Shown here piece after piece: positions 1-64,000 of a stretch of DNA of 64,000 nt. This DNA is from Pseudofrankia coriaricola (lineage in GTDB: Bacteria > Actinomycetota > Actinomycetes > Frankiales > Frankiaceae), in assembly GCF_001854805.1 (NCBI RefSeq), contig NZ_MBLO01000249.1:12564-76563 (forward strand), in the 5' to 3' direction. The notes under the pieces are model-generated. The model worked only from the letters and a program-made list of their open reading frames with translations, made no database searches and was not told the DNA's origin. Each line of letters opens with the position of its first letter. Position 1 is the first letter of the stretch. Both the position numbers and the translations under genes were made by a program.

Positions 1-29
1 GCGGACATGACGGGAGACGGGAGCTGACG

Positions 30-1589
30 ATGACCCTGGTGCACCCGCCACTGGTGGCGCCCATGATCGAGGGCATCGAGACCGAGGGCCCGACCGTCGC
101 GTCGACGAACCCGGCGCGCCACGGCGACGTTGTCGCGGAGGTCCGCCTCGGCGGGCCGGAGGTGCTGGTCGCCGCGGCGCGGGTCGCGAGAGTGGCCCAG
201 CGCGGCTGGGCGGACGTGCCGGCGCCGGTGCGTGGCACCGTGATCGGCAACTTCGGCCGGCTCGTTGAGGACAACGCGGACGCCCTCGCCCGGCTGGTGA
301 CGAGGGAGATCGGCAAGCCACTCGGCGAGGCCCGCGGCGAGGTGCAGGAGATCGTCGACACCTGCCGGTTCTTCCTGGGCGAGGGACGGCGGCTCTACGG
401 CGAGACCGTGCCGTCGGAGATGCCCGACAAGCAGTTGTTCACGTTCCGCGAGCCGGTCGGCGTCATGATGGTGATCACCGCGGGGAACTTCCCGGTCGCG
501 GTGCCGAGCTGGTACATCGTGCCGGCGCTGCTGTGCGGCAACGCGGTCGTATGGAAGCCGGCCGAGTACGCGGCCGCCTGCGCCCGGGCGCTCACCGAGC
601 TCGCCCAGCACGCCGGCCTGCCCGCGGGCGTGCTCTCGATGGTCCCAGCCTCCGGGGAGGCGACCGCCGACGGCCTCGCGCGGGCGCTCGAGGCCGGGGT
701 CGTCGACAAGGTTGGCTTCACCGGCTCGACGGCGGTCGGCCGCCAGATCGGCGAGCTGTGCGGCCGGCACCTGCAGACGCCGTGCCTGGAGCTCGGCGGT
801 AAGAACCCGATGGTCGTCGCGCCGGACGCCGACATCGACCTGGCCGTGGACGGCGCCCTGTTCGGCGGGTTCGGGACCGCCGGGCAGCGGTGCACGTCGC
901 TCGGCACGCTGATCGTCCACGAGTCCGTCTACGTGGGTTTCCGCCGCCGGCTCGCCGCCGCCGTCGAGAACGCGAGGATCGGCGACCCCACCCGCGATGT
1001 CCTGTACGGCCCGCTGCTCGACGCCAGGTTCGCCACCGGCTACGAGCGCCACCTGGAACTGGTCCGCGGCCACCACTCGACATTCGGCTCGACCGCCGTC
1101 GGCCGGATCAGCGTCGGCGCCCCGCGGCGCGGGTTCGTCGGAGACCCGGCCGAGGGTCTCTATTACCACCCGGTCGTCGTCGACGGCATGCTTCCCGACG
1201 ACGAGCTGTTCCGCGAGGAGACGTTCGGCCCGATCGTCGGCCTGACCACCTACCGCACCCTGGAGGAGGCCATCGAGCTGGCCAACCTCCCCGGTTACGG
1301 CCTGTCGAGCGCGATCTACACCAATGACCCGGCGACGGTCTTCAGGTTCCGCCGCGGCGTGTCCGCCGGCATGGTCAGCGTCAACAACTCCACCTCCGGC
1401 GCCGAGGCCCATCTGCCCTTCGGGGGAAACGGCCGCTCCGGCAACGGCTCCCGCCAGTCCGGCCGCTGGGTCCTGGACCAGGTCACCCGCTGGCAGTCCG
1501 TGAACTGGGATTACTCCGGCCGCCTCCAGAAGGCCCAGATGGACACCACCATCCCCGACGCCGACCAGGGATTCCGCCTGAACGGCTGA
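30..1589 (+). CDS. Aldehyde dehydrogenase family protein (ALDH7-like)
   Basis: A 519-residue cytosolic aldehyde dehydrogenase that should oxidise an aldehyde to the acid with NAD(P)+. The catalytic cysteine is Cys288 in GTAGQRCTS and the general base is Glu254 in ELGGKNP; FTGSTAVG just before it belongs to the cofactor-binding Rossmann region. GTAGQRC resembles the ALDH7/antiquitin (piperideine-6-carboxylate dehydrogenase) branch, which would fit lysine or aldehyde catabolism, but the true substrate cannot be told from sequence. GGGAG lies about 9 bases before the ATG. The gene has complete family length and no strand partner inside the window; it may belong to an operon starting upstream of position 1. 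Confidence 0.9.
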   Translation: MTLVHPPLVAPMIEGIETEGPTVASTNPARHGDVVAEVRLGGPEVLVAAARVARVAQRGWADVPAPVRGTVIGNFGRLVEDNADALARLVTREIGKPLGEARGEVQEIVDTCRFFLGEGRRLYGETVPSEMPDKQLFTFREPVGVMMVITAGNFPVAVPSWYIVPALLCGNAVVWKPAEYAAACARALTELAQHAGLPAGVLSMVPASGEATADGLARALEAGVVDKVGFTGSTAVGRQIGELCGRHLQTPCLELGGKNPMVVAPDADIDLAVDGALFGGFGTAGQRCTSLGTLIVHESVYVGFRRRLAAAVENARIGDPTRDVLYGPLLDARFATGYERHLELVRGHHSTFGSTAVGRISVGAPRRGFVGDPAEGLYYHPVVVDGMLPDDELFREETFGPIVGLTTYRTLEEAIELANLPGYGLSSAIYTNDPATVFRFRRGVSAGMVSVNNSTSGAEAHLPFGGNGRSGNGSRQSGRWVLDQVTRWQSVNWDYSGRLQKAQMDTTIPDADQGFRLNG

Positions 1590-1793
1590 TCGCCGGAGTC
1601 TCGGTGAGATACGCGCCGACCACCGGCCGGCCAGCAGCGGCACGGAACGCCCAGGTTCTGCGCGCCGATTCCACGCAGATCGACGCAGAGGCAACCAATC
1701 GGCACGCAAATACGACTAATAGGCGGGAGGGGATCCGTCGCGGCCGGTCGGGAGTATGAGGGGATCGGCCGGTCGCCGACCGAGAGGTCAGCC

Positions 1794-2843
1794 TTGCAAC
1801 GACGACTGAAAGATCATCTGCTCCGGCACTCCGAGCCTCGCCTGGCGGGTGCCCTCCTGGCGGGACCTGCCCGCACGCGGAACGCGTCGAAGGGCGCGGT
1901 GGCGCTCGCCGCCCTGGCCGTGTTGGGTGGAGCCGCCCTCCTGACAGGGTGTCAGCCGGTCACACCCACGACGGGTACCGGCGGTGGCACGGTGGTGGCC
2001 CCTCCAACCGGCCCATCCGGCACGTCACCCGGCACGACGGCGACGACCAGCGCGTCCTCGACCCCCGTGAGGACCACCCCGGCCGCGACCACGACCGTCG
2101 GCACCACGAGGCCGCCGGCGCCGGCGGCGTCAGCCGCGGCGACCTCCACCACCGGCGCGCTCGCGGCGTGGCCGAAGGCCACCGGCGAGGTCAGCTCCAG
2201 CACCACCACCAAGGTCTCCGGCACCTTCGACGGTGGGCTTCGGCGCTATCGCGGCGTCGGCGACGGTGGGCAGGGGGAGAGCCAGCCGGCCATGTTCGAG
2301 GTGGCGAACGGCGGCACCGTGCAGAACGTGATCATCGGTACGCCGGCGGGCGACGGCATCCACTGCCTGGGGACGTGCACCTTGCGCAACGTCTGGTGGG
2401 AGGACGTCGGCGAGGACGCGGCGACCTTCAAGGGCACGTCCGCGGCGCAGACGATGACGATCGACGGCGGCGGCGCCCGGCACGCGGCCGACAAGGTGTT
2501 CCAGCACAACGGGCCAGGCACCATGGTCATCCGGAACTTCCAGGTGGAGGACTTCGGGAAGCTGTACCGGTCGTGCGGGAACTGCAAGGCCCAGTACCAG
2601 CGCGCTGTCGTCATCCAGAACGTCACCGTCACCGCGCCGGGGAAGACGCTCGCCGGAATCAACTCGAACTACGGCGACACCGCGACGCTTTCCGGAATCA
2701 CGATTGTCGGCGACACCAAGAAGAAGATCAGCATCTGTGACCGGTACGAGGGCAACGACGTCGGCGACGAACCGGTGAAGCTTGGCACCGGCGCCGACGG
2801 GACCTACTGCCGCTACTCGCCATCGGACCTCACCTACCGCTAA
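1794..2843 (+). CDS. Secreted lipoprotein pectate lyase, PL3 family
   Basis: A 349-residue exported enzyme expected to cleave polygalacturonate by beta-elimination. A TTG start is preferred because GAGAGG sits six bases upstream. A hydrophobic segment (about residues 34-52) ends in the lipobox LTGC, so Cys53 should be lipidated and the protein anchored outside the membrane. A Thr/Pro/Ser-rich linker (about 54-122) leads to the catalytic domain (about 125-349), which has the polysaccharide lyase family 3 features RSCGNC (259-264), ICDRYEGND and the repeated beta-helix-like stretches. A pectin-degrading lipoprotein is suggestive of plant or soil life. It stands alone between a dehydrogenase and a convergent kinase gene. 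Confidence 0.85.
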   Translation: MQRRLKDHLLRHSEPRLAGALLAGPARTRNASKGAVALAALAVLGGAALLTGCQPVTPTTGTGGGTVVAPPTGPSGTSPGTTATTSASSTPVRTTPAATTTVGTTRPPAPAASAAATSTTGALAAWPKATGEVSSSTTTKVSGTFDGGLRRYRGVGDGGQGESQPAMFEVANGGTVQNVIIGTPAGDGIHCLGTCTLRNVWWEDVGEDAATFKGTSAAQTMTIDGGGARHAADKVFQHNGPGTMVIRNFQVEDFGKLYRSCGNCKAQYQRAVVIQNVTVTAPGKTLAGINSNYGDTATLSGITIVGDTKKKISICDRYEGNDVGDEPVKLGTGADGTYCRYSPSDLTYR

Positions 2844-2932
2844 GCCCGCAGCGGGGCCGGTCCGGCGCCGAGGTCCACTCGGCCCTGGGCCGGCCAGGAA
2901 CGGTGCGGTTGCCGGGCCGTCGGTAGCCCGCA

Positions 2933-4609
2933 TCAGGAGGCCGGGACTCGCTGGGAGATGCGCCAGCCGGCCGGTGTCCGGACCAGCGTGATGTCGACGT
3001 GTTCTGGTGCGGCCTGGTCCTGGTGAACGAGCACATTGCCGCTCGCGTCCAGGATTTCGTAGGCGTTCAGCTGGTAGGTGACCCGTAGCACGACCCGGTC
3101 CTGGATCTGCTCGCGGATCTGGACGTCGAGGAAGTGGTACGACAGGTCCGGGACGTGCCCGCCCCCGCTGGCGACCTGGCGCAGCAGGGCGAGGTCGGCG
3201 GCGTAGACCGCGCTGCCAACCTCGTAGACATCCGCGAGCGCGGACTCGTCGACCCGCTCGAAGGCCCGTCCCCTGGCCGCGTCCAGGTCGGCGAGCGTCG
3301 TCGCCCACACCTCCTCCGACGGTTGGCTTGCCGTTGCCGTTGCCGTCGGTGTGGCTGTCGGAGTGGCTCCGCTCGTCAAGGCGGCTGCGCCCGGCCCGGG
3401 CGCTCCCTTCTCGTCGGGCGTCCCGCCGTTCGAGGCGCTCAGCAACACCGCCATGATCGTCACCGCGAGCAGGACGACGACTCCCGCGAGCGCGAGCAGC
3501 CAGCGGGGCGGCCGCCCGTGGCCGCGCGCCTCTCGGCCGCCCAGCCGCGGTGGTCGCGAAACCGTTACCGCCGCTGAAGGAACAGGCGATGACGGCTGCT
3601 CCTGCCCCATGCCCCGAGCGACCTTGTCGCTGCCTGACGGCGGGGGCGTCAGCTCGGGCTGGCGCTCGGCGAGACCGTCGGGCGATGCTGCCTCGACTGG
3701 TCCGGAGACGTCCCGCGGTCGGTCCAGTTCGGCCATCGGCGGCCATGCGTCGAGACGGGATGCGGCCCTGTCGTCATCCTCCTCGCCGGTGACTGCTCGG
3801 GATCCCGCCGTCGCGATCAGACTGCCGTACAGCTGCGTGGCGGACGGCCGGCGGTGCGGATCCTTGTCCATGGCGGCGGCGACGAGCGAGCGCAGTGGCT
3901 CGGGGACACCGGCGCAGTCGGGTACCTCGTGGACCACGCGGTAGACCTGCGCCTGGGTGCTGCCGTCGCCGAAGGGTGGGCGGCCCGTGGCCGCGTAGAT
4001 CACCAGTCCGCCCCAGGCGAAGATGTCCGTCGCCGAGCCGACCGGTTCGGCGGCGTTGCCTCGTGCCTGTTCCGGGGCCATGAAGGCGGGCGTCCCCGGC
4101 TTCGGACGGGCGACGTCCAGTGTGGTGAACGAGCGTGCGATGCCGAAGTCGATGACGAGCGGGCCTTCGGCGGACAGCAGTACGTTGGATGGCTTCAGGT
4201 CCAGATGCACCGTCCGGGCCTGGTGAATCGCTGTCAGCGCGGTTGCCACGGCGACCGCGAGCCGTTCCAGCCGCGCCGGCTCCATCGGGCCGTTGCGGCG
4301 AATCTCCTCCTCGAGCGTGGGACCGTCGATGAACTCGGTGGCGTAGTACAACCGGCCGGCGTCGTTACCGGAGTCGAGTACTCGTACGGTGCCGATGCCC
4401 GCCACCCGCCGCGCGAGGCGGACCTCGTGCTCGAACATTTCCCGGAAGGCGGGATTATCCGCGTACTCCGAAAGGATGACCTTGACCGCCGCGCGTCCGC
4501 TCAGGGACCGGCCGAGGTAGACGGCCCCCATACCGCCTGCGCCGAGCCGGCCCTCCAGAGCGAACTGGCCGATCCGCATCGGATCATGCGGCAGGAGCGG
4601 CTTCAGCAC
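2933..4609 (-). CDS. Receptor-type serine/threonine protein kinase (non-RD catalytic loop)
   Basis: A 558-residue membrane kinase of the PknB/Hanks type. The kinase domain (about 14-270) has the glycine loop GAGGMG (23-28), Lys43 in AVK, and DFG at 154-156. The catalytic loop reads HLDLKPSN (135-142): the usual Arg before the catalytic Asp is Leu, so this is a non-RD kinase that may not need activation-loop phosphorylation. A 100-residue linker leads to one membrane helix (about 370-392). The outer C-terminal domain (about 425-558), ending in VDITLVRTPAGWRIS, looks like an NTF2/ARC6-IMS-type domain, perhaps a sensor. No partner signalling gene is adjacent; the RecQ gene upstream on the same strand is 210 bases away. 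Confidence 0.9.
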   Translation of the reverse strand: MLKPLLPHDPMRIGQFALEGRLGAGGMGAVYLGRSLSGRAAVKVILSEYADNPAFREMFEHEVRLARRVAGIGTVRVLDSGNDAGRLYYATEFIDGPTLEEEIRRNGPMEPARLERLAVAVATALTAIHQARTVHLDLKPSNVLLSAEGPLVIDFGIARSFTTLDVARPKPGTPAFMAPEQARGNAAEPVGSATDIFAWGGLVIYAATGRPPFGDGSTQAQVYRVVHEVPDCAGVPEPLRSLVAAAMDKDPHRRPSATQLYGSLIATAGSRAVTGEEDDDRAASRLDAWPPMAELDRPRDVSGPVEAASPDGLAERQPELTPPPSGSDKVARGMGQEQPSSPVPSAAVTVSRPPRLGGREARGHGRPPRWLLALAGVVVLLAVTIMAVLLSASNGGTPDEKGAPGPGAAALTSGATPTATPTATATASQPSEEVWATTLADLDAARGRAFERVDESALADVYEVGSAVYAADLALLRQVASGGGHVPDLSYHFLDVQIREQIQDRVVLRVTYQLNAYEILDASGNVLVHQDQAAPEHVDITLVRTPAGWRISQRVPAS

Positions 4610-4819
4610 CGAGCGGCCCGACCCGCCCAGGCCGCCGCCGGCCTGGCATTGGCAGGCGCTTCACCCACTGCACCGACGTCCTCCGCGAACCGTCGTCCTC
4701 CGCGAACCGTCGAACGCCCGGCATTCCCAGCCGTCCGACCATACCGCGTCACCGCCACGGCGCACAGTCGGATGATCGGTGACCCGATCGGGTGCGGAGC
4801 GGACCATCCGCGCATCCGC

Positions 4820-6826
4820 TCAGTTGTTCGCCGCCGGCACGCCGTCCTGGTCGAGGGGGACGAGGAGGTCGCGGGCCAGGATGGCGGCCAGGGCGAGGGT
4901 GCGGTAGCCGGCGTCGTCGAACAGGACGGTGAGGCGGTCGCCCTCGTCCCGGACGACCTGACCGGTGCCCCACTGCTGGTGGCGGACCTTGGTGCTGACC
5001 GGGAACGCGTGCCCGGCCATTGCCTGCTCGGCCGCCGCGCGCGCGGCCGTCTCCGGACTCGGCGGTCCGTCCGGCCGGGCCGCCGCGGCGGCCTCACAGC
5101 GGTCGCAGTTGCCGCAGTCGGCTTCATAGGGCTCGCCGAAGTAGGTCAGCAGGTAGCGGCGGCGGCACCCACGGCTCTCGGCGAAGCCGCGGATCTCGTC
5201 GACCCGGGACCTGTCGACCGTGCGGCGGGCCTCGGCGCGCGCGGCGGCGCGGTCCGCGGCGGTCGCCGCGTCCGGGGCGTCGGGACGTTGTTCGACGCTG
5301 CCGTCGTCGTTCACGGCCAGCGCGCCGGCCGCCGCGAGCAGGTCGACGAGCCGGATCAGCGCCGACTCGCTGAGATCCGCCTCCTGGGCGAGCCGGGACA
5401 GGGCGACCGGCCCATCGGCGTGCGACATCAGTACCGCGACCCGGCGCACCTGGACCGGGTCGGGTGGGCCGGCAATGAAGAACCGGCGCAGGCCCAGATC
5501 CTCGGGGCGGAAGAACAGGCACGCGTTGGCCTGGTCGCCGTCCCGGCCCGCCCGCCCGATCTCCTGGTAGTAGGAGTCGAGGGAGTCGGCGACGTCGGCG
5601 TGCGCGACGAAGCGGACGTCGGGCTTGTCGATGCCCATGCCGAACGCGGTGGTCGCGACGACGACGTCCAGGTCGCCCGCGAGGAACGCCGTCTCGGTCT
5701 GGCGCCGCCGGGCCCCGCCCAGCCCGGCGTGGTAGGGCTCGGCCGACAGCCCCAGCGCGGCAATCTCGGTGGCGATCTCCTCGGTGGCGCGACGGGTGGC
5801 CGCGTAGACGATGCCCGGCTTGGCCTCGACGGCCGCGTACTCGACGAGCGCGGCGCGCTTGTCGGCGTCGTCGGTGAAGGTCCGGACGGCGAGATGGATG
5901 TTCGGCCGGTCGAAACCCGAGACGGTCTCGGCCGGGTCGCGCATCCGCAGCCGTTCGATGATCTCGCGGCGCACCGGTGGCGCGGCGGTCGCGGTGAGGG
6001 CGACGACGGTCGGGTGCCCCAGGTCGTCGATGACCTCGCCGAGGCGCAGGTAGTCAGGGCGGAAGTCGTGTCCCCAGGACGAGATGCAGTGCGCCTCGTC
6101 GATCACGAACAGGGAAGGCGCGGCTTCGCGTAGCAGCGTCCGGACCTCGGGCTTGGCCAGTTGCTCCGGGGCGAGGAAGAGGAACTCGCTGGCGCCGTGC
6201 CGGATCGCGCCGAACGCCTGGGCCAGCGCCCGCGTGCCGACCTGCGAGTTCGCCACCACCGCGGCGCCCGGAGAGCCGGGCTTCCCGTTCCCACCGCCGA
6301 AGGCGTCGAGCCCGCCCAGACGTTCCGTCAGCCCGCGGACCTGGTCGCGCTGCAAGGCGATCAGTGGCGAGACGACGATCGTCGGCCCTTCGAGCAGCAG
6401 TGCCGGGATCTGGTAGACGGCTGACTTGCCGGCACCGGTCGGCAGCACGCACAGGGTGTCGCGGCGGTCGACGATCGTGCGCATCGCCGCGCGCTGCCCG
6501 GGGCGCAGGGCGTTGAACCCGAACGCGGCCGAGGCCACCGCGTCGAGCAGGTCGTCGGTCTCGTCAGCCGCCTCACCGGCGGCGCTCTCGACGGGTGCCG
6601 GTGTCCGCGGCGCCGGCGCTGATGCCCCTGGCGCTGTCCCCGCCGCCCGTGGCGCGGGCACCCGAGACGGCGCGCCGGGCGTCACCGTCCCAGCGGTCCC
6701 ACCGCCGCGACGCCACCACAACAGCCGTCCGAGCCGCACTCTTACCGTCCCTTTTGTCCATTTTGTTCGTACCGTCTCGCGATCACGGCCGTTAGGCCGG
6801 GTCCGCGTCCCCTCGGGGATCGTCAT
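4820..6826 (-). CDS. RecQ-family ATP-dependent DNA helicase
   Basis: A 668-residue 3'-5' DNA helicase for repair and recombination. Walker A is PTGAGKS (129-135), the Walker B/DEAH box is DEAH (243-246), and the second RecA lobe carries [12 protein letters not shown], the RecQ motif VI. The zinc-binding module follows with [12 protein letters not shown] and CGNCDRC, then a winged-helix region and a short beta-rich tail ([12 protein letters not shown]). There is no obvious HRDC domain. The first 90 residues are an Arg/Pro/Ala-rich extension absent from typical RecQ, so the real start might lie further in. The gene is flanked by ftsH and a kinase, both on the same strand, without overlap. Confidence 0.93.
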
Positions 6827-6847
6827 CGGGATGGGCGGATGAACCGG

Positions 6848-8857
<2,010 letters not shown>

Positions 8858-9187
8858 GTCAGACTCCCGTCACAGCGGCCGCGGCCCCGGCCCGCGCGGC
8901 ATCTGGCACCGGCGCGCTCCGGTGCCCGCGGAACTTCCGCGGGCCAGCACGTACTTCAGAGTAATGAGGCGGTATGACAGCCGTGCGGCCCGAGCACTTC
9001 CCGCGCACCCGGCCCGGCAAGCCCCGCCGGGGCGCGCCCCGGCGGGCGCGCCCCGGCGGTCCGATCATTTCCGCGGCGGCCCCGGGCGCCATCAGTCAGG
9101 TGACTGCGACCGGTACGCCCGCACCGCACCGGACAGGCCGGGCGCGCGACGGCGGCGAGGCCACGCGCCCGGCGGCGCTGTCGAAGG
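8858..9187. other. Intergenic region with a perfect 24-bp GC palindrome
   Basis: No convincing gene is seen between ftsH and the upstream metallopeptidase gene. The stretch is extremely GC-rich. A perfect palindrome lies at 9023-9046 (half-site CCCGCCGGGGCG), and part of it is repeated just after as CGCGCCCCGGCGG. It sits downstream of the metallopeptidase stop on the minus strand and could act as a terminator hairpin. The first part of the region should hold the ftsH promoter; AGAGTAATGAGGCGG near 8958 is the only AT-richer patch. A 77-codon open frame here lacks a plausible protein character. Confidence 0.5.
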
Positions 9188-10078
9188 TCAGTGCGGGACG
9201 GTGCCGCAGGACTCGAGGGTCGCGCCGCTCGAGCCGGTCTGGAACGCGGTCCTGCGCTGCTCGGCGGAGCCGTGGGTCCAGGTCTCCGGGTTGACGTCGA
9301 CGCCGGCCTTCTGCTCGATGCGGTCGTCGCCGACGGCCTCGGCGGCGTTCAGCGCCTCGTCGAGGTCGGACGGGCCGATGGTGACGTTGCCGGCCTTGTT
9401 GGCCAGCGTGCTCCAGACTCCGGCGTAGCAGTCGGCCTGCAGCTCCAGCTGCACCGACAGCGCGTTCTCCTGCGAGGGGTCGGCCTGCTGTGCCTCGCGC
9501 AGCCGCTCCTCCGTGCCGGTGAGCGTCTGGATGTGATGGCCGACCTCGTGCGCGACGATGTAGGCCTGCGCGTAGCGGCCCTGGGCGCCGAACTGGTCCT
9601 GCAGCTGGCGCAGGAACCCGAGGTCGATGTACACCCGCTGGCCGTTCGGGCAGTAGAACGGGCCGACCTCCGACGAGGCCTGTCCGCAGCCGGTCGAGAC
9701 GGCCTGCTCGAAGTAGACCAGCGTCGGGCGCGTGTAGGTCTGGCCCTGCTGCTGGAAATAGCCGGTCCAGACCTCGTTGACTTCGTTGAAGACCTTCAGC
9801 ACGAAGCAGTCGTCGTACTGGTCGATCGCGCCCGAGGCGTTGCAGCGGGCGGCCAGGTCGGCCGCGGCCGAGGCACCGGCCTCGGTCCCGCCGCCGCCCG
9901 TCCCGCCCGCGGGGGACGACGTGCCGTCGCCGCCGCCGAGGAGCGTCACCAGCAGGTAGATGACCACGCCGATGACGCCGGCGCCCCCGCCACCCAGCGC
10001 GATCTTGCCGCCAGCGCCGCGCCCGCCGCGTTGGTCCTCGAGCTGGGAGGTGTCGACCCGATCGTCGTCGAAATCCAT
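9188..10078 (-). CDS. Neutral zinc metallopeptidase, YpfJ type
   Basis: A 296-residue protein of the YpfJ/KPN_02809 neutral zinc metallopeptidase family, whose cellular substrate is unknown. The ATG at 10078 is chosen over an upstream in-frame start because GAGAGG lies eight bases before it and family members begin with a short Asp/Arg-rich segment (MDFDDDRVDTSQLEDQRG). A Gly-rich membrane helix (about 31-47) anchors it, with the catalytic domain outside. The zinc site is HEVGHH in IVAHEVGHHIQ, and EALNAAEAVGDDRIE and WTHGSAEQR further on are typical of the family. Cys residues in the outer domain probably form disulfides. Confidence 0.88.
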   Translation of the reverse strand: MDFDDDRVDTSQLEDQRGGRGAGGKIALGGGGAGVIGVVIYLLVTLLGGGDGTSSPAGGTGGGGTEAGASAAADLAARCNASGAIDQYDDCFVLKVFNEVNEVWTGYFQQQGQTYTRPTLVYFEQAVSTGCGQASSEVGPFYCPNGQRVYIDLGFLRQLQDQFGAQGRYAQAYIVAHEVGHHIQTLTGTEERLREAQQADPSQENALSVQLELQADCYAGVWSTLANKAGNVTIGPSDLDEALNAAEAVGDDRIEQKAGVDVNPETWTHGSAEQRRTAFQTGSSGATLESCGTVPH

Positions 10079-10416
10079 GGCCTGCCTCTCGCGCCGCCCG
10101 TCCCGACCCTGCGTCGGCACTGGGCTCGGCCGGAGCACCGATTGTGCCAACCCGGCCGATGGCCGCGCGAAGCTGGTGAAACCGACAGGCGGCGGACGTA
10201 TCCGCCTTGGATCGATCTACACGGGCGGCCCGGTGCCGCGGGACCGCGTGCCGGGCTGGTGGCGGGCCGCGCCGGTGTCACCGTGCGTCCAGGCGGCGCA
10301 GCGCTGGCCGGAGGACCGCCCGTCGCTCGGCGCCGGCCCGGCGGCCGCGGGCGGCTGCTCTCGGGGGCGGGCGCAGGTCTGGCGCGGGGCCCGGGGCGCG
10401 TGCTGGTCGTGGCCGC
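10079..10416. other. Intergenic region, no gene seen
   Basis: A 338-base stretch between the YpfJ-type peptidase and a small zinc-ribbon gene. It should hold the peptidase promoter. No open frame here has a credible start and protein character, and no hairpin or repeat stood out. Confidence 0.4.
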
Positions 10417-10632
10417 TCATATCCGGCCCCGGCCGTCGCAGGAGACACAGACGTCGACGGCGTGCGCGCCGCGGTGCTCGCGCTGGACGTAGCCGGTGCC
10501 GCCGCAGCCGCCGCAGGTGAGCGGCCCCTGGTCGGAGTGCTCGTCCTCGGGAGGGGGACCGTACTTGGCGCCGCCGCGCTTCTCCTCGCGGCCGAACCTC
10601 ATGTCGCCCTGGCGGCGCCCAGCGGGTCTCAT
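10417..10632 (-). CDS. Small DnaJ-type zinc-ribbon protein
   Basis: A mini-protein of about 71 residues with two CxxCxGxG-like motifs: CGGCGGTG in the middle and CVSCDGRG at the extreme C-terminus. These are the zinc-binding half-repeats of the DnaJ cysteine-rich domain, here without a J domain, so it may be a stand-alone zinc ribbon that binds protein or nucleic acid. The start is uncertain: ATG at 10632, a later ATG at 10602 (with CAGGGCG upstream), or TTG at 10668. It ends at the extreme end of the second zinc motif, a compact layout. Function unknown. Confidence 0.6.
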   Translation of the reverse strand: MRPAGRRQGDMRFGREEKRGGAKYGPPPEDEHSDQGPLTCGGCGGTGYVQREHRGAHAVDVCVSCDGRGRI

Positions 10633-10754
10633 GATCAAAAACTTAAGGTGCTCTCGACACCCTGCCAATGGGGCTGGCCGTGGTCTCGTCCAGAGAACCC
10701 CACTACGGGGCCGCCGCTGGTCACGCGGCGGGCGCCGGTCCCGGAAAGCACGAC

Positions 10755-10781
10755 GGCCCGCTCCGGCGACCGGAGCGGGCC
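10755..10781 (-). terminator. Hairpin terminator after the 57-residue gene
   Basis: Perfect 12-bp inverted repeat: GGCCCGCTCCGG at 10755-10766, loop CGA, CCGGAGCGGGCC at 10770-10781. On the minus strand it is followed by GTGCTTTCC, the short T-run usual for actinobacterial terminators. It lies about 65 bases after the stop of the small gene at 10846. Confidence 0.75.
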
Positions 10782-10845
10782 GAGCACGTCCCGCGGGCGT
10801 GCGCCTCGGCTGGCCTGAGGCCCTTGGCTGAGGGTCAGCCAGGGG

Positions 10846-11019
10846 TCAGGCCGAGGCGGGCACTCCCAGACGCAGGCGCTTCGGGTTGGCCACGGGGCCC
10901 ACCGCGATGACGTCCGACTCGGCCGGGGCGGTCTCGGCCGGTACCTGCTCGGCGCCGGCGTCGCGCTGGCCCGGCGGCGCCCACGCGCCGGCCGACACGG
11001 CCGCTTCGTTCAGTTCCAT
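10846..11019 (-). CDS. 57-residue hypothetical protein
   Basis: A short open frame beginning MELNEAAVSAGAWAPP and ending NPKRLRLGVPASA. Support for it being real is the Shine-Dalgarno AGGGGGTC about eight bases before the ATG, a strong hairpin terminator downstream, and a dedicated promoter-sized gap upstream. The protein is acidic in the middle (PAETAPAESD) and basic near its C-terminus (NPKRLR), without cysteines or a membrane helix. It is divergent from the alpha/beta hydrolase gene. The family is not recognised; a small regulator or a precursor peptide are possibilities only. Confidence 0.55.
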   Translation of the reverse strand: MELNEAAVSAGAWAPPGQRDAGAEQVPAETAPAESDVIAVGPVANPKRLRLGVPASA

Positions 11020-11234
11020 CCGCGAGACCCCCTCTGTTCGCTGACAATCAGTACCGCGCAGGTCGTACCGATACGGACGCGTCATGACGTCCGTGCCAAA
11101 ACGGTATCGAGCGGGCGTGGCGAGGCCGAGCCCCGGATGTCCGGGGCGGGAGATAGCTGCGTCACAGTCGGGGCCGCCGCCGTCGTCCTTTGCTAGGCAG
11201 GAGGGCGCGGGTTGGGCGGGCAGCGGGAGGGCCG

Positions 11235-12263
11235 ATGAAGGATATCGATCAGGCCGCCGGGCGCGAGGCACGCTGGGCGGACGTGGATGGGCCGGTTCAC
11301 TACGCCGACTTCGGCGGGCCGGCGGACGGGCCCCTGGTGGTCTGCGTGCACGGGCTGGGTGCCTCGCACACCAGCTGGTGGTCGCTCGCGCCGCGGCTGG
11401 CGAAGCGGTCCAGGGTGCTCGCGCTGGACCTCGCCGGCTTCGGCCGCACGCCGGTGGGGGAGCGGGGAAGCGATGTCGCGGCCAACACCCGGCTGCTGGC
11501 CGGGTTCCTCGCCGCGGTGTCCGGGGGCGCGCCGGCGCTGCTGGTCGGCAACTCGATGGGCGGGATGATCAGCGTCCTGCAGGCCGCGGCCGACCCAGGC
11601 TCGGTCGCCGGGCTGGTGCTGATCTCGCCGGCGTTGCCGATCCCGCGGCTGAGGCCGCCGGACCCCTCGATCCTCGGGATGTTCACCGGGATGGTGCTGC
11701 CCAAGGTCGGCTCGCTGGTGCTCGCGCGGCGGCGGGTCCGCTACACGACCGAGGAGCTGGTCGGCCAGGCGTTGAAACGCACGACCGTCGACCCGCGGCG
11801 GGTGCCGGCGGACGCGGTCGCGGCGATGGTGGCGCTGTCGGCCGAACGGGCGGCGGCGCCCGGTGCGGGCCTGGCGAGCGACACGGCGCTGGTCGCGGCC
11901 ACCCGGTCGGTCATCGGCCAGATCGCGCGGCCCGGGCGGCTGGCCGCGGCGGTGGCGGCCGTGGCCGCGCCGACGCTGCTCGTCCACGGGCGCCAGGACC
12001 GGCTGGTGCCGGTCGCGGCCGCCCGGCACGCGGCCGCCCGCCGGCCCGACTGGCAGGTGGAGCTGCTCGACGACTGCGGCCACCTGCCGCAGCTGGAGGC
12101 GGTCGACCAGACCACCGCGCTGATCGACAGCTGGCTCGACGGCCCAGGCGCCGCCGCCGCGACGGCCGCGCGGGCCGGGAGCGCCGGGGCTGCCGGAGGC
12201 GTCGGGGACACCGAGGTCACGGTGCCCGCCGCGCGCGACGACGGCGAGCTCGCCCTGTCCTGA
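11235..12263 (+). CDS. Alpha/beta hydrolase
   Basis: A 342-residue alpha/beta-hydrolase-fold enzyme, probably an esterase-like or C-C hydrolase. The oxyanion region is VCVHGLGASHTSWW, the nucleophile elbow is GNSMGG, the acid Asp sits in HGRQDRLVP and the catalytic His in CGHLPQLE. The ATG at 11235 is preferred because GGGAGGGCCG lies immediately upstream. The last 40 residues are Ala/Gly-rich and probably disordered. It stands alone upstream of dnaE with a 240-base gap, so co-transcription is possible but not shown. The substrate cannot be predicted. Confidence 0.85.
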   Translation: MKDIDQAAGREARWADVDGPVHYADFGGPADGPLVVCVHGLGASHTSWWSLAPRLAKRSRVLALDLAGFGRTPVGERGSDVAANTRLLAGFLAAVSGGAPALLVGNSMGGMISVLQAAADPGSVAGLVLISPALPIPRLRPPDPSILGMFTGMVLPKVGSLVLARRRVRYTTEELVGQALKRTTVDPRRVPADAVAAMVALSAERAAAPGAGLASDTALVAATRSVIGQIARPGRLAAAVAAVAAPTLLVHGRQDRLVPVAAARHAAARRPDWQVELLDDCGHLPQLEAVDQTTALIDSWLDGPGAAAATAARAGSAGAAGGVGDTEVTVPAARDDGELALS

Positions 12264-12502
12264 CGGGCCCGCTGACGCCCCCTGGCCGGCCGGGCCGAGG
12301 TGATCATGAACTGGTGTTCGTGTCGGCCGCGGGGTTGTCAGACCCGGGGGCTAGGCTGCTGGCACCGCCCCGACATCACCCCGATCGCCGGACATCAGCA
12401 TGATGCCCGCGTTGGGTGTCCTGTCTGCTGTGTGCCTCGTCCCGTACCCGCCCTCGGCCCGCGCCCTGGCCCATGGCCCGGACCTCGGATGGAAGGCCCG
12501 CC

Positions 12503-15500
12503 GTGTCCGACTCGTTCGTGCACCTGCATGTCCACACCGAGTACTCGATGCTCGACGGGGCCGCCCGGCTCAAGGACATGTTCGCCGAGGTCGGACGGCA
12601 GAAGATGCCCGCTGTGGCGATCACGGACCACGGCTACATGTACGGGGCGTACGACTTCCACAAGCAGGCGACCGCCGCGGGCGTCAAGCCGATCATCGGC
12701 TGTGAGGCCTACGTCGCCCCCGAGTCCCGGCTGCTCAAGCAGCGGGTCCGCTGGGGCGAGCCGCACCAGAAGAGCGACGACGTCTCCGGTGGTGGCTCCT
12801 ACACCCACATGACCATGTGGGCGCGCAACGCCGAGGGGCTGCACAACCTGTTCCGGCTGAACTCGCGGGCCTCGATCGAGGGCCACTACATCAAGTGGCC
12901 CCGGATGGACCGGGACATCATCGCCGAGCACTCGGCCGGCCTGATGGCGACGACCGGCTGCCCGTCCGGCGAGGTGCAGACCCGGCTGCGCCTCGGCCAC
13001 CCGGACCTGGCGCTGAAGGCCGCGGCCACCTACCAGGAGATCTTCGGCGCGGAGAACTACTTCTGCGAGATCATGGACCACGGCATCGAGATCGAGCGCC
13101 GGGTCCGTGACGGGCTGATCGACATCGCCCGCAAGCTGAACATGAAGCTCGTCGTCACGAACGACTCGCACTACACCTACGAGTCCGAGCGGGAGACGCA
13201 CTCGGCCCTGCTGTGCGTGCAGACCGCCTCGACGGTCGCGAACCCGTCGTTCCAGTTCGAGGGCTCGGGCTACTTCCTCAAGAGCGCCGACCAGATGCGC
13301 GCGATCGACACCAGCGACGCCTGGCTCGAGGGGTGCGACACCACCCTGCTCATCGCCGAGCGGGTCGACACGTCCGGCATGTTCACGAAGCACAACCTCA
13401 TGCCGCTGTTCCCGGTCCCCGAGGGCGAGACCGAGGAGTCGTTCTTCCGCGCCGAGGTGCTGCGGGGGATGGAGCGCCGCTTCCCGGACGGCGTCGACGA
13501 GCGGCACCGCGCCCAGGTCGAGTACGAGATCGGCGTCATCCTCCAGATGGGGTTCCCGTCGTACTTCCTGGTCGTCGCGGACTTCATCATGTGGGCGAAG
13601 CGCAACGGCATCGCGGTCGGCCCGGGCCGCGGCAGCGCCGCCGGCTCGCTCATCGCCTACGCGCTCGGCATCACCGACCTGGACCCGCTCCCGCACGGCC
13701 TGATCTTCGAACGGTTCCTGAACCCCGACCGCGTGTCGATGCCGGACATCGACATCGACTTCGACGACCGCCGCCGCTCGGACGTCATCCGGTACGTGAC
13801 GGAGAAGTGGGGCGACGACCGGATCGCCCAGATCGTCACCTACGGCACGATCAAGGCGAAGGCCGCCATCAAGGACTCGGCTCGGGTCCTCGGCTACCCG
13901 TACGCCGTCGGCGACCGGATCACCAAGGCCATGCCGCCGATGGTGATGGGCAAGGACATCCCGCTGTCCGGGATCTTCGACCCGAACCACCAGCGCTACA
14001 GCGAGGCCGGCGAGATCCGATCGCTCTACGAGTCCGACGCGGACGTCCGCAAGGTCATCGACACGGCCAAGGGCCTGGAGGGGCTGATCCGCCAGGCCGG
14101 CGTGCATGCCGCCGGCGTCATCATGTCGGCCGAGCCGATCATCGACCACATCCCGGTGTGGCGCCGGGACGCCGACGGGTCGATCATCACGCAGTTCGAC
14201 TACCCGACCTGCGAGAACCTCGGCCTGCTGAAGATGGACTTCCTCGGGCTGCGCAACCTGACGGTCATGGACGACGCCGTCCGCAACGTCGAGCGCAACC
14301 GCGGGATCACGATCGACCTGCTCGGGCTGGGGCTCGACGACAAGACCACCTACGAGCTGCTCGCCCGCGGTGACACGCTCGGGGTGTTCCAGCTCGACGG
14401 CGGGCCGCTGCGGTCGCTGCTGCGGCTCATGCGCCCGGACAACTTCGAGGACATCTCCGCCGTCATCGCGCTCTACCGGCCCGGCCCGATGGGCGCGAAC
14501 TCGCACACCAACTACGCGCTGCGCAAGAACGGCCAGCAGGAGATCACCCCGATCCATCCGGACCTCGGCACCTCGCTCGACGAGATCCTCGGCACGACCT
14601 ACGGCCTGATCGTCTACCAGGAGCAGGTCATGGCGATCGCGCAGGCGGTCGGCGGGTACACGCTCGGCCAGGCCGACCTGCTGCGCCGCGCGATGGGCAA
14701 GAAGAAGAAGGAGATCCTCGACAAGGAGTTCGCCCCCTTCTCCGCGGGGATGAAGGCGAACGGATACTCGGACGCGGCGATCAAGACGCTGTGGGACATC
14801 CTCGTCCCGTTCTCCGACTACGCGTTCAACAAGGCGCACAGCGCCGCCTACGGGCTGGTGTCCTACTGGACCGGCTACCTGAAGGCGAACTACCCGGCCG
14901 AGTACATGTCAGCGCTGCTGACGTCCGTGCGCGACGACAAGGACAAGAGCGCGGTCTACCTGAACGAGTGCCGCCGGATGGGCATCAAGGTGCTACCGCC
15001 CGACGTGAACTACTCCGACGCCGACTACACCCCCCACGGCGACAGCGAGATCCGAGTCGGGCTGGCCGCGATCCGCAACGTCGGCGCGAACGTCGTCGAG
15101 TCGATCACGCGCACCCGCGGGACGAAGGGCGACTTCACCTCGTTCCCCGACTTCCTCGAGAAGGTCGAGGCCGTCGTCTGCAACAAGAGGACGATCGAGT
15201 CGCTGATCAAGGCGGGCGCGTTCGACAGCTTCGGGCACACCCGCCGCGGGCTGGTCGAGCGGCACGAGCAGGCGGTCGACGCCGTGATGGCGGCGAAGAA
15301 GCAGAGCGCCCTGGGCCAGGAGAGCCTGTTCGGCGAGGTAGAGGACGACCCGACCACGTCCGCCTTCGGCGCCATGGAGTTCTCCGACAAGGAGTGGGAG
15401 AAGACCGTCAAGCTCGCGCACGAGCGCGACATGCTCGGCCTCTACGTCTCCGACCACCCGCTGTCCGAGGTCGCGCACATCCTGACGGCGAAGGCGGACT

Positions 15501-16024
15501 GCACAGTCCCCGCCCTCGCCGACTATCCGGACGGCGCCGTCGTCACGATCGGCGGGATCATCTCCAGCCTGCAGCGCAAGGTCACCAAGCAGGGCAAGGT
15601 CTGGGCGCTCACGACCATCGAGGACCTGGAGGGCGGCCTCGAGGTCATGTTCTTCCCCCAGACCTACGAGACCTGCGCGACCCAGCTGTCCGAGGACGCG
15701 ATCGTCATCGTCAAGGGCAGGCTCGACAAGCGGGAGGACGCGCCCCGCCTGGTCGCCTCCGAGCTGTCCGTGCCCGACCTGTCCGAGCACGCGCTCACCC
15801 CACCGATCGTGATCACGTTGCCGACGTCGCGCGTCAACGCGCCGACGGTCGACCGCCTGCGCGAGGTGCTCGCCACCCACCCCGGCACGACGGAGGTGCA
15901 CCTGCACCTGCAGTCACCGCACCGCACGACCCTGCTGCGCCTCGACGACTCCTACAAGGTCCGCCGCACCCCCGCCCTCATGGGCGACCTCAAGGCCCTG
16001 CTCGGCGCGTCAGCCGTCGCCTAG
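12503..16024 (+). CDS. dnaE: DNA polymerase III alpha subunit (replicative)
   Basis: A 1173-residue replicative polymerase. GTG at 12503 is chosen because GGAAGG lies six bases upstream and the protein then begins close to the conserved PHP motif [14 protein letters not shown]; earlier in-frame starts add a non-conserved tail. The order is PHP exonuclease-like domain, palm with the catalytic aspartates Asp415 and Asp417 in PDIDIDFDD, thumb and fingers, the beta-binding and helix-hairpin-helix region, and an OB fold near the C-terminus ([19 protein letters not shown]). It is the DnaE1 type used for chromosome replication in actinobacteria rather than the error-prone DnaE2, which is usually shorter and linked to imuB. 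Confidence 0.95.
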
Positions 16025-16249
16025 CCCCAGCTCGCGCGAGCGAGCGATGGCGTGCGGCGCCGCGGCTTGCCGCGCGCCACACGCCGGTTGACCGGGCGTG
16101 GCGATGAATGACTGCGCGCTGCGGACGGCGACGCTGCCCGGTCATCGACGCAACCGCGGCGGATTCGTGCCGAACGGGCACGGCTACGCTTGATTCGCGG
16201 CTTTGCCGGTTGGGCGGCCGTCTGGGCGTATCCGCCGGGGGGAACGGAC

Positions 16250-16486
16250 ATGACCTTGAAGAAGTGCCCACGTCCGGAAAAGCAGGCGTACCCGACCGAG
16301 CAGGCCGCGCTGCGCCATCGCAACGACCTTCGCTTCCGTCGCGACGGTTCGTCGGATCTTGTCGCCTACCTGTGCGTGTGCGGGCTGTGGCACGTCGGCC
16401 ACAGCCAGCAGCGCCTGGATGCCAGGATCAGCGCCGCACTGCGCGGCAAGCGCTCGATGCCGGGAGCGAAGCGCAAAGCCTGGTAG
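16250..16486 (+). CDS. Small zinc-binding-like actinobacterial protein
   Basis: A 78-residue basic protein. ATG at 16250 is preceded by a G-rich Shine-Dalgarno. It starts MTLKKCPRPEKQAYPTEQAA and contains YLCVCGLWHVGH; the cysteines (one near the start, CVC in the middle) together with the two His of the WHVGH motif suggest a small metal site. Such proteins with a C-x-C-G-x-W-H-x-G-H core are seen as uncharacterised proteins in actinomycetes. Its stop codon lies inside the stem of the terminator it shares with the convergent helicase gene. Function unknown. Confidence 0.7.
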   Translation: MTLKKCPRPEKQAYPTEQAALRHRNDLRFRRDGSSDLVAYLCVCGLWHVGHSQQRLDARISAALRGKRSMPGAKRKAW

Positions 16487-16520
16487 GCCGCCGGTCTCCC
16501 GGAGCCGGCGGCCTACCAGG
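16479..16520. terminator. Bidirectional terminator overlapping a stop codon
   Basis: Perfect 16-bp inverted repeat: CCTGGTAGGCCGCCGG at 16479-16494 and its complement at 16505-16520. The inner loop has a further CTCC/GGAG pairing. The TAG at 16484-16486 inside the left arm is the stop codon of the small zinc protein. It lies between two convergent genes and should stop transcription both ways. Confidence 0.8.
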
Positions 16521-16588
16521 ACGTCGTCAGCGCCTGGTCCTCGGGACGCCCCGTTGCCGGGGCGCCGCGAGATCAGGACGCCGCGAGG

Positions 16589-18328
16589 TCAGGACGCCGC
16601 GGTGTCGGAGGTGGGGCCGCTGTCGCGCGTGGGGTGGTCGGTGTGGTGGGGCCGGTCGAGGCGGGGGCCTCGGCGGGGGGCGCCGCGGCCGTCGCGGGAC
16701 GTCCGGCCGCTTCCGGCCGTACCGCGATAGCCGCCGAAGCCGGCGCGGCCCGCATGGTCACCGCCGCCCCGGCCCTCGCCGAAGCGGGTGCCCGCCTGCC
16801 GGCTGGCGCCCTGGCGGCCCTCGCCCTGCCGACCCTCACCGGGGCGGCCGTCGCGGCGTCGGCCGTCGACCGCCTGCCGCGGCGGCGGGATCGAGCCCGG
16901 CTCGATCCTGGGCGCCGGCGGGCCGGCGATCTCGGCGACCAGCGGGTCGCCAGCACCGACCGGTGTGACGTGGGCGTCGACGCCAGCCGTGCGCAGCATC
17001 GCGCGGACCTTGCCGCGGTCGGCGGCGACGGTGACGAGCACGTCCGCGCCGTCGGCGCCGGCCCGGGCGGTGCGCCCGCCGCGGTGCTGGTAGGTCTTGG
17101 CGTCCTCCGGCGGGCCGAGATGCACGACCAGGCGGACGTCGTCGACGTGGATGCCGCGGGCGGCGACGTCGGTGGCGACCAGCACCCGGCGGGTGCCGTC
17201 GGCGAAGCCGGCGAGCGCCCGGGTGCGCGCGCCCTGCGGCAGGCCACCGTGGATCGGCTCGGCGGGCACGCCGGCGCGGGTCAGGTCCCTGGCGACATGG
17301 TCGGCGTCGCGCTGGGTGCGGACGAAGACCAGGGTGCGGCCCTGTCCGCCGGCGAGCGCCGTGACGACCTCCAGCTGGCTCGTCTTGTCGGAGGCCTCCA
17401 GAGCGTGCCGGGTCAGCGTCGTGACCTGGCTGCTCTCCGGGTCGACGGCGACCAGCACCGGATCGGGCAGGTAGTCCCGGACGAGCACCTCGACCTCGCG
17501 GTCCAGCGTGGCGCTGAACATCAGCCGCTGGCCGTTGGGGGAGGTGGCGTCCAGGATCTGCCGGACCGCCGGCAGGAAGCCCAGGTCGCACATGTAGTCG
17601 GCCTCGTCGAGGACCGTGATCTCGACGTCGTCGAGCTGGCAGGCGCCGCGCTCGACCAGGTCCAGCAGCCGGCCCGGGGTGGCGACGACGATGTGGACCC
17701 CGCGGCGCATGGCGGAGATCTGCCGGGAGATCGACGTTCCTCCGTAGACCGGGCGAAGCCACAGGCCGACCGCCCGCGACAGCGGGTCGAGCGCGTCGCT
17801 GACCTGCTGGGCGAGCTCCCTGGTCGGGACGAGGATCAGGCCCCGGGGGCGCAGCGGGGTGGCGGCGCCGCGCCCGGCGAGCTTGGTCAGCATCGGCAGG
17901 CCGAAGCCGAGGGTCTTGCCGGAGCCGGTCTTGGCCCGGCCGAGCACGTTCTCGCCGGCCAGGACGTCCGGCAGCGCCGCTGCCTGGACCGGGAACGGCG
18001 AGGCGATGCCGCGTTCGGCCAGCGCCCGGACGAGCCGGGCCGGCAGGCCGGCGGCCTCGAACGACTCGACCGGCGGGCGCGGCTCGCGGGTCGGCAGTGC
18101 CGGGCGGACCGGCGCCGGGCGACGCCCGATACCGCCGCCACCGCCATTGCCACCACGGCGCGGGCCGCTCGGGCGGCCATGGCCGCTATAGCCGCCGCCG
18201 GAACGGGACCGTCCGCCCGACCGGGCCGGCCGGGCACCCGTCGCCGAACCGCCGAACGAGCCCGCGGAGGAGCTCGTGGTGTATGTGGAAGAAGCTTTGG
18301 AGTTGCTGGGGTGAGACAGTGGATCCAC
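16589..18328 (-). CDS. DEAD-box ATP-dependent RNA helicase
   Basis: A 579-residue RNA helicase of the DEAD family, probably for ribosome assembly or mRNA turnover. The Q-motif region is GIASPFPVQAAALP, motif I is AKTGSGKT, motif II DEAD (in VLDEADYM), motif III SAT, and motif VI reads QHRGGRTARAG rather than the usual HRxGRTGR, a mild variation. Both ends are low-complexity: about 80 Ser/Gly/Arg-rich residues first, and a C-terminal tail of about 110 residues rich in Arg/Gly (RQGEGRQGASRQ repeats) that should bind RNA. Convergent with the small zinc protein gene. Confidence 0.92.
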   Translation of the reverse strand: MDPLSHPSNSKASSTYTTSSSAGSFGGSATGARPARSGGRSRSGGGYSGHGRPSGPRRGGNGGGGGIGRRPAPVRPALPTREPRPPVESFEAAGLPARLVRALAERGIASPFPVQAAALPDVLAGENVLGRAKTGSGKTLGFGLPMLTKLAGRGAATPLRPRGLILVPTRELAQQVSDALDPLSRAVGLWLRPVYGGTSISRQISAMRRGVHIVVATPGRLLDLVERGACQLDDVEITVLDEADYMCDLGFLPAVRQILDATSPNGQRLMFSATLDREVEVLVRDYLPDPVLVAVDPESSQVTTLTRHALEASDKTSQLEVVTALAGGQGRTLVFVRTQRDADHVARDLTRAGVPAEPIHGGLPQGARTRALAGFADGTRRVLVATDVAARGIHVDDVRLVVHLGPPEDAKTYQHRGGRTARAGADGADVLVTVAADRGKVRAMLRTAGVDAHVTPVGAGDPLVAEIAGPPAPRIEPGSIPPPRQAVDGRRRDGRPGEGRQGEGRQGASRQAGTRFGEGRGGGDHAGRAGFGGYRGTAGSGRTSRDGRGAPRRGPRLDRPHHTDHPTRDSGPTSDTAAS

Positions 18329-18848
18329 CGATCAGGTCGGGGCCACCTGCCCATGTGTCAACACGTGCCGGCGGCCGGTGTGCGCGCAGGCCGGCATCGC
18401 GAGAGAAACCGAGGGAACCCCCCGGGCCGACCGCACCACCCACCCAGGCGCCGACCCGTCAGGGACCGCGCCGGCCGACCACTCCGCCCTCCCCACCCGT
18501 TCGACGGACTCCGCCAGACGGGACGAGGCAAGACTTCGTGACTGCCAGGAAGCTGGCCCGAATGGTCGGCTTCTCGGTGATCCGCGCTGCCTGTGTCCCC
18601 GGTCGAGCGAAGCTCGACATCGGGGGGTCCGGGGGGTCGTCCCCCCGGGCAGACATCGCGGCCTCCGGGAAGCTGACCCGAAGGGCCAGCGAACAGGATG
18701 AGCCAGCGCGTGCTCGCACCGACCTAACGCCCGGCCGGGACCGCGTGGCTCGCGGGTGGCGCGGACGTATGACGGCGTGAGAGGCCGTCAGGGTTATCAC
18801 CGTACATGCCCGACCGGCCTTGCGCCGGATGGGTGGCGCGACCGTGAG
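18329..18848. other. Intergenic region with hairpins and a short direct repeat
   Basis: A 520-base stretch between two minus-strand genes with no credible gene. It contains the hairpin GTCGAGC-gaa-GCTCGAC (18602-18618), followed by GGGGGG/CCCCCC arms around 18622-18646, and a direct repeat of about 22 bases (GGAAGCTGGCCCGAA near 18548 and GGAAGCTGACCCGAA near 18668). This looks like a decayed repeat element. The part near 18329 should hold the helicase promoter. Confidence 0.45.
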
Positions 18849-20267
18849 CTATTCGTCGTCCACTTGCGGCTCGACCCCGCTTACGGCTAGGTACGGCGTC
18901 CGCGGATCCCGCGACGGGGACGTGGGCCGGCCGTGGACCTGGCGGGCACCCCAGGCGGGCAGCGCGAGCAGGCCGAGCGTCACCAGGTAGGCGCCGGTCA
19001 CCGCGTCGCCACCGTGGTGCGCGCGCGCCAGCGCCCAGCACAGCTCCAGCCCGGCCAACGCGGGCACCGCGATCGCCGCCGCGGGCACCGCGAGCGTGGC
19101 CAGCCGGCCGATCCCGCGTTCGCCCGCGGCCCGGCGGGCGGCGCCCGCGAGGGGGCGGGCGGCGAGCGCGGCCAGGACGAGGGCCGACACGACGAGGTCC
19201 GGCGGGGTGCTCAGGTGCGGGGTGACCAGCAGCCAGCTCACCACGGTCGCCGTGGCCAGCGCCCCGGCCCGCTCGCCGCCCTCGAGCACCAGCAGCGGCG
19301 CCGCGAGCAGCAGCAGGTAGTGGCTCCACACGATCGGCGACGCGAGCAGCGCCGCCGCGACCGTGGCGGCGAACAGCAGCCCGTCGTCGCCCGCGCCCCA
19401 GGCCCGCGCCTGCGCCCGCGCCGCGCACCGCCCGACGGCCCAGCAGGAGGCCAGCAGCGCGGCGGCCACCGCGCGTGCCACCCAGGTCGCCGGCGTGAGG
19501 CCCAGGCCCACGTTCATCAGCAGCCCGGTCAGGCCCAGGCCGGCGGGTGCCTCCGCGCGGGCGAGAACGCCCAGCATGTCGCTGTAGGCCGCGATGTCCA
19601 CCGGGCTGGCCAGCTCGCCGACGCCGAACAGCGCGCCGAGCGCGCAGGCGGCGACCGCCGCGGCTCGCCAACGCCCGGTGAGCAGCAGCCACAGCGGCAG
19701 CGGTACCAGGAAGAGCTTGCTGTAGACGAGCAGCGCCGCGAGCCCGCCGGCGGCCACCGGCCGGTCCCGCAGCCGCCACAGTGCCGCGAGCCCGGCGAAC
19801 AGCGCCGCGTTCAGCGTGCCCATCTGCAGCCCGATGATCGTGCACGACGCCGCCAGCACCAGTGCGTACAGGCGGAAGCGTCGCGCCCCGGCCAGCCGGC
19901 AGCCGGCGAGCACCGCCAGCACCGACAGCCCGATGAACAGCGCCGCCGCGCCGCCCCGTGGCAGCCAGGCGAGCAGGGCGAACGGGAACGCCACCAGGTA
20001 CGGGTAGACGAACGCGAACCCGGAGTAGACGTCCGCGGTGCCGGGCCGCGGGTAGGGGTCGCGCCCGGCGGCGACGGCGGTGCCGGCCCGCAGGAACACG
20101 TCGATGTCGAAATGGACCAGCGGATGGACGTAGGCCACCCAGATGACCGCGACCAGCCCGGCCAGCGCCACCGGCGCGAAGGCCGGCCACCCCGCCGGTA
20201 CCACCCGCCGGGCGAGGACCGGCGGGATCCGTCGCGACGACGCGGCCGGCGCCTGCTCGGTCGTCAC
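18849..20267 (-). CDS. GT87-type polyprenol-phosphate mannosyltransferase-like membrane protein
   Basis: A 472-residue polytopic membrane protein with about ten hydrophobic segments. The early motif FDIDVFLRAGTAVAAGRDPYP resembles the acidic first loop of glycosyltransferase family 87 (DUF2029), where the Asp residues are essential; members use polyprenol-phospho-mannose to extend lipoglycans or glycolipids of the actinobacterial envelope. SPIVWSHYLLLL later on is also typical. The C-terminus is a short cytosolic tail. No other glycolipid gene is adjacent, so the acceptor is unknown. ATG start lies 281 bases from the DUF445 gene upstream. Confidence 0.78.
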   Translation of the reverse strand: MTTEQAPAASSRRIPPVLARRVVPAGWPAFAPVALAGLVAVIWVAYVHPLVHFDIDVFLRAGTAVAAGRDPYPRPGTADVYSGFAFVYPYLVAFPFALLAWLPRGGAAALFIGLSVLAVLAGCRLAGARRFRLYALVLAASCTIIGLQMGTLNAALFAGLAALWRLRDRPVAAGGLAALLVYSKLFLVPLPLWLLLTGRWRAAAVAACALGALFGVGELASPVDIAAYSDMLGVLARAEAPAGLGLTGLLMNVGLGLTPATWVARAVAAALLASCWAVGRCAARAQARAWGAGDDGLLFAATVAAALLASPIVWSHYLLLLAAPLLVLEGGERAGALATATVVSWLLVTPHLSTPPDLVVSALVLAALAARPLAGAARRAAGERGIGRLATLAVPAAAIAVPALAGLELCWALARAHHGGDAVTGAYLVTLGLLALPAWGARQVHGRPTSPSRDPRTPYLAVSGVEPQVDDE

Positions 20268-20449
20268 GCGTGCTCATGCTGCCAGACGGCCCGCGCGGTG
20301 ACTCGGCCACCTCCCGGAGCGGCCAGTCGCGACTGTTGGTGGTGTTGGTGACGGCGCGGTGTCAACCTGGCCACCTCGATGGTCCGAGATCGACCGACCA
20401 CCGTCATATGCCTCAGCCCGAGACTAGGCGGGGGGAGGGCGTCCAGCGC

Positions 20450-20520
20450 CCCGGACCTCCCAGATCGGCTACGCAAGCTCCCAGACCTGCCGGATCGCGA
20501 AGCGATCTGGGAGGTCCGGG
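20450..20520. repeat. Dispersed palindromic repeat, family A, copy 1
   Basis: Perfect 18-bp inverted arms: CCCGGACCTCCCAGATCG at 20450-20467 and its complement ending at 20520, separated by 35 bases that themselves contain another CCGGATCG/CGATC pairing. It is followed by the small hairpin GGTCGC-gcca-GCGACC. Related copies lie at 26554, 38199 and 47401, always between genes. A flanking module (ACCACCGTCATATGCCTC at about 20397-20414) also recurs near other copies. Confidence 0.8.
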
Positions 20521-20548
20521 TCGCGCCAGCGACCTTGAGCCGACCGCC

Positions 20549-21877
20549 CTACAGGGCGAGCTCGGTGATGAGATGAATCAGGAGACCGGCGAGCGCGCCG
20601 ACGACGGTGCCGTTGATCCGGATGAACTGCAGGTCACGGCCGACCTGCAGCTCGATGCGTCGGGACGCCTCGGCCGGCTCCCAGCGGGCGACGGTGTCGC
20701 CGATGATGGCCGCGATGTCGCCCTTGTACCGGGCGACGGCCCGCGTCGCGAGGTCCGCGGCCGTCCGGTTGACGGAGGTCGCCAGCTCCGGGTCGGCCGT
20801 GAGCTTGAAGCCAAGGCTGGCCAGGTGCGTGGTCGCCGCGCGGCGGGCCACGCCGCGCTCGTCGGTGGTCAGGTCCAGCAGGAGGCCCTTCGCCGTCTCC
20901 CACATCCGGGAGATAGCGTCGCCGGCGACCGGGGAGGCGAGCGCCCGCGCCTTGAGGTCCTCGACCCTGGCACGCAGGTCCGGGTCGGACCTGAGCTTGC
21001 CGGCCAGGTCGGCGAGGAAGCTGTCGAGGCTCTGGCGCATCCGGTGGTCACGGTCCGCGCGCAGCGCGCCGACGAGCTTCACCGCCTCGGCGTAGACCTT
21101 GGCCGCGACCGCCTCGTTGAGCCACTTCGGCGCGAAGCCGGGGGCGCGGTCGAGCACGGCCTCGTGCACCGCGTGCGGGTTCTTGATCAGCCAGTCCTCG
21201 GCCTGTTCCAGGAGCACGTCGACGGCGCGGTGCTGCAGCCCGTCCTCCAGCGCCCGCTCGAGCAGGACGCCGAGCACCGGCGCCAGCGGCACGTTCACCA
21301 GCCGGGGCACGACCGACTTCTCGACCAGCTCGACGATCAGCTCGTCGTTCGCCTTGCGCAGGACGGACGCGAGCCGGCCGGCGACCTCGGCGCTGACCCG
21401 GTCGGCGTGATCGGGCTGGCACAGCCAGGCGCCCACCCGGTTCGCGACCTCGATCTGGTTGACCTTGTCGCGGACGATGGCCTCGGTGAGGAAATGGGTG
21501 GAGACGAACGACTGCAGGCCGCGGCCGAGGTCGTCCTTGCGCTTGCGGATGATCGCGGTGTGCGGGATGGGCAGGCCCAACGGGTGGCGGAACAGGGCCG
21601 TCACCGCGAACCAGTCGGCCAGCGCGCCGACCGTGCCCGCCTCGGCGGCGGCGCGCACGTAGCCCACCGAGGAGGGCGCGTCACGCCACAGCGAGGTCGC
21701 GATGTAGACCGCGACGGCGAACGCCAGCAGGCAGGTGGCGACCGTCCGCATCCGGCGCAGCCCGGAGCGCAGCGCCGCCTGCTCCCGGTCGTCCGGCCCG
21801 CCGTCCACTCGCCCCCCAGCTCGTCCCCCGCGGCCGCTGGATGCGCCGCGCCGGACACCATGGTCGTCTCGGGCCAC
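20549..21877 (-). CDS. DUF445 family membrane-associated protein
   Basis: A 442-residue protein of the DUF445 family, function unknown. The diagnostic stretch is AEAGTVGALADWFAVTALFRHPL and then IPHTAIIRKRKDDLGRGL. Two hydrophobic segments, one near residues 45-62 and one at the C-terminus (VVGALAGLLIHLI), suggest anchoring at both ends, with a long helical, possibly coiled, middle. The Gly/Arg-rich first 35 residues are not conserved, so an internal start is possible. No informative neighbour. Confidence 0.88.
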   Translation of the reverse strand: MARDDHGVRRGASSGRGGRAGGRVDGGPDDREQAALRSGLRRMRTVATCLLAFAVAVYIATSLWRDAPSSVGYVRAAAEAGTVGALADWFAVTALFRHPLGLPIPHTAIIRKRKDDLGRGLQSFVSTHFLTEAIVRDKVNQIEVANRVGAWLCQPDHADRVSAEVAGRLASVLRKANDELIVELVEKSVVPRLVNVPLAPVLGVLLERALEDGLQHRAVDVLLEQAEDWLIKNPHAVHEAVLDRAPGFAPKWLNEAVAAKVYAEAVKLVGALRADRDHRMRQSLDSFLADLAGKLRSDPDLRARVEDLKARALASPVAGDAISRMWETAKGLLLDLTTDERGVARRAATTHLASLGFKLTADPELATSVNRTAADLATRAVARYKGDIAAIIGDTVARWEPAEASRRIELQVGRDLQFIRINGTVVGALAGLLIHLITELAL

Positions 21878-21927
21878 GATACGGCGGTCGCCGTGACGGA
21901 CGCGGCGCGTCCGTCACGGCGGCTGGC

Positions 21928-23817
21928 TCAGGGCAGAAGGGCGTCGAGCAGGGGGCTGGAGAAGACGCGGTTCGGGTCGTAGGTGTTCAGGGTCGCGACC
22001 GCCGTGTCGAAGTTGTCCCCGCCCGGCTGGCCGGTCCGCAGCGAGTTCGGCACCGTCGTGCCGATGGCGGTGCTGTCGGCCCATGCGGCGCTGTTCGTGT
22101 AGCCCCAGCCCTTGGACCATTCCACCCGGGCCGAGGCATAGCTGCCGGAATAGTTCGAGAAGACCCAGGCCTCGACCTCACGGTAGAACTGGTTCGCGTA
22201 CGGCGTACCGGGCACGGTGAGAATGTCCAGCCAGACCGCGACGTCCCATTCCGGATGGTCGGGCCGTGGCCGCAGCGCGGACAGCTGCGGCGAACCGGCG
22301 CTCGGGACGCCGACGTCGCCGGCGGCGTCGAGCCCGGTGACCCGGATCTCGACGGGCCCGTTCATCGGGTACTGGCCGTTGTTCCGGTACGTGTTCAGCT
22401 TGTTGTTGTAGTACGTGCAGAACTCGTTGATGACGCGCTGGATGTTCGACCGGCTGGTCAGGATCGCGTAGCCGTTGGCGGTGACGCGCAGCGTCGTCGG
22501 CCGGACATAGAGGAGCAGGTCCTTCGACCAGCCCCATATGTCCCAGGTCGAGGTGGTGATCAGGCCTGCGCCGACGACGGCGATCTGCGTCCCGCCGAGC
22601 GTCGGGGCGAGCTCGGGATGGCCGGCCGAGATCTGGCCGACCAGGTCGGTGATCGACGACGGCAGGCTGTCGGAGAACGAGTAGTTGTAGGGGCTGGAGA
22701 CCTGCCGCGACAGCAGTGGCTTGTTCGGGCTGCGGCTCCACACCTTCAGCCACGGGGTGTCGGTGAACGGGAACCAGATCGCCTCGACCCGGCCGGCGGA
22801 GTTGACGTAGCTGGCGAACGTGCGCCCGCTGGAGCCCTGCGTCGCGAACAGCTCCGTCCAGGGAACGTTGAACCAGCTCTGGCAGCGCAGCCGCTGGTTG
22901 GCGCCGACCTGCAGCGTCACCTCGGTGAGGAAAGCGCGGCCCAGGTGTGCCAGGAACGCCTTCGACGCCGCATCGGACCGGCTGAACGTGCGCAGCACGT
23001 ACTGACTGGTGGCGGAGTCCCAGACGACGGCCGTCAGTGACGTGATCAGGTTCGACAGCGACCCGTAGGTGGTGCCGGGGACCCGGGTCTCGCCACTGGC
23101 GGGGACGGCGGTGCCGTGCGCGTCGATCGCGAGCACGCCGCCGACGGTGAGGTCACCGGGAGCGGGGGTGGCGGTCAGGCCGTAGCCAGCGGCCTGCAGC
23201 TGGGTGAGCAGGCTGTCCATCGTCACGCCGGTCTGCGCCCGGACGGTCGCCGGGGTCGACCCGGACGGCCCGGTGATCGTGACGGCGGTGAGGTGCTGGG
23301 TGGTGTCGACGAAGATGACGTTGTTGCCGGACGACCCGACGGCGACGCTCAGTGGTGACCAGCCGTGCGCCATGCCGCGGGGACGGATCTTGTAGTTGTT
23401 CGCCCGCGCCCAGTTGGCGAGGGTCACCACGTCCGCGGGCGTCGCCGGCGCGCAGGTCCACACGCCGGTGACGTTGATCTCCCGCGACCAGTTCTGGAAC
23501 GTCTGCCGGTACAGCGGGATCGACGCCGGGAAGTTCGGCGGCGCCGGCGGGTCGGCGTGGGCCACGGCCACCCGCGCGACCGGCGTCCAGCCGACGGCGG
23601 TCACCGCCGCCGCACCGAGCGCCCCCGCCAGGACCGTGCGCCGGGTCCCGCCGCCCTCGGCGGCCATGGCACCGCCGTCCGGAATCGCCACACCGCCGCC
23701 CGCGCCCGGCCTGGCCGGCCAGGCCGGGCGGGCCAGGCCGGCTAGGCCGGCGCCGTCCGCGTCCTCACTGCCGCCGCCAGACCCCGCGCCGCCCCGGTCG
23801 TCGCGCCGTCGTCCCAT
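21928..23817 (-). CDS. Cholesterol oxidase, class II (VAO-type, covalent FAD), Tat-exported
   Basis: A 629-residue secreted flavoprotein closely resembling Brevibacterium sterolicum class II cholesterol oxidase, which oxidises and isomerises cholesterol to cholest-4-en-3-one. Shared landmarks are IRPRGMAHGWSPL (His151 matches the covalently flavinylated His), PGTTYGSLSNLITSLTAVVW, RRPDHPEWD-like RPRPDHPEWD, and PVEIR with Glu490 and Arg492 at the active-site positions. Arg59-Arg60 before a hydrophobic run is a Tat signal. The start at 23817 is supported by GGAGGAG eight bases upstream, giving an unusual 58-residue Gly/Pro-rich extension before the Tat motif. A palindrome just upstream may be its operator. 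Confidence 0.88.
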   Translation of the reverse strand: MGRRRDDRGGAGSGGGSEDADGAGLAGLARPAWPARPGAGGGVAIPDGGAMAAEGGGTRRTVLAGALGAAAVTAVGWTPVARVAVAHADPPAPPNFPASIPLYRQTFQNWSREINVTGVWTCAPATPADVVTLANWARANNYKIRPRGMAHGWSPLSVAVGSSGNNVIFVDTTQHLTAVTITGPSGSTPATVRAQTGVTMDSLLTQLQAAGYGLTATPAPGDLTVGGVLAIDAHGTAVPASGETRVPGTTYGSLSNLITSLTAVVWDSATSQYVLRTFSRSDAASKAFLAHLGRAFLTEVTLQVGANQRLRCQSWFNVPWTELFATQGSSGRTFASYVNSAGRVEAIWFPFTDTPWLKVWSRSPNKPLLSRQVSSPYNYSFSDSLPSSITDLVGQISAGHPELAPTLGGTQIAVVGAGLITTSTWDIWGWSKDLLLYVRPTTLRVTANGYAILTSRSNIQRVINEFCTYYNNKLNTYRNNGQYPMNGPVEIRVTGLDAAGDVGVPSAGSPQLSALRPRPDHPEWDVAVWLDILTVPGTPYANQFYREVEAWVFSNYSGSYASARVEWSKGWGYTNSAAWADSTAIGTTVPNSLRTGQPGGDNFDTAVATLNTYDPNRVFSSPLLDALLP

Positions 23818-23846
23818 CGCGGTCTCCTCCGTGCTCCGAGGGCCAG

Positions 23847-23865
23847 ATCTGATGGCCCATCAGAT
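23847..23865. promoter_or_regulatory. Palindromic operator candidate ahead of the cholesterol oxidase gene
   Basis: Perfect 9-bp inverted repeat ATCTGATGG-c-CCATCAGAT, centred about 40 bases before the start codon. A related imperfect site, ATGAGTCATCAGA, occurs at about 24014-24026. The nearby TetR gene (24448) is a possible binder. The site differs from the mycobacterial KstR motif as I know it. Confidence 0.6.
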
Positions 23866-24041
23866 AGTGGGAGCACGAAGGTAAGAGCGCGAGAGGAGCA
23901 AGGTCAACAGTTTTGGGCGTGCCTTCACATCGCCGCTGGTCACGGTCCTGATGTGCGGCGGAATGTGGGCCCGGTCTGCGGCCGGTTCCCCGCGGCTTCC
24001 TGGTAGAAGACCTTATGAGTCATCAGAAAGAAGAGACACTG

Positions 24042-24374
24042 CTACCGTGGGTAACTTCCGCTGCGGGTACGGTTCCCGGGCCGGGTGGCCGGGCCGAAGC
24101 CCGGCGGACGTGAACGACGATGCCGTCGCATCCGATGGATGATCACGGCCATGTCCGCCAGGGCGGTGGCCCCGACGACGCAGAGCAGGATGGCGGGCAC
24201 CGTCCAGCCGGCGGCGGCGAACAGCCCCGCGACGACACCACAGAACACCAGCCCGAAGAACGCGAGCGCGGCCCGCAGCCGCAACGGGCTTCGGGCCGGC
24301 GCCGCGCCGGTGAACGCGGCGAACCTGCCGGCGGAGCGACGCGGCGCATCCGGCTGGCGTTGGGGAGGAAGCAT
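24042..24374 (-). CDS. DUF6343-like small membrane protein
   Basis: A 110-residue protein with a basic N-terminus (RSPLRLR) and two membrane helices in AALAFFGLVFCGVVAGLFAAAGW and VPAILLCVVGATALADMAVII, then a basic cytosolic tail (RMRRHRRSR). This layout matches the actinobacterial DUF6343 family, of unknown function. ATG at 24374 is used; a GTG at 24383 is equally possible. It lies 73 bases downstream of the TetR gene on the same strand, so the two may be co-transcribed. Confidence 0.7.
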   Translation of the reverse strand: MLPPQRQPDAPRRSAGRFAAFTGAAPARSPLRLRAALAFFGLVFCGVVAGLFAAAGWTVPAILLCVVGATALADMAVIIHRMRRHRRSRPPGFGPATRPGNRTRSGSYPR

Positions 24375-24447
24375 CCGAGTCACGTCGTCCGGTGTGCCCG
24401 GGACGCGGCGCCCGAACCACGCTATCCGAGCGGCCCCGTGCGCCAGG

Positions 24448-25164
24448 TCACTCCTGGAGGTGCTGGAGGTGCTGGTGGAGCTGGAGGTGCTGGTCGAGTT
24501 GGGTGACGATGTCGCGCCAGTCGTCGCCGCGGCGGGCGGCGATGCCGGCGAGCACTGTGGTGAACTGATCGGTCGGCCTCGACGCGGGCGGCGGGCCGTC
24601 GGCGAGCATCGCGCGCAGGTGCCCCAGGTCCGACGGGTCGCGCTGGGCGAACACCCGCTGGTAGTCCAGCGCGACCGGATGGTTGGACACATCGGACTCC
24701 CGGTGGCGGCTCTCGATGACCGCGGCGCCCATCGCGCACTGTGTCACCAGGATGTAGGCCTCGAAGGCCTCGCACGCGCCGAATCCCCGGCGCACCAGCG
24801 CCGCGATCACGGCCTCCAGCGCGTCGACCATCCGGTCCAGCCCGAAGGCGCCGCTCATGACCTGGGCCAGCAGCGCGGGCGACTCGACGAAGGTGCGCCG
24901 GATGACGTCCGCCCACTCCAGCAGCCACAGCGACCAGTGCTGTCCTCGGTCGATCGGCAGCGCGATCATCGCCGCGGACTCCTCGGCGGCCAGGCGCAGC
25001 AGGTCGTCGCGGCCCCGCACGTAGTGGTAGAGCCCGGGGACGCTCACGCCGAGCCGTTCGGCCACCGAGCGTAGGCTGACCTGGTCGATGCCGATCTCGC
25101 CGGCGGCCCTGGCGATCGTCGCCCGGTCCATCCGGGGCGGACGCCCTACCCGGCGCTCGACCAT
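24448..25164 (-). CDS. TetR family transcriptional regulator
   Basis: A 238-residue repressor-type regulator. The helix-turn-helix is in IGIDQVSLRSVAERLGVSVPGLYHYVRGRDDLLRL, after the usual basic start RVGRPPRMDRATIARAA. The ligand domain is mostly helical and ends in a His/Gln/Leu-rich tail encoded by degenerate GGTGCTGGA repeats. ATG at 25164 has GGGGGGAGG just upstream. It lies 148 bases after the enoyl-CoA hydratase gene on the same strand and upstream of the cholesterol oxidase gene, so it may control lipid or sterol catabolism; the ligand is unknown. Confidence 0.88.
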   Translation of the reverse strand: MVERRVGRPPRMDRATIARAAGEIGIDQVSLRSVAERLGVSVPGLYHYVRGRDDLLRLAAEESAAMIALPIDRGQHWSLWLLEWADVIRRTFVESPALLAQVMSGAFGLDRMVDALEAVIAALVRRGFGACEAFEAYILVTQCAMGAAVIESRHRESDVSNHPVALDYQRVFAQRDPSDLGHLRAMLADGPPPASRPTDQFTTVLAGIAARRGDDWRDIVTQLDQHLQLHQHLQHLQE

Positions 25165-25312
25165 GCAACCTCCCCCCGCTGTCGTCGTTTCCGCTGCCGA
25201 TCCGGGTCGTTCGCCACTCAGTCTGACCGAGTGCGCGCGGTTCGTGGCGGAACGCGGCGAGCAACGGTGGGAAGGACAGCCGGACATCGGCCAGAAGTGG
25301 TGGGGAAGGCCC

Positions 25313-26062
25313 TTACCGCTTGGTGAGCCTGGCGATGGCGGCCTGGGCCTCGGGGGACCTGGAGGTGCGGGTGAAGACCTCGCCCTCCAGTGCCGCGGCC
25401 GCGTGCAGCTCGGCGATCGTCGTCTCGCCGTGCAGCAGCTTGCGGACCGCCGCGAGCGCGCCCGCGGGGCGGGCGAGCAGCGCCTCGACCCGGTCGGCGA
25501 CCCGCGCCCGCAGCGCGCCGGCGTCCGGCAGCACCTCGGTGATGATCCCGGCCTCCAGCCCCTCCTGCGCGCTGAAGACATCCCCGAACAGCAGCAGCCT
25601 CGCCGCCCGCTGCGGCCCGGTGACCCGCGGCAGCAGCACCGACGACGCCGCCTCCGGCACCACCCCTAGGTTGACGAACGGCATCCCGAACTTCGACCGC
25701 GCCGTCGCGTACACCAGGTCGCAGTGCAGCAGCATGGTCGTGCCGATGCCGATCGCCGCGCCGTCGACCTCGGCGACCAGCACCTTCGTCGTGTCGATGA
25801 GCGCCCGGATGAAGCGGGCGGTCGGGCCGCTCGGCTCGAGGACGTCGTGTTCGGCGATGTCGGCCAGTTCGTTGCCGGCGGTGAACGCGCCGCCGCTGCC
25901 GGTGAAGAGCACGACCCGGACGGACTCGTCGGCCTCCGCGCCGACCAGCGCGTCGCCGAGCGCCTGGTACATGTCCTGCGTGATCGCGTTGCGCTTGTCC
26001 GGCCGGTTGATCCGGACGGTCAGCACCCCGCCGGCTGCCTCGGTCTGCACGTGATCGGTCAT
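25313..26062 (-). CDS. Enoyl-CoA hydratase/isomerase family protein
   Basis: A 249-residue crotonase-fold enzyme. The oxyanion hole segments are NRPDKRNAIT/GGAFTAGNEL and DGAAIGIGTTMLLHCDLVYA. In the second region, the residues aligning with the two catalytic Glu of true hydratases read FVNLGVVPEAASSVLLP: one Glu is present, the other position is Asn/Val-like, so an isomerase or another crotonase reaction is possible. GGAG precedes the ATG. Its neighbours (TetR, ferredoxin, acyl-CoA synthetase) suggest acyl-CoA catabolism. Confidence 0.85.
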   Translation of the reverse strand: MTDHVQTEAAGGVLTVRINRPDKRNAITQDMYQALGDALVGAEADESVRVVLFTGSGGAFTAGNELADIAEHDVLEPSGPTARFIRALIDTTKVLVAEVDGAAIGIGTTMLLHCDLVYATARSKFGMPFVNLGVVPEAASSVLLPRVTGPQRAARLLLFGDVFSAQEGLEAGIITEVLPDAGALRARVADRVEALLARPAGALAAVRKLLHGETTIAELHAAAALEGEVFTRTSRSPEAQAAIARLTKR

Positions 26063-26100
26063 GACCGTCTCCTACCAATCTCGCGGGTGCGGCGGGCGCG

Positions 26101-26219
26101 CGGCCGGACGCTCCGCGCCCGCCGCTGCGCCCGCCTGTCGGGCGCGGAGCGCCCTTCCCGGCTGGATCCGGGTCGATGTACATGACGGTGGTCGGGCTGG
26201 ATTCGGGCTGACGAGGTGG
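26101..26219. repeat. Dispersed repeat, family C, copy 1
   Basis: Intergenic stretch sharing long identical blocks with 37893-38043: GGCCGGACGCTCCGCGCCCG at its start, TGTCGGGCGC and GAGCGCCCT in the middle, and GGGCTGACGAGGTGG at its end. The middle also carries ATGACGGTGGT, found again at 38156-38166. It fills most of the gap between enoyl-CoA hydratase and ferredoxin genes. Confidence 0.7.
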
Positions 26220-26295
26220 GGTCGGCTACCGCTCATCGACGAGGCGGCCGGGCCGCGCCGGTCCATCCGGCGCTCCGCCCGGCCGCGGGACCGCC

Positions 26296-26484
26296 TTAGT
26301 CGACGAGCTTGATGGCCTGCTTCGGGCAGGAGCGCACGGCCTTCTCCAGGTCCGGACGCAGCGACTCGTCGGGCTCCTCGACGACCGACAGGTACTCGTT
26401 GTCGTCCAGCTCGAACACCGACGGCACCAGCCCGACACAGATCGCGTTGCTCTCGCAGACGTCCCAGTCGACTACGACCCGCAT
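26296..26484 (-). CDS. 3Fe-4S (P450-type) ferredoxin
   Basis: A 62-residue ferredoxin. The cluster ligands are the two Cys of CESNAIC near the start and the Cys of RSCPKQAI near the end, the C-x5-C...CP pattern of single [3Fe-4S] ferredoxins that carry electrons to cytochromes P450. AAGGAGG lies just before the ATG. No P450 or ferredoxin reductase gene is in the neighbourhood, so its partner is elsewhere. Two copies of CAGTGGTGATCCCG lie directly upstream (26498-26525). Confidence 0.92.
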   Translation of the reverse strand: MRVVVDWDVCESNAICVGLVPSVFELDDNEYLSVVEEPDESLRPDLEKAVRSCPKQAIKLVD

Positions 26485-26824
26485 GATGACCCTCCTTCAG
26501 TGGTGATCCCGCAGTGGTGATCCCGCCGGTGCAGGAGCGCCGACGCGGCGCTGCCCGGGGTTCCTGCCGGATCGGCGGAGCTTGCGGAGCCGATCTGGCA
26601 GGTCCGGGCGGCCCGTAACCCCCATCAAACCGCATATGACCTACCACGAGCAGGCTGCCCACGCACCAGCCTGCCGTATCCCCGGGCCTCGGCCGGACAG
26701 CCACCCGCGGCTACCACCAGTGGTAGTTGCCGCCGGCATGCTGGCATCTCCCACGAAACCAGCGACGGATCGGCCCGGTCGCCGACCGCGGCCCGTGACA
26801 TGCAGATTGGATACGTTCTGGTTC
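26485..26824. other. Divergent intergenic region with tandem 14-mer and a family A repeat
   Basis: Between divergent ferredoxin and acyl-CoA synthetase genes. It holds a tandem 14-mer (26498-26525) next to the ferredoxin start, a family A palindrome (26554-26608), and CCCATCAAACCGCATATG (about 26624-26641), which resembles the reverse of CATATGGGGTTTTGATGGG near 52679. No gene is seen. Confidence 0.5.
26554..26608. repeat. Dispersed palindromic repeat, family A, copy 2
   Basis: Imperfect palindrome with left arm CCGGGGTTCCTGCCGGATCG and right arm CGATCTGGCAGGTCCGGG around a GGAGCTTGCGGA core. The right arm is nearly the same as that of copy 1 at 20503-20520, and the left arm matches the copy at 47401. 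Confidence 0.75.
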
Positions 26825-28288
26825 ATGCTGGCGGAGACGGTGCGGGAGGCGGCTCGGCGGTTCGGGGACGCGGTGGCGTTCGTCGACCCGGACGGAACCC
26901 GGCTCTCGTTCGCGGCGCTGGACACCGGTTCGGACGCGGTCGCGGCCGGGCTCGCGGCCCGCGGGCTGGGCGCCGGCGACCGGCTGGTCCTGCGGATCGC
27001 CTCGACAAGCCGCTACGTGCTCGCCTACGCCGCCGCCGCGAAACTTGGCGCGGTCACCGCCGGGGTGAACCCGGTGCTCGCCCCGCCCGAGCAGGAACGG
27101 CTCGCCGGGCTCGCCGACCCGGCCGTCGTGCTCACGGACGGCGCGGAGGTCGACGAGCTGGCTGCCTACGGCTCGGCGGTGCTCGAGGCCGGTTCGGCGG
27201 CCGTGCCCGGTCCGTTGCCGGCCGACGAGAGCCGCCCGGTCGCGATCGTGTTCACCTCCGGTACCACCGGCCTGCCCAAGGCGGCCGTCTTCACCGAGCG
27301 GCAGCTGCGTGCCGTCACCCGGATCGACACCGGCGGCGTCTGGGCGGACCGGCCCGGTGAGGCGACGATGGCGACCACCCAGTTCGCCCACGTCGGGTTC
27401 ATGACAAAGCTGCCCTGGTACCTCCAGCGCGGCCATCGCATGCACATCCAGGGCCGCTGGCGGGCCCGCGACACCCTGGCGATGCTCGCCGAGCACCGGA
27501 TGACGACCGTCAACGCCGTCGCCCCGCAGCTCGCGCTGCTGTTACGCGTCCCGGACTTCGACAGCTTCGACCTGAGTGCCGTCGGGCTGATCATCGCGGG
27601 AGCGGCGGCGTCGCCGCCGGCGCTCGTCGAGGAGGCCCGCCGCCGGCTCGGCGCCCCATACAGCGTCCGCTACTCCTCCACCGAGTCGGGGGGCTGCGGC
27701 CTGGGCACCGCGCCGGACGCCGACGACGAGGAGGCGCTGTTCACGATCGGCCGGCCGCGTCCCGGCATCGCCTGCGAGATCCGTGACGACGATGGCCACC
27801 TGGCCGGCACCGGTGACGTCGGCGAGCTGTGGCTGCGCACCCCGAGCGCGTTCGCCGGCTACTGGCGCGACCCGGCGGCGACGGCGGCGACGGTCGTCGG
27901 CGGCTGGATCCGCACCGGCGACCTGGGCCGGATGGACGAGCGGGGCCTGGTCCGGCTGGTCGGCCGGCGCAAGGAGATGTTCATCCGCGGCGGCTACAAC
28001 GTCTACCCGGCCGAGGTGGAGGCCGCGCTCGGCACCCACCCCGCCGTCGCCCAGTGCGCCGTCGTGCCCCGGCCCGACCCGGTGATGGGCGAGATCGGCG
28101 TCGCCGTCGTCGTCCCCCGCGACGGCGCCCGCCCGCCGACGCTCGCCGAGCTGCGTGACCACCTCTCCGGCCTCGTGGCGCGCTACAAGCTCCCCGAGGA
28201 CCTGCGCCTGGCCGCCGACCTGCCCCTCACCGCCGTCCACAAGCTCGACCGCGCCACCCTCACCCGCCAGATCCTCGGAACCTCCTGA
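26825..28288 (+). CDS. AMP-dependent acyl-CoA synthetase/ligase
   Basis: A 487-residue adenylate-forming enzyme that should activate a carboxylic acid to its CoA thioester. The P-loop-like motif is FTSGTTGLPKAA, the A5-type motif YSSTESGG, the A7 motif WIRTGDLGRMDE and the hinge RRKEMFIRGGYNVYPAEVE; the C-terminal catalytic Lys is in VHKLDR. Length is at the short end of the family. ATG at 26825 is chosen by alignment, because the upstream in-frame residues are unlike the family; there is no clear Shine-Dalgarno, so a leaderless transcript is possible. Convergent with the LON-domain gene, only 11 bases apart. Confidence 0.88.
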   Translation: MLAETVREAARRFGDAVAFVDPDGTRLSFAALDTGSDAVAAGLAARGLGAGDRLVLRIASTSRYVLAYAAAAKLGAVTAGVNPVLAPPEQERLAGLADPAVVLTDGAEVDELAAYGSAVLEAGSAAVPGPLPADESRPVAIVFTSGTTGLPKAAVFTERQLRAVTRIDTGGVWADRPGEATMATTQFAHVGFMTKLPWYLQRGHRMHIQGRWRARDTLAMLAEHRMTTVNAVAPQLALLLRVPDFDSFDLSAVGLIIAGAAASPPALVEEARRRLGAPYSVRYSSTESGGCGLGTAPDADDEEALFTIGRPRPGIACEIRDDDGHLAGTGDVGELWLRTPSAFAGYWRDPAATAATVVGGWIRTGDLGRMDERGLVRLVGRRKEMFIRGGYNVYPAEVEAALGTHPAVAQCAVVPRPDPVMGEIGVAVVVPRDGARPPTLAELRDHLSGLVARYKLPEDLRLAADLPLTAVHKLDRATLTRQILGTS

Positions 28289-28299
28289 CCTTGGTGCCG

Positions 28300-29031
28300 T
28301 CAGTTCAGGCTGGGCGGGATGCGGGCGAGGCCGGGGGAGCTGACCGTGGTGATCGTGGTCAGCAGGGCGAGCTCGCGGCGCAGCATGGCCTGCTCGGCAC
28401 GCAGCCGGCTCGCTGCGTCCGGGGCCTCGAGCAGTTCCTGCCGGTGCGCGATGTCCGGCACGACCGCGGCGGCGACCAGGTAGGACAGCGCCGCCGGCTC
28501 GTCGGGCAGGTCGGGCAGGCGGATCTCCAGCGCCTTCTTCTCGGCCAGCCTGGCGGTGTACTCGCGCAGCAGGCCCTGTACCGCCGGCACCAGCGCGACC
28601 GCGGCCTCGGCGTCGCCGGCCTCGTCGGCCAGGTAGGCAACCTCGCCGATCAGGTAGGGCCGGCTCTCGACGTCGACCGAGCGGATCGTGAAGCGGCGCT
28701 CCCCGACGGTCATCAGCGAGTAGCGGCCGTCCGGGAGCCGCTGGGCCCGGCGCAGCACCGCCGCACAGCCGACGTCGTAGAGCTCGGGGCGCTGCGGGCC
28801 GACCTCGCGGCCGTGCCGGATCGCGACGACGCCGAACGCGCGCGGCGTGTCCTCGGGCAGGTCGAGCAGGTCGCCGACCAGCTCCCGGTAGCGGGGCTCG
28901 AAGATCTGCAGCGGCAGCAGCAGGCCGGGCAGCAGCACCGTTCCGAGCGGGAACAGCGCCAGCCGCTCGGTCGCCGGCCCGCCGTCCTGATCGCCGGGCG
29001 CCTCGTCCGTTCCCGTCGGTTCGTCCGTCAC
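28300..29031 (-). CDS. Stand-alone LON peptidase N-terminal (substrate-binding) domain protein
   Basis: A 243-residue protein consisting of the LON-N/PUA-like fold without ATPase or protease. The signature is ALFPLGTVLLPGLLLPLQIFEPRYREL and VGCAAVLRRAQRLPDGRYSLMTVGERRF. Such proteins are widespread in actinobacteria and are thought to bind unfolded protein or a partner, but the role is unknown. The C-terminal half is helical and charged. No linked protease gene is adjacent. Confidence 0.9.
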   Translation of the reverse strand: MTDEPTGTDEAPGDQDGGPATERLALFPLGTVLLPGLLLPLQIFEPRYRELVGDLLDLPEDTPRAFGVVAIRHGREVGPQRPELYDVGCAAVLRRAQRLPDGRYSLMTVGERRFTIRSVDVESRPYLIGEVAYLADEAGDAEAAVALVPAVQGLLREYTARLAEKKALEIRLPDLPDEPAALSYLVAAAVVPDIAHRQELLEAPDAASRLRAEQAMLRRELALLTTITTVSSPGLARIPPSLN

Positions 29032-29240
29032 ACTCGCCGCCTCCGTCCCCTTCGCCCCATGGTCCCACCGCGCGGGCCCGGACGCCCTGCCCCTGGCCTT
29101 GTCCGTCGGGCTGTCTCGGGTCGAGGCGTCCGCCGTGTCTTATGCCCCGGTTTGGGGAGTATTCACCTACTGCTGGTCCGGTGGCCGCCGGAGGTGCCAC
29201 CGCCCGGGTCTTCGGAGTCCCTGGCGGTCAGGGCGGCGGG

Positions 29241-29594
29241 CTACGGGAAGCGGCGGGTCAGCGGCTCGCGCTGGTGGGCGGCGCGAGTGAAGAACCGGAG
29301 GGTGGCTGGCTTCGGCTCGGGCGTGGACCAGTGGGAGCTGACGACAGGCTGGACGGGCCGCGTGGCGCGGCGTGGCAGGCCCGAGACATCCGCCCAGGAG
29401 ACATTCAGGCTGCCGCACTGCGGGCAGCGCTGGCCCAGCATCGGCGGCGGCACCGGCACCCCCCGGCGGAAGTAGGTCTCCAGGAGGTCGCCCTCGTAGC
29501 CGGTCCACCGGACCACCTCGTAGCCCTGCCGCCACTCCAACTGGCAGTGACGGCACGTGAACAGCACCTCGACCGGTGTCCGCTCGACCTCCAT
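29241..29594 (-). CDS. Zinc-ribbon hypothetical protein
   Basis: A 117-residue protein with two CxxC pairs, CRHC (14-17) and CPQC (57-60), forming a probable zinc ribbon around a tryptophan/tyrosine-rich middle (WRQGYEVVRWTGYEGDLLETYF). The basic C-terminal third (PLPRRATRPVQP...REPLTRRFP) could touch nucleic acid. GGGAGG lies seven bases before the ATG. It is divergent from the dCTP-deaminase-like gene, 228 bases away. Family not recognised. Confidence 0.72.
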   Translation of the reverse strand: MEVERTPVEVLFTCRHCQLEWRQGYEVVRWTGYEGDLLETYFRRGVPVPPPMLGQRCPQCGSLNVSWADVSGLPRRATRPVQPVVSSHWSTPEPKPATLRFFTRAAHQREPLTRRFP

Positions 29595-29822
29595 GGCGAC
29601 CTCCCGCTCTCGCGGAGCCGGAGCACATCGGGGCGCCGGCCCCGAAGAGGAACTGCCCAGGGCCCTCACACCCAACCAGCGCCCCACACCCGGCCGTGGC
29701 GGCGACAGCGGACGGAGACACCTGGGAGTGGCTACCGGGCCGCGTTGCGACCGCGGCAGGGGCGCTGACAGGGTGGTGGGGGAGACGCCGTCCGGTGGGG
29801 ATGGCGAGCCGGCAAGGAGACC

Positions 29823-31694
29823 ATGGCGGACGACGAGGGCGGGTGCCGGATCGGGCTTGCCGAGCATCTGCGTACACCGGAGCTGGTGTTCGGGATCGTG
29901 CGGACCGTCGGCACGGAGACGGCGCCGGTGCTCCAGGAGCTGCACGCCGCGCTCGCGGCCGCGAACTACCTGGTCTTCCGGATCGACCTGGACGCCCTGC
30001 TCGCGCCGATGGAACCCGGCGACGACACCGGGCGGCCCGTCGCCGCGGGCGTCGCTCCCGGCGAGGCCGCGCGCGCGGAACCATCCGCGCCGGCGGCGCC
30101 GCCCGCGATGAGGGAACCGTCGGCGGCCAGAGGGCCCGCCGGGACGGCCGAGCCGCACGGCCCGGCGGAGTCGCCCGGAGCGGCGAAGCCAGCGGGACCA
30201 GCGGGACTGGCCGGCCGGCCGGGGCCGGTGGACCTGCCGGCGGACGAGCCGACGCGGCGCGAGCTGCTGATGGACGCGGGCGACCAGCTGCGGGCGCGGC
30301 TGGGCCGGGCCGACGCGGTCGCACTCGTCGGGGTGCGCGAGATCCACGAGATCCGCGGCGGCGACGGCATCGACCACATCCGCCCCCGCGCGTTCGTCCT
30401 GGACAGCCTGACCCACAAGGCCGAGGTGGAGACGCTGCGCCAGGTCTACGGCCGGCGCGCCTTCTTCATCGCCTGCGACGCGCCGCGCCCGGAGCGGGCC
30501 AGGATGCTCGCGCAGCTGTTCGAGCGCAGCGCCGGGCTCGCCGCGACCGACGCCGAGCGGGCCGCGACCCATGCCGTCGACCGCGACTTCGGCCTGGCGA
30601 CCAGCCTCACCTCACCCCCGGTCCCGCGCGGGCTGCGGCTGTCGTCGTCGGCGGCGCTGGAGCGCTGCGACCTGTTCGTCCGCTGCGACGACCCGACGCA
30701 GACCCGCCGGCACGTGCGCCGCCTGGTCGAGTGCATCCACAGCCACCCGTTCCATACGCTGACGATGGACGAGCTGGGCATGGCCGCCGCCTACCGCGGC
30801 TCGCTCACTACGGCGGTGCTGGCCCGCCGCGTCGGCACAGCGATCATGGTGGACGAGCAGATCGTCGCGGTCGGCGCGAACGAGGTGCCGAAGGCTGGCG
30901 GCGGCTACTACCACACCGAGAGCCAGCCGGACGGGCGCGAGTTCATGGCCGGCCTGGACGCCTCCGACGGCATCCGGGCGCAGATCCTCGCCGACCTGCT
31001 CGCCCGGCTGCGCGCCGGCTGGTTCACCCCGGAGCTGCGCCGGCGCACCGTCGCCGAGCTCACCGAGCTCGCCATCAACGACGAGAACATCCGCGACGCG
31101 GACCTGTTCGACGTCATCGAGTACGGCCGCACCACCCACGCCGAGATGGTGGCGATCACCTCCGCCGCCCGCCGCGGCATCTCGATCGAGGGCGGCACCC
31201 TCTACAGCACGACGCTGCCCTGCCACGAGTGCACCCGCAACATCATCGCCTCGGGCCTGGCCAGGGTCGTCTACCTGGAGCCGTACCACAAGAGCAAGGG
31301 CGGCGAGCTGCACCGCGACGCGATCGACCTGTTCCCCGAGCCGATGGCGCGTACCGACCGGGTGTCGTTCGAGCCGTTCTCCGGCTTCTCCCACCACCGC
31401 CTGTCGGACCTGTTCTCCTGGGTGCCGCGCAAGGCCGACGACGTGCGGCGCGCCAGCGGCGAGCGGATCCGCCTCGACGGCCGCGCCGTGATCTGGCGCG
31501 CCCACGAGGCGGCGCTGCGCCCCAGTATCAGCGACCCGGCGTTCGCCGAGACCGACGGCCTGACCCGCCTCGTCACCGAGATGCGGGTCCTCGCCGCCCT
31601 CCCGGGCCCCCGCCCCCGCTCCGCCTGCACCCCCCTCAAGGACCTGGAAGCCCTCCTCGACACCATCGCCACCACCCTCGACAACGGCACGTGA
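29823..31694 (+). CDS. Anti-phage dCTP deaminase-like protein (P-loop-like domain + deaminase)
   Basis: A 623-residue protein with the two-part architecture of the anti-phage dCTP deaminases (AvcD-type). The first part (about 1-62 and 141-310) begins PELVFGIVRTVGTE, the degenerate nucleotide-binding motif of these proteins, with an Ala/Pro/Gly-rich insertion (about 65-140) splitting it. The deaminase part (about 318-520) has the zinc motif THAEM with His439 and Glu441, and PCHEC with Cys467 and Cys470, all intact. Known members convert dCTP to dUTP on infection and starve phage replication; a toxin-antitoxin-like RNA controls some. No such RNA was identified here. Ordinary deoxycytidylate deaminase is less likely because of the size and N-terminal domain. 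Confidence 0.82.
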   Translation: MADDEGGCRIGLAEHLRTPELVFGIVRTVGTETAPVLQELHAALAAANYLVFRIDLDALLAPMEPGDDTGRPVAAGVAPGEAARAEPSAPAAPPAMREPSAARGPAGTAEPHGPAESPGAAKPAGPAGLAGRPGPVDLPADEPTRRELLMDAGDQLRARLGRADAVALVGVREIHEIRGGDGIDHIRPRAFVLDSLTHKAEVETLRQVYGRRAFFIACDAPRPERARMLAQLFERSAGLAATDAERAATHAVDRDFGLATSLTSPPVPRGLRLSSSAALERCDLFVRCDDPTQTRRHVRRLVECIHSHPFHTLTMDELGMAAAYRGSLTTAVLARRVGTAIMVDEQIVAVGANEVPKAGGGYYHTESQPDGREFMAGLDASDGIRAQILADLLARLRAGWFTPELRRRTVAELTELAINDENIRDADLFDVIEYGRTTHAEMVAITSAARRGISIEGGTLYSTTLPCHECTRNIIASGLARVVYLEPYHKSKGGELHRDAIDLFPEPMARTDRVSFEPFSGFSHHRLSDLFSWVPRKADDVRRASGERIRLDGRAVIWRAHEAALRPSISDPAFAETDGLTRLVTEMRVLAALPGPRPRSACTPLKDLEALLDTIATTLDNGT

Positions 31695-31719
31695 GGCGGG
31701 CGCGCGGAGCGCCCCCGCC
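31695..31719. terminator. Hairpin between convergent genes
   Basis: GGCGGGCGC at 31695-31703 pairs with GCGCCCCCGCC (31709-31719) with one bulged C and a five-base loop. It begins right after the deaminase stop codon and lies before the stop of the convergent metzincin-like gene at 31729. Confidence 0.55.
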
Positions 31720-31728
31720 CGCCACCGT

Positions 31729-34065
31729 TTATGCGATGCGGCTGGCGGGGAACCAGTTCCCCGAGGCGTCGCGGAACATCTGGTGGAGGCGGTCGCCGAC
31801 GCGGGCGACGACCTCCAGGTGGCCCTGGAAGGTGCTCTGGATCATCGTCACCGCGTCGACACGGCCGAGGTTCGTCGCGAACGGGCGCGGGCCGCTCCAC
31901 GGGGTGGCGAAGGCGCTGTTGTTCCGCCAGTAGTGGATCAGCCCGCTGTTCGCGCCCGGCACGACGACCTCGAAGTTGCGTGACGACCCGAACACGCTCT
32001 CGATCATCACCGGGTTGCCGGCTACGCCGTCGGCGAAGGCGACCGTGATGTGCCAGGCGGCCGCGGAGGTCTGGTCGCGCCAGATGTGGAGCAGCCGGCT
32101 GCCAACCCGCACGACCGCCTCCAGGCTGCCGACGCCGCCGCCCCGGCTGCCCTGGATGAGGCTGACGGCGTCGGCGTGACCGAGTTCCGGCAGGACCTGG
32201 CGCGGGTTGCTCCAGGGGAAGCCGAAGACGTCGTGGTTGCGCCACATGTGCATCAGGCCGACGCCGGTCGACGGGAAGAGCATCTCGAAGTTGCCCCGGG
32301 AGCCGTAGCGGCTCTGCACCAGCGAGTGCGTGCCGGCGGCGCCGGTGGCGATCCGGGCGGGCTTCGACCAGACGAACGTGCCGGTGCTGTCCCGCCACAG
32401 GAAGTGCAGGTCGGCACCGACCCGCACGACGGTCTCCAGCGGCCCCGGTGCCTGCAGGGTGCTCTGGACCATCGACACCGCGTCGAGGCGGCCGAGCACC
32501 TGCGCGGTCTGGAACGGGTCCTCCCAGGGGAAGCCCGGCTGGTCGAAGTTCTCCCACCGGTGGGTGAGGCCCGAGAACGACGAGGCGGAGAGCAGCTCGA
32601 AGTTGCCGAGTTGCCCCAGGCCCCTGGCCTGGATGAGGAGCGGGTTGCCGGTGGCGCCCCGGCCCCAGCCGACGTGCGCCGGGGTGTACCGGCAGAAGTT
32701 GAACGTGTTGCCGCGCATCAGGCAGTCGACCGGGGCGGCGGCGCAGGCGTCGCAGTTGCCGTTGACGACCCCGAACCGGCCCCATGCCCCGCCGCAGTCG
32801 CAGCCCGACGAGGCGTACTCGTCGACCGCGCCGAAGATGTGGCACGACTCGTGGGCGACCACCCGGTCGAGGTTGTCCGGGCCCCAGCCGTCGTTGTCAT
32901 ACGTCAGCACCAGCCGCGGCCCGCCGATGGCCGCGTAGGCGAAGTAGCGCACCGGGTACTTGGTGACGAACATGACGTAGCCCCAGCGGGTGCCGAGCTG
33001 GCCGCGGACCTCGTCGGCGTAGTCGTAGACGCCGTCGAAGTTCGCCTGGTAGCCGAGCTTGGCCATCGTCGGGTCGCGCCAGTAGGCCTCCAGGTCGTCC
33101 TGGGACGGGTCGGCGGCCTGGCCGAGCCGGACGATCTGGATGTCGTAGCTGAACGTGACGTCGGCGGCCGGGTTGGCGGCCGCGAGCCAGGACAGGCCGT
33201 TCTGCGCCTCGGCGACGACCTTCGTCCGCTCGGCCGCGGTGAACTGCAGATCGGCGGTGGGCCCCTCGACGAGGACCAGGCCGACGGCGACGCTGCCCTC
33301 CAGGTAGGAGCTCAGGGGCGCGGCGCCCACCTCGCCAGCGGTGGAGGTGCCGTCGGGGGCGATCGTGGCGCCGGCGGAGCGGGACGCGACCTCCGCGGCC
33401 ACGGCCGCGGCGTGCACCTGCATGGGCGCGACGTGCGCCGGCAGGTCCGCGACGGCCAGGGCACTCGGCCCCGGGGCGTCCGCGGTGTCTTCGCCCGCGC
33501 CGCCCGCGTCGCCCGTGGGCGTGGCCGGTGGGCGGACGCGCGCGGCTGCCCCCCGGGGAGGCGCGATGTCGGTGCAGGCGTACTCCATGTCCCACAGCTG
33601 CCCGTCACGCGGGCGCTCCTGCTTGCCTCGCCGGTAGGCGGCGCTCGCGCGCAGCCGGAACGCCTCAAGGCCGAGGGTCTCGGTCCGGTCCAGCCCGGCG
33701 GCGAGGCCCGTCGTCGCGACGACCGACCCGTCGGTCGAGCCGAGGGCGGCACGGTCGTGGTCGTCCGTCGTGGCCGCGGCCCGCGGTGTCGCCCGCTCCG
33801 CGACCGCCGGCTGCCCGCCGGCGCCAGGAACGCCGAACGCGCCGAGGACCTGGACCCGCCCGTAGCGGTGCAGGACGCGTTCCCCGGCGGCGACGGCGGC
33901 GGCGGCCGCTGGGTCCGCGCCCGTGGGCTCGGCGGCGGAGCCGATGGCCGGCGTGGCCGGCTGATCGTCAGGTGCCACCCGCAGGCCGGCTCCGCCCACC
34001 CCAGAAGACCCGGTGGCGCCGGGCGCGATCAACACCCGCTCGTCGGCCGGAACATCCCCCGCCAT
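31729..34065 (-). CDS. Metzincin-like zinc metalloprotease with C-terminal 105-residue repeats
   Basis: A 778-residue protein not recognised as a named family. Residues 1-250 are Ala/Pro-rich and probably disordered, without a clear signal peptide. The middle (about 255-472) holds HESCHIFGAVD: His405, Glu406, His409, Gly412 and Asp415 fit the metzincin zinc motif HExxHxxGxx(H/D), followed about 35 residues later by CLM, a candidate Met-turn, inside a Cys-rich patch. From 474 to the end three repeats start at 474, 579 and 684 (period 105), each made of two halves such as NFE...GL-H-WRN and LE-VVRVG-L-H-WRD, suggesting a six-bladed beta-propeller. It may be a secreted or defence-related protease; the role is unknown. 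Confidence 0.7.
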   Translation of the reverse strand: MAGDVPADERVLIAPGATGSSGVGGAGLRVAPDDQPATPAIGSAAEPTGADPAAAAAVAAGERVLHRYGRVQVLGAFGVPGAGGQPAVAERATPRAAATTDDHDRAALGSTDGSVVATTGLAAGLDRTETLGLEAFRLRASAAYRRGKQERPRDGQLWDMEYACTDIAPPRGAAARVRPPATPTGDAGGAGEDTADAPGPSALAVADLPAHVAPMQVHAAAVAAEVASRSAGATIAPDGTSTAGEVGAAPLSSYLEGSVAVGLVLVEGPTADLQFTAAERTKVVAEAQNGLSWLAAANPAADVTFSYDIQIVRLGQAADPSQDDLEAYWRDPTMAKLGYQANFDGVYDYADEVRGQLGTRWGYVMFVTKYPVRYFAYAAIGGPRLVLTYDNDGWGPDNLDRVVAHESCHIFGAVDEYASSGCDCGGAWGRFGVVNGNCDACAAAPVDCLMRGNTFNFCRYTPAHVGWGRGATGNPLLIQARGLGQLGNFELLSASSFSGLTHRWENFDQPGFPWEDPFQTAQVLGRLDAVSMVQSTLQAPGPLETVVRVGADLHFLWRDSTGTFVWSKPARIATGAAGTHSLVQSRYGSRGNFEMLFPSTGVGLMHMWRNHDVFGFPWSNPRQVLPELGHADAVSLIQGSRGGGVGSLEAVVRVGSRLLHIWRDQTSAAAWHITVAFADGVAGNPVMIESVFGSSRNFEVVVPGANSGLIHYWRNNSAFATPWSGPRPFATNLGRVDAVTMIQSTFQGHLEVVARVGDRLHQMFRDASGNWFPASRIA

Positions 34066-34372
34066 AGTCGATCCTTTGTCCTCTCGTGGATGAGCAGTGG
34101 GGAGTGCTGTGGACTGCTGTCGGGATTTGTATCGTGCCCTCCGTGCCGGACGGGCACTTTCGCCCTACTCGGCAGTTATCGACAGCCGGGAGACGTGCCG
34201 CTGTGGTCGTCCCGGGGCGTGGCAGGTTGTTGCCAAACCCGCCGTCGTGGCCCGGCTTTTGACCGGGTGCCGGGGAACGGCCGTCCCGCCGATGGCGATC
34301 TCGCCGATGGCGGTCCCGCCGATGGCGGTCCCGCCGTGCCCGCGCGGACCGGGCCCGGCCCGGCCGAGCTGG
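34066..34372. other. Intergenic region with a 15-bp tandem repeat
   Basis: Between two minus-strand genes. Near 34289-34333 the unit GCCGATGGCGGTCCC occurs about three times with small changes (one reads GCCGATGGCGATCTC). The part near 34066 should contain the metzincin-like gene's promoter. No gene is seen. Confidence 0.45.
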
Positions 34373-34627
34373 TCAGGCGGGCGGGAGACGGTGCTGCGGC
34401 CCACCGCCGGTGGAGGGCCCGGACGTCATGTCCGGCCAGCCCGGCATCTGCATGGGCATTGCCGGCGGCATCGCCCCGGCCCCGCCCTGCGCGGCGGCCT
34501 GCGCGCTCATGGCCTCGGACACCTTGCGCATGATCGCCTCGACCAGGCGCACCGCCTGCCCGGTGGCCAGGTTGAGCACGATCTCGGAGTCACCGGCGAC
34601 CTGGAAGCGCACCGACACGTCGGCCAT
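34373..34627 (-). CDS. 84-residue hypothetical protein
   Basis: A small protein starting MADVSVRFQVAGDSEIVLNL and ending in a Gly/Pro/Met-rich tail (AMPPAMPMQMPGWPDM). The N-terminal half is compatible with a small beta-alpha fold (VRFQVAGDSEIVLNLATGQAVRLVEAIMRKV). GGGAAAGG precedes the ATG, which is preferred over an upstream start. It is divergent from the Nif3-family gene. The family is not recognised. Confidence 0.5.
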   Translation of the reverse strand: MADVSVRFQVAGDSEIVLNLATGQAVRLVEAIMRKVSEAMSAQAAAQGGAGAMPPAMPMQMPGWPDMTSGPSTGGGPQHRLPPA

Positions 34628-34812
34628 GTGGCCTTTCCCTTCGTCGTGGACGTTCTGGGTCGCAGACTGCCCAGCCCGCTTGCGTGAAGCGTGGAGCCGT
34701 CCGTGGCGCGAAGAAACAGACGATGCGCCTCGTTCGGCCCGGACAGTCCGCACCGCAAGTGAACTTACGGCGTTGCGATTTGCGGTATCCGCCCCCCGGT
34801 AGGGTCGCGCTG

Positions 34813-35796
34813 ATGAACAACCACGTGGACACGACGGGTGACGACACGGGCGCTACCAACGTGGTCACCTCAAGCCCCGTGGGCCGCCCCGCCCAGGCCG
34901 CCGGGACGGCTGCCCTCGGGGACGCCGGCGCCGCCGTCACCCCCGGCGATGTGACGGCCGGCGGCGTGACCGTCGCTGACTGCGTCGCCGCGCTCGAGGA
35001 CGCCTACCCGCCCGGGTTCGCCGAGTCGTGGGACGCCGTGGGCCTGTCCGTCGGCGAGCCGGACGCGCACGTGGGCCACGTCCACTTCGCCGTCGACCCG
35101 ACCGTCGAGGTGGCCGCCGAGGCGGTGGCGCTCGGCGCGGGCCTGCTCGTCACCCACCACCCGCTGTTCCTGCGCGGCGTGCACGGCGTCGCGGCGACGA
35201 CCGCGGGCGGGCGGGTCGCCACCAGCCTCATCCGCGGCGGGGCCGCGCTGTTCACCGCCCACACGAATGCCGATGTGGCCTGTGCCGGCGTCAACGACGC
35301 GCTGGCCGCCGCGCTCGGCCTCACCGACGTTCGCCCGCTCGCCGAGGGCCGGGGCAACCCGGGGCTCGGCCGGCTCGGCGACCTGGCCGCGGCCGAGCCG
35401 CTGTCGGCGTTCTGCGCCCGGGTCGGGGCCGCGCTGCCGGCGACCGCCGGCGGCGTGCGGGCCACCGGCGACCCGGACCGGCCGGTGCGCCGGGTCGCGG
35501 TCTGCGGCGGCTCCGGCGGGGAGCTCGCCGCCGCGGCCGCCGCCGCCGGCGCGGACGCCTTCCTCACCGCCGACGGGCGCCATCACCACGTGCTCGACGC
35601 GGTCGCGGCGCACGGCGTCGCGATCGTCGACGTCGCCCACTGGGCGAGCGAGTGGCCCTGGCTCGCCTACGCGGCCGAGCGGCTTGTCGCTGCTTTGTCC
35701 GCCACCGGCCGTACCGTGGTCACGTCGGTGTCGACGCTCGTCACCGACCCGTGGCGGCTGCACGTCCCCCAGGGCACGCGACCCGTGACGCCCTAG
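34813..35796 (+). CDS. Nif3-like dinuclear metal centre protein (DUF34)
   Basis: A 327-residue member of the NIF3/YbgI family, which binds two metal ions and has been linked to GTP cyclohydrolase-type or metal-homeostasis roles without a settled activity. Metal-binding motifs are THHPLFLRG, HTNAD and DGRHHHVLD followed by IVDVAHWASEW. ATG at 34813 has AGGGTCG upstream; the first 75 residues are a low-complexity extension before the conserved start TVADCVAALEDAYPP. It heads the three-gene set with the coiled-coil zinc-ribbon and RNase HI-phosphatase genes, an order common in actinobacteria. Confidence 0.9.
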   Translation: MNNHVDTTGDDTGATNVVTSSPVGRPAQAAGTAALGDAGAAVTPGDVTAGGVTVADCVAALEDAYPPGFAESWDAVGLSVGEPDAHVGHVHFAVDPTVEVAAEAVALGAGLLVTHHPLFLRGVHGVAATTAGGRVATSLIRGGAALFTAHTNADVACAGVNDALAAALGLTDVRPLAEGRGNPGLGRLGDLAAAEPLSAFCARVGAALPATAGGVRATGDPDRPVRRVAVCGGSGGELAAAAAAAGADAFLTADGRHHHVLDAVAAHGVAIVDVAHWASEWPWLAYAAERLVAALSATGRTVVTSVSTLVTDPWRLHVPQGTRPVTP

Positions 35797-35852
35797 CCGC
35801 CCCGCCCCGCACCTGTCCCTGCCCGACCCGCGAAGCTCGCCGCGAGGAGACC

Positions 35853-36596
35853 ATGAAGGCCGACCCAGCCACCCAGCTCCGTCTCCTCGACCTACAGACC
35901 CTCGACTCGGGCCTGGACCGGCTGGCGGCCCGGCGCCGCGACCTGCCCGAGCTCGCCGTCATCGCCGAGCGCACCAAGGTCGTCGACTCGCTGCGCGCCG
36001 ACATCGTCCGGGTCGAGACCGAGATCTCCGACCTCGCCCGCGCGCAGCGCAAGCTCGACGACGAGATCGACCTGGTGCGTTCCCGCGCCGACCGCGACCG
36101 CCGCCGCCTGGACGCCGGCCAGGTCAGCAACGCCCGTGAGCTGGAGAACCTGCAGTCGGAGCTGGCCTCGCTCGCCCGCCGGCAGGGGGTGCTGGAGGAC
36201 GAGGCGCTGGAGAAGATGGAGGCGGCCGAGGAACTCGACGCGCGGCTGGCGAAGCTCGTCGCCGAGCGCGACCGGGTCCAGGCCGAGCTGGACAGCTCGG
36301 CGGCCCGCCGCGACGAGGCGTTCGCCGAGATCGACGCCCAGGCCGCCGGGACCCGCCGGGAGCGCGAGACGCTCGCCCCGGCGCTGCCGGCCCCGCTGGT
36401 GACCCTCTACGAGCGGATCCGGTCGACGTCGAACGGTGTGGGCGCGGCGAAGCTGGTGCGCCGCCGCTGCGAGGGCTGTCACCTGGAGCTCTCCGGCGCC
36501 GACCTGCGGACGCTCGCGTCGAGCCCGGCCGACGAGGTGGTGCGCTGCGAGGAGTGCCGGCGCATTCTCGTCCGGACCGCCGAGTCAGGGCTGTAG
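35853..36596 (+). CDS. Coiled-coil C4 zinc-ribbon protein (zf-RING_7 type)
   Basis: A 247-residue protein. Residues about 10-170 form a long charged coiled coil (heptad-rich, with VSNARELENLQSELASL as the conserved turn), and the C-terminus is a zinc ribbon with CEGC and CEEC pairs (RRRCEGCHLELS ... VRCEECRRIL). It resembles the CdsZ/Rv2229c-type proteins next to Nif3 in actinobacteria, possibly a tethering or nucleic-acid-binding factor. GAGGAG lies eight bases before the ATG. Its stop overlaps the next start in TAGTG, showing translational coupling to the RNase HI gene. Confidence 0.88.
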   Translation: MKADPATQLRLLDLQTLDSGLDRLAARRRDLPELAVIAERTKVVDSLRADIVRVETEISDLARAQRKLDDEIDLVRSRADRDRRRLDAGQVSNARELENLQSELASLARRQGVLEDEALEKMEAAEELDARLAKLVAERDRVQAELDSSAARRDEAFAEIDAQAAGTRRERETLAPALPAPLVTLYERIRSTSNGVGAAKLVRRRCEGCHLELSGADLRTLASSPADEVVRCEECRRILVRTAESGL

Positions 36597-37882
36597 TGGC
36601 GGTGGGGGCGGTGACGAGCGCGCGGGTCGTGATCGAGGCCGACGGCGGGTCGCGGGGCAACCCTGGCCCGGCCGGCTACGGCGCGGTGGTCCGCGACGCC
36701 GACAGCGGCGCGCTGCTCGCCGAGCGGGCCGGCGCGATCGGCGTCGCGACGAACAACGTCGCCGAGTACCAGGGCCTGATCGCCGGCCTGCGGGCCGCCG
36801 CCGAGGTAGCCCCGGACGCCGAGCTCGAGGTCCGGATGGACTCCAAGCTCGTCGTCGAGCAGATGAGTGGCCGCTGGAAGATCAAGCACCCGTCGATGCG
36901 GCCGCTGGCCGCCGAGGCCGCTGGGCTCGCCACGGCCCGGCCGTCATCGGTCCGCTACCGCTGGATCCCCCGGGAGCGCAACAAGGACGCCGACCGGCTC
37001 GCGAACGAGGCGATGGACGCGGCTGCCGCCGGCCGCGTCTGGGAGCCCTCGACCACTCCGCCCTTGGGGCCTCCGGCCGCGCGAGGCTCCGCCAGTGTCG
37101 CCGCCGGGGTCCCCAGCGACTCTGCGCCAGCAGATCGCTGGGGGAGCGCTTTGGCCGGCCAGTCTCCGGACCCCACGCCCGTGCCCGCGCCGACGACCCG
37201 GCGGCTGTCGGGCTGGGTGGCGCCGCCGGCGCCCGCGACCTGGACCGTGCTGCTGCGCCACGGGCAGACCCCCGTCTCGATTGAGAAGCGTTTCGGCGGG
37301 ACGGTCGACGCGCCGCTGACCGAGGTCGGCCACGCCCAGGCCGCCGCCGCGGCCGAGCGGCTGCGCGGCGAGGCGTTCGACGCGGTGATCTCGTCGCCAC
37401 TCAAGCGCGCCCGCCAGACAGCCGAGGCGGCGTACGCCGGCCTGGTCCCGGCGCCAGGCCGCGACGAGGTCGCGTTCGTCGTCGACGAACAGCTGCGGGA
37501 GACCGACTTCGGCGCCTGGGAGGGGCTGACGTTCGCCGAGGCGCGCGAGCGCGACCCGGGCGGGCTGTCCGCCTGGCTCGCCGACCCGGCCGTCCCGCCG
37601 CCCGGCGGGGAGAGCCTCGCGGCGACGATCGAGCGGGTGGACGCCGCGCTCGCGGCCCACCGCGCGGCCTTCCCCGGCGGGCGGCTGCTCGTCGTCACCC
37701 ACATGGGGCCGATCAAGTCGGCCGCGTCGCTGGCGCTCGCGGCCGGGCCCGCCGTCTTCTACCGGCTGCACCTGGACCTGGCGTCACTGACGACGATCGC
37801 CTGGTACTCCGACGGCCCCGCCGTCCTGCACGCCTTCAACGACGTCAGCCACCTGCCCACGGGCTCCCTCGCCGACGAGTAA
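36596..37882 (+). CDS. Bifunctional RNase HI / acid phosphatase (phosphoglycerate mutase-like) fusion
   Basis: A 428-residue fusion like mycobacterial Rv2228c. The N-terminal RNase HI (about 8-145) has EADGGSRGNPGPAGYG (catalytic Asp16), NNVAEYQGL and MDSKLVV for the other acidic residues; it should remove RNA from RNA:DNA hybrids. The C-terminal histidine phosphatase (about 215-425) has LLRHGQTP and the second His in VVTHMGPIK; Rv2228c's second domain acts as an alpha-ribazole or acid phosphatase. GTG at 36596 overlaps the preceding stop. The linker (about 158-195) is encoded partly by a family B dispersed repeat in reverse orientation. Confidence 0.9.
   Translation: MAVGAVTSARVVIEADGGSRGNPGPAGYGAVVRDADSGALLAERAGAIGVATNNVAEYQGLIAGLRAAAEVAPDAELEVRMDSKLVVEQMSGRWKIKHPSMRPLAAEAAGLATARPSSVRYRWIPRERNKDADRLANEAMDAAAAGRVWEPSTTPPLGPPAARGSASVAAGVPSDSAPADRWGSALAGQSPDPTPVPAPTTRRLSGWVAPPAPATWTVLLRHGQTPVSIEKRFGGTVDAPLTEVGHAQAAAAAERLRGEAFDAVISSPLKRARQTAEAAYAGLVPAPGRDEVAFVVDEQLRETDFGAWEGLTFAEARERDPGGLSAWLADPAVPPPGGESLAATIERVDAALAAHRAAFPGGRLLVVTHMGPIKSAASLALAAGPAVFYRLHLDLASLTTIAWYSDGPAVLHAFNDVSHLPTGSLADE
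37072..37110 (-). repeat. Dispersed repeat, family B, copy inside a coding sequence
   Basis: GGCCTCCGGCCGCGCGAGG-CTCCGCCA read on the plus strand is the reverse complement of the core found at 50759-50786 (TGGCGGAGCCTCGCG-TGGCCGGAGGCC). It encodes part of the linker of the RNase HI/phosphatase fusion (GPPAARGSASVA). Confidence 0.65.
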
Positions 37883-37892
37883 GCGGTCCCGT

Positions 37893-38050
37893 GGCCGGAC
37901 GCTCCGCGCCCGCCACCGGGCGCCGCCTATCGGGGCGAGGCGCTGTACGCGCTCGCCCCGTGTCGGGCGCTGGGCGCCCTCCTCGCGTGGTTCCGGGCCC
38001 TGGCATATCGCGGTGGTATGGCTGGGACCGGGCTGACGAGGTGGCTGGGT
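37893..38050. repeat. Dispersed repeat, family C, copy 2
   Basis: Starts GGCCGGACGCTCCGCGCCCG (as at 26103) and later reads TGTCGGGCGCTGGGCGCCCT, GTGGTTCCGGG, GGCATATCGCGGTGGT and GGGCTGACGAGGTGG. Its second half is repeated 150 bases later. Confidence 0.75.
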
Positions 38051-38109
38051 GGGTATTGCGCCAATGCGCCGTCACTTGCTGTGGCTGGACATCCGAGCCC
38101 ATGGGATGT

Positions 38110-38196
38110 CTGTCGGGCGCTGAGCGCCCTCCCACGTGGTTCCGGGGCGAGGCGTATGACGGTGGTTGACCTGGTTGCAAGTCAGCGAGGTGGCTG
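38110..38196. repeat. Dispersed repeat, family C, copy 3 (direct repeat of copy 2)
   Basis: TGTCGGGCGCTGAGCGCCCT, ACGTGGTTCCGGGGCGAGGC, GTATGACGGTGGTTGACC and GCGAGGTGGCTGG align in order with 37961-38047, a partial direct repeat. Confidence 0.75.
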
Positions 38197-38198
38197 GC

Positions 38199-38241
38199 AG
38201 ACCTCCCAGATCGGCTCCGCCGCTCTGGCAGGGACCCCGGG
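38199..38241. repeat. Dispersed palindromic repeat, family A, copy 3
   Basis: CAGACCTCCCAGATCGGC then TCCGCC then GCTCTGGCAGGGACCCCGGG: shortened palindrome sharing GACCTCCCAGATCGGCT with copy 1 at 20454. Confidence 0.75.
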
Positions 38242-38313
38242 CGCAGCGCTGATGCGCCGTCACCACGGGTGGTTGGGTACCGCTTACCGCTTGACGGTTC
38301 CATCCATGGGGTT

Positions 38314-38793
38314 TTAGGCGGGAACGGCCGAGCCTGGCGGGTCGGGGGGCTCGTGGCCGGGGGCGTCCCAGGGGAGACGATCGCCGTGGCGGTGACGCTT
38401 GCGGCGGTAGGCGCGGTCCTCGACGCGCAGCAGCCAGGCATCGACGAAGAGCCGCTCGCCCGGGCCCAGGGTGGCGGCGACGGCCGGCGGCGGGGCCTCG
38501 GTGTAGACGCCGACGACGTAGGGCTGCTCGGCGATCCGGCCGGCGGCCTGGGGTGGCAGCGGGACCAGCGCCAGCCGCGGCGGGCAGTCCAGGGTCACCG
38601 ACACGAGCTGGCGCAGAGCGTCGAGCGCCGTCAGCGGCCGGGTGGGAGGCGGGGCCGTGGTTCCCGGCACCGGGCTCTCGGTGCCGGCTGGCGCCGCGGG
38701 AACTCCGGTGCCCGGGCCGAGGACGACCAGCAACTCCACCGGGACATCCCAGCTGGGCCTGCCCTGTGCACCCTCAGTGGTCTGCCCGGTCAC
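38314..38793 (-). CDS. Hypothetical protein (159 aa)
   Basis: A protein of unknown family. GTG at 38793 is preferred because GGGAGG lies upstream at good spacing. A folded core is suggested by SWDVPVELLVVLGPGTG at the start and by ALDALRQLVSVTLDCPPRLALVPLPPQA with YVVGVYTEAPPP and RLFVDAWLLRVEDRAYRRK later; a Pro/Thr-rich loop lies between. The C-terminus is Pro/His-rich. No membrane helix or catalytic motif is visible. The next gene upstream on the same strand is an F420-type oxidoreductase 120 bases away. Confidence 0.6.
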   Translation of the reverse strand: MTGQTTEGAQGRPSWDVPVELLVVLGPGTGVPAAPAGTESPVPGTTAPPPTRPLTALDALRQLVSVTLDCPPRLALVPLPPQAAGRIAEQPYVVGVYTEAPPPAVAATLGPGERLFVDAWLLRVEDRAYRRKRHRHGDRLPWDAPGHEPPDPPGSAVPA

Positions 38794-38913
38794 CAGAAGC
38801 CACCTCCCGCCGCAACGGTAGCGCGCCGCACCCGCGCCCCGGAACTGGCCAAGGCCGGACAACCGGCAACCGGCCCGTTCAGGCGACGACGGCGCGCCCG
38901 CCAGCGGCCCCCG

Positions 38914-39774
38914 CTAGGTGAGCAGAGCGGGGGCCAGACGGCGCCATTCGTCGCGGGGGAGGGTGTTGTCGGCGGTGAGGACCTGGACGCAGACGTGGTC
39001 GGCGCCGGCGGCGCGGTGGTCGGCGACCCGCTGGGCGATCGCGGCCTCGTCGCCGATGACGATCGTGGCGTCGACGAGGCGGTCGGTGACGGAGAACAGG
39101 TCGTCATCGGTGAACCCGAGCCGGCGCAGGTTGTTCGCGTAGTTCGGCAGCTGCAGGTAGCCGGTCAGGAACGGCCGGGCGATCTCCAGGCCGGCGACCC
39201 GGTCGTCGGTCAGGACGACAGTCTGTTCCGGCGCCAGCAGCGGCCCGGCTCCCAGCGCCTCGCGCGCGATCGCCGTGTGCTCCGGGCTGACCAGATACGG
39301 GTGCGCGCCGCGGGCCCGGGTACGGGCGAGCTCGAGCATCTTCGGGCCGAGGGCGGCGAGCACCCGGTCGGCGACCGGCACCGGCGGGGTGGCGGCGTCG
39401 ATGGCGTCGAGGAAGGCCGTCGTCGCGCGCAGCGGCGCCTGGTAGCGGCCGGGCTCCTTCTGGTCGACGAGCGGCGCGTGGCTCACGCCGATCCCGAGCA
39501 GCAGCCGGCCGCCGAACTTGTCGGCGAGCGCGGCCCGCGAGGCGGCGACGTCGGCAGGCTCGTGCATCCAGAGGTTGAGGATCCCGGTGGCGACGACGGC
39601 GCGGTGCGTCGCCCCGAGCAGGTTCTCCAGCGCGTCGAACACCGGCCCACCCGCGTCCGGGATCCAGATCGCCTGGTAGCCGAGCTCGTCGATCTCGGCC
39701 GCGGCCTCGGCGGCCGGGCCCGGGGCGCCATAGCGCAGCTGGGAGTTCCAGATGCCGACTCCGCCAAGATCCAT
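38914..39774 (-). CDS. LLM class F420-dependent oxidoreductase
   Basis: A 286-residue TIM-barrel enzyme of the luciferase-like monooxygenase superfamily, in the F420-using branch common in actinobacteria. Typical stretches are AAAEIDELGYQAIWIPDAGG, ATGILNLWMHEPADVAASRAAL, GGRLLLGIGVSHAPLV and the C-terminal AGADHVCVQVL. ATG at 39774 has GAGGAGG ten bases upstream. The substrate is unknown. It is divergent from an alpha/beta hydrolase gene across a region of nested palindromes. Confidence 0.88.
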   Translation of the reverse strand: MDLGGVGIWNSQLRYGAPGPAAEAAAEIDELGYQAIWIPDAGGPVFDALENLLGATHRAVVATGILNLWMHEPADVAASRAALADKFGGRLLLGIGVSHAPLVDQKEPGRYQAPLRATTAFLDAIDAATPPVPVADRVLAALGPKMLELARTRARGAHPYLVSPEHTAIAREALGAGPLLAPEQTVVLTDDRVAGLEIARPFLTGYLQLPNYANNLRRLGFTDDDLFSVTDRLVDATIVIGDEAAIAQRVADHRAAGADHVCVQVLTADNTLPRDEWRRLAPALLT

Positions 39775-39860
39775 CGTGGCCGCGCCTCCTCGAGTCTGGT
39801 CAGGCGGAGATACCCGACCGGTCACGTGACCGTATCTAGCCGGCCGTGAGCCTGCCCACA

Positions 39861-39904
39861 CGTCATCCCCGGGTGACATCGGCGGATGTCACCGAGGGAT
39901 GACG
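39861..39904. promoter_or_regulatory. Nested palindromes in a divergent promoter region
   Basis: Inner inverted repeat GGTGACATC (39872-39880), spacer GGCG, GATGTCACC (39885-39893); outer arms CGTCATCCC (39861-39869) and GGGATGACG (39896-39904). It lies between the LLM oxidoreductase and alpha/beta hydrolase starts. The core words TGACATC/GATGTCA recur in the palindrome at 41052. Confidence 0.7.
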
Positions 39905-39990
39905 TGGTTTGCTGAGATGTCGGGCGGCGCGGCCGCCCGTCCGTGGCATGCCGCGGCCCGTGGCGACACAGGGGCGAAAAAGGGGTGGCT

Positions 39991-41007
39991 GTGAGCGTCC
40001 AGCAGCATGGCCGAAGGTCGCGCGACGATGGCGAAGCCTCGCGCGACCGGAGGCTTCTGGCAAAGGCGAGCAGTTTCGAGGTGGCCGGGCTGCGGCTCGC
40101 GGGGGACCGGTGGGACCCGCCGGCGGGTGACAGCCACGGGGTCGTGCTGCTGATGCACGGCGGTGGGCAGACCCGCCACTCGTGGCGGCGCACCGGCGAG
40201 CGGATGGCCGAGCTCGGCTGGACCGCCATCGCGCTGGACGCCCGCGGCCACGGCGACAGCGACTGGGATCCGGAGCAGGACTACAGCCACGTCGCCATGG
40301 CCGACGACCTGGGCGAGATCGTGCGCCAGCTCGGCGAGCCGCCCATCCTCGTCGGCGCGTCGATGGGCGGGATCACCGCCCTCGTCGCGCAGGCGCGCGA
40401 CCCGGGGCTCGGCCGGGCGCTGGTCCTCGTCGACATCACCCCGCGCATCGAGCCGGCGGGCATCAAACACATCTTCGAGTTCATGACGTCGGCGCCGAAC
40501 GGGTTCGCGGACCTGGAGGAGGCCGCCGAGGCGATCGCCGCCTACAACCCGAACCGCAAGCGGCCGCCGAGCCAGGAGGGCCTGAAGAAGAACCTGCGGC
40601 TGCGCGACGGCCGCTGGCACTGGCACTGGGACCCGGCGTTCATGAAGATCCGCGAGGAGGCCCGCCGCGAGCTCGGCCACGACGTCCTCGAGGCCGACGG
40701 CCCCGGCGCTTCCGGGGGCGCCGACGTGGCCTCGGAGGATTTCCTCGCCGAGGCGGAGCGGGCGATCCAGAGCGACCGGCTGCGCGACGCGGCCCGCTCG
40801 ATCCGTGTCCCGGTCCTGCTGGTGCGCGGCAAGCAGTCCGACATCGTCAGCGAGGAGGGCGCCGCCGAGCTGCTGGCGCTCATCCCGCACGCCGAGTATG
40901 TCGACGTCACCGGCGCCGGCCACATGGTCGCCGGGGACGACAACGACGTCTTCGCCGGCCGTCTCGGCGACTTCCTCGCGCGTCTTCCCGCGCTGCCGCC
41001 GCGCTGA
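39991..41007 (+). CDS. Alpha/beta hydrolase (esterase/lipase-like)
   Basis: A 338-residue alpha/beta hydrolase. The oxyanion region is LLMHGGGQTRHSW, the nucleophile elbow GASMGG, the acid region VRGKQSDIVSEEGA, and the catalytic His in VTGAGHMVAGDDN. The cap contains KRPPSQEGLKKNLRLRDGRW, typical of a common actinobacterial subgroup annotated as peroxidase/hydrolase-like. GTG at 39991 has AAAGGGG upstream. The first 25 residues (QQHGRRSRDDGEASRDRRL) are encoded by a family B repeat, so they are probably a recent non-functional addition, or the real start may be a GTG near 40081. Confidence 0.82.
   Translation: MSVQQHGRRSRDDGEASRDRRLLAKASSFEVAGLRLAGDRWDPPAGDSHGVVLLMHGGGQTRHSWRRTGERMAELGWTAIALDARGHGDSDWDPEQDYSHVAMADDLGEIVRQLGEPPILVGASMGGITALVAQARDPGLGRALVLVDITPRIEPAGIKHIFEFMTSAPNGFADLEEAAEAIAAYNPNRKRPPSQEGLKKNLRLRDGRWHWHWDPAFMKIREEARRELGHDVLEADGPGASGGADVASEDFLAEAERAIQSDRLRDAARSIRVPVLLVRGKQSDIVSEEGAAELLALIPHAEYVDVTGAGHMVAGDDNDVFAGRLGDFLARLPALPPR
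40009..40060 (+). repeat. Dispersed repeat, family B, copy 1
   Basis: Reads GGCCGAAGGTCGCGCGACG then ATGGCGAAGCCTCGCGCG then ACCGGAGGCTTCTGG. GCGCGAC/TCGCGCG and the outer GAAGG/CCGGAGGCTTC halves form an imperfect palindrome. It overlaps the 5' end of the hydrolase gene. Confidence 0.75.
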
Positions 41008-41051
41008 CGGCCGCGCCGGTCCGGCGGCGCATCGGTCCGGTAGGTCGCCAA

Positions 41052-41077
41052 GCGATGTCATCGTACGATGACATCGC
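41052..41077. promoter_or_regulatory. Perfect 26-bp palindromic operator
   Basis: Half-site GCGATGTCATCGT followed by its exact complement, without spacer, 50 bases before the MFS gene start. It is followed by GGGTGACATTGCC and GGGTGACAC, further TGACA half-sites. The TetR gene translationally coupled to the MFS gene is the obvious candidate binder. Confidence 0.8.
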
Positions 41078-41126
41078 CGGGTGACATTGCCGGACGAGGG
41101 TGACACGGCGGGACGGGAGCGGCGAG

Positions 41127-42866
41127 ATGGGCGTGGGTGACAGGTCCACGGGTGCGGCGGCGGGGAAGAGCACCACTGGGACGGCCACGGCGGGAGACGC
41201 CGAAGCGGGAACGAGCAGGACGCGAACGGGCGAGGCGGGAACCATCGAGGCGGGAACCAGCGAGGCGGGAGTGGCCGCCCGGCCGCGTCTCCTGGTGGCG
41301 ACGCTGGTCTACACCGGCCTGGTCGTCTCGCTGATCGGGACGCTGGGAACGCCGCTCATCCCGCTGGTCGTGCGCGAGCACCATGTGTCGTTCGTCGCCG
41401 CGCAGTGGATCCTCACCGTCACCCTGCTCGTCGGCGCGGTCGCCGGGCCGACGCTCGGCCGGCTCGGCGACGGGCCGCGCCGCAAGGGCGTGCTCATGGG
41501 CGGTCTCGGCTCGGTGCTCGCCGGCGCGGTCGTCGCGGCGACGGCGTGGAACTTCCCGCAGCTGGTCGCCGGCCGGGCGCTGATGGGCATCGGCCTCGGT
41601 CTCATGCCGCTGACGTTCGCGACCGCGCGCGAATGCCTGCCGAAGGCGAGCGGCGTCCGCGTCGTCGCCGTGCTGTCGGTGAGCGTAGCCAGCGGCACGG
41701 GCCTGGGCTACCCGCTCACGGGGACGATCGCCGACCGCGTCGACTACCGCTACGCCTTCTGGCTGGCCGCCCTGCTGACCGCCGCCGCGATCGCCCTGAT
41801 CGCCGTCGCGGTGCCGCGCGCCGGCGCCGCCACCCGGCTGCTCGCCTCCGGGCAGGCGCGGCGCCGGCCGTTCGACGTCCCCGGCGCGGCGCTGATCGGG
41901 CTGACGCTCGGCGCGGTGCTGATCGGGTTCAGCCAGGCGCCGCGCTGGGGCTGGGGGTCGGCGCCGGTGCTGGGCCTGTTCGCCGGCGGGGTGGTGCTCG
42001 CGGCCGGCTGGCTGGCCGTCGAGCGGACCAGCCGCGCACCGCTCGTCGATCTGCGTTACCTCAGCCCACTGCCGGTGATGGTCAGCAACGGCGCCGCCGT
42101 CTTCATGGGCTTCGGGATGTTCGGCACGGTGTCGCTGGTGATCAGGCTGATCGAGACGCCGCTGTCCGCCGGGTACGGCTTCGGCGGCGGGGTCCTGCTG
42201 GCCGGCCTGATGATCATGCCGGTGTCGGTGGGGACGCTGGTCGCGACCAGGGTGGCGCGGGTCGTCGACCGCCGCTTCGGCACGGCGGCCGTGCTGACGC
42301 TCGGCGGCCTGGTGGTCGCGGTCGCGAGCCTGGGGCTGGCCGGCTGGCGCGGGCACCTCGTCGAGGTCGCGGTCGCCACGGGTCTGCTCGGCGCCGGCAT
42401 CGGTACTGCCTTCGCCGCCATGCCGACGCTTATCATCACGCACGTGCCGCTGGCCGAGACCGGCAGCGCCACCAGCTTCAACCAGGCCATGCGGGTGGTG
42501 GGAGGCTCGATGGGCAGCGCGCTGGCCGCCTCGTTGCTCGCCGGCTTCACGCCGGCCGGTGCCCTGCTGCCCCGCGACGCGGGCTACACGGCGGCCTTCC
42601 TCATGCTCGGCCTCGTCAGCCTGCTCGGCGCCGTGCTCGGCCTGGTGCTGCGCGCCAGCGGCCAGGTGCCGGCGCGCCCGCCGGCCGAGCCCCGGCGGGG
42701 CGGCGTCCAGGCCGGTGGCATCGCGCTGCCCGCGCGGGGCGGCTCGGTGGCCGTCGAGGCCCCGGCCGAAGGCCGCGCGACGATGGCGAAGCCTCGCGCG
42801 GCCGGCGGCCTTCAGCGGACCACGGTGGCGCCGGCGCTCGCCGCCGGGGGCGGGGCGGCGCCGTGA
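41127..42866 (+). CDS. MFS drug-exporter-like transporter (DHA2-like)
   Basis: A 579-residue membrane transporter with about 12-14 hydrophobic helices. The N-terminal 50 residues are Gly/Thr/Ala-rich and hydrophilic. Helix 2-3 region has GPTLGRLGDGPRRKGVLMGG, the MFS motif A, and helix 5 has a motif C-like GTGLGYPLTGTIAD. Such exporters expel small molecules by proton antiport. ATG at 41127 has GGGAG upstream. The C-terminal 60 residues are cytosolic; EGRATMAKPRAAGGL near the end is encoded by a family B repeat. GTGA overlap with the next gene shows coupling to a TetR regulator. Confidence 0.88.
   Translation: MGVGDRSTGAAAGKSTTGTATAGDAEAGTSRTRTGEAGTIEAGTSEAGVAARPRLLVATLVYTGLVVSLIGTLGTPLIPLVVREHHVSFVAAQWILTVTLLVGAVAGPTLGRLGDGPRRKGVLMGGLGSVLAGAVVAATAWNFPQLVAGRALMGIGLGLMPLTFATARECLPKASGVRVVAVLSVSVASGTGLGYPLTGTIADRVDYRYAFWLAALLTAAAIALIAVAVPRAGAATRLLASGQARRRPFDVPGAALIGLTLGAVLIGFSQAPRWGWGSAPVLGLFAGGVVLAAGWLAVERTSRAPLVDLRYLSPLPVMVSNGAAVFMGFGMFGTVSLVIRLIETPLSAGYGFGGGVLLAGLMIMPVSVGTLVATRVARVVDRRFGTAAVLTLGGLVVAVASLGLAGWRGHLVEVAVATGLLGAGIGTAFAAMPTLIITHVPLAETGSATSFNQAMRVVGGSMGSALAASLLAGFTPAGALLPRDAGYTAAFLMLGLVSLLGAVLGLVLRASGQVPARPPAEPRRGGVQAGGIALPARGGSVAVEAPAEGRATMAKPRAAGGLQRTTVAPALAAGGGAAP
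42762..42816 (+). repeat. Dispersed repeat, family B, copy 2, inside the 3' end of a gene
   Basis: CCGGCCGAAGGCCGCGCGACG, ATGGCGAAGCCTCGCGCGG and CCGGCGGCCTTCAGC in order, nearly the same as 40009-40060. It lies in frame in the transporter's C-terminal tail. Confidence 0.8.
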
Positions 42867-43561
42867 TCCCCAGAGGCCCCGCCGTGGGCCAGTCCGGGCG
42901 CGTGGACCGCGTGGAGCGGGCCGCCCGGGGCGGCGCCGAGGCCACGGTGACCCCGACGACCAGGCGCCGGGACGCCCGGCGCAGCCGGGAGCGGCTGCTC
43001 GCCGCCGCCGCGGAGCTGTTCGCCGAGCGCGGCTACGCCGGCACCTCCCTGCGGGCCGTCGCCGAGCGGGCCGGCGTCGACGCCGCGCTGGTCGCCCGCT
43101 ACTACGGCGGGAAGGACGGCCTCTACCGCGCCGTCCTCGCCGCCGACCCGGTCGTCTCCCCGGTCGTCGACGAGAGCGACGAGGGTCACGAGGCCGACGA
43201 CGAGGCCCGGCGGCGGGCGGCGGACGAGCTGGCCGGGCTGCTCGCCCGGATGGTGGACCGGTGGGAGAACGGCCCGGCGACCACGGTGGGCCAGAACGTG
43301 TTCCGCTGCGACCTGGACGACGCGGCCGCGGCCGCGACCGCCGAGCGGGTGGGGGAGCGGGTGCTCCCCCTGCTGCGGGCCGCCGCCGAGCCGCCGGGCG
43401 GTCCCGACAGCGAGCTGCGCGCGGAGCTCGCCACCGTGGTCCTGCTCGGGATCGGAGTCGCGAGGACCGCCGGCACGTTGCCCGCGCTGGCCGCCGCCGA
43501 TCCCGAGGAGCTCGGCGTGTATGCCCGAGCCCTGCTCGACACGGTCCTCGGCCGCCGCTGA
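42863..43561 (+). CDS. TetR family transcriptional regulator
   Basis: A 232-residue TetR regulator. The HTH is in RERLLAAAAELFAERGYAGTSLRAVAERAGVDAALVARYYGGKDGLYRAVL, the standard N-terminal domain, preceded by about 30 basic residues. GTG at 42863 overlaps the transporter stop (GTGA), so the regulator is made with the exporter it most likely controls. The palindrome at 41052-41077 upstream of the pair is a likely binding site; another palindrome downstream at 43734 could also be bound. Ligand unknown. Confidence 0.88.
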   Translation: MIPRGPAVGQSGRVDRVERAARGGAEATVTPTTRRRDARRSRERLLAAAAELFAERGYAGTSLRAVAERAGVDAALVARYYGGKDGLYRAVLAADPVVSPVVDESDEGHEADDEARRRAADELAGLLARMVDRWENGPATTVGQNVFRCDLDDAAAAATAERVGERVLPLLRAAAEPPGGPDSELRAELATVVLLGIGVARTAGTLPALAAADPEELGVYARALLDTVLGRR

Positions 43562-43572
43562 CGGTCACCGCG

Positions 43573-43672
43573 CGCCGCGGCTGCCGCCCGTCGCCCGCCG
43601 TCTGCTGCCCGTCGCCCGAAGTCCGTCGCCCGTAGTCCGCTGCCCCGCTGTCCGTTGCCCGCTGTGCGTTCG
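43573..43672. repeat. Degenerate GCCCGTCGCCCG tandem array
   Basis: About eight imperfect units of the type CTGCCCGTCGCCCG / GTCCGTTGCCCGCT between a TetR gene and the next promoter. Unknown significance; could form alternative pairings. Confidence 0.45.
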
Positions 43673-43733
43673 TCCGCGGACGGCGGGCACGGGATCCGGA
43701 CAGCGAGCGTGGGAGCGAGGTCCACGCGACCAT

Positions 43734-43750
43734 TCTGACGCTCCGTCAGA
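43734..43750. promoter_or_regulatory. TetR-type operator candidate
   Basis: TCTGACG-ctc-CGTCAGA, a perfect 7-bp inverted repeat of the tgACGnnnCGTca kind often bound by actinobacterial TetR proteins, about 60 bases before the flavin oxidoreductase start. Confidence 0.7.
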
Positions 43751-43813
43751 TTTGGCGGCCGGAATGTGCGCGAACGATGCCGCGCGTCGCGTAGCCGGAG
43801 GATAGTGGCCCCT

Positions 43814-45148
43814 ATGACCCACGCCACAGGCCCCACGCCCGCCGGCTGGGACGGCGGCGAGGCTGCCGGTCAGGACGCCGGCCGCGCCGCGGCGGCCCCG
43901 AGGTCGTTACCTGGCACGACCGCGAACGGTGCGGCCCCCACAGACCCGGCCGTCGTGGGCACCCCGGCGTCGCCGTCCGCCGGACCGGACGTGTTCGCGC
44001 CCGCGCGGCTCGGGCCCATCACCCTGCGTAATCGAGTGATCAAGTCGGCGACCTTCGAGGGCCGGACGCCAAAGGGGCTGGCGACCGACGATCTGATTGC
44101 GTATCACGTCGCGCCCGCCGCGGGCGGCGTTGGGATGACGACGGTGGCGTACTGCGCCGTCGCCCCCGAGGGCCGCACCGACCGTCACCAGATCTGGATG
44201 CGCCCCGAGGCCGTGCCGGGCCTGCGCCGGCTCACCGACGCGGTGCACGCCACCGGCGCCGCCGTGTCCGCGCAGCTCGGCCACGCCGGCCCGGTGGCCA
44301 ACGGCGCCTCCAACCGGCTGCCGTCGCTCGCCCCGACCCGGCGGTTCAGCCCGTTCGGCTCCATGACCAGGGCGACCAGCACGCAGGACATCGAGCGCAT
44401 CGTCAGGGCGCACGCCGAGGCCGCCCGGTTCGCCGCCGAGGCCGGCTTCGACGCCGTCGAGCTGCACTTCGGCCACAACTACCTGGCCAGCGCGTTCCTC
44501 TCGCCCAAGCTGAACCACCGCACCGACGGCTACGGCGGAAGCCTCGCGGGCCGGGCGCGGTTCGCCCGCGAGATCGCCGCCGCGGTGCGGGTCGAGGTCG
44601 GCGGGCAGCTCGCGATCCTGGCGAAGCTGAACATGGACGACGGGGTCGACGGCGGGCTGTGGCTGGACGAGTCGGTCCAGGTGGCCCGCCTGCTGCAGGA
44701 CGACGGGTCGCTGGACGCGCTCGTCCTCACCTGCGGCAGCTCGCTGCTCAACCCGATGTACCTGTTCCGCGGGGACGCGCCGGTGCGCGAGTTCGCGAGC
44801 GCGTTCCATGGGGTGACGAGGGCTGGGCTTCGGCTGGTCGGCCCGCGCTTCCTGAAGGCCTATCCGTACCAGCCGCTGTACATGCTCGATCACGCCCGGC
44901 AGTTCCGCGCCGGGCTCACGATGCCGCTGGTGCTGCTCGGCGGCGTCACCGACAGGGCCGGGATGGACACGGCGATGGCCGAGGGCTTCCAGTTCGTCGC
45001 CATGGCGCGGGCGCTGCTGCGCGAGCCGGATCTCGTCAACCGGCTGCGCGAGGACGCGAGCACGAGGTCGCTGTGCGTGCACTGCAACAAGTGCATGCCG
45101 ACGATCTACTCGCGGTCGCGCTGCGTCCTCACCGACCCCGCCGCCTAA
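43814..45148 (+). CDS. NADH:flavin oxidoreductase (old yellow enzyme family)
   Basis: A 444-residue FMN-binding TIM-barrel enzyme. After a 50-residue low-complexity leader the barrel begins FAPARLGPITLRNRVIKSATFEG. AQLGHAGP and FDAVELHFGHNYLASAFLSPKLNHRTDGYGGS are the typical active-site and phosphate regions. The C-terminus has CVHCNKCMPTIYSRSRC, a Cys motif seen in many such enzymes; whether it binds an iron-sulfur cluster, as in 2,4-dienoyl-CoA reductase, is not clear since the rest of that enzyme is absent. A GTG at 43805 directly behind GGAGG is an alternative start. The operator-like palindrome upstream suggests TetR control. Confidence 0.88.
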   Translation: MTHATGPTPAGWDGGEAAGQDAGRAAAAPRSLPGTTANGAAPTDPAVVGTPASPSAGPDVFAPARLGPITLRNRVIKSATFEGRTPKGLATDDLIAYHVAPAAGGVGMTTVAYCAVAPEGRTDRHQIWMRPEAVPGLRRLTDAVHATGAAVSAQLGHAGPVANGASNRLPSLAPTRRFSPFGSMTRATSTQDIERIVRAHAEAARFAAEAGFDAVELHFGHNYLASAFLSPKLNHRTDGYGGSLAGRARFAREIAAAVRVEVGGQLAILAKLNMDDGVDGGLWLDESVQVARLLQDDGSLDALVLTCGSSLLNPMYLFRGDAPVREFASAFHGVTRAGLRLVGPRFLKAYPYQPLYMLDHARQFRAGLTMPLVLLGGVTDRAGMDTAMAEGFQFVAMARALLREPDLVNRLREDASTRSLCVHCNKCMPTIYSRSRCVLTDPAA

Positions 45149-45262
45149 CGCGGGCGGGCAGGGGGAGGCGGGGTTCGGCATGTTCCCCGCTTTGTCCTGT
45201 TTTGCGACGACAGGCCTGACGCCTGTGCCGCGTCGCGCACCTGGCCCCAAGCGCCCAAGCCG

Positions 45263-45321
45263 TTCATGATCTGGTGGAATCCTCGGATCTACCAGCTCCC
45301 AAAATCGCACCAGATCATGAA
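45263..45321. repeat. Long inverted repeat with 14-bp arms
   Basis: TTCATGATCTGGTG at 45263-45276 and its exact complement at 45308-45321, 31 bases apart, in the gap between convergent genes. The base composition is more AT-rich than its surroundings. Could be a small mobile-element relic or an operator/RNA hairpin. Confidence 0.65.
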
Positions 45322-45360
45322 GCGCGCTTCCGTTAGTGATCCTGGGGACAGCGGCCGCCA

Positions 45361-45391
45361 GGCGTGCGAAAGAAGATCATTTTCGCACGCC
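45361..45391. terminator. Terminator hairpin
   Basis: 11-bp arms GGCGTGCGAAA (45361-45371) and TTTCGCACGCC (45381-45391), nine-base loop. Lies just downstream of the minus-strand small membrane protein gene ending at 45402. Confidence 0.75.
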
Positions 45392-45401
45392 CTTTGGCCC
45401 T

Positions 45402-45668
45402 CTAGGCGGAGATCCGGCGTCGGCGGCGGGACGGGTCGCGGCCGCCGATCGGCCAGAGGTCGCGGCTGGGGTGCTCGTCGACGTCCTCCATGATCCCGGT
45501 GACCAGGGCGGCGACGGCGCCGACGAGCGCGACCGCCGCGCCGACGATCGAGATCGTCCAGGAGGCAAGGCAGACGCCGACCGTCCCGACGGCGAAGCCG
45601 GCACTGATGACCAGCACCATGGCCCAGGACAGCGGCTTGGAGTGGTGTGGCGTGGGTAAGTCGCTCAC
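45402..45668 (-). CDS. HGxxPAAWTAV-type small membrane protein, paralogue 1
   Basis: An 88-residue protein with two membrane helices (about 16-35 and 39-61) and the actinobacterial HGxxPAAW-like start HHSKPLSWAMVLVISAGFAVG, ending MEDVDEHPSRDLWPIGG. Function unknown; in streptomycetes and mycobacteria the family sits near tryptophan biosynthesis genes, which are absent here. GTG start has GAAGGG upstream. A second copy lies 240 bases upstream on the same strand. Confidence 0.8.
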   Translation of the reverse strand: MSDLPTPHHSKPLSWAMVLVISAGFAVGTVGVCLASWTISIVGAAVALVGAVAALVTGIMEDVDEHPSRDLWPIGGRDPSRRRRRISA

Positions 45669-45790
45669 CGGCGGCCCTTCGCGGGTCCGTCCGCTCCGCC
45701 GAGCGCGGCGCGGTTATCGGCGATGATCGCACGGCCCGGCCGCTCCGTGGCCGGAATCACATCAGAATCGGGCCGCGCGGACCGGAGACG

Positions 45791-45831
45791 ACGAAGCGGC
45801 CCGTCCCCTGGCAGGGACAAGGCCGCTTCGT
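45791..45831. terminator. Terminator hairpin between duplicated genes
   Basis: ACGAAGCGGCC (45791-45801) pairs with GGCCGCTTCGT (45821-45831); inner GTCCC/GGGAC extends the stem. It separates the two paralogous genes, so each is probably its own transcription unit. Confidence 0.75.
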
Positions 45832-45907
45832 GTGCCGGGTGTCGCGCCGGGGAGTTCCTACGCCGAGTACGCCGAGTCGAGCTCGACGTCGCCGGTCAGG
45901 CCGGGCT

Positions 45908-46171
45908 TCAAGCCGAGATCTGGCGGCGGTACGAGGCGTCACGCCCGCCGATCGGCCAGAGGTCGCGGCTCGGGTGCTCGTCGACGTCCTCCATGATCCC
46001 GGTGACCAGGGCGGCGATGCCACCGAGGACCACGACCGCGCCCCCGATGATCGAGACCGTCCAGGAAGCCATGCAGACCCCGAGCGTGCCGACGGCGGTA
46101 CCGATGGTGATGACCAGCACCATCACCCAGGACAGGGGCTTGGTGTGGTGTGCCGAGTGGGTTTCGCTCAC
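45908..46171 (-). CDS. HGxxPAAWTAV-type small membrane protein, paralogue 2
   Basis: An 87-residue close relative of the gene at 45402: HHTKPLSWVMVLVITIGTAVG at the start and the identical acidic turn GIMEDVDEHPSRDLWPIGGR near the end. GTG start with GAAGGG upstream, as in the paralogue. The shared upstream sequence shows that the whole gene with its ribosome binding site was duplicated. Function unknown. Confidence 0.8.
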   Translation of the reverse strand: MSETHSAHHTKPLSWVMVLVITIGTAVGTLGVCMASWTVSIIGGAVVVLGGIAALVTGIMEDVDEHPSRDLWPIGGRDASYRRQISA

Positions 46172-46392
46172 CGTGGACCCTTCGTGCGTGCGTTGTGCGC
46201 GGTCAGCGGGACGGAGGCCCGTCCCGCCGCGATGCTATCGGTCGCGCGCACGTCGCCCGGCCGCGAGTGACCTCCGTGACGCGACGGCGACGGCGTGACC
46301 TCGCCCGTAGGCGGTCACGCCGACGGGACTTTGCCCGCTGGCGGGCCGCGCCGACACGAGATCTCGTCCGCCGGCGGACGCGCCGGCAGACG

Positions 46393-46851
46393 TCAGACGC
46401 CGGTCGCCGCGGCGGCGAGGACGACGAGGGCCGTCACGGCGGCGGCGGTGCGGATCGCGTTGAACCGGTCCCAGCGCACCCGGTGCCGCTCCCAGTCCGC
46501 CGGCGGCTCCTCCGGCCGCCATGACGCCATCGCGATGTTGATCGGCAGGTCACCGCGGACCGTGACGATCACGTTGGTCAGCAGCGAGACGAACCCGACG
46601 CCCGCGAGCGCCGCTGAGGTGGTGGAGTCACCGACGGCGGCGGTGACCGTCAGCGCGAGCGACGCGACCAGCGCGGCGAGCTGCAGCGGCACCATGAACC
46701 GCGGGTAACTGGCGTCGAATGCCTGCTTGATGGTGATGTACGACGCCACCGGCAACGAGTGCATCGCCGGCCGGATCGCCACCAGCCCGACCGTCATCGT
46801 GCCGGCGACCAGTCCGGCCAGCACCAGGGCCACCACCGCGAGCGCGGTCAT
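46393..46851 (-). CDS. DUF1772 (anthrone oxygenase-like) membrane protein
   Basis: A 152-residue protein with four hydrophobic helices. The C-terminal stretch EEPPADWERHRVRWDRFNAIRTAAA is the usual DUF1772 signature, and LPINIAMASW precedes it. The family includes anthrone oxygenases, but most bacterial members are uncharacterised. ATG at 46851 has GGGAGG upstream. The conserved Arg/Trp cluster is intact. Confidence 0.82.
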   Translation of the reverse strand: MTALAVVALVLAGLVAGTMTVGLVAIRPAMHSLPVASYITIKQAFDASYPRFMVPLQLAALVASLALTVTAAVGDSTTSAALAGVGFVSLLTNVIVTVRGDLPINIAMASWRPEEPPADWERHRVRWDRFNAIRTAAAVTALVVLAAAATGV

Positions 46852-47137
46852 CACCGAGCACCTCCCTGCGCGCGTGGACCCGGCCATGCCCCGAGCCAGG
46901 CTTCCTCACCGCGCACGCTAGCGGCGCACCGTGGGCACGCGGACACGGGAACCTCGACGATCGCCCGGCAGCTTCCTGCCAGCGTGACTTGCGGCCAGGC
47001 AACCGGGTCGGGACCAGCCCGCGCGGCGGCCGGCCGGCCAGGTGACCGTCCGTGCCGGGGATAGCTCTGTGAGCGACCGACGGCACCACGGCTCCAGGCA
47101 TCCCACGCTCTACCTGCCCAGCAACGTGGTTGGGCGT

Positions 47138-47310
47138 GACCCGTTCTGGTGAGGCGTCGGCACAACCCGGCCTGGTGAGGGGTCAGCACAACCTGGCCAC
47201 CGCCAGCGACAGCGCATCGGCGCACCGCCAACGCGACCCGTTCTGGTGAGGGGCCAGCGCAACCTGGCCACCGCCAGCGACAGCGCATCGGCGCACCGCC
47301 AACGCGACCA
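47138..47310. repeat. 71-bp tandem repeat, two full copies plus partial
   Basis: The block CCTGGCCACCGCCAGCGACA...CATCGGCGCACCGCCAACGCG occurs at 47192 and again 71 bases later at 47263, joined by ACCCGTTCTGGTGAGGGGCC. A decayed partial copy (ACCCGTTCTGGTGAGGCG) precedes them. The copies differ at only a few positions. Confidence 0.85.
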
Positions 47311-47400
47311 CATCCCGACCCCGATCCACGCCAGCCCCGGCCATACACCTCAGCCCCGAAACCAGGCTGGGAGGGCGCCCTGGGCGCCCGATGGCGAAGC

Positions 47401-47442
47401 CGGGGTTCCTGCCGGATCTGCGGAGCAGATCTGGGAGGTCCG
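47401..47442. repeat. Dispersed palindromic repeat, family A, copy 4
   Basis: CGGGGTTCCTGCCGGATCTG then CGGAG then CAGATCTGGGAGGTCCGG. Right arm matches copy 1, left arm matches copy 2. Confidence 0.8.
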
Positions 47443-47479
47443 GAGCGGTCGCGCAAGCGACCTTCGAGCCCGCTTCGCC

Positions 47480-48844
47480 TTATCCGGGGAGTGGCGGGAG
47501 ACTGAGGCAGCCGCGCAGTACGTTCTCGACGGCGTCGGAACGGGCATGGTCGCCCATGGAGCCGGTGACGAAGGCGTAGGCGTAGCGGCCGGAGCGGCTG
47601 GCCCAGCCGAGGCTGCCGCCGAGGCCGCCCATGCCGAACCCGTCCTCGTCGACGCCGAAGCCCAGCCCCCAGGCGTTCAGGCTGCCCATGACCCGGTCGG
47701 GACCACTGCACTGCGCCGTGGTGGCCTCGGCGAGCAGGCTGGGCCCGAGCAGCTGGCCGGACAGCAGCGCGGCGTACAGCCCGGCGACGGCGCGGGCGGT
47801 GCCATGCCCGTTGACCGCCGGAACCTCGGCGGCGCGCAGCGCGGCGCTGTTGGCCACGGCACCGTCCTGGACGCCGGGTGGGTTGCCGATCGCCCGCTTG
47901 TAGAGCTCGGGACGCCCATCGGCGGCGCGCAGGCGGAACGCCGCGTCCAGCCCGGTGAGCTCGACGGCGCGGGCCTGCTGCTCGGGCGTGAGACCGATCG
48001 TGAAGTCGAGCCCGAGCGGCTCGCAGACCTCCTCGCGCAGGAACGTGGCGAGCCGCCGCCCGTCGACGTGCCGCACCAGCTCGCCGAGGAGGTGGCCGTA
48101 GAACAGCGCCGACTCGCCGTGCGCCGTGCCCGGTGTCCACAGTGGCTGCTGGGCCGCGAGCGCGGCGCAGATGAAGTCCCAGTCGAACAGCGCCGCCGTC
48201 GGCAGCGGCCGGTCCAGCGCGACCAGGCCTGCCTGGTGGGCCAGCACGTGCCGGACGGTCGCGGGCGCGGCGAAGCCGGGCCAGTACCGGTCGACGCGGC
48301 TGTCGAGGTCGAGCCGGCCGCGTTCCACCAGCAGCAGCGCGCACACCGCGGCGAACGGCTTCGTCACCGAGTACGGCATGACGATGCTGTCGCGGCCCCA
48401 GGCCGTCATGCCGGCCGCGTCCGCGGTGCCGCCCCACAGGTCGACCACCCAGGCGTCGTCGTGCCAGGCCGCCACGGCGGCGCCGGTGCCCGCGGCCTCG
48501 GCCAGCACCCGCTCGAACGCCACCCGTACCGGTTCGAAGCCCGGCGCCACCACGCCCCGCGCGGCGGCGCCCGCGCCCGCCGAGCCGCCGGCGGCCCCGC
48601 CCGCCATGACGGCGTCGGGCGCGCCACCCTCACCGCCCCCGCCCCCGCCCCCCGCCTCGGCGCCGCCTGGGTCGGCCACCGGCGCGGGAGCGACGGGCGC
48701 CTCCGCGGTGGGACGGGCCGCGGTCGGGGCCGCCACGTCGGTCGTGGTCGGGTCGGTGGCGACGGCGCCGCCCGCGGCGGCGGGTGCGGGAAGGGTCATG
48801 GCGGCGATTGTCCGTCCGAAATTGCGCGTGGGTGTCGTTTCCAC
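47480..48844 (-). CDS. Beta-lactamase-family serine hydrolase (EstB-like)
   Basis: A 454-residue enzyme of the class C beta-lactamase/penicillin-binding fold, usually acting as an esterase. The nucleophile motif SxxK is SVTK (in PYSVTKPFAAVCALLLVERG), and the second motif is YGH (in ALFYGHLLGELV) replacing YxN. About 100 Ala/Gly/Pro-rich residues, including a Gly run, precede the domain. GTG at 48844 or ATG at 48799 are both possible starts; neither has a strong Shine-Dalgarno. No signal peptide is evident, so it is probably cytosolic. Confidence 0.85.
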   Translation of the reverse strand: METTPTRNFGRTIAAMTLPAPAAAGGAVATDPTTTDVAAPTAARPTAEAPVAPAPVADPGGAEAGGGGGGGEGGAPDAVMAGGAAGGSAGAGAAARGVVAPGFEPVRVAFERVLAEAAGTGAAVAAWHDDAWVVDLWGGTADAAGMTAWGRDSIVMPYSVTKPFAAVCALLLVERGRLDLDSRVDRYWPGFAAPATVRHVLAHQAGLVALDRPLPTAALFDWDFICAALAAQQPLWTPGTAHGESALFYGHLLGELVRHVDGRRLATFLREEVCEPLGLDFTIGLTPEQQARAVELTGLDAAFRLRAADGRPELYKRAIGNPPGVQDGAVANSAALRAAEVPAVNGHGTARAVAGLYAALLSGQLLGPSLLAEATTAQCSGPDRVMGSLNAWGLGFGVDEDGFGMGGLGGSLGWASRSGRYAYAFVTGSMGDHARSDAVENVLRGCLSLPPLPG

Positions 48845-48909
48845 GCCTAGGGCGCGTCCCGGAGTCGTAACCCAACCGACACGTTGGCCCGTTCAGGCAG
48901 GCGGGTCTG

Positions 48910-49974
48910 TCACCGGCGGTCACCGGTCGTCGCGCGGACGGCCTCGGTGGCGAGCAGCCGGGCCAGGACGTCGCCCGCCGCGCGGATGTCGTCGTCGTCC
49001 ACGTCGAGGTGGGTGAGCAGGCGCAGCGACGTCGGCCCGGCGGTGCCGACGAGCACGCCCTGCGCGGCCGCCCTCGCGGCGAAGGCCTCCGCGTCCGGCA
49101 CCGTCACGAAGATCATGTTCGTCTCGACCAGTTTCGGCTCGACGCGGCCCGGGGCCGCGTCGGCGAGCGTCGCGGCGAGCTCGGCGGCGTGCCGGTGGTC
49201 GTCGGCCAGTCGGTCAATGTGGTGACGCAGCGCGTACAGGCCAGCCGCGGCGAGCACCCCGGCCTGACGCATCCCGCCGCCGAGCCGCTTGCGCCACACC
49301 CGGGCCCGCGCGATGTGCTCGGCGTCGCCGACGACGAGCGAGCCGACCGGGGCGCCCAGCCCTTTCGAGAGGCAGACCGAGAGCGTGCCGAACAGCTGGC
49401 CGAGGCGGCGCGGTTCGACCCCGAGGCCCACGGCGGCGTTCCAGATCCGGGCGCCGTCGCAGTGCAGCACCACACCGGCGTCGTCGGTGATCGCCCGCAG
49501 CCGCTCCAGCCGGTCGAGCGGCCAGATCCGCCCGCCGGTGCGCGCCTGGGTGTTCTCCACGGCGACGACGCTGGTCGGGACCATGTTGTAGGTCTTCGGC
49601 GCCGAGCGTGGCCGGATCTGCGCGGCGAGCTCGGCGAGGTCCAACGGGCCGGCGAGCCCCGACAGCGTCCGGGTCTGGACCCCGCCGAGCGCGGCGAGCC
49701 CGCCGAGCTCATAGGTGACGATGTGCGCCTCGGCGTCGGCTATGACCTCCGTGCCGATCTCGGCGCTCGCCCGCAGCGCGCAGAAGTTGCCCATCGTCCC
49801 GCTCGGCACGAACACGGCGGCCTCGTGGCCGAGCAGTCCGGCCGCGTGCTCCTCGAGCGCACGCACCGACGGGTCCTCGCCGTAGACGTCGTCGCCGACC
49901 TCGGCCTCGGCCATCGCCCGGCGCATGTCCGCCGTCGGCCGGGTCACCGTGTCGCTGCGCAGGTCGATCGCCAT
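48910..49974 (-). CDS. Low-specificity L-threonine aldolase
   Basis: A 354-residue PLP enzyme that splits L-threonine or L-allo-threonine to glycine and acetaldehyde. The start IDLRSDTVTRPTADMRRAM and the loop GDDVYGEDP are family signatures; the PLP lysine is in VCLSKGLGAPVGS. The upstream gene on this strand is peptide deformylase, 68 bases away, so they may share a transcript. ATG at 49974 is chosen by alignment, since the preceding residues are not conserved. Confidence 0.92.
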   Translation of the reverse strand: MAIDLRSDTVTRPTADMRRAMAEAEVGDDVYGEDPSVRALEEHAAGLLGHEAAVFVPSGTMGNFCALRASAEIGTEVIADAEAHIVTYELGGLAALGGVQTRTLSGLAGPLDLAELAAQIRPRSAPKTYNMVPTSVVAVENTQARTGGRIWPLDRLERLRAITDDAGVVLHCDGARIWNAAVGLGVEPRRLGQLFGTLSVCLSKGLGAPVGSLVVGDAEHIARARVWRKRLGGGMRQAGVLAAAGLYALRHHIDRLADDHRHAAELAATLADAAPGRVEPKLVETNMIFVTVPDAEAFAARAAAQGVLVGTAGPTSLRLLTHLDVDDDDIRAAGDVLARLLATEAVRATTGDRR

Positions 49975-50042
49975 GTCTGGCACGATACGGCCCGCCATTC
50001 GCCGTGCGGCCGGCGTCGGCCGCGCCCGGTACGCCGCCGGCA

Positions 50043-50687
50043 TCAGCGACGGCGGCGCAGCGCCGCGAGGAAGCCGTCCCCGTCGTCGCCTGACTGGCCG
50101 GAGCCCGCCCAGGCCTGCGCACCCGGCTGGCCCGGCGCGGGGAGCGTGGGATCGCGCAGGGCGCGGGCCGCGGAACGGCGGGTGAGGCCGGTGAGCCGGT
50201 CAAGGTAGAGCGTGCCGGCCAGATGGTCGGACTCGTGCTGCAGGCAGCGGGCGAGCAGGCCGGTGCCGGAGTGCTCGACCGGTTCGCCGTGCGCGTCCAC
50301 GCCGCGCACGATGGCGCTCGCCGCCCTCGTCGTCGCGTAGTGGTAGCCGGGCACCGACAGGCAGCCCTCCTGGTCGGTCTGCTCGCCGGGGCCGAGCTCG
50401 AGGACCGGGTTCGCCACGACCCGCGGCTGGCGCCGCCGGGGCTGGTCGTCGGCGTCGGCGTCGTCCTCATGTCGGTCCGGCCGGTTCGGCTGCCAGTCCG
50501 TGTCGAACACGAACAGCCGCAGGCCGACGCCGACCTGCGGCGCGGCCAGCCCCACCCCGGGCGCCGCGTACATCGTCTCGATCATGTCGTCGACGAGCCG
50601 GCGCAGCCGGTCGTCGAAGACCGTGACCGGATCGGCGGGGGTGCGCAGTATGGGGTCGCCCAGGACCCGGATCGGCAGGATGGTCAC
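50043..50687 (-). CDS. def: Peptide deformylase
   Basis: A 214-residue metallo-enzyme that removes the formyl group from new proteins. All three motifs are intact: GVGLAAPQVG, EGCLSVPG (metal Cys) and QHESDHL (metal His and catalytic Glu). A charged insertion, RPDRHEDDADADDQPRRRQ, lies between the first two motifs and is unusual. GTG at 50687 gives the conserved VTILPIRVLGDPILR start. About 40 residues at the C-terminus are Ala/Gly/Asp-rich and extend beyond the catalytic core. Confidence 0.93.
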   Translation of the reverse strand: MTILPIRVLGDPILRTPADPVTVFDDRLRRLVDDMIETMYAAPGVGLAAPQVGVGLRLFVFDTDWQPNRPDRHEDDADADDQPRRRQPRVVANPVLELGPGEQTDQEGCLSVPGYHYATTRAASAIVRGVDAHGEPVEHSGTGLLARCLQHESDHLAGTLYLDRLTGLTRRSAARALRDPTLPAPGQPGAQAWAGSGQSGDDGDGFLAALRRRR

Positions 50688-50740
50688 CCTTCCAGGATCC
50701 CAGCCTTCCACCCGTCCGTGCCGTCCCAGCCTGAGCGCTA

Positions 50741-50792
50741 GGCCAAAGGCCACGCGATGATGGCGGAGCCTCGCGTGGCCGGAGGCCATCAG
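50741..50792 (+). repeat. Dispersed repeat, family B, copy 3
   Basis: GGCCAAAGGCCACGCGATG, ATGGCGGAGCCTCGCGTGG and CCGGAGGCCATCAG: diverged copy in the gap between def and the RyR-domain gene. Confidence 0.7.
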
Positions 50793-50799
50793 ACACGGC

Positions 50800-52635
50800 C
50801 TAGGCGGCGGGCGCGTCGGCGGAGCGGACGACGCGGTAGCCGGCGCCGGCGAGCAGCTGGGGGATCAGGCGCACCATCTGGGCGTCCTTGTCCTTTGTCT
50901 CCGTGGACAGGTCGTCATACGGGCGGATGTCGGGGTGGATCAGCCGCTCGTTGTCCCGGGCCTCACCGCCCCGCCAGCCGTGCGCGAGCCGGTCGCGCAT
51001 CCAGCGCTCGTGCTCGTGGCGGGCCAGCAGCTCGACCTCGTCCAGGGTGAACGCGAACGGCGGCGCGTCCGGCGTCATCCTGGCGCTCGCGCAGCCGATC
51101 AGGTTCAGCTTGGTCTCGATGTCGCGGGCCTGGTCGTAGTTGTTGGTGCGGTACTTCTCCGGCAGGTTCTCCCACGCGACCAGCGCCTCGTTGTCGTCGC
51201 TGGCCTCGCCGGAGTCCAGCCGCTGGCGGCAGTAGTCGGCGTGGATCGCCTCGGCCCATGCTTCCAGCCGGTCATCAGACACGTCATCAGGATCGCAGGC
51301 CGCGTCGAGCTGCGGAAAGATGACCATGTCGTCGTAGAGCGCGTCCATCGGGCCCTGCCCCTCCTGTCGACCGGGGCGCAGCGCGTCCCCGAGCGGGCTA
51401 CCTCTGTCCACCCGGACGACGACCGACCGGCGGGTCGGCGGCCGGGCCGTCGCGAGCGCCTTGCGCAACGCCAGCTCCTCGTCGCCGTAGCAGACGAAGA
51501 TCTGCTCGAGAAAGCCGGCGCCGGGCGCGCGGGCGTGCGCGCGCCGGTCGAGGTCCGCCTCCTCGGCGCGGACGTCGTGGCAGTCCAGGTCGAGCGCCGC
51601 GTCGAGAACCTCGTAGCGGGCGCGCAGTGCCTGGACGGCCGTGCTCGCGCGCTCGTCGACCACCACCACCGGCAGCCGGAAGGCGCCCTCGCCGAGGATG
51701 CGCCTGCGCCGCCGGGCGATCTGGAGCAGCAGCTCCCGGCCGAACGGCGACAGGCCGGCGACGACGACCGGCCCGCCGCCGGCCGGCGTCCAGGTCGCCG
51801 CGAGATCGTCGAGCAGCAGCCGGGCGCCGAGGCGGGCCGTGTTGAAGAAGTCGACCGTGACGGCGTCGCTCGCCGGCTGGCGCAGCAGCAGGATCCACAG
51901 CGCGTCGAGCACGTCCGGATCGGACTCCTCGGCGTAGCAGCGCAACGCGGTGGACCGGTCGCGCCCGGCGGCGGTGGCGATGGCGACGGCGGCGATGAGT
52001 ACGGCCGCGTTGCGGCCGGTCGCGGGCCCGGTCACGTAGAGCCTGTCGGCGCGGGCGAGGCCGGCGCGGCGCAGCACCGCCTCGTCGGTCGGGTCGCCGG
52101 CGAGCACGGTGACCCGCTGGTCGCCGACGAGGCCGGCGAGCTCCGCGTGGGCGCCGGGAGCGACGAGCACCACCTGGGCGCCCTCGGCGCGCAGCTTCGC
52201 GACGAGGGCGAGCGCGCCCGGCCCGTCGCCGCAGACGACCGCGTGGCCATGGGCGAGCCGGGCCCGCAGCCGGGCCACCGGCAGCACGAGCGCGTCGGCG
52301 AGCGCGTAGAACGTCGCAGCCGGGGCGAGGAAACGGGCCACCTGCAGGGGTGCCGAGAGCGCCGTGTCGGGCAGGTCGGGCGGCTGGAAGACGAACAGGC
52401 CGAGGGAGCCGTAGAGCAGGTCGAGGAAATGGCCGCCGAACGACCCGCCGACGCCGGCCGCCTCATACATCAGCCACTGGCCGGCAATCCCCAGGCACAT
52501 CGCGGCGACCGCCGCGACCCCGCACAGCACCCGCCATCCTCGGGGGTCGACGAGCAGCGTGCGTAATCCGTCCGCGGCCGCGTCACGGCGCGTCCGACGC
52601 GCTCGGCGTTGCCGTTCCCCGGCGTCGCTCACCAC
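50800..52635 (-). CDS. Membrane protein with TrkA-N-like Rossmann domains and C-terminal RyR domain
   Basis: A 611-residue protein. Helices at about 35-55 and 97-118 flank a pore-like loop (YGSLGLFVF, 75-83), like a two-TM ion channel. A TrkA-N/RCK-like Rossmann domain follows (HAVVCGDGPGALALVAKL, 130-148) and a second nucleotide-binding-like segment (VVVAGLSPFGRELLLQIAR, 290-308). The C-terminus (about 537-602) matches the RyR domain: EHERWMRDRLAHGWRGG, then HPDIRPYDDL. RyR modules occur in animal calcium channels and in bacterial proteins thought to bind nucleotide-type ligands. It may be a nucleotide-gated channel; the ion and trigger are unknown. Starts with GTG. Confidence 0.75.
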   Translation of the reverse strand: MVSDAGERQRRARRTRRDAAADGLRTLLVDPRGWRVLCGVAAVAAMCLGIAGQWLMYEAAGVGGSFGGHFLDLLYGSLGLFVFQPPDLPDTALSAPLQVARFLAPAATFYALADALVLPVARLRARLAHGHAVVCGDGPGALALVAKLRAEGAQVVLVAPGAHAELAGLVGDQRVTVLAGDPTDEAVLRRAGLARADRLYVTGPATGRNAAVLIAAVAIATAAGRDRSTALRCYAEESDPDVLDALWILLLRQPASDAVTVDFFNTARLGARLLLDDLAATWTPAGGGPVVVAGLSPFGRELLLQIARRRRRILGEGAFRLPVVVVDERASTAVQALRARYEVLDAALDLDCHDVRAEEADLDRRAHARAPGAGFLEQIFVCYGDEELALRKALATARPPTRRSVVVRVDRGSPLGDALRPGRQEGQGPMDALYDDMVIFPQLDAACDPDDVSDDRLEAWAEAIHADYCRQRLDSGEASDDNEALVAWENLPEKYRTNNYDQARDIETKLNLIGCASARMTPDAPPFAFTLDEVELLARHEHERWMRDRLAHGWRGGEARDNERLIHPDIRPYDDLSTETKDKDAQMVRLIPQLLAGAGYRVVRSADAPAA

Positions 52636-53022
52636 GCTCGTCAGCTCTCCTCGTGTCTCCGGACGGAGCCTGCGGGTCCATATGGGGTTTTGATGGGTTG
52701 CTGGAGCGCTTGGAGTTATTGGAGTTCAGAGAAGACGGTACGGGTGGGAAACCGTGGAGCTTGCCGCGTTCTCCCGGGTGGGCGGCTTCGCGAACCTTAT
52801 GCCTAACGGCCGCATTTGGCGCGGTCAACGCGGTGGTCGGTTGTGCGACAGCGGTCGGTGAACGGCTCCGAAGGACTCCCGAACGGCGGACCGGATCCGG
52901 ATGGGGCCCGTGGCTGGCAGCAGGATTCGCTGGGGGGAAGATGTGGGATTGGCGGTGACGTCTCGTAGGTCACCTCGTGTATCGGTGGACTCGGTGGGCA
53001 GTGGCGCGGGACGCTGGCTGGC
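52636..53022. other. Divergent promoter region, no gene seen
   Basis: Between the RyR-domain gene and methylmalonyl-CoA epimerase. It is less GC-rich than average, with CATATGGGGTTTTGATGGG near 52679, which resembles the reverse of a stretch at 26624. No clear operator or hairpin stood out. It should hold promoters for both flanking genes. Confidence 0.4.
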
Positions 53023-53448
53023 GTGCTGACCAGGATTGATCACGTCGGGATCGCGGTGGCGTCGCTGACCGAGACCATCCCGATCTATGAGCAGGCGTTC
53101 AACCTGAAGTGTGTGCATCAGGAGACCAACGAGCGCCAGGGCGTGCGCGAGGCGATGCTGCTGGTGCACTCCGGTGACACCGGTGGCTCCTACGTCCAAC
53201 TGCTCGAGCCGATCCGCGACGACACGCCGGTGGGCAAGTTCCTGGCCAAGCGCGGCCCGGGTATCCACCACATCGCCTACGGCGTCGACGACATCGACGC
53301 GGCGCTGGCGTCGCTCACCGTCGGCGGCTTCGACCTGGTGAACAAGACCCCGGTGCACGGCACCTCGGGCAGCCGGATCGCCTTCATCCACCCCAAGGGC
53401 CTTGGCGGCGTCCTCACCGAACTGGTCGAGGCCGCCGGCGGCCACTGA
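53023..53448 (+). CDS. mce: Methylmalonyl-CoA epimerase
   Basis: A 141-residue vicinal-oxygen-chelate protein that interconverts (S)- and (R)-methylmalonyl-CoA in propionate metabolism. Metal ligands and catalytic residues fit the family: RIDHVGIAV at the start, the conserved IHHIAYGVDDI, and the Glu in LTELVE at the end. GTG at 53023 gives the usual start. Its mutase partner is not in the window. Convergent with metK. Confidence 0.93.
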   Translation: MLTRIDHVGIAVASLTETIPIYEQAFNLKCVHQETNERQGVREAMLLVHSGDTGGSYVQLLEPIRDDTPVGKFLAKRGPGIHHIAYGVDDIDAALASLTVGGFDLVNKTPVHGTSGSRIAFIHPKGLGGVLTELVEAAGGH

Positions 53449-53479
53449 CACCGCCGTCGGCCACTGACACTGACATGCC

Positions 53480-53517
53480 AGCGCCCGCGCAGGTCCCCGA
53501 GGACCGGCGCGGGCGCT
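53480..53517. terminator. Bidirectional terminator between mce and metK
   Basis: 11-bp arms AGCGCCCGCGC (53480-53490) and GCGCGGGCGCT (53507-53517), with an inner GGTCC-ccga-GGACC stem. Confidence 0.8.
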
Positions 53518-53536
53518 CGCGCGTGGCTACAAGCCG

Positions 53537-54805
<1,269 letters not shown>

Positions 54806-55593
54806 GAAATACCTCGTTTCGTGCGCGCCGACGGTTCTCGGCCCGTGGCGGATGACGCCAACCAGTGGGCGGGCGCCTATCTTCACCCCCGCGTGGCCCT
54901 TTCCCCGGCATCCGGCGGCCCCGTCTCCGCCCGCGCCGCGCCCATTCCCGGCATTCAGCCCGAACTCCGCGCGCGGGATGCCGCCCCCTGTCCGGTTCGG
55001 CTTCGGCCGCCGCCGGCACCCCCACGTCGCGATGGCGGAGTGGAACACTCTGCGCGCATGACGTGCTGACGGTGAGAAAGGAGCTTGGAGAGTGAGACGC
55101 TAAGTGTTGGGTCCTGCACACATAGCGAATATTGATCGCTGTAAGTGCCTGAGAGGACGCGCTTACAACCGGCGAAATCCGAGATGAAACGTGATGCCGG
55201 TCACGAAGGTTTTCTGGAAAGTGCTGAAGGAGAGCGGGAAACACGGACGGTCAGCGATCGGGAACGTGGCTGGCCACGATTCGTGTTTGCCTACTGGCCG
55301 GAGGCCCACCTATGTTTGTTCTCGTCCGGCCGGGGCGCACCTTTCCCGGGCCGGGCGAAACGCCGGGCCGACGCCGCTTCTGCCCACGGTCCCGGCGCAT
55401 GTCGTCTCTTCTATCGCGGGGCAGAAACGGAGGAGCCCGGGCTCGGGCTCAGCCGGAGGGATGCCAGCAGGAAAGCTGCGTTCTCCAGGCGCGCCAGGCC
55501 ACAGGATGGCCGGGGCGTCACCGCGCGCCGTTCCAGCATCGTCCTCGATGTTGGTCTGTGCGCGTTCCGTTGGTGTAGCGGGAAAGCCATTTC
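54806..55593. other. Long divergent intergenic region with candidate structured leader RNA
   Basis: A 788-base region between metK (minus) and the lysozyme-like gene (plus). No credible gene. The middle (55080-55265) is distinctly less GC-rich. A multi-stem fold can be drawn at 55134-55259. A further hairpin, CGTGGC-TG-GCCACG, lies at 55265-55278. Confidence 0.5.
55134..55259 (+). ncRNA. Candidate structured leader RNA (unassigned)
   Basis: Closing stem GATCGCT (55134-55140) / AGCGATC (55253-55259). Inside: GTAAGTGC (55141-55148) / GCGCTTAC (55159-55166); ACCGGC (55168-55173) / GCCGGT (55196-55201); GTTTTC (55209-55214) / GGAAAC (55237-55242). The three hairpins stand side by side on a closing stem, the layout of a riboswitch-like aptamer, about 330 bases ahead of a lysozyme-like cell-wall gene. 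In actinobacteria such genes are often controlled by c-di-AMP (ydaO) riboswitches, but the ydaO conserved words were not found. Pairing was judged by eye. Confidence 0.4.
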
Positions 55594-56052
55594 TTGTCGA
55601 TCCGACGCAACCGCAAGAGCAGCCTCCGCAACCGTCTCGTCGCCATCGCCGCGGCGGGGGCCGTCGTCACCACCGGCGGGCTGATGGCTGCCTCTCCGGC
55701 CAGCGCCGCGACCGTCTCCGACACCTCCATCGCCGCCGCCGCTAAGTCGGCCGGTCTTGCCGGCTGCCGCGGCGTGTCGACGGGCACCTGGGTGGCCATC
55801 GCCCTGGCCGAGTCGCGCGGCAACACCCACGCCCACGCGACCGGCATCGAGGACTCGCGGGGCCTGTGGCAGGTCAACCTGTGGGCCAACAGCGACCTTG
55901 TCGGCGGGCGCAACCTCTACGACGTGTCCAACAATGCCTGGGCCGCCAAGCGCGTCTGCCACCGTCAGGGCCCGACCGCCTGGTCGACCTACACCAACGG
56001 CGCGTACAAGCACTTCCTGGCCCGTGGCCATGCGGCCGCCGCCAAGGTCTGA
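55594..56052 (+). CDS. Secreted lysozyme/transglycosylase-like protein
   Basis: A 152-residue exported protein. TTG at 55594 has GGAAAG seven bases upstream. A signal peptide (basic RRNRKSSLRNR, hydrophobic core, cleavage near ASPASAA) precedes a compact lysozyme-like domain with WVAIALAESRGNTHAH (Glu as candidate catalytic acid) and DSRGLWQVNL, then WAAKRVCHRQGPTAWSTYTNGAYKHFL. Two Cys may form a disulfide. It should cut peptidoglycan, in growth or spore-related remodelling. The very long leader suggests RNA-level control. Confidence 0.82.
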   Translation: MSIRRNRKSSLRNRLVAIAAAGAVVTTGGLMAASPASAATVSDTSIAAAAKSAGLAGCRGVSTGTWVAIALAESRGNTHAHATGIEDSRGLWQVNLWANSDLVGGRNLYDVSNNAWAAKRVCHRQGPTAWSTYTNGAYKHFLARGHAAAAKV

Positions 56053-56097
56053 GCTGAGCCTGACCAGCTCGGGCTGAACGCCGCACGCCGGACAACG

Positions 56098-56127
56098 CGA
56101 GGCCTCCCCGCATGCGGGGAGGCCTCG
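56098..56127. terminator. Perfect 30-bp palindromic terminator
   Basis: Half-site CGAGGCCTCCCCGCA followed by its exact complement, between the convergent lysozyme-like and F420 nitroreductase genes. It is followed by three and a half CTGGTGC units (56138-56163). Confidence 0.85.
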
Positions 56128-56165
56128 TCGTCGTTCTGGTGCCTGGTGCCTGGTGCCTGGCGGCC

Positions 56166-56612
56166 TTACGCCGACGGGGCGCCGCTGCGCCGCCGGGCCG
56201 TCTCGGCCGCGCGGCGGCGCAGGCGCAGGAGAGGGATGCGGCGGTCGCCGGCCTTCTTCTGGTATTCCGCGAAGGCATCGGACTGCGCGACGAATCCGGA
56301 CCACTCGGCGTCATAGTCGGAGCCGGTGAGTTCGGTGGCGGTGACCTCGACGGCTCCGTCGGCGGTCTCGATCGTCGTGTCGGGGCGTGCGACCAGGTTG
56401 TGATACCAGGCCGGATGCGTGGGGGCCCCGGCGAACGACGCGGCGATGACCCAGCCGTCGCCGGAGCGGCGGCCCAGCACCGGGTTGACGCGTTCGACGC
56501 CGCTGCGGGTGCCGACGGTGTGCAGCAGGATCAGGCTGCGGCCGAAGCCGCCGGTGATGACGTTCCCGTTGTTCGCGCGGAACTCCGCGATGACGGTGTC
56601 GTTCCAGCTCAA
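56166..56612 (-). CDS. F420-dependent nitroreductase family protein (DDN-like)
   Basis: A 148-residue split-barrel protein of the deazaflavin-dependent nitroreductase family known from Mycobacterium (Ddn). The core SLILLHTVGTRSGVERVNPVLGRRSGDGWVIAASFAGAPTHPAWYHNLVARPD is the family signature, and FVAQSDAFAEYQKKAGDRRIPLLRLR the C-terminal one. TTG at 56612 is chosen since GAAGGAAG lies upstream at good spacing and the preceding residues are not conserved. Probably reduces quinones or other small molecules with F420H2; the natural substrate is unknown. Confidence 0.88.
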   Translation of the reverse strand: MSWNDTVIAEFRANNGNVITGGFGRSLILLHTVGTRSGVERVNPVLGRRSGDGWVIAASFAGAPTHPAWYHNLVARPDTTIETADGAVEVTATELTGSDYDAEWSGFVAQSDAFAEYQKKAGDRRIPLLRLRRRAAETARRRSGAPSA

Positions 56613-56935
56613 CGCAGATCGCTTCCTTCGTCCGTAGGGGCCCCAGGGCCTTGGTCGCGGTGGAGCGGCTGGGCGGCAGGCGCTGGCCCACCGCCCGGGA
56701 AACGTAACGCCGGCGGCGGTCCCCGCCTGCCGGGCGCGCCGGGTCAAGAATCGAGTCAGCGTTGTCCACGCTGTTGACGACTACCCGTCAAAGAACGACC
56801 AGAACGGCGAGGGTTGTCCTCGACCAGAAACGGCGAGGGCTGTCCTGGACGACGGCGGCACCGTCGGTTTCTGATCGCCAGCGTGGGGCGGAACCGGGCG
56901 ACTCGCCGGGACCGGACGCCGTAGGCTGGCGCGCC
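56613..56935. other. Divergent intergenic region with a 25/26-bp tandem repeat
   Basis: CGACCAGAACGGCGAGGG-TTGTCCT at 56796-56820 is followed directly by CGACCAGAAACGGCGAGGG-CTGTCCT at 56821-56846. It sits between divergent F420 nitroreductase and SnoaL-like genes and could be a regulator-binding tandem site. No gene is seen. Confidence 0.6.
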
Positions 56936-57457
56936 ATGGAACTGTGGGAGCTGGCCGCGCGTGAGCAGGTACGGGACACCGTGGCGACGTACAGCCACAG
57001 CGGCGACCGGCTCCGGCTCGAGGACCTCGCGGCCTGCTTCACCGCCGACGGTGTGCTGGAGACCAAGGGCGGCTGGACGGCCCACGGCCGAGCGGAGATC
57101 ATCGCCCGGCTCTCCGGAGTCCAGGCCCTGACGGCGGCCACGACAGTGCCCGGACGGGAGGCCGGCCCCAGGAGCGCCAGCGGCCCCGGGCCCGCGGGCA
57201 ACGGAGCCGCGTCAGCGGGCGGCGGCGCCGCGGACGGGCGGGCGTTCATCCGGCACTTCGTCACGAACCTGCGGTTCGAGTCGGTGACACCCGACCGGAT
57301 CACCACGTCGGCCTATTTCGCGGTGTTGACGGTTGCCGGCCTGGACCACTGGGGCCGTTACCGCGACGTCCTGGTCCCAGTCGAGGGGCGGTGGCTGTTC
57401 GCTCACCGTCTCGTCCGCACCGACGCCCACGCCCCCGGCTCGCCCTTCCGCGCCTGA
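56936..57457 (+). CDS. SnoaL-like (NTF2-fold) protein
   Basis: A 173-residue protein of the SnoaL/NTF2 superfamily, small cone-shaped folds used as isomerases, cyclases or binding proteins. REQVRDTVATYSHSGDRLRLEDLAACFTADGVLETKGGWTAHGRAEI is the typical helical start; IRHFVTNLRFESVTPDRITTSAYFAVL and the C-terminal GRYRDVLVPVEGRWLFAHR the sheet. A Gly/Ala-rich loop (about 80-100) is an insertion. Ligand unknown. Confidence 0.85.
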   Translation: MELWELAAREQVRDTVATYSHSGDRLRLEDLAACFTADGVLETKGGWTAHGRAEIIARLSGVQALTAATTVPGREAGPRSASGPGPAGNGAASAGGGAADGRAFIRHFVTNLRFESVTPDRITTSAYFAVLTVAGLDHWGRYRDVLVPVEGRWLFAHRLVRTDAHAPGSPFRA

Positions 57458-57487
57458 GCGCCGGCTGTCCGCGCCTGGGCGTCGGCC

Positions 57488-58399
57488 TTAGCCGGCGTCG
57501 TCTTCGGGGGCGAAGCCGGAGAGGGCTGTGACGGACGGGATGAAGTAGTAGGCGCCGCTGACCGGGGTGGTGTAGCGGGTCAGGGCGTCGCGCAGGCCGT
57601 CCTCGGTCGCTCCCGCCATGCGGCGCAGCATGAGGTCGAGGATGCGTTGCTCGGCGGCGAAGCCGACGAACATCGTTCCGTGGTCGGTGACCGTGCCGTA
57701 GGCGGTGTTGCGGCGGAAGATCTTCAGCTCCTCGCCGTCCTCCTCGACGACCGTGCGCGAGACGTGCGAGGTCGCCGGCATGACGGAGTCGTCGAGTTCG
57801 ACGCTGTCGGCCTTGGTACGGCCGATGACCTTCTCCTGCTCGGCGACGCCGATCGCCGCGAAGCTCGCCGTGTCGTGCGTCCACTTCTGGAACAGCAGCA
57901 CGCTTCCGCCGGCGCCCGGCCCGTGGGCGATGATCGCGACGCCAGGCGCCGCCAGCAGCGACGGGTTCTCGGTGCCGTCGATAAAGCCGGTGAGGTCGCG
58001 GTCGTGCGCGTACACCCAGCCACCGACCTCGGTGGCGACGTTCGCGACCCCGGCGAGCGCGGCGATCACCTCGAGCCCGTTGGTGTAGACGGCGGTCCGG
58101 TTGGCGCCGGCGATCCACAGCACGGCGTCACGCTGGGTGGCGGGCATCCGGAAGCCGTCGGCACCGACGATCGGCTCGTTGAAGCCGGTGACGCCGGCGG
58201 GCAGGCCCTCGGGCGCCACCTGTGCCCACAGTTCCGGCCGGAACCCGACGACCAGGTTGACACCGCCCCCGGTCGACAGGGGCCCGACCAGTCCCGCGAC
58301 CGCCTTCGCCAGGTCCACCGCGGATATGCCGTCCCGGAGGTCGAGCTCCAGGTAGCTGTGCTCCGGCGCGCCAAGCCCGAAGATCCCCGGCTGCGTCAC
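57488..58399 (-). CDS. Dye-decolourising (DyP-type) heme peroxidase
   Basis: A 303-residue peroxidase of the DyP family, cytosolic YfeX-like branch, because there is no signal peptide. GFIDGTENP contains the distal Asp motif GxxDG; LLFQKWTHDTASF probably holds the proximal heme His. GTG at 58399 has GGAAGGACGG upstream and starts at the conserved VTQPGIF. Members oxidise dyes or organic peroxides and some act on porphyrins or are encapsulin cargo; no encapsulin gene is nearby and no cargo tail is evident. Confidence 0.92.
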   Translation of the reverse strand: MTQPGIFGLGAPEHSYLELDLRDGISAVDLAKAVAGLVGPLSTGGGVNLVVGFRPELWAQVAPEGLPAGVTGFNEPIVGADGFRMPATQRDAVLWIAGANRTAVYTNGLEVIAALAGVANVATEVGGWVYAHDRDLTGFIDGTENPSLLAAPGVAIIAHGPGAGGSVLLFQKWTHDTASFAAIGVAEQEKVIGRTKADSVELDDSVMPATSHVSRTVVEEDGEELKIFRRNTAYGTVTDHGTMFVGFAAEQRILDLMLRRMAGATEDGLRDALTRYTTPVSGAYYFIPSVTALSGFAPEDDAG

Positions 58400-58698
58400 T
58401 GACCCGTCCTTCCCACCCGTGTCACGTACGTTCTCGGTTACGCCCAGCCGGGGCCGGGCTACCGGGCTCTCCGGGCTCATCGCCCAGGCGCGATCGCGCC
58501 AAACCGGCCATCACGGTCAATACGGTCAACACCGCGACGTTACCCTGCGCGGACCAGGCAGCTTCGCGCGGACGCGCGGGCCCGGGGCCGGGCTGGGAAC
58601 AGCGTTGCGTCCGGGTCGGAGCCGGAGCTGGCTGGGCTGGCGGACAACGGGCCCGAGGCTGGCGGCGCGGCGCCCGGGTGGTGGCGGGGCAGCTGTCA

Positions 58699-59133
58699 CT
58701 ACACCTCGAACAACGGCACCTCGCCCGGCATCGGCTGGTCCAGAACGCGGCGGAGCAGCAAGACCTCCCGTCGCCAGTCCTCGGCGCTCGCGGTCTCGGA
58801 CCACAGCTCGGCCAGTCCGGAGCCGTCGGCGAGCACCCGGTCCAGCGCCTCGACCGCGAGCGAGCGAAGGTCGTCCGGGAACGCCGGCAGAGGCTCCAAC
58901 GGCCACCGGGAGTCGCTGACCGGCTCGCCGCCCGGGCACTGCGCGGCGATCAGCGCCGCCGCGACGACGACGTGGGAGCCGGCATCGATCTCGAGGTAGC
59001 CCTCGGTGTCGACGGCCCGCACCAGCAGCCGTCGGACGAGATCGACCCGGTTCGCGGCCGGCGCGTCGAGGAGATCATCGACAAAGTCCAGCGCACCGTC
59101 GTTGTCGAAGTGTCCCGGACCCCACGCACCCAC
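58699..59133 (-). CDS. DUF4259 domain protein
   Basis: A 144-residue protein starting MGAWGPGHFDNDGALDFVDDL, the clear hallmark of DUF4259. The family is short, helical and acidic; its role is unknown. GTG/ATG choice is not in doubt since the conserved GAWG begins at once. It stands between the peroxidase and cupin genes, with gaps on both sides. Confidence 0.9.
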   Translation of the reverse strand: MGAWGPGHFDNDGALDFVDDLLDAPAANRVDLVRRLLVRAVDTEGYLEIDAGSHVVVAAALIAAQCPGGEPVSDSRWPLEPLPAFPDDLRSLAVEALDRVLADGSGLAELWSETASAEDWRREVLLLRRVLDQPMPGEVPLFEV

Positions 59134-59268
59134 AGCGGTCTCCTCGTGTTCGGCGCTGCCGGGTGATTCTCTCGGTCGCTACCGACACTTTTCGCCGGTT
59201 GTCATGGGCGCGTCGTGGCGAGAACCGGTGGTCGGGCCCTGGCCCGCGGTTCCCGCGGACGTGCCACG

Positions 59269-59814
59269 CTACCCGCCGGCGCCGGGAGGGGAACCAGGGG
59301 AGGAGCCCGACGGGTCGGTGCGCGGCGCGAGCCAGTCGGGCCACGGCACGGGCGGGTTGGGCAGCGGCTGGACACCTCGCCTGGCCAGGAGCTCGGCAAA
59401 GCCCTCGGGGTCCGCGGGCACGGCTCGCGGGTCGCCTGTCATGATCTCGTAGAGGGTGGCGCCCTCGGGCCCGGCCACCAGTGGTCCGAAGGTCGCTCCG
59501 TGCTCCAGGGTGATATGGGTGCCCGCGGGGCAGGGACGGTCGCCGATGAGCACCTCTCCGGCGACGACGAGGACGAAGTGGTCGGACTTGTGGCTGTGCC
59601 GCTCGACGATCACCCCCGGGTCGTAGCGGGCGTAGATGACCATCCGTTCCGGCGACCACTCGAGGAACTTCTCCCAGACCGACACCCGCCGCCCGTCGGC
59701 GTGCGTCTGCGCCTTCACCTCGGTCCATGGCACGTCTCCCACGGAGACGATCTTCAGGTCCGGCTTCTCCTCCGGCACGGTGCCCCCTTCCTGATCGGCC
59801 TGCTTCGACGCCAT
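59269..59814 (-). CDS. Cupin domain protein
   Basis: A 181-residue protein with one cupin barrel (about 45-130). Metal-binding motif 1 is RHSHKSDHFVLVVAGEVLIGD, with His-x-His; motif 2 is around HGATFGPLVAGPEGATLYEIM. The C-terminus is Pro-rich. Two starts are possible: ATG at 59814 (GAGGCGGG upstream) or GTG at 59778 (AGGAAGGGGG upstream). It is divergent from an amidohydrolase gene, and single cupin proteins of this type often accompany amidohydrolase_2 enzymes in catabolic clusters. Confidence 0.8.
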   Translation of the reverse strand: MASKQADQEGGTVPEEKPDLKIVSVGDVPWTEVKAQTHADGRRVSVWEKFLEWSPERMVIYARYDPGVIVERHSHKSDHFVLVVAGEVLIGDRPCPAGTHITLEHGATFGPLVAGPEGATLYEIMTGDPRAVPADPEGFAELLARRGVQPLPNPPVPWPDWLAPRTDPSGSSPGSPPGAGG

Positions 59815-59858
59815 CCCGCCTCGACGCGGTGTGGCGTGGGTCTCGACAGGTCGCTCGG

Positions 59859-59880
59859 CGAAAAGTAGCTTTCCGAAAAG
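59859..59880. promoter_or_regulatory. Direct repeat CGAAAAG in a divergent promoter
   Basis: CGAAAAG at 59859-59865 and 59874-59880, spaced 15 bases (about 1.5 helical turns), between the cupin and amidohydrolase starts. The stretch is AT-richer than its surroundings and could be a regulator site. Confidence 0.4.
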
Positions 59881-59953
59881 CGATCCGCAATCCCGCTCCT
59901 CGCGGGTTGCTCCGCTCGCCACCGCGCCGCACGCCGCACAAGGGGGCATGGCC

Positions 59954-61216
59954 ATGGCCTTGACCGACATCACCGCGCCCACGACCGCCACCGGCTCCGT
60001 CACCCCGGCCCCGGAGGACCTGCCGAAGATCATCTCGGTGGATGACCACATCCTGGAACCACGCGACCTGTGGCAGCGGGAGCTGCCGGCCGCGATGCGC
60101 GGCCGCGGGCCCAAGGTGGTGCGGGAGAAGCTCAAGCTGCACTTCGCCGGCGGGCACTACGGCTTCGAGCGCGACGCGCCTGACGGCCGCTGGTGCGACC
60201 TGTGGCTCTATGACGACCTCGTCTACCCGACCGGCCTGCTGCACGCCTCCGCCGGCGTGCCACCGGCCGAGGTGAAGAACCTGCCGGCCATCTACGAGGA
60301 CTTCCGGCCGGGCACCTACGAGCGGGACGCCCGCCTCGCCGACATGACCGCCAACCACGTCGAGGCGGCGATCAACTTCCCGAACACGTTCCCGCGGTTC
60401 TGCGGTCAGGGCTTCTCCGAGCGGCCGGACAAGGACGTGGCGCTCGCCTGCATCCAGATCTACAACGACTGGATGATCGACGAATGGGCGGGCGGCGCCG
60501 GACAGGGCCGTCTGATCCCGCTGTCGCTCATCCCGCTGTGGGATCCCGAGCTTGCCGCCGCCGAGGTGCGCCGGTGCGCGGCGAAGGGCTCGTACGCGGT
60601 GTCGTTCTCCGAGAACCCGAGCAAGCTCGGGTTCGCCTCCATCCACTCCGGCGCGTGGGACCCGCTGTTCCAGGCGTGCGAGGAGACCGGAACCGTCGTG
60701 ACGATGCACATCGGCTCGTCGTCGACGCTGCCGTCGACGTCGCCGGACGCGCCGCTGGCGGTCAGCATGTCGCTGTCCTCGCAGAATGCCGAGGGATCGC
60801 TGTGCGACTGGATCTTCTCCGGCACGCTCGACCGTTTCCCGAGCCTGACCATCGTCTACGCCGAGAGCCAGGTCGGCTGGATGCCGTACCTGCTGGAGCG
60901 GATGGACCTCGTCTGGAAGGGCGGCGTCGGTGGTGGAGCCGCCCTGCCGAACCCCCCGAGCAGCTACATCAGGGGCCGCGTCTACGGCTGCCTGTTCGAT
61001 GACCAGCACGGGCTGATCTCCCGGAACGAGGTCGGTCTCGACCAGATCGTCTTTGAGACCGACTACCCGCACACCGACGGCACCTGGCCGAACTCCCGCG
61101 CCGTCGCCCACCGCCTGTGCGCGGGCGCCGGCATGGACGCGGGCGAGGTCCACAAGTTCGTCCGCGGCAACGCCATCCGCGCCTTCGGCCTCGAACGCTT
61201 TGGAATCAAGGATTGA
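59954..61216 (+). CDS. Amidohydrolase_2 family protein (ACMSD-like)
   Basis: A 420-residue metal-dependent TIM-barrel enzyme. The metal-binding start is ISVDDHILEPRDLW (here DDH rather than the usual DxHxH), His appears again in VVTMHIGSSS, and ETDYPHTDGTWPNS holds the distal Asp. The family covers decarboxylases and hydrolases of aromatic degradation such as 2-amino-3-carboxymuconate semialdehyde decarboxylase. ATG at 59954 is preferred to the ATG six bases before it because AAGGGGG then has proper spacing. Neighbour MarR gene follows after 27 bases. Confidence 0.87.
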   Translation: MALTDITAPTTATGSVTPAPEDLPKIISVDDHILEPRDLWQRELPAAMRGRGPKVVREKLKLHFAGGHYGFERDAPDGRWCDLWLYDDLVYPTGLLHASAGVPPAEVKNLPAIYEDFRPGTYERDARLADMTANHVEAAINFPNTFPRFCGQGFSERPDKDVALACIQIYNDWMIDEWAGGAGQGRLIPLSLIPLWDPELAAAEVRRCAAKGSYAVSFSENPSKLGFASIHSGAWDPLFQACEETGTVVTMHIGSSSTLPSTSPDAPLAVSMSLSSQNAEGSLCDWIFSGTLDRFPSLTIVYAESQVGWMPYLLERMDLVWKGGVGGGAALPNPPSSYIRGRVYGCLFDDQHGLISRNEVGLDQIVFETDYPHTDGTWPNSRAVAHRLCAGAGMDAGEVHKFVRGNAIRAFGLERFGIKD

Positions 61217-61243
61217 GCTCGCTGGGCGCTACAGTCGGCCGGG

Positions 61244-61849
61244 ATGGCTGACAGCGCGGTGACCAGAACGGATCCGGCGGCGGCGCCGGCGGCACTCGTG
61301 GAGCCGACGACGCCGGCGCCGTCGGTGACCGCGTCGGGCGGGCGCGCCGCGTCGGGCGGGCGGGCGGCGTTGGGCGGGCCGGCCGGTGAGCCCAGCTGGG
61401 TCGACGAGGTCGGCCTGACCGGGGGCGCCGGGCTCCTCGCCCGGCTGGTGCGGCTGAACATGCTCGTCTCGACGGCGCTCGACGGTCTCGTCGAACCATT
61501 CGGCCTGACGGTGGCCGACTACCTGGTTCTCGGCACGATCCGGCACGCGCCCGGCGGCCGGGGCGCGCCGAGCCGCCTGTGCCGGGTGCTCGGCCGGACC
61601 AGCGGTGGCATGACGCTCACCCTCGACCGTCTCGCCGCCGCGGGCCTGGTCCGCCGTGCCCCCGACCCGACGGACCGCCGCCGCGTCATCGTCGAGCTCA
61701 CCGACGTCGGCGACGCTCTGAGCCGGCGCGTCAACGACCGCCTCCACGAATGGGAGAACACCCTGCCACTCCCCGCGGACCTGCGCGCCGGCCTTCACGA
61801 CACCGTTGACACCCTCATCGACGCGGTGACCCCCGACCGACCGCGCTGA
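61244..61849 (+). CDS. MarR family transcriptional regulator
   Basis: A 201-residue regulator. About 50 low-complexity residues lead to a MarR-type winged helix: LVRLNMLVSTALDGLVEPFGLTVADYLVLGTIRHAP, the recognition helix in LCRVLGRTSGGMTLTLDRLAAAGLVRRAPDPTDRRRVIVELT. The gene lies 27 bases downstream of the amidohydrolase gene on the same strand, so it probably controls aromatic-compound catabolism genes. Ligand unknown. Confidence 0.88.
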   Translation: MADSAVTRTDPAAAPAALVEPTTPAPSVTASGGRAASGGRAALGGPAGEPSWVDEVGLTGGAGLLARLVRLNMLVSTALDGLVEPFGLTVADYLVLGTIRHAPGGRGAPSRLCRVLGRTSGGMTLTLDRLAAAGLVRRAPDPTDRRRVIVELTDVGDALSRRVNDRLHEWENTLPLPADLRAGLHDTVDTLIDAVTPDRPR

Positions 61850-61917
61850 CCCTCTCTTCGTCAGCGACGGCCGTGTACGGCGAGACGTGAACGTGGCCGC
61901 TGCCCGTTCAGCTCCGC

Positions 61918-62754
61918 TCAGGTGTGGACGCCGTCGACGTAGATGTCGACCTTCTCGTCGTAGAAGCAGACCAGGCCCGCGATGCGAATGCTCTCCAGCA
62001 GCGGCGCCGGGTAGTACCAGACGACGTCGTCGTGGACCTTGCCGTCGACCTCGACCCCGTAGTAGCTGGCCGTCCCCTTGTACGGGCAGCCGGTGCTGGT
62101 GGACGACGGCCGGAGCAGCTCAGTGCGGGCGTCGGTCAGTGGCAGGTAGTAGCGGGGCCGGATGCCGGTCTCGAACAGCACGGTCGGGCGGGTCGACTCG
62201 GCGACCGTCACCCCGTCGATGTCGACCCGGACGTGCCGGGAGCTGGAGAGGATGTCGATGCGGTGGTAGGGGTTGCGGGCGTGGACGTAGACGGGCTCGT
62301 CCTCCTCCAGCCAGGTGTCCATCGCGTCCCAGTCGAGCCGGACCACGTCGCGCAGCTCGGGGAACGGCGAGTCCGGGTAGGTCAGGGCGGCACCGGCCGC
62401 GCGGTGCTCGCCCGCGACCACGTCGTGACGGTGGGCGTCGCCGCGGCTCGGGGAACGCACGATCTCCCCGGTGGGCTCCAGCGTGGCCTTCAGATCGGCC
62501 AGCGGCAGGTAGTAGACGGGGTAGTGCGGGCCCTCCCAGACCAGCAGCGGCCGGACCGTGTCGACGACGACCACGCCGCCCAGCAGCGGCCGCACCCGCT
62601 TGTGCGCTTCCTCGAGTCGAACCCGCCCTCGGGCGCCCGACGCGGCCCCTGATCCCTGGCCTGCCGTGGGTGCACTGGTGGCCGCCGATGACTGTGCCGT
62701 GGCCGGACTGGCCGTCGTCTCGGTCGTGCTGGTCGTCGAGCCGGTCGTCGTCAT
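61918..62754 (-). CDS. Tandem DUF427 protein
   Basis: A 278-residue protein with two DUF427 domains. The first (about 42-150) has VVVVDTVRPLLVWEGPHYPVYYLPLADL and the second (about 170-275) VRVDIDGVTVAESTRPTVLFETGIRPRYYLPLTD with TGCPYKGTASYYGV. Family function is unknown, although structures suggest a small ligand-binding barrel. ATG at 62754 has GGAGGAG upstream. The first 40 residues are Thr/Ser/Ala-rich. It is divergent from the TetR gene. Confidence 0.9.
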   Translation of the reverse strand: MTTTGSTTSTTETTASPATAQSSAATSAPTAGQGSGAASGARGRVRLEEAHKRVRPLLGGVVVVDTVRPLLVWEGPHYPVYYLPLADLKATLEPTGEIVRSPSRGDAHRHDVVAGEHRAAGAALTYPDSPFPELRDVVRLDWDAMDTWLEEDEPVYVHARNPYHRIDILSSSRHVRVDIDGVTVAESTRPTVLFETGIRPRYYLPLTDARTELLRPSSTSTGCPYKGTASYYGVEVDGKVHDDVVWYYPAPLLESIRIAGLVCFYDEKVDIYVDGVHT

Positions 62755-62925
62755 GCGTTTCTCCTCCGTCCGTCCGCTACCTAGGTAACGGCACCCCCAA
62801 GAGCAACCTTCCACGGATGACGACCACAAGCTCCCTCACAGGCACGATCGTCGGGCCGACGGCGCGCCAGGTTCGACCCCGTCGGCCTACCGTGGGTCGG
62901 CGACCGGAGACCAGGGATCATGAAG

Positions 62926-62941
62926 TGGACCGCTGGGTCCA
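62926..62941. promoter_or_regulatory. TetR auto-operator candidate
   Basis: TGGACC-gctg-GGTCCA, 21 bases before the TetR start codon. It has the same layout as the larger palindrome at 63658 in front of the SDR gene: TGGACY, four bases, RGTCCA. Confidence 0.75.
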
Positions 62942-62961
62942 TAAAGAGCTAGCGTCAGCAG

Positions 62962-63546
62962 ATGGCGCTCACCACGAAGGGGCAGGCGACCCGGCAACGC
63001 ATCATCGAGGGTGCGGCGGTGTACCTGCGCGGCGACGACCCCGGCGAGGCGACCCTCGACGACATCCGCGCCATCACGGGCACGAGCAAGGGTCAGATCT
63101 TCCACTACTTCCCGGGCGGCAAGGAGGAACTGCTGCTCGCGGTGGCCCGGTACGAGGCGCGGCGCGTCCTCGACGACCAGCAGCCGCACCTCGGCGCCCT
63201 GACCTCGTGGGCGGCCTGGGAGCGGTGGCGGGACGCGGTCGTGGCCCGCTACCGGGCCCAGGGCCGCAACTGCCCGCTCGGGTCGCTGATGAGCCAGGTC
63301 GGCGGCACGCCGGGCGCGGCCGAGGTCATCGGCGCCCTGCTCACGAACTGGCGGGCGCACATCCGGCACGGCATCGAGCGGATGCAGGCGACCGGCGAGA
63401 TCCGCCCGAGCCTCGACGCGGACCGCGTCGCCGCGGCCTTCGTCGCCGGCATCCAGGGCGGGGTCCAGGTACTCAGGTCCTCCGGGAGCACGTGGCACCT
63501 GGAGGCGACGCTGGACGCGCTGACCGACCACCTGCGAGGCGTCTGA
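62962..63546 (+). CDS. TetR family transcriptional regulator
   Basis: A 194-residue regulator. The HTH is in TRQRIIEGAAVYLRGDDPGEATLDDIRAITGTSKGQIFHYFPGGKEELLLAV, and the C-terminal domain has RNCPLGSLMSQVGGTPGAAEVI, typical of TetR proteins with a C-terminal domain of the TetR_C_6 type. There is no strong Shine-Dalgarno, so translation may be leaderless. The shared operator motif at its own promoter and ahead of the downstream SDR gene suggests it represses itself and the SDR. Confidence 0.9.
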   Translation: MALTTKGQATRQRIIEGAAVYLRGDDPGEATLDDIRAITGTSKGQIFHYFPGGKEELLLAVARYEARRVLDDQQPHLGALTSWAAWERWRDAVVARYRAQGRNCPLGSLMSQVGGTPGAAEVIGALLTNWRAHIRHGIERMQATGEIRPSLDADRVAAAFVAGIQGGVQVLRSSGSTWHLEATLDALTDHLRGV

Positions 63547-63648
63547 CACCGCGAGGTTGTCCGGCTCCGCGAGGCGTCCGGCTCCGCGAGGCGTCTGGCA
63601 CCGCGGGACGCCCAGCAGTGAGGCGTCTGGCACCGTGGGGCATCCGGG
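63547..63648. repeat. Degenerate 17-18-bp tandem repeat
   Basis: Four or five imperfect units of the type GGCTCCGCGAGGCGTCC / GGCACCGCGAGG between the TetR stop and the SDR operator. Unknown significance. Confidence 0.5.
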
Positions 63649-63657
63649 CCGAGCAAG

Positions 63658-63683
63658 ATTTTTGGACTTGCTAGTCCAAAAAT
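63658..63683. promoter_or_regulatory. TetR operator ahead of the SDR gene
   Basis: ATTTTTGGACT (63658-63668), spacer TGCT, AGTCCAAAAAT (63673-63683): perfect 11-bp arms, in a strikingly AT-rich patch. A further half-site TAGTCC follows at 63684-63689. It lies 21 bases before the SDR start codon, overlapping its probable promoter. Confidence 0.85.
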
Positions 63684-63703
63684 TAGTCCGTAGCTTCGCC
63701 GGC

Positions 63704-64000
63704 ATGTCACAGCGACTCGAACACAGGACAGCACTCGTCACCGGATCCACCAGCAACATCGGCCGGTCCATCGCGGTTGCCTTCGGCGCGGAAGGTGCGC
63801 ACGTCATCGTCTCCGGGCGCGATGACACCCGCGGCAAGGCGGTGGTCGCCCGGATCCGCTCGGCGGGCGGCACGGCCGACTACGTCCACGCCGATCTCGA
63901 CGGCACGGCGAGCGCCAGCAGGTCGCTCGCCGACGCGGCGAGCGACCTGCTGGGCGGCCGCATCGACATCCTGGTCAACAACGCGGGCATCTTCCCGGGG
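63704..64000 (+). CDS. Short-chain dehydrogenase/reductase (partial, runs off the window)
   Basis: The first 99 residues of an SDR. The cofactor motif is TGSTSNIG (a variant of TGxxxGxG) and NNAG follows at the expected place (DILVNNAGIF). The N-terminal sequence MSQRLEHRTALVTGSTSNIG is clear. The gene is cut by the window's end at 64000. The upstream TetR operator suggests induction by the TetR ligand, which may be the substrate of this enzyme. The specific substrate is unknown. Confidence 0.9.
   Translation, partial: MSQRLEHRTALVTGSTSNIGRSIAVAFGAEGAHVIVSGRDDTRGKAVVARIRSAGGTADYVHADLDGTASASRSLADAASDLLGGRIDILVNNAGIFPG

Follow-up and report, generated by a model that had tools for sequence, protein, structure and literature searches.

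The window, that is, the whole 64,000-nucleotide stretch of DNA analysed here, comes from the soil actinobacterium Pseudofrankia coriaricola. At 29823-31694 on the + strand it holds an open reading frame of 623 amino acids, correctly positioned by an earlier reading made from the letters alone (the sequence-only reading), which took the product for a relative of the anti-phage dCTP deaminases. That family comprises enzymes with which bacteria break down a building block of DNA as a defence against viruses. The features of the locus are as follows:

29241-29594, - strand: gene w20, encoding a C4 zinc-ribbon protein of 117 aa; the divergent neighbour of the deaminase, a candidate partner or a mere neighbour
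29595-29822, no strand: divergent intergenic region of 228 bp, containing CGCTGACAGGGTG at 29763-29775
29823-31694, + strand: deaminase-family gene, 623 aa, of the two-domain (d)CTP/(d)CMP deaminase type according to its ORF and profile matches
29871-30008, + strand: first part of the N-terminal P-loop-kinase-like domain (residues 17-62), with the degenerate loop FGIVRTVGTE and Arg27
30009-30233, + strand: Ala/Pro/Gly-rich disordered linker (residues ~63-137; pLDDT <50)
30249-30740, + strand: remainder of the N-terminal domain (residues 143-306), with the basic residue 197 changed to Thr and Gln269 to Arg
30741-31457, + strand: zinc deaminase domain (residues 307-545), with H439-A-E441, P-C467-H-x-C470 and YxEPYxKS
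31458-31694, + strand: C-terminal extension (residues 546-623), then the stop codon; modelled as helical with lower confidence

The ATG of the deaminase gene is preceded by AAGGAG, with a gap of three bases between them. Two other long frames compete for the same DNA (785 aa in another + frame and 443 aa on the - strand), and among the overlapping frames the 623-aa frame is the one that has both profile matches and a low dN/dS (0.07-0.26; seven pairs within the genus). Since this frame is kept in all eight genomes of the genus with dN/dS well below 1, we exclude that it arose by chance in GC-rich sequence. The general zinc-deaminase family PF00383 matches seven places in the same genome, the deaminase gene included.

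The zinc site described in the sequence-only reading is intact: His439, Glu441, Cys467 and Cys470 are invariant in 51/51 aligned rows (L094, L102 and L107, fragments or non-family loci, were dropped before this alignment), and the PCHxC, YxEPYxKS and GxNEVPK motifs are retained. In an AlphaFold2 model built on 27 sequences (mean pLDDT 74.6; pTM 0.75), the deaminase domain superimposes on the dCMP deaminase of S. mutans (2hvv; Z 18.6, 143 residues, 2.2 Å). The front domain (residues 21-306) superimposes on 3lw7, an adenylate-kinase-related protein of Sulfolobus (Z 15.4, 165 residues of 170, 2.4 Å, 18% identity), and 3h0k belongs to the same group. A sequence profile search of the PDB returned the same two groups, adenylate-kinase-related proteins and dCMP deaminases; since model and profile search agree, we assign to the front part a P-loop-kinase-like fold whose loop is degenerate. 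The degenerate nucleotide-binding start that had been read from PELVFGIVRTVGTE (residues 19-32) is thus borne out, and structure prediction, which the sequence-only reading had proposed as a check, does yield the N-terminal P-loop-like domain. Two sequence searches, one of them the profile search of the PDB, turned up no solved structure for any two-domain relative.

The sequence-only reading had also drawn attention to an insertion of about 75 Ala/Pro/Gly-rich residues in the first domain. The insertion is present (about residues 63-137), but it is not a notable feature, being disordered and missing in 5/8 genus genomes; pLDDT is below 50 at residues 63-98, 100-104 and 106-137. Measured in the alignment over residues 58-160, the segment runs to 103 residues here, against 79 in G004 and 56 in G001; the remaining five genus genomes have 30-39, 40 main-family relatives outside the genus 32-44 and three outgroup rows 36-39. 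The linker is therefore expanded in three of the eight genus genomes, each to a different length, and that of G004 carries a DRDSA-type repeat. The insertion is a lineage-limited, low-complexity linker expansion; a functional domain is rejected, as the segment is disordered, variable in length and absent from five genus genomes and the other aligned relatives. The rest of the protein is well kept. Identity in six genus pairs is 92-99% in the catalytic domain (dN far below dS), 84-99% over residues 143-306, which are less conserved than the catalytic domain, and 76-99% in the C-terminal extension; residues 17-62, short but highly conserved, are 93-100% identical in genus pairs.

Kinship to the anti-phage enzymes, as the sequence-only reading had it, proved broadly right. 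The PADLOC profile dCTPase PDLC02373 matches residues 14-543 (377.5 bits, 3.8e-113; profile positions 148-527 of 630), spanning both domains, the feature by which a broad anti-phage dCTP deaminase is recognised, and it gives 374 and 384 bits on two relatives from the genus. The matches are thus not confined to ordinary dCMP deaminases, the outcome that the sequence-only reading had named as fatal to its claim. The NCBIfam equivalog NF041025 (antiphage_deaminase) also matches (1.2e-85), at 288 bits under a curated cut-off of 400, and the other genus genomes fall short of it as well (283-301 bits over all eight), which marks the deaminase as a divergent branch. In a scan of eight relatives with this model, five score above the cut-off (440-488 bits: an E. 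coli, a Photobacterium and an Azospirillum plasmid, viral contig L072 and phage scaffold L071) and three below it (Rhodococcus plasmid 364, G070 344, G210 locus L064 211). The ComEB/DCTD dCMP deaminase model TIGR02571 gives 49.9 bits against a curated cut-off of 219, and the protein has no match to TIGR02274, the model of Dcd, the dCTP deaminase of the dUTPase superfamily. We conclude that the deaminase truly belongs to a known family of defence enzymes, as a divergent variant.

For the comparison of conserved columns, redundancy above 90% identity was removed, which reduced 40 rows to 32, and two were added, giving 34 non-redundant relatives with the outgroup L063-L065 left out. Of 63 columns conserved among these relatives, 11 differ in the genus (10 in G004), and three of its changes (Gln269Arg, Pro313Leu and Pro524His) fall at columns invariant in 34/34 relatives. 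Residue 197 is K or R in all 34 relatives and T or S in 8/8 genus genomes; residue 269 is Q in the former and R in the latter. A basic residue 197 together with Gln269 is a pattern drawn from the relatives aligned here and not a published criterion. Within the deaminase domain, Gln336Arg, Ala339Thr, His473Asn and Pro524His lie at family-conserved columns. Among the relatives the median is one departure, but G437 departs at 11/66 and G457 at 9/66 conserved columns, nearly as often as the genus, and we have therefore softened the view of the genus as a single outlier. With G437 and G457 removed from the comparison, the genus departs at 11-12 of 68 columns against a maximum of 9 in the others. 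Arg27 in the P-loop occurs in 8/8 genus genomes and in one of the 34 relatives, G437, two of the 34 being gapped there; it is consequently not unique to the genus. The genus clade has support of 100/100 on a stem of 2.2-2.8 changes per column, and the trees gave no resolved placement for its sister.

Each of the eight genus genomes (Pseudofrankia-like) carries one full-length copy, second matches in four of them being short and weak; the genus matches include Pseudofrankia asymbiotica, Frankia nepalensis, Frankia sp. AgB1.9 and a Frankia MAG. At E 1e-30, none of 27 other genomes of the taxonomic family, several of them less than 90% complete, has a match to the deaminase. A draw from the phylum gave matches at 1e-30 in 4/395 other genomes, three of which form a distinct outgroup without PCHxC and KS, and a draw from the class gave 2/385 outside the genus; the genus of G070 is represented by a single genome. 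Beyond these, the family turns up on 62 plasmid records (cover of at least 80% in 47), several annotated as anti-phage dCTP deaminase, and in 36 IMG/VR loci, among which L107 matches in the zinc-site stretch only.

Within the genus the gene's tree follows that of its neighbours. Nucleotide trees of the deaminase and of w28 (38914-39774) plus w29 (40081-41007) have all splits with bootstrap of at least 90 in common, and one conflict pits 86 against 57. Synteny with the sister genera, sought through w28, was uninformative since w28 belongs to a large paralogous family. Against the window's genome, the deaminase has a dN/dS of 0.19-0.26 (0.07 for the G002-G005 pair), compared with 0.24-0.38 for w28, 0.21-0.60 for w29 and 0.25-0.67 for w20; some other neighbours, w23 and w25 among them, which could be compared in three pairs only, are as low as the deaminase or lower. 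The tree agreement, the dN/dS values and the identity of the catalytic domain together indicate that the deaminase is subject to purifying selection and behaves like an ordinary core gene whose catalytic part is under selection. A canonical Dcd gene, separate from the deaminase, is present in 8/8 genus genomes, ruling out the deaminase as a replacement for a missing Dcd; its dN/dS is lower still (0.04-0.11, leaving out the G002 row, where a wrong sequence of 30% identity was extracted). Alongside the proper Dcd gene, a second, weaker TIGR02274 match (about 68-158 of the profile) occurs in all eight genomes (L025 and seven relatives), which we guess to be a dUTPase.

For this gene, the surroundings do not bear out the accessory-looking stretch of the sequence-only reading: the deaminase is present in all eight genus genomes, and a PADLOC scan of ten window neighbours gave no match. 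Six flanking proteins in other genus genomes are of metabolic or regulatory types in Pfam or are unmatched. When neighbourhoods were compared over about 10 kb on each side (less in G007; gene calls from a GC3-based script, with some starts approximate), the outer neighbours differed, with one arrangement in G000, G001 and G004 and others in G002, G003, G005, G006 and G007.

The constant neighbour is w20, which adjoins the deaminase divergently in 8/8 genus genomes. Its Cys14, Cys17, Cys57 and Cys60 are invariant in 14/14 aligned rows and its C-terminal ...FP is conserved, in a protein whose sequence otherwise changes quickly (54-84% identical to the copy in the window) and which has no Pfam family above cut-off. 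Homologues of w20 occur in 6/6 genomes of another genus (g6) where the deaminase is absent, and in 5/6 of these they adjoin an enoyl-CoA-hydratase-like gene. On the Rhodococcus plasmid, a small divergent gene lies upstream of the deaminase relative (L069 5229-5573, - strand), with no similarity to w20. We rejected w20 as a family-wide partner, and since the g6 homologues lack a deaminase and the Rhodococcus neighbour is dissimilar, the link between w20 and the deaminase is known from this genus only. The pairing may be functional, or it may be a neighbourhood that was merely inherited.

On the other side, at 31729-33978 on the - strand, lies a metalloprotease-like gene with an HExxH-type motif (by eye) followed by repeated units. 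Its product has only sub-threshold reprolysin matches (E 0.05-0.2) and no PDB match. The sequence-only reading was right that it adjoins the deaminase here, but the two are adjacent in 3/8 genus genomes, whereas the deaminase is in all eight. Among actinobacterial relatives outside the genus, that of G070 adjoins a type I restriction-modification set (L062 1702-7459) and that of G457 a type IIG enzyme and a defence-type helicase (L142 2489-8976); for that of G437, one of two neighbours scanned gave a weak match (9e-5) and the other none, with no evident defence island. The closest viral-contig relative (L072 2949-4866) is followed by DprA-like and phosphoribosyltransferase-like genes, names judged from sequence.

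An RNA inhibitor at 29595-29822, which the sequence-only reading had suggested looking for, did not emerge, though an AvcI-like RNA may still lie there: the 228-bp region has no Rfam match, and no fold is conserved over the eight genus regions. Neither conservation nor an Rfam entry is required of an AvcI. The window's own region folds better than its shuffles (z -2.4), the other seven give z between -1.2 and +0.9, and no 14-base word is common to four or more of the eight (the G003 stretch includes coding bases, its aligned ATG lying upstream of the start that was used). For scale, AvcI of Vibrio parahaemolyticus, which inhibits AvcD, needs at least about 171 bases to function according to PMC10511110. 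CGCTGACAGGGTG is exact in 4/8 genus intergenic regions and occurs once in the 11.2-Mb genome, which makes it locus-specific and sets aside the idea of a regulon. The GCTGACAGGGTGG element at this place has one copy here, and two in tandem in the relatives G001 and G004; the doubled elements lie at L028 8761-8786 and, on the - strand, at L026 10767-10792. This stretch may serve as a promoter or operator.

On balance, we think it probable that the gene encodes a zinc-dependent, two-domain deoxycytidine-nucleotide deaminase of the AvcD/dCTPase type, acquired once and fixed, with an altered sensor and with phage defence as its most likely use. An ancestor of the genus would have acquired the deaminase a single time, with vertical chromosomal inheritance since, one full-length copy per genome. 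Judging from the model, the kinase-like front domain probably senses or binds a nucleotide, and the domain of dCMP-deaminase fold would convert dCTP and/or dCMP to dUTP/dUMP. In healthy cells the enzyme would stay idle; a phage takeover would activate it and so cut off the dCTP supply for phage DNA synthesis. Because conserved front-domain residues are replaced and no AvcI-like RNA was seen, its trigger or its inhibitor is probably not the one at work in the enterobacterial and Vibrio enzymes. A bolder version, in which the rewired kinase-like domain and w20 have taken the place of the RNA antitoxin and the ancestral motifs, so that a genus-core defence deaminase and its neighbour would form a new two-gene module with changed control, strikes us as rather improbable.

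The plasmid and IMG/VR relatives and the two actinobacterial relatives beside restriction systems speak for defence. Defence genes are usually patchy and mobile. Unlike most of them, the deaminase is fixed in its genus and has no known defence genes adjoining it as far as scanned; the NF041025 cut-off unmet in 8/8, the 11/63 changed columns, the lack of a detected AvcI-like RNA, the G437 relative with no evident island and the canonical Dcd in 8/8, by which dCTP deamination as such is already provided, also count against this use. The gene may instead have been domesticated, a former defence deaminase now adjusting dCTP relative to dUTP, for instance while hyphae grow slowly or spores form, under nucleotide control through its altered kinase-like domain. 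One vertically inherited copy in every genome, a dN/dS below those of w28 and w29 in all seven pairs, ten neighbours without a PADLOC gene and the altered front-domain residues would suit such a housekeeping role. It is nevertheless unlikely, if credible: with the canonical Dcd present in 8/8 and more conserved, a housekeeping need is not evident, and 27/27 other genomes of the taxonomic family do without a strong match.

The long stem branch and the four substitutions at family-conserved columns of the deaminase domain could instead reflect a change of substrate, the same fold now acting on another cytosine or purine compound (e.g., 5-methyl-dCTP, a ribonucleotide or a secondary metabolite) and no longer on dCTP. 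We regard this as highly doubtful, given that the zinc site, PCHxC, YxEPYxKS and GxNEVPK are all retained and that neighbours differing between genus genomes leave no conserved biosynthetic cluster within about 10 kb. It is extremely improbable that the protein is a plain dCMP deaminase to which an unrelated front extension was added: its best single-domain structural neighbours are indeed dCMP deaminases, but the ComEB score is a fraction of its cut-off (49.9 of 219 bits), both domains align to the two-domain family and the front domain itself has an adenylate-kinase-related fold. If the favoured reading, a fixed defence deaminase with an altered sensor, is right, the deaminase would be a good example of a dangerous nucleotide-destroying enzyme turning into a safe, permanent part of the cell, and the reach of dCTP-depletion defence would widen to a branch that scores too low for the curated NCBI model. 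The points worth testing are its genus-wide fixation and its altered front domain; the insertion is trivial.

Among the matches listed from the literature on Frankia and Pseudofrankia, none concerns the deaminase gene, and a human enzyme, CDADC1, is the subject of PMC12088426. The dCMP deaminases of S. mutans (2hvv), T4 (1vq2) and PBCV-1 (7fh4) have the same deaminase fold and zinc site, but their chains of 142-193 residues have no kinase-like part. Sulfolobus 3lw7 and 3h0k share the N-terminal fold, whereas the P-loop of the deaminase is degenerate, lacks the Walker lysine and is fused to a deaminase. The relative on the plasmid of Rhodococcus sp. USK13 (WP_213571406) and those of G070, G437 and G457 belong to the same family and are likewise below the NF041025 cut-off, but all four keep the basic residue 197 and Gln269, which the genus deaminase does not. 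Plasmid relatives annotated as anti-phage share its PCHxC and YxEPYxKS motifs.

The nearest characterised system is AvcID of Vibrio and E. coli, a type III toxin-antitoxin system with the RNA AvcI as antitoxin, encoded upstream. As described in PMC10511110 and PMC9455884, AvcD deaminates dCTP and dCMP, and it is held by an RNA and freed once host transcription is blocked. AvcD (PMC10511110) resembles the deaminase in two-domain layout, zinc site and PADLOC profile match, here over both domains with PDLC02373 while NF041025 stays under 400 bits; the deaminase is 28-31% identical to the plasmid-borne relatives aligned. It differs from AvcID in that its front-domain motifs are changed, no AvcI-like RNA was detected beside it, it is a core gene of its genus, and a zinc-ribbon gene stands divergently next to it.
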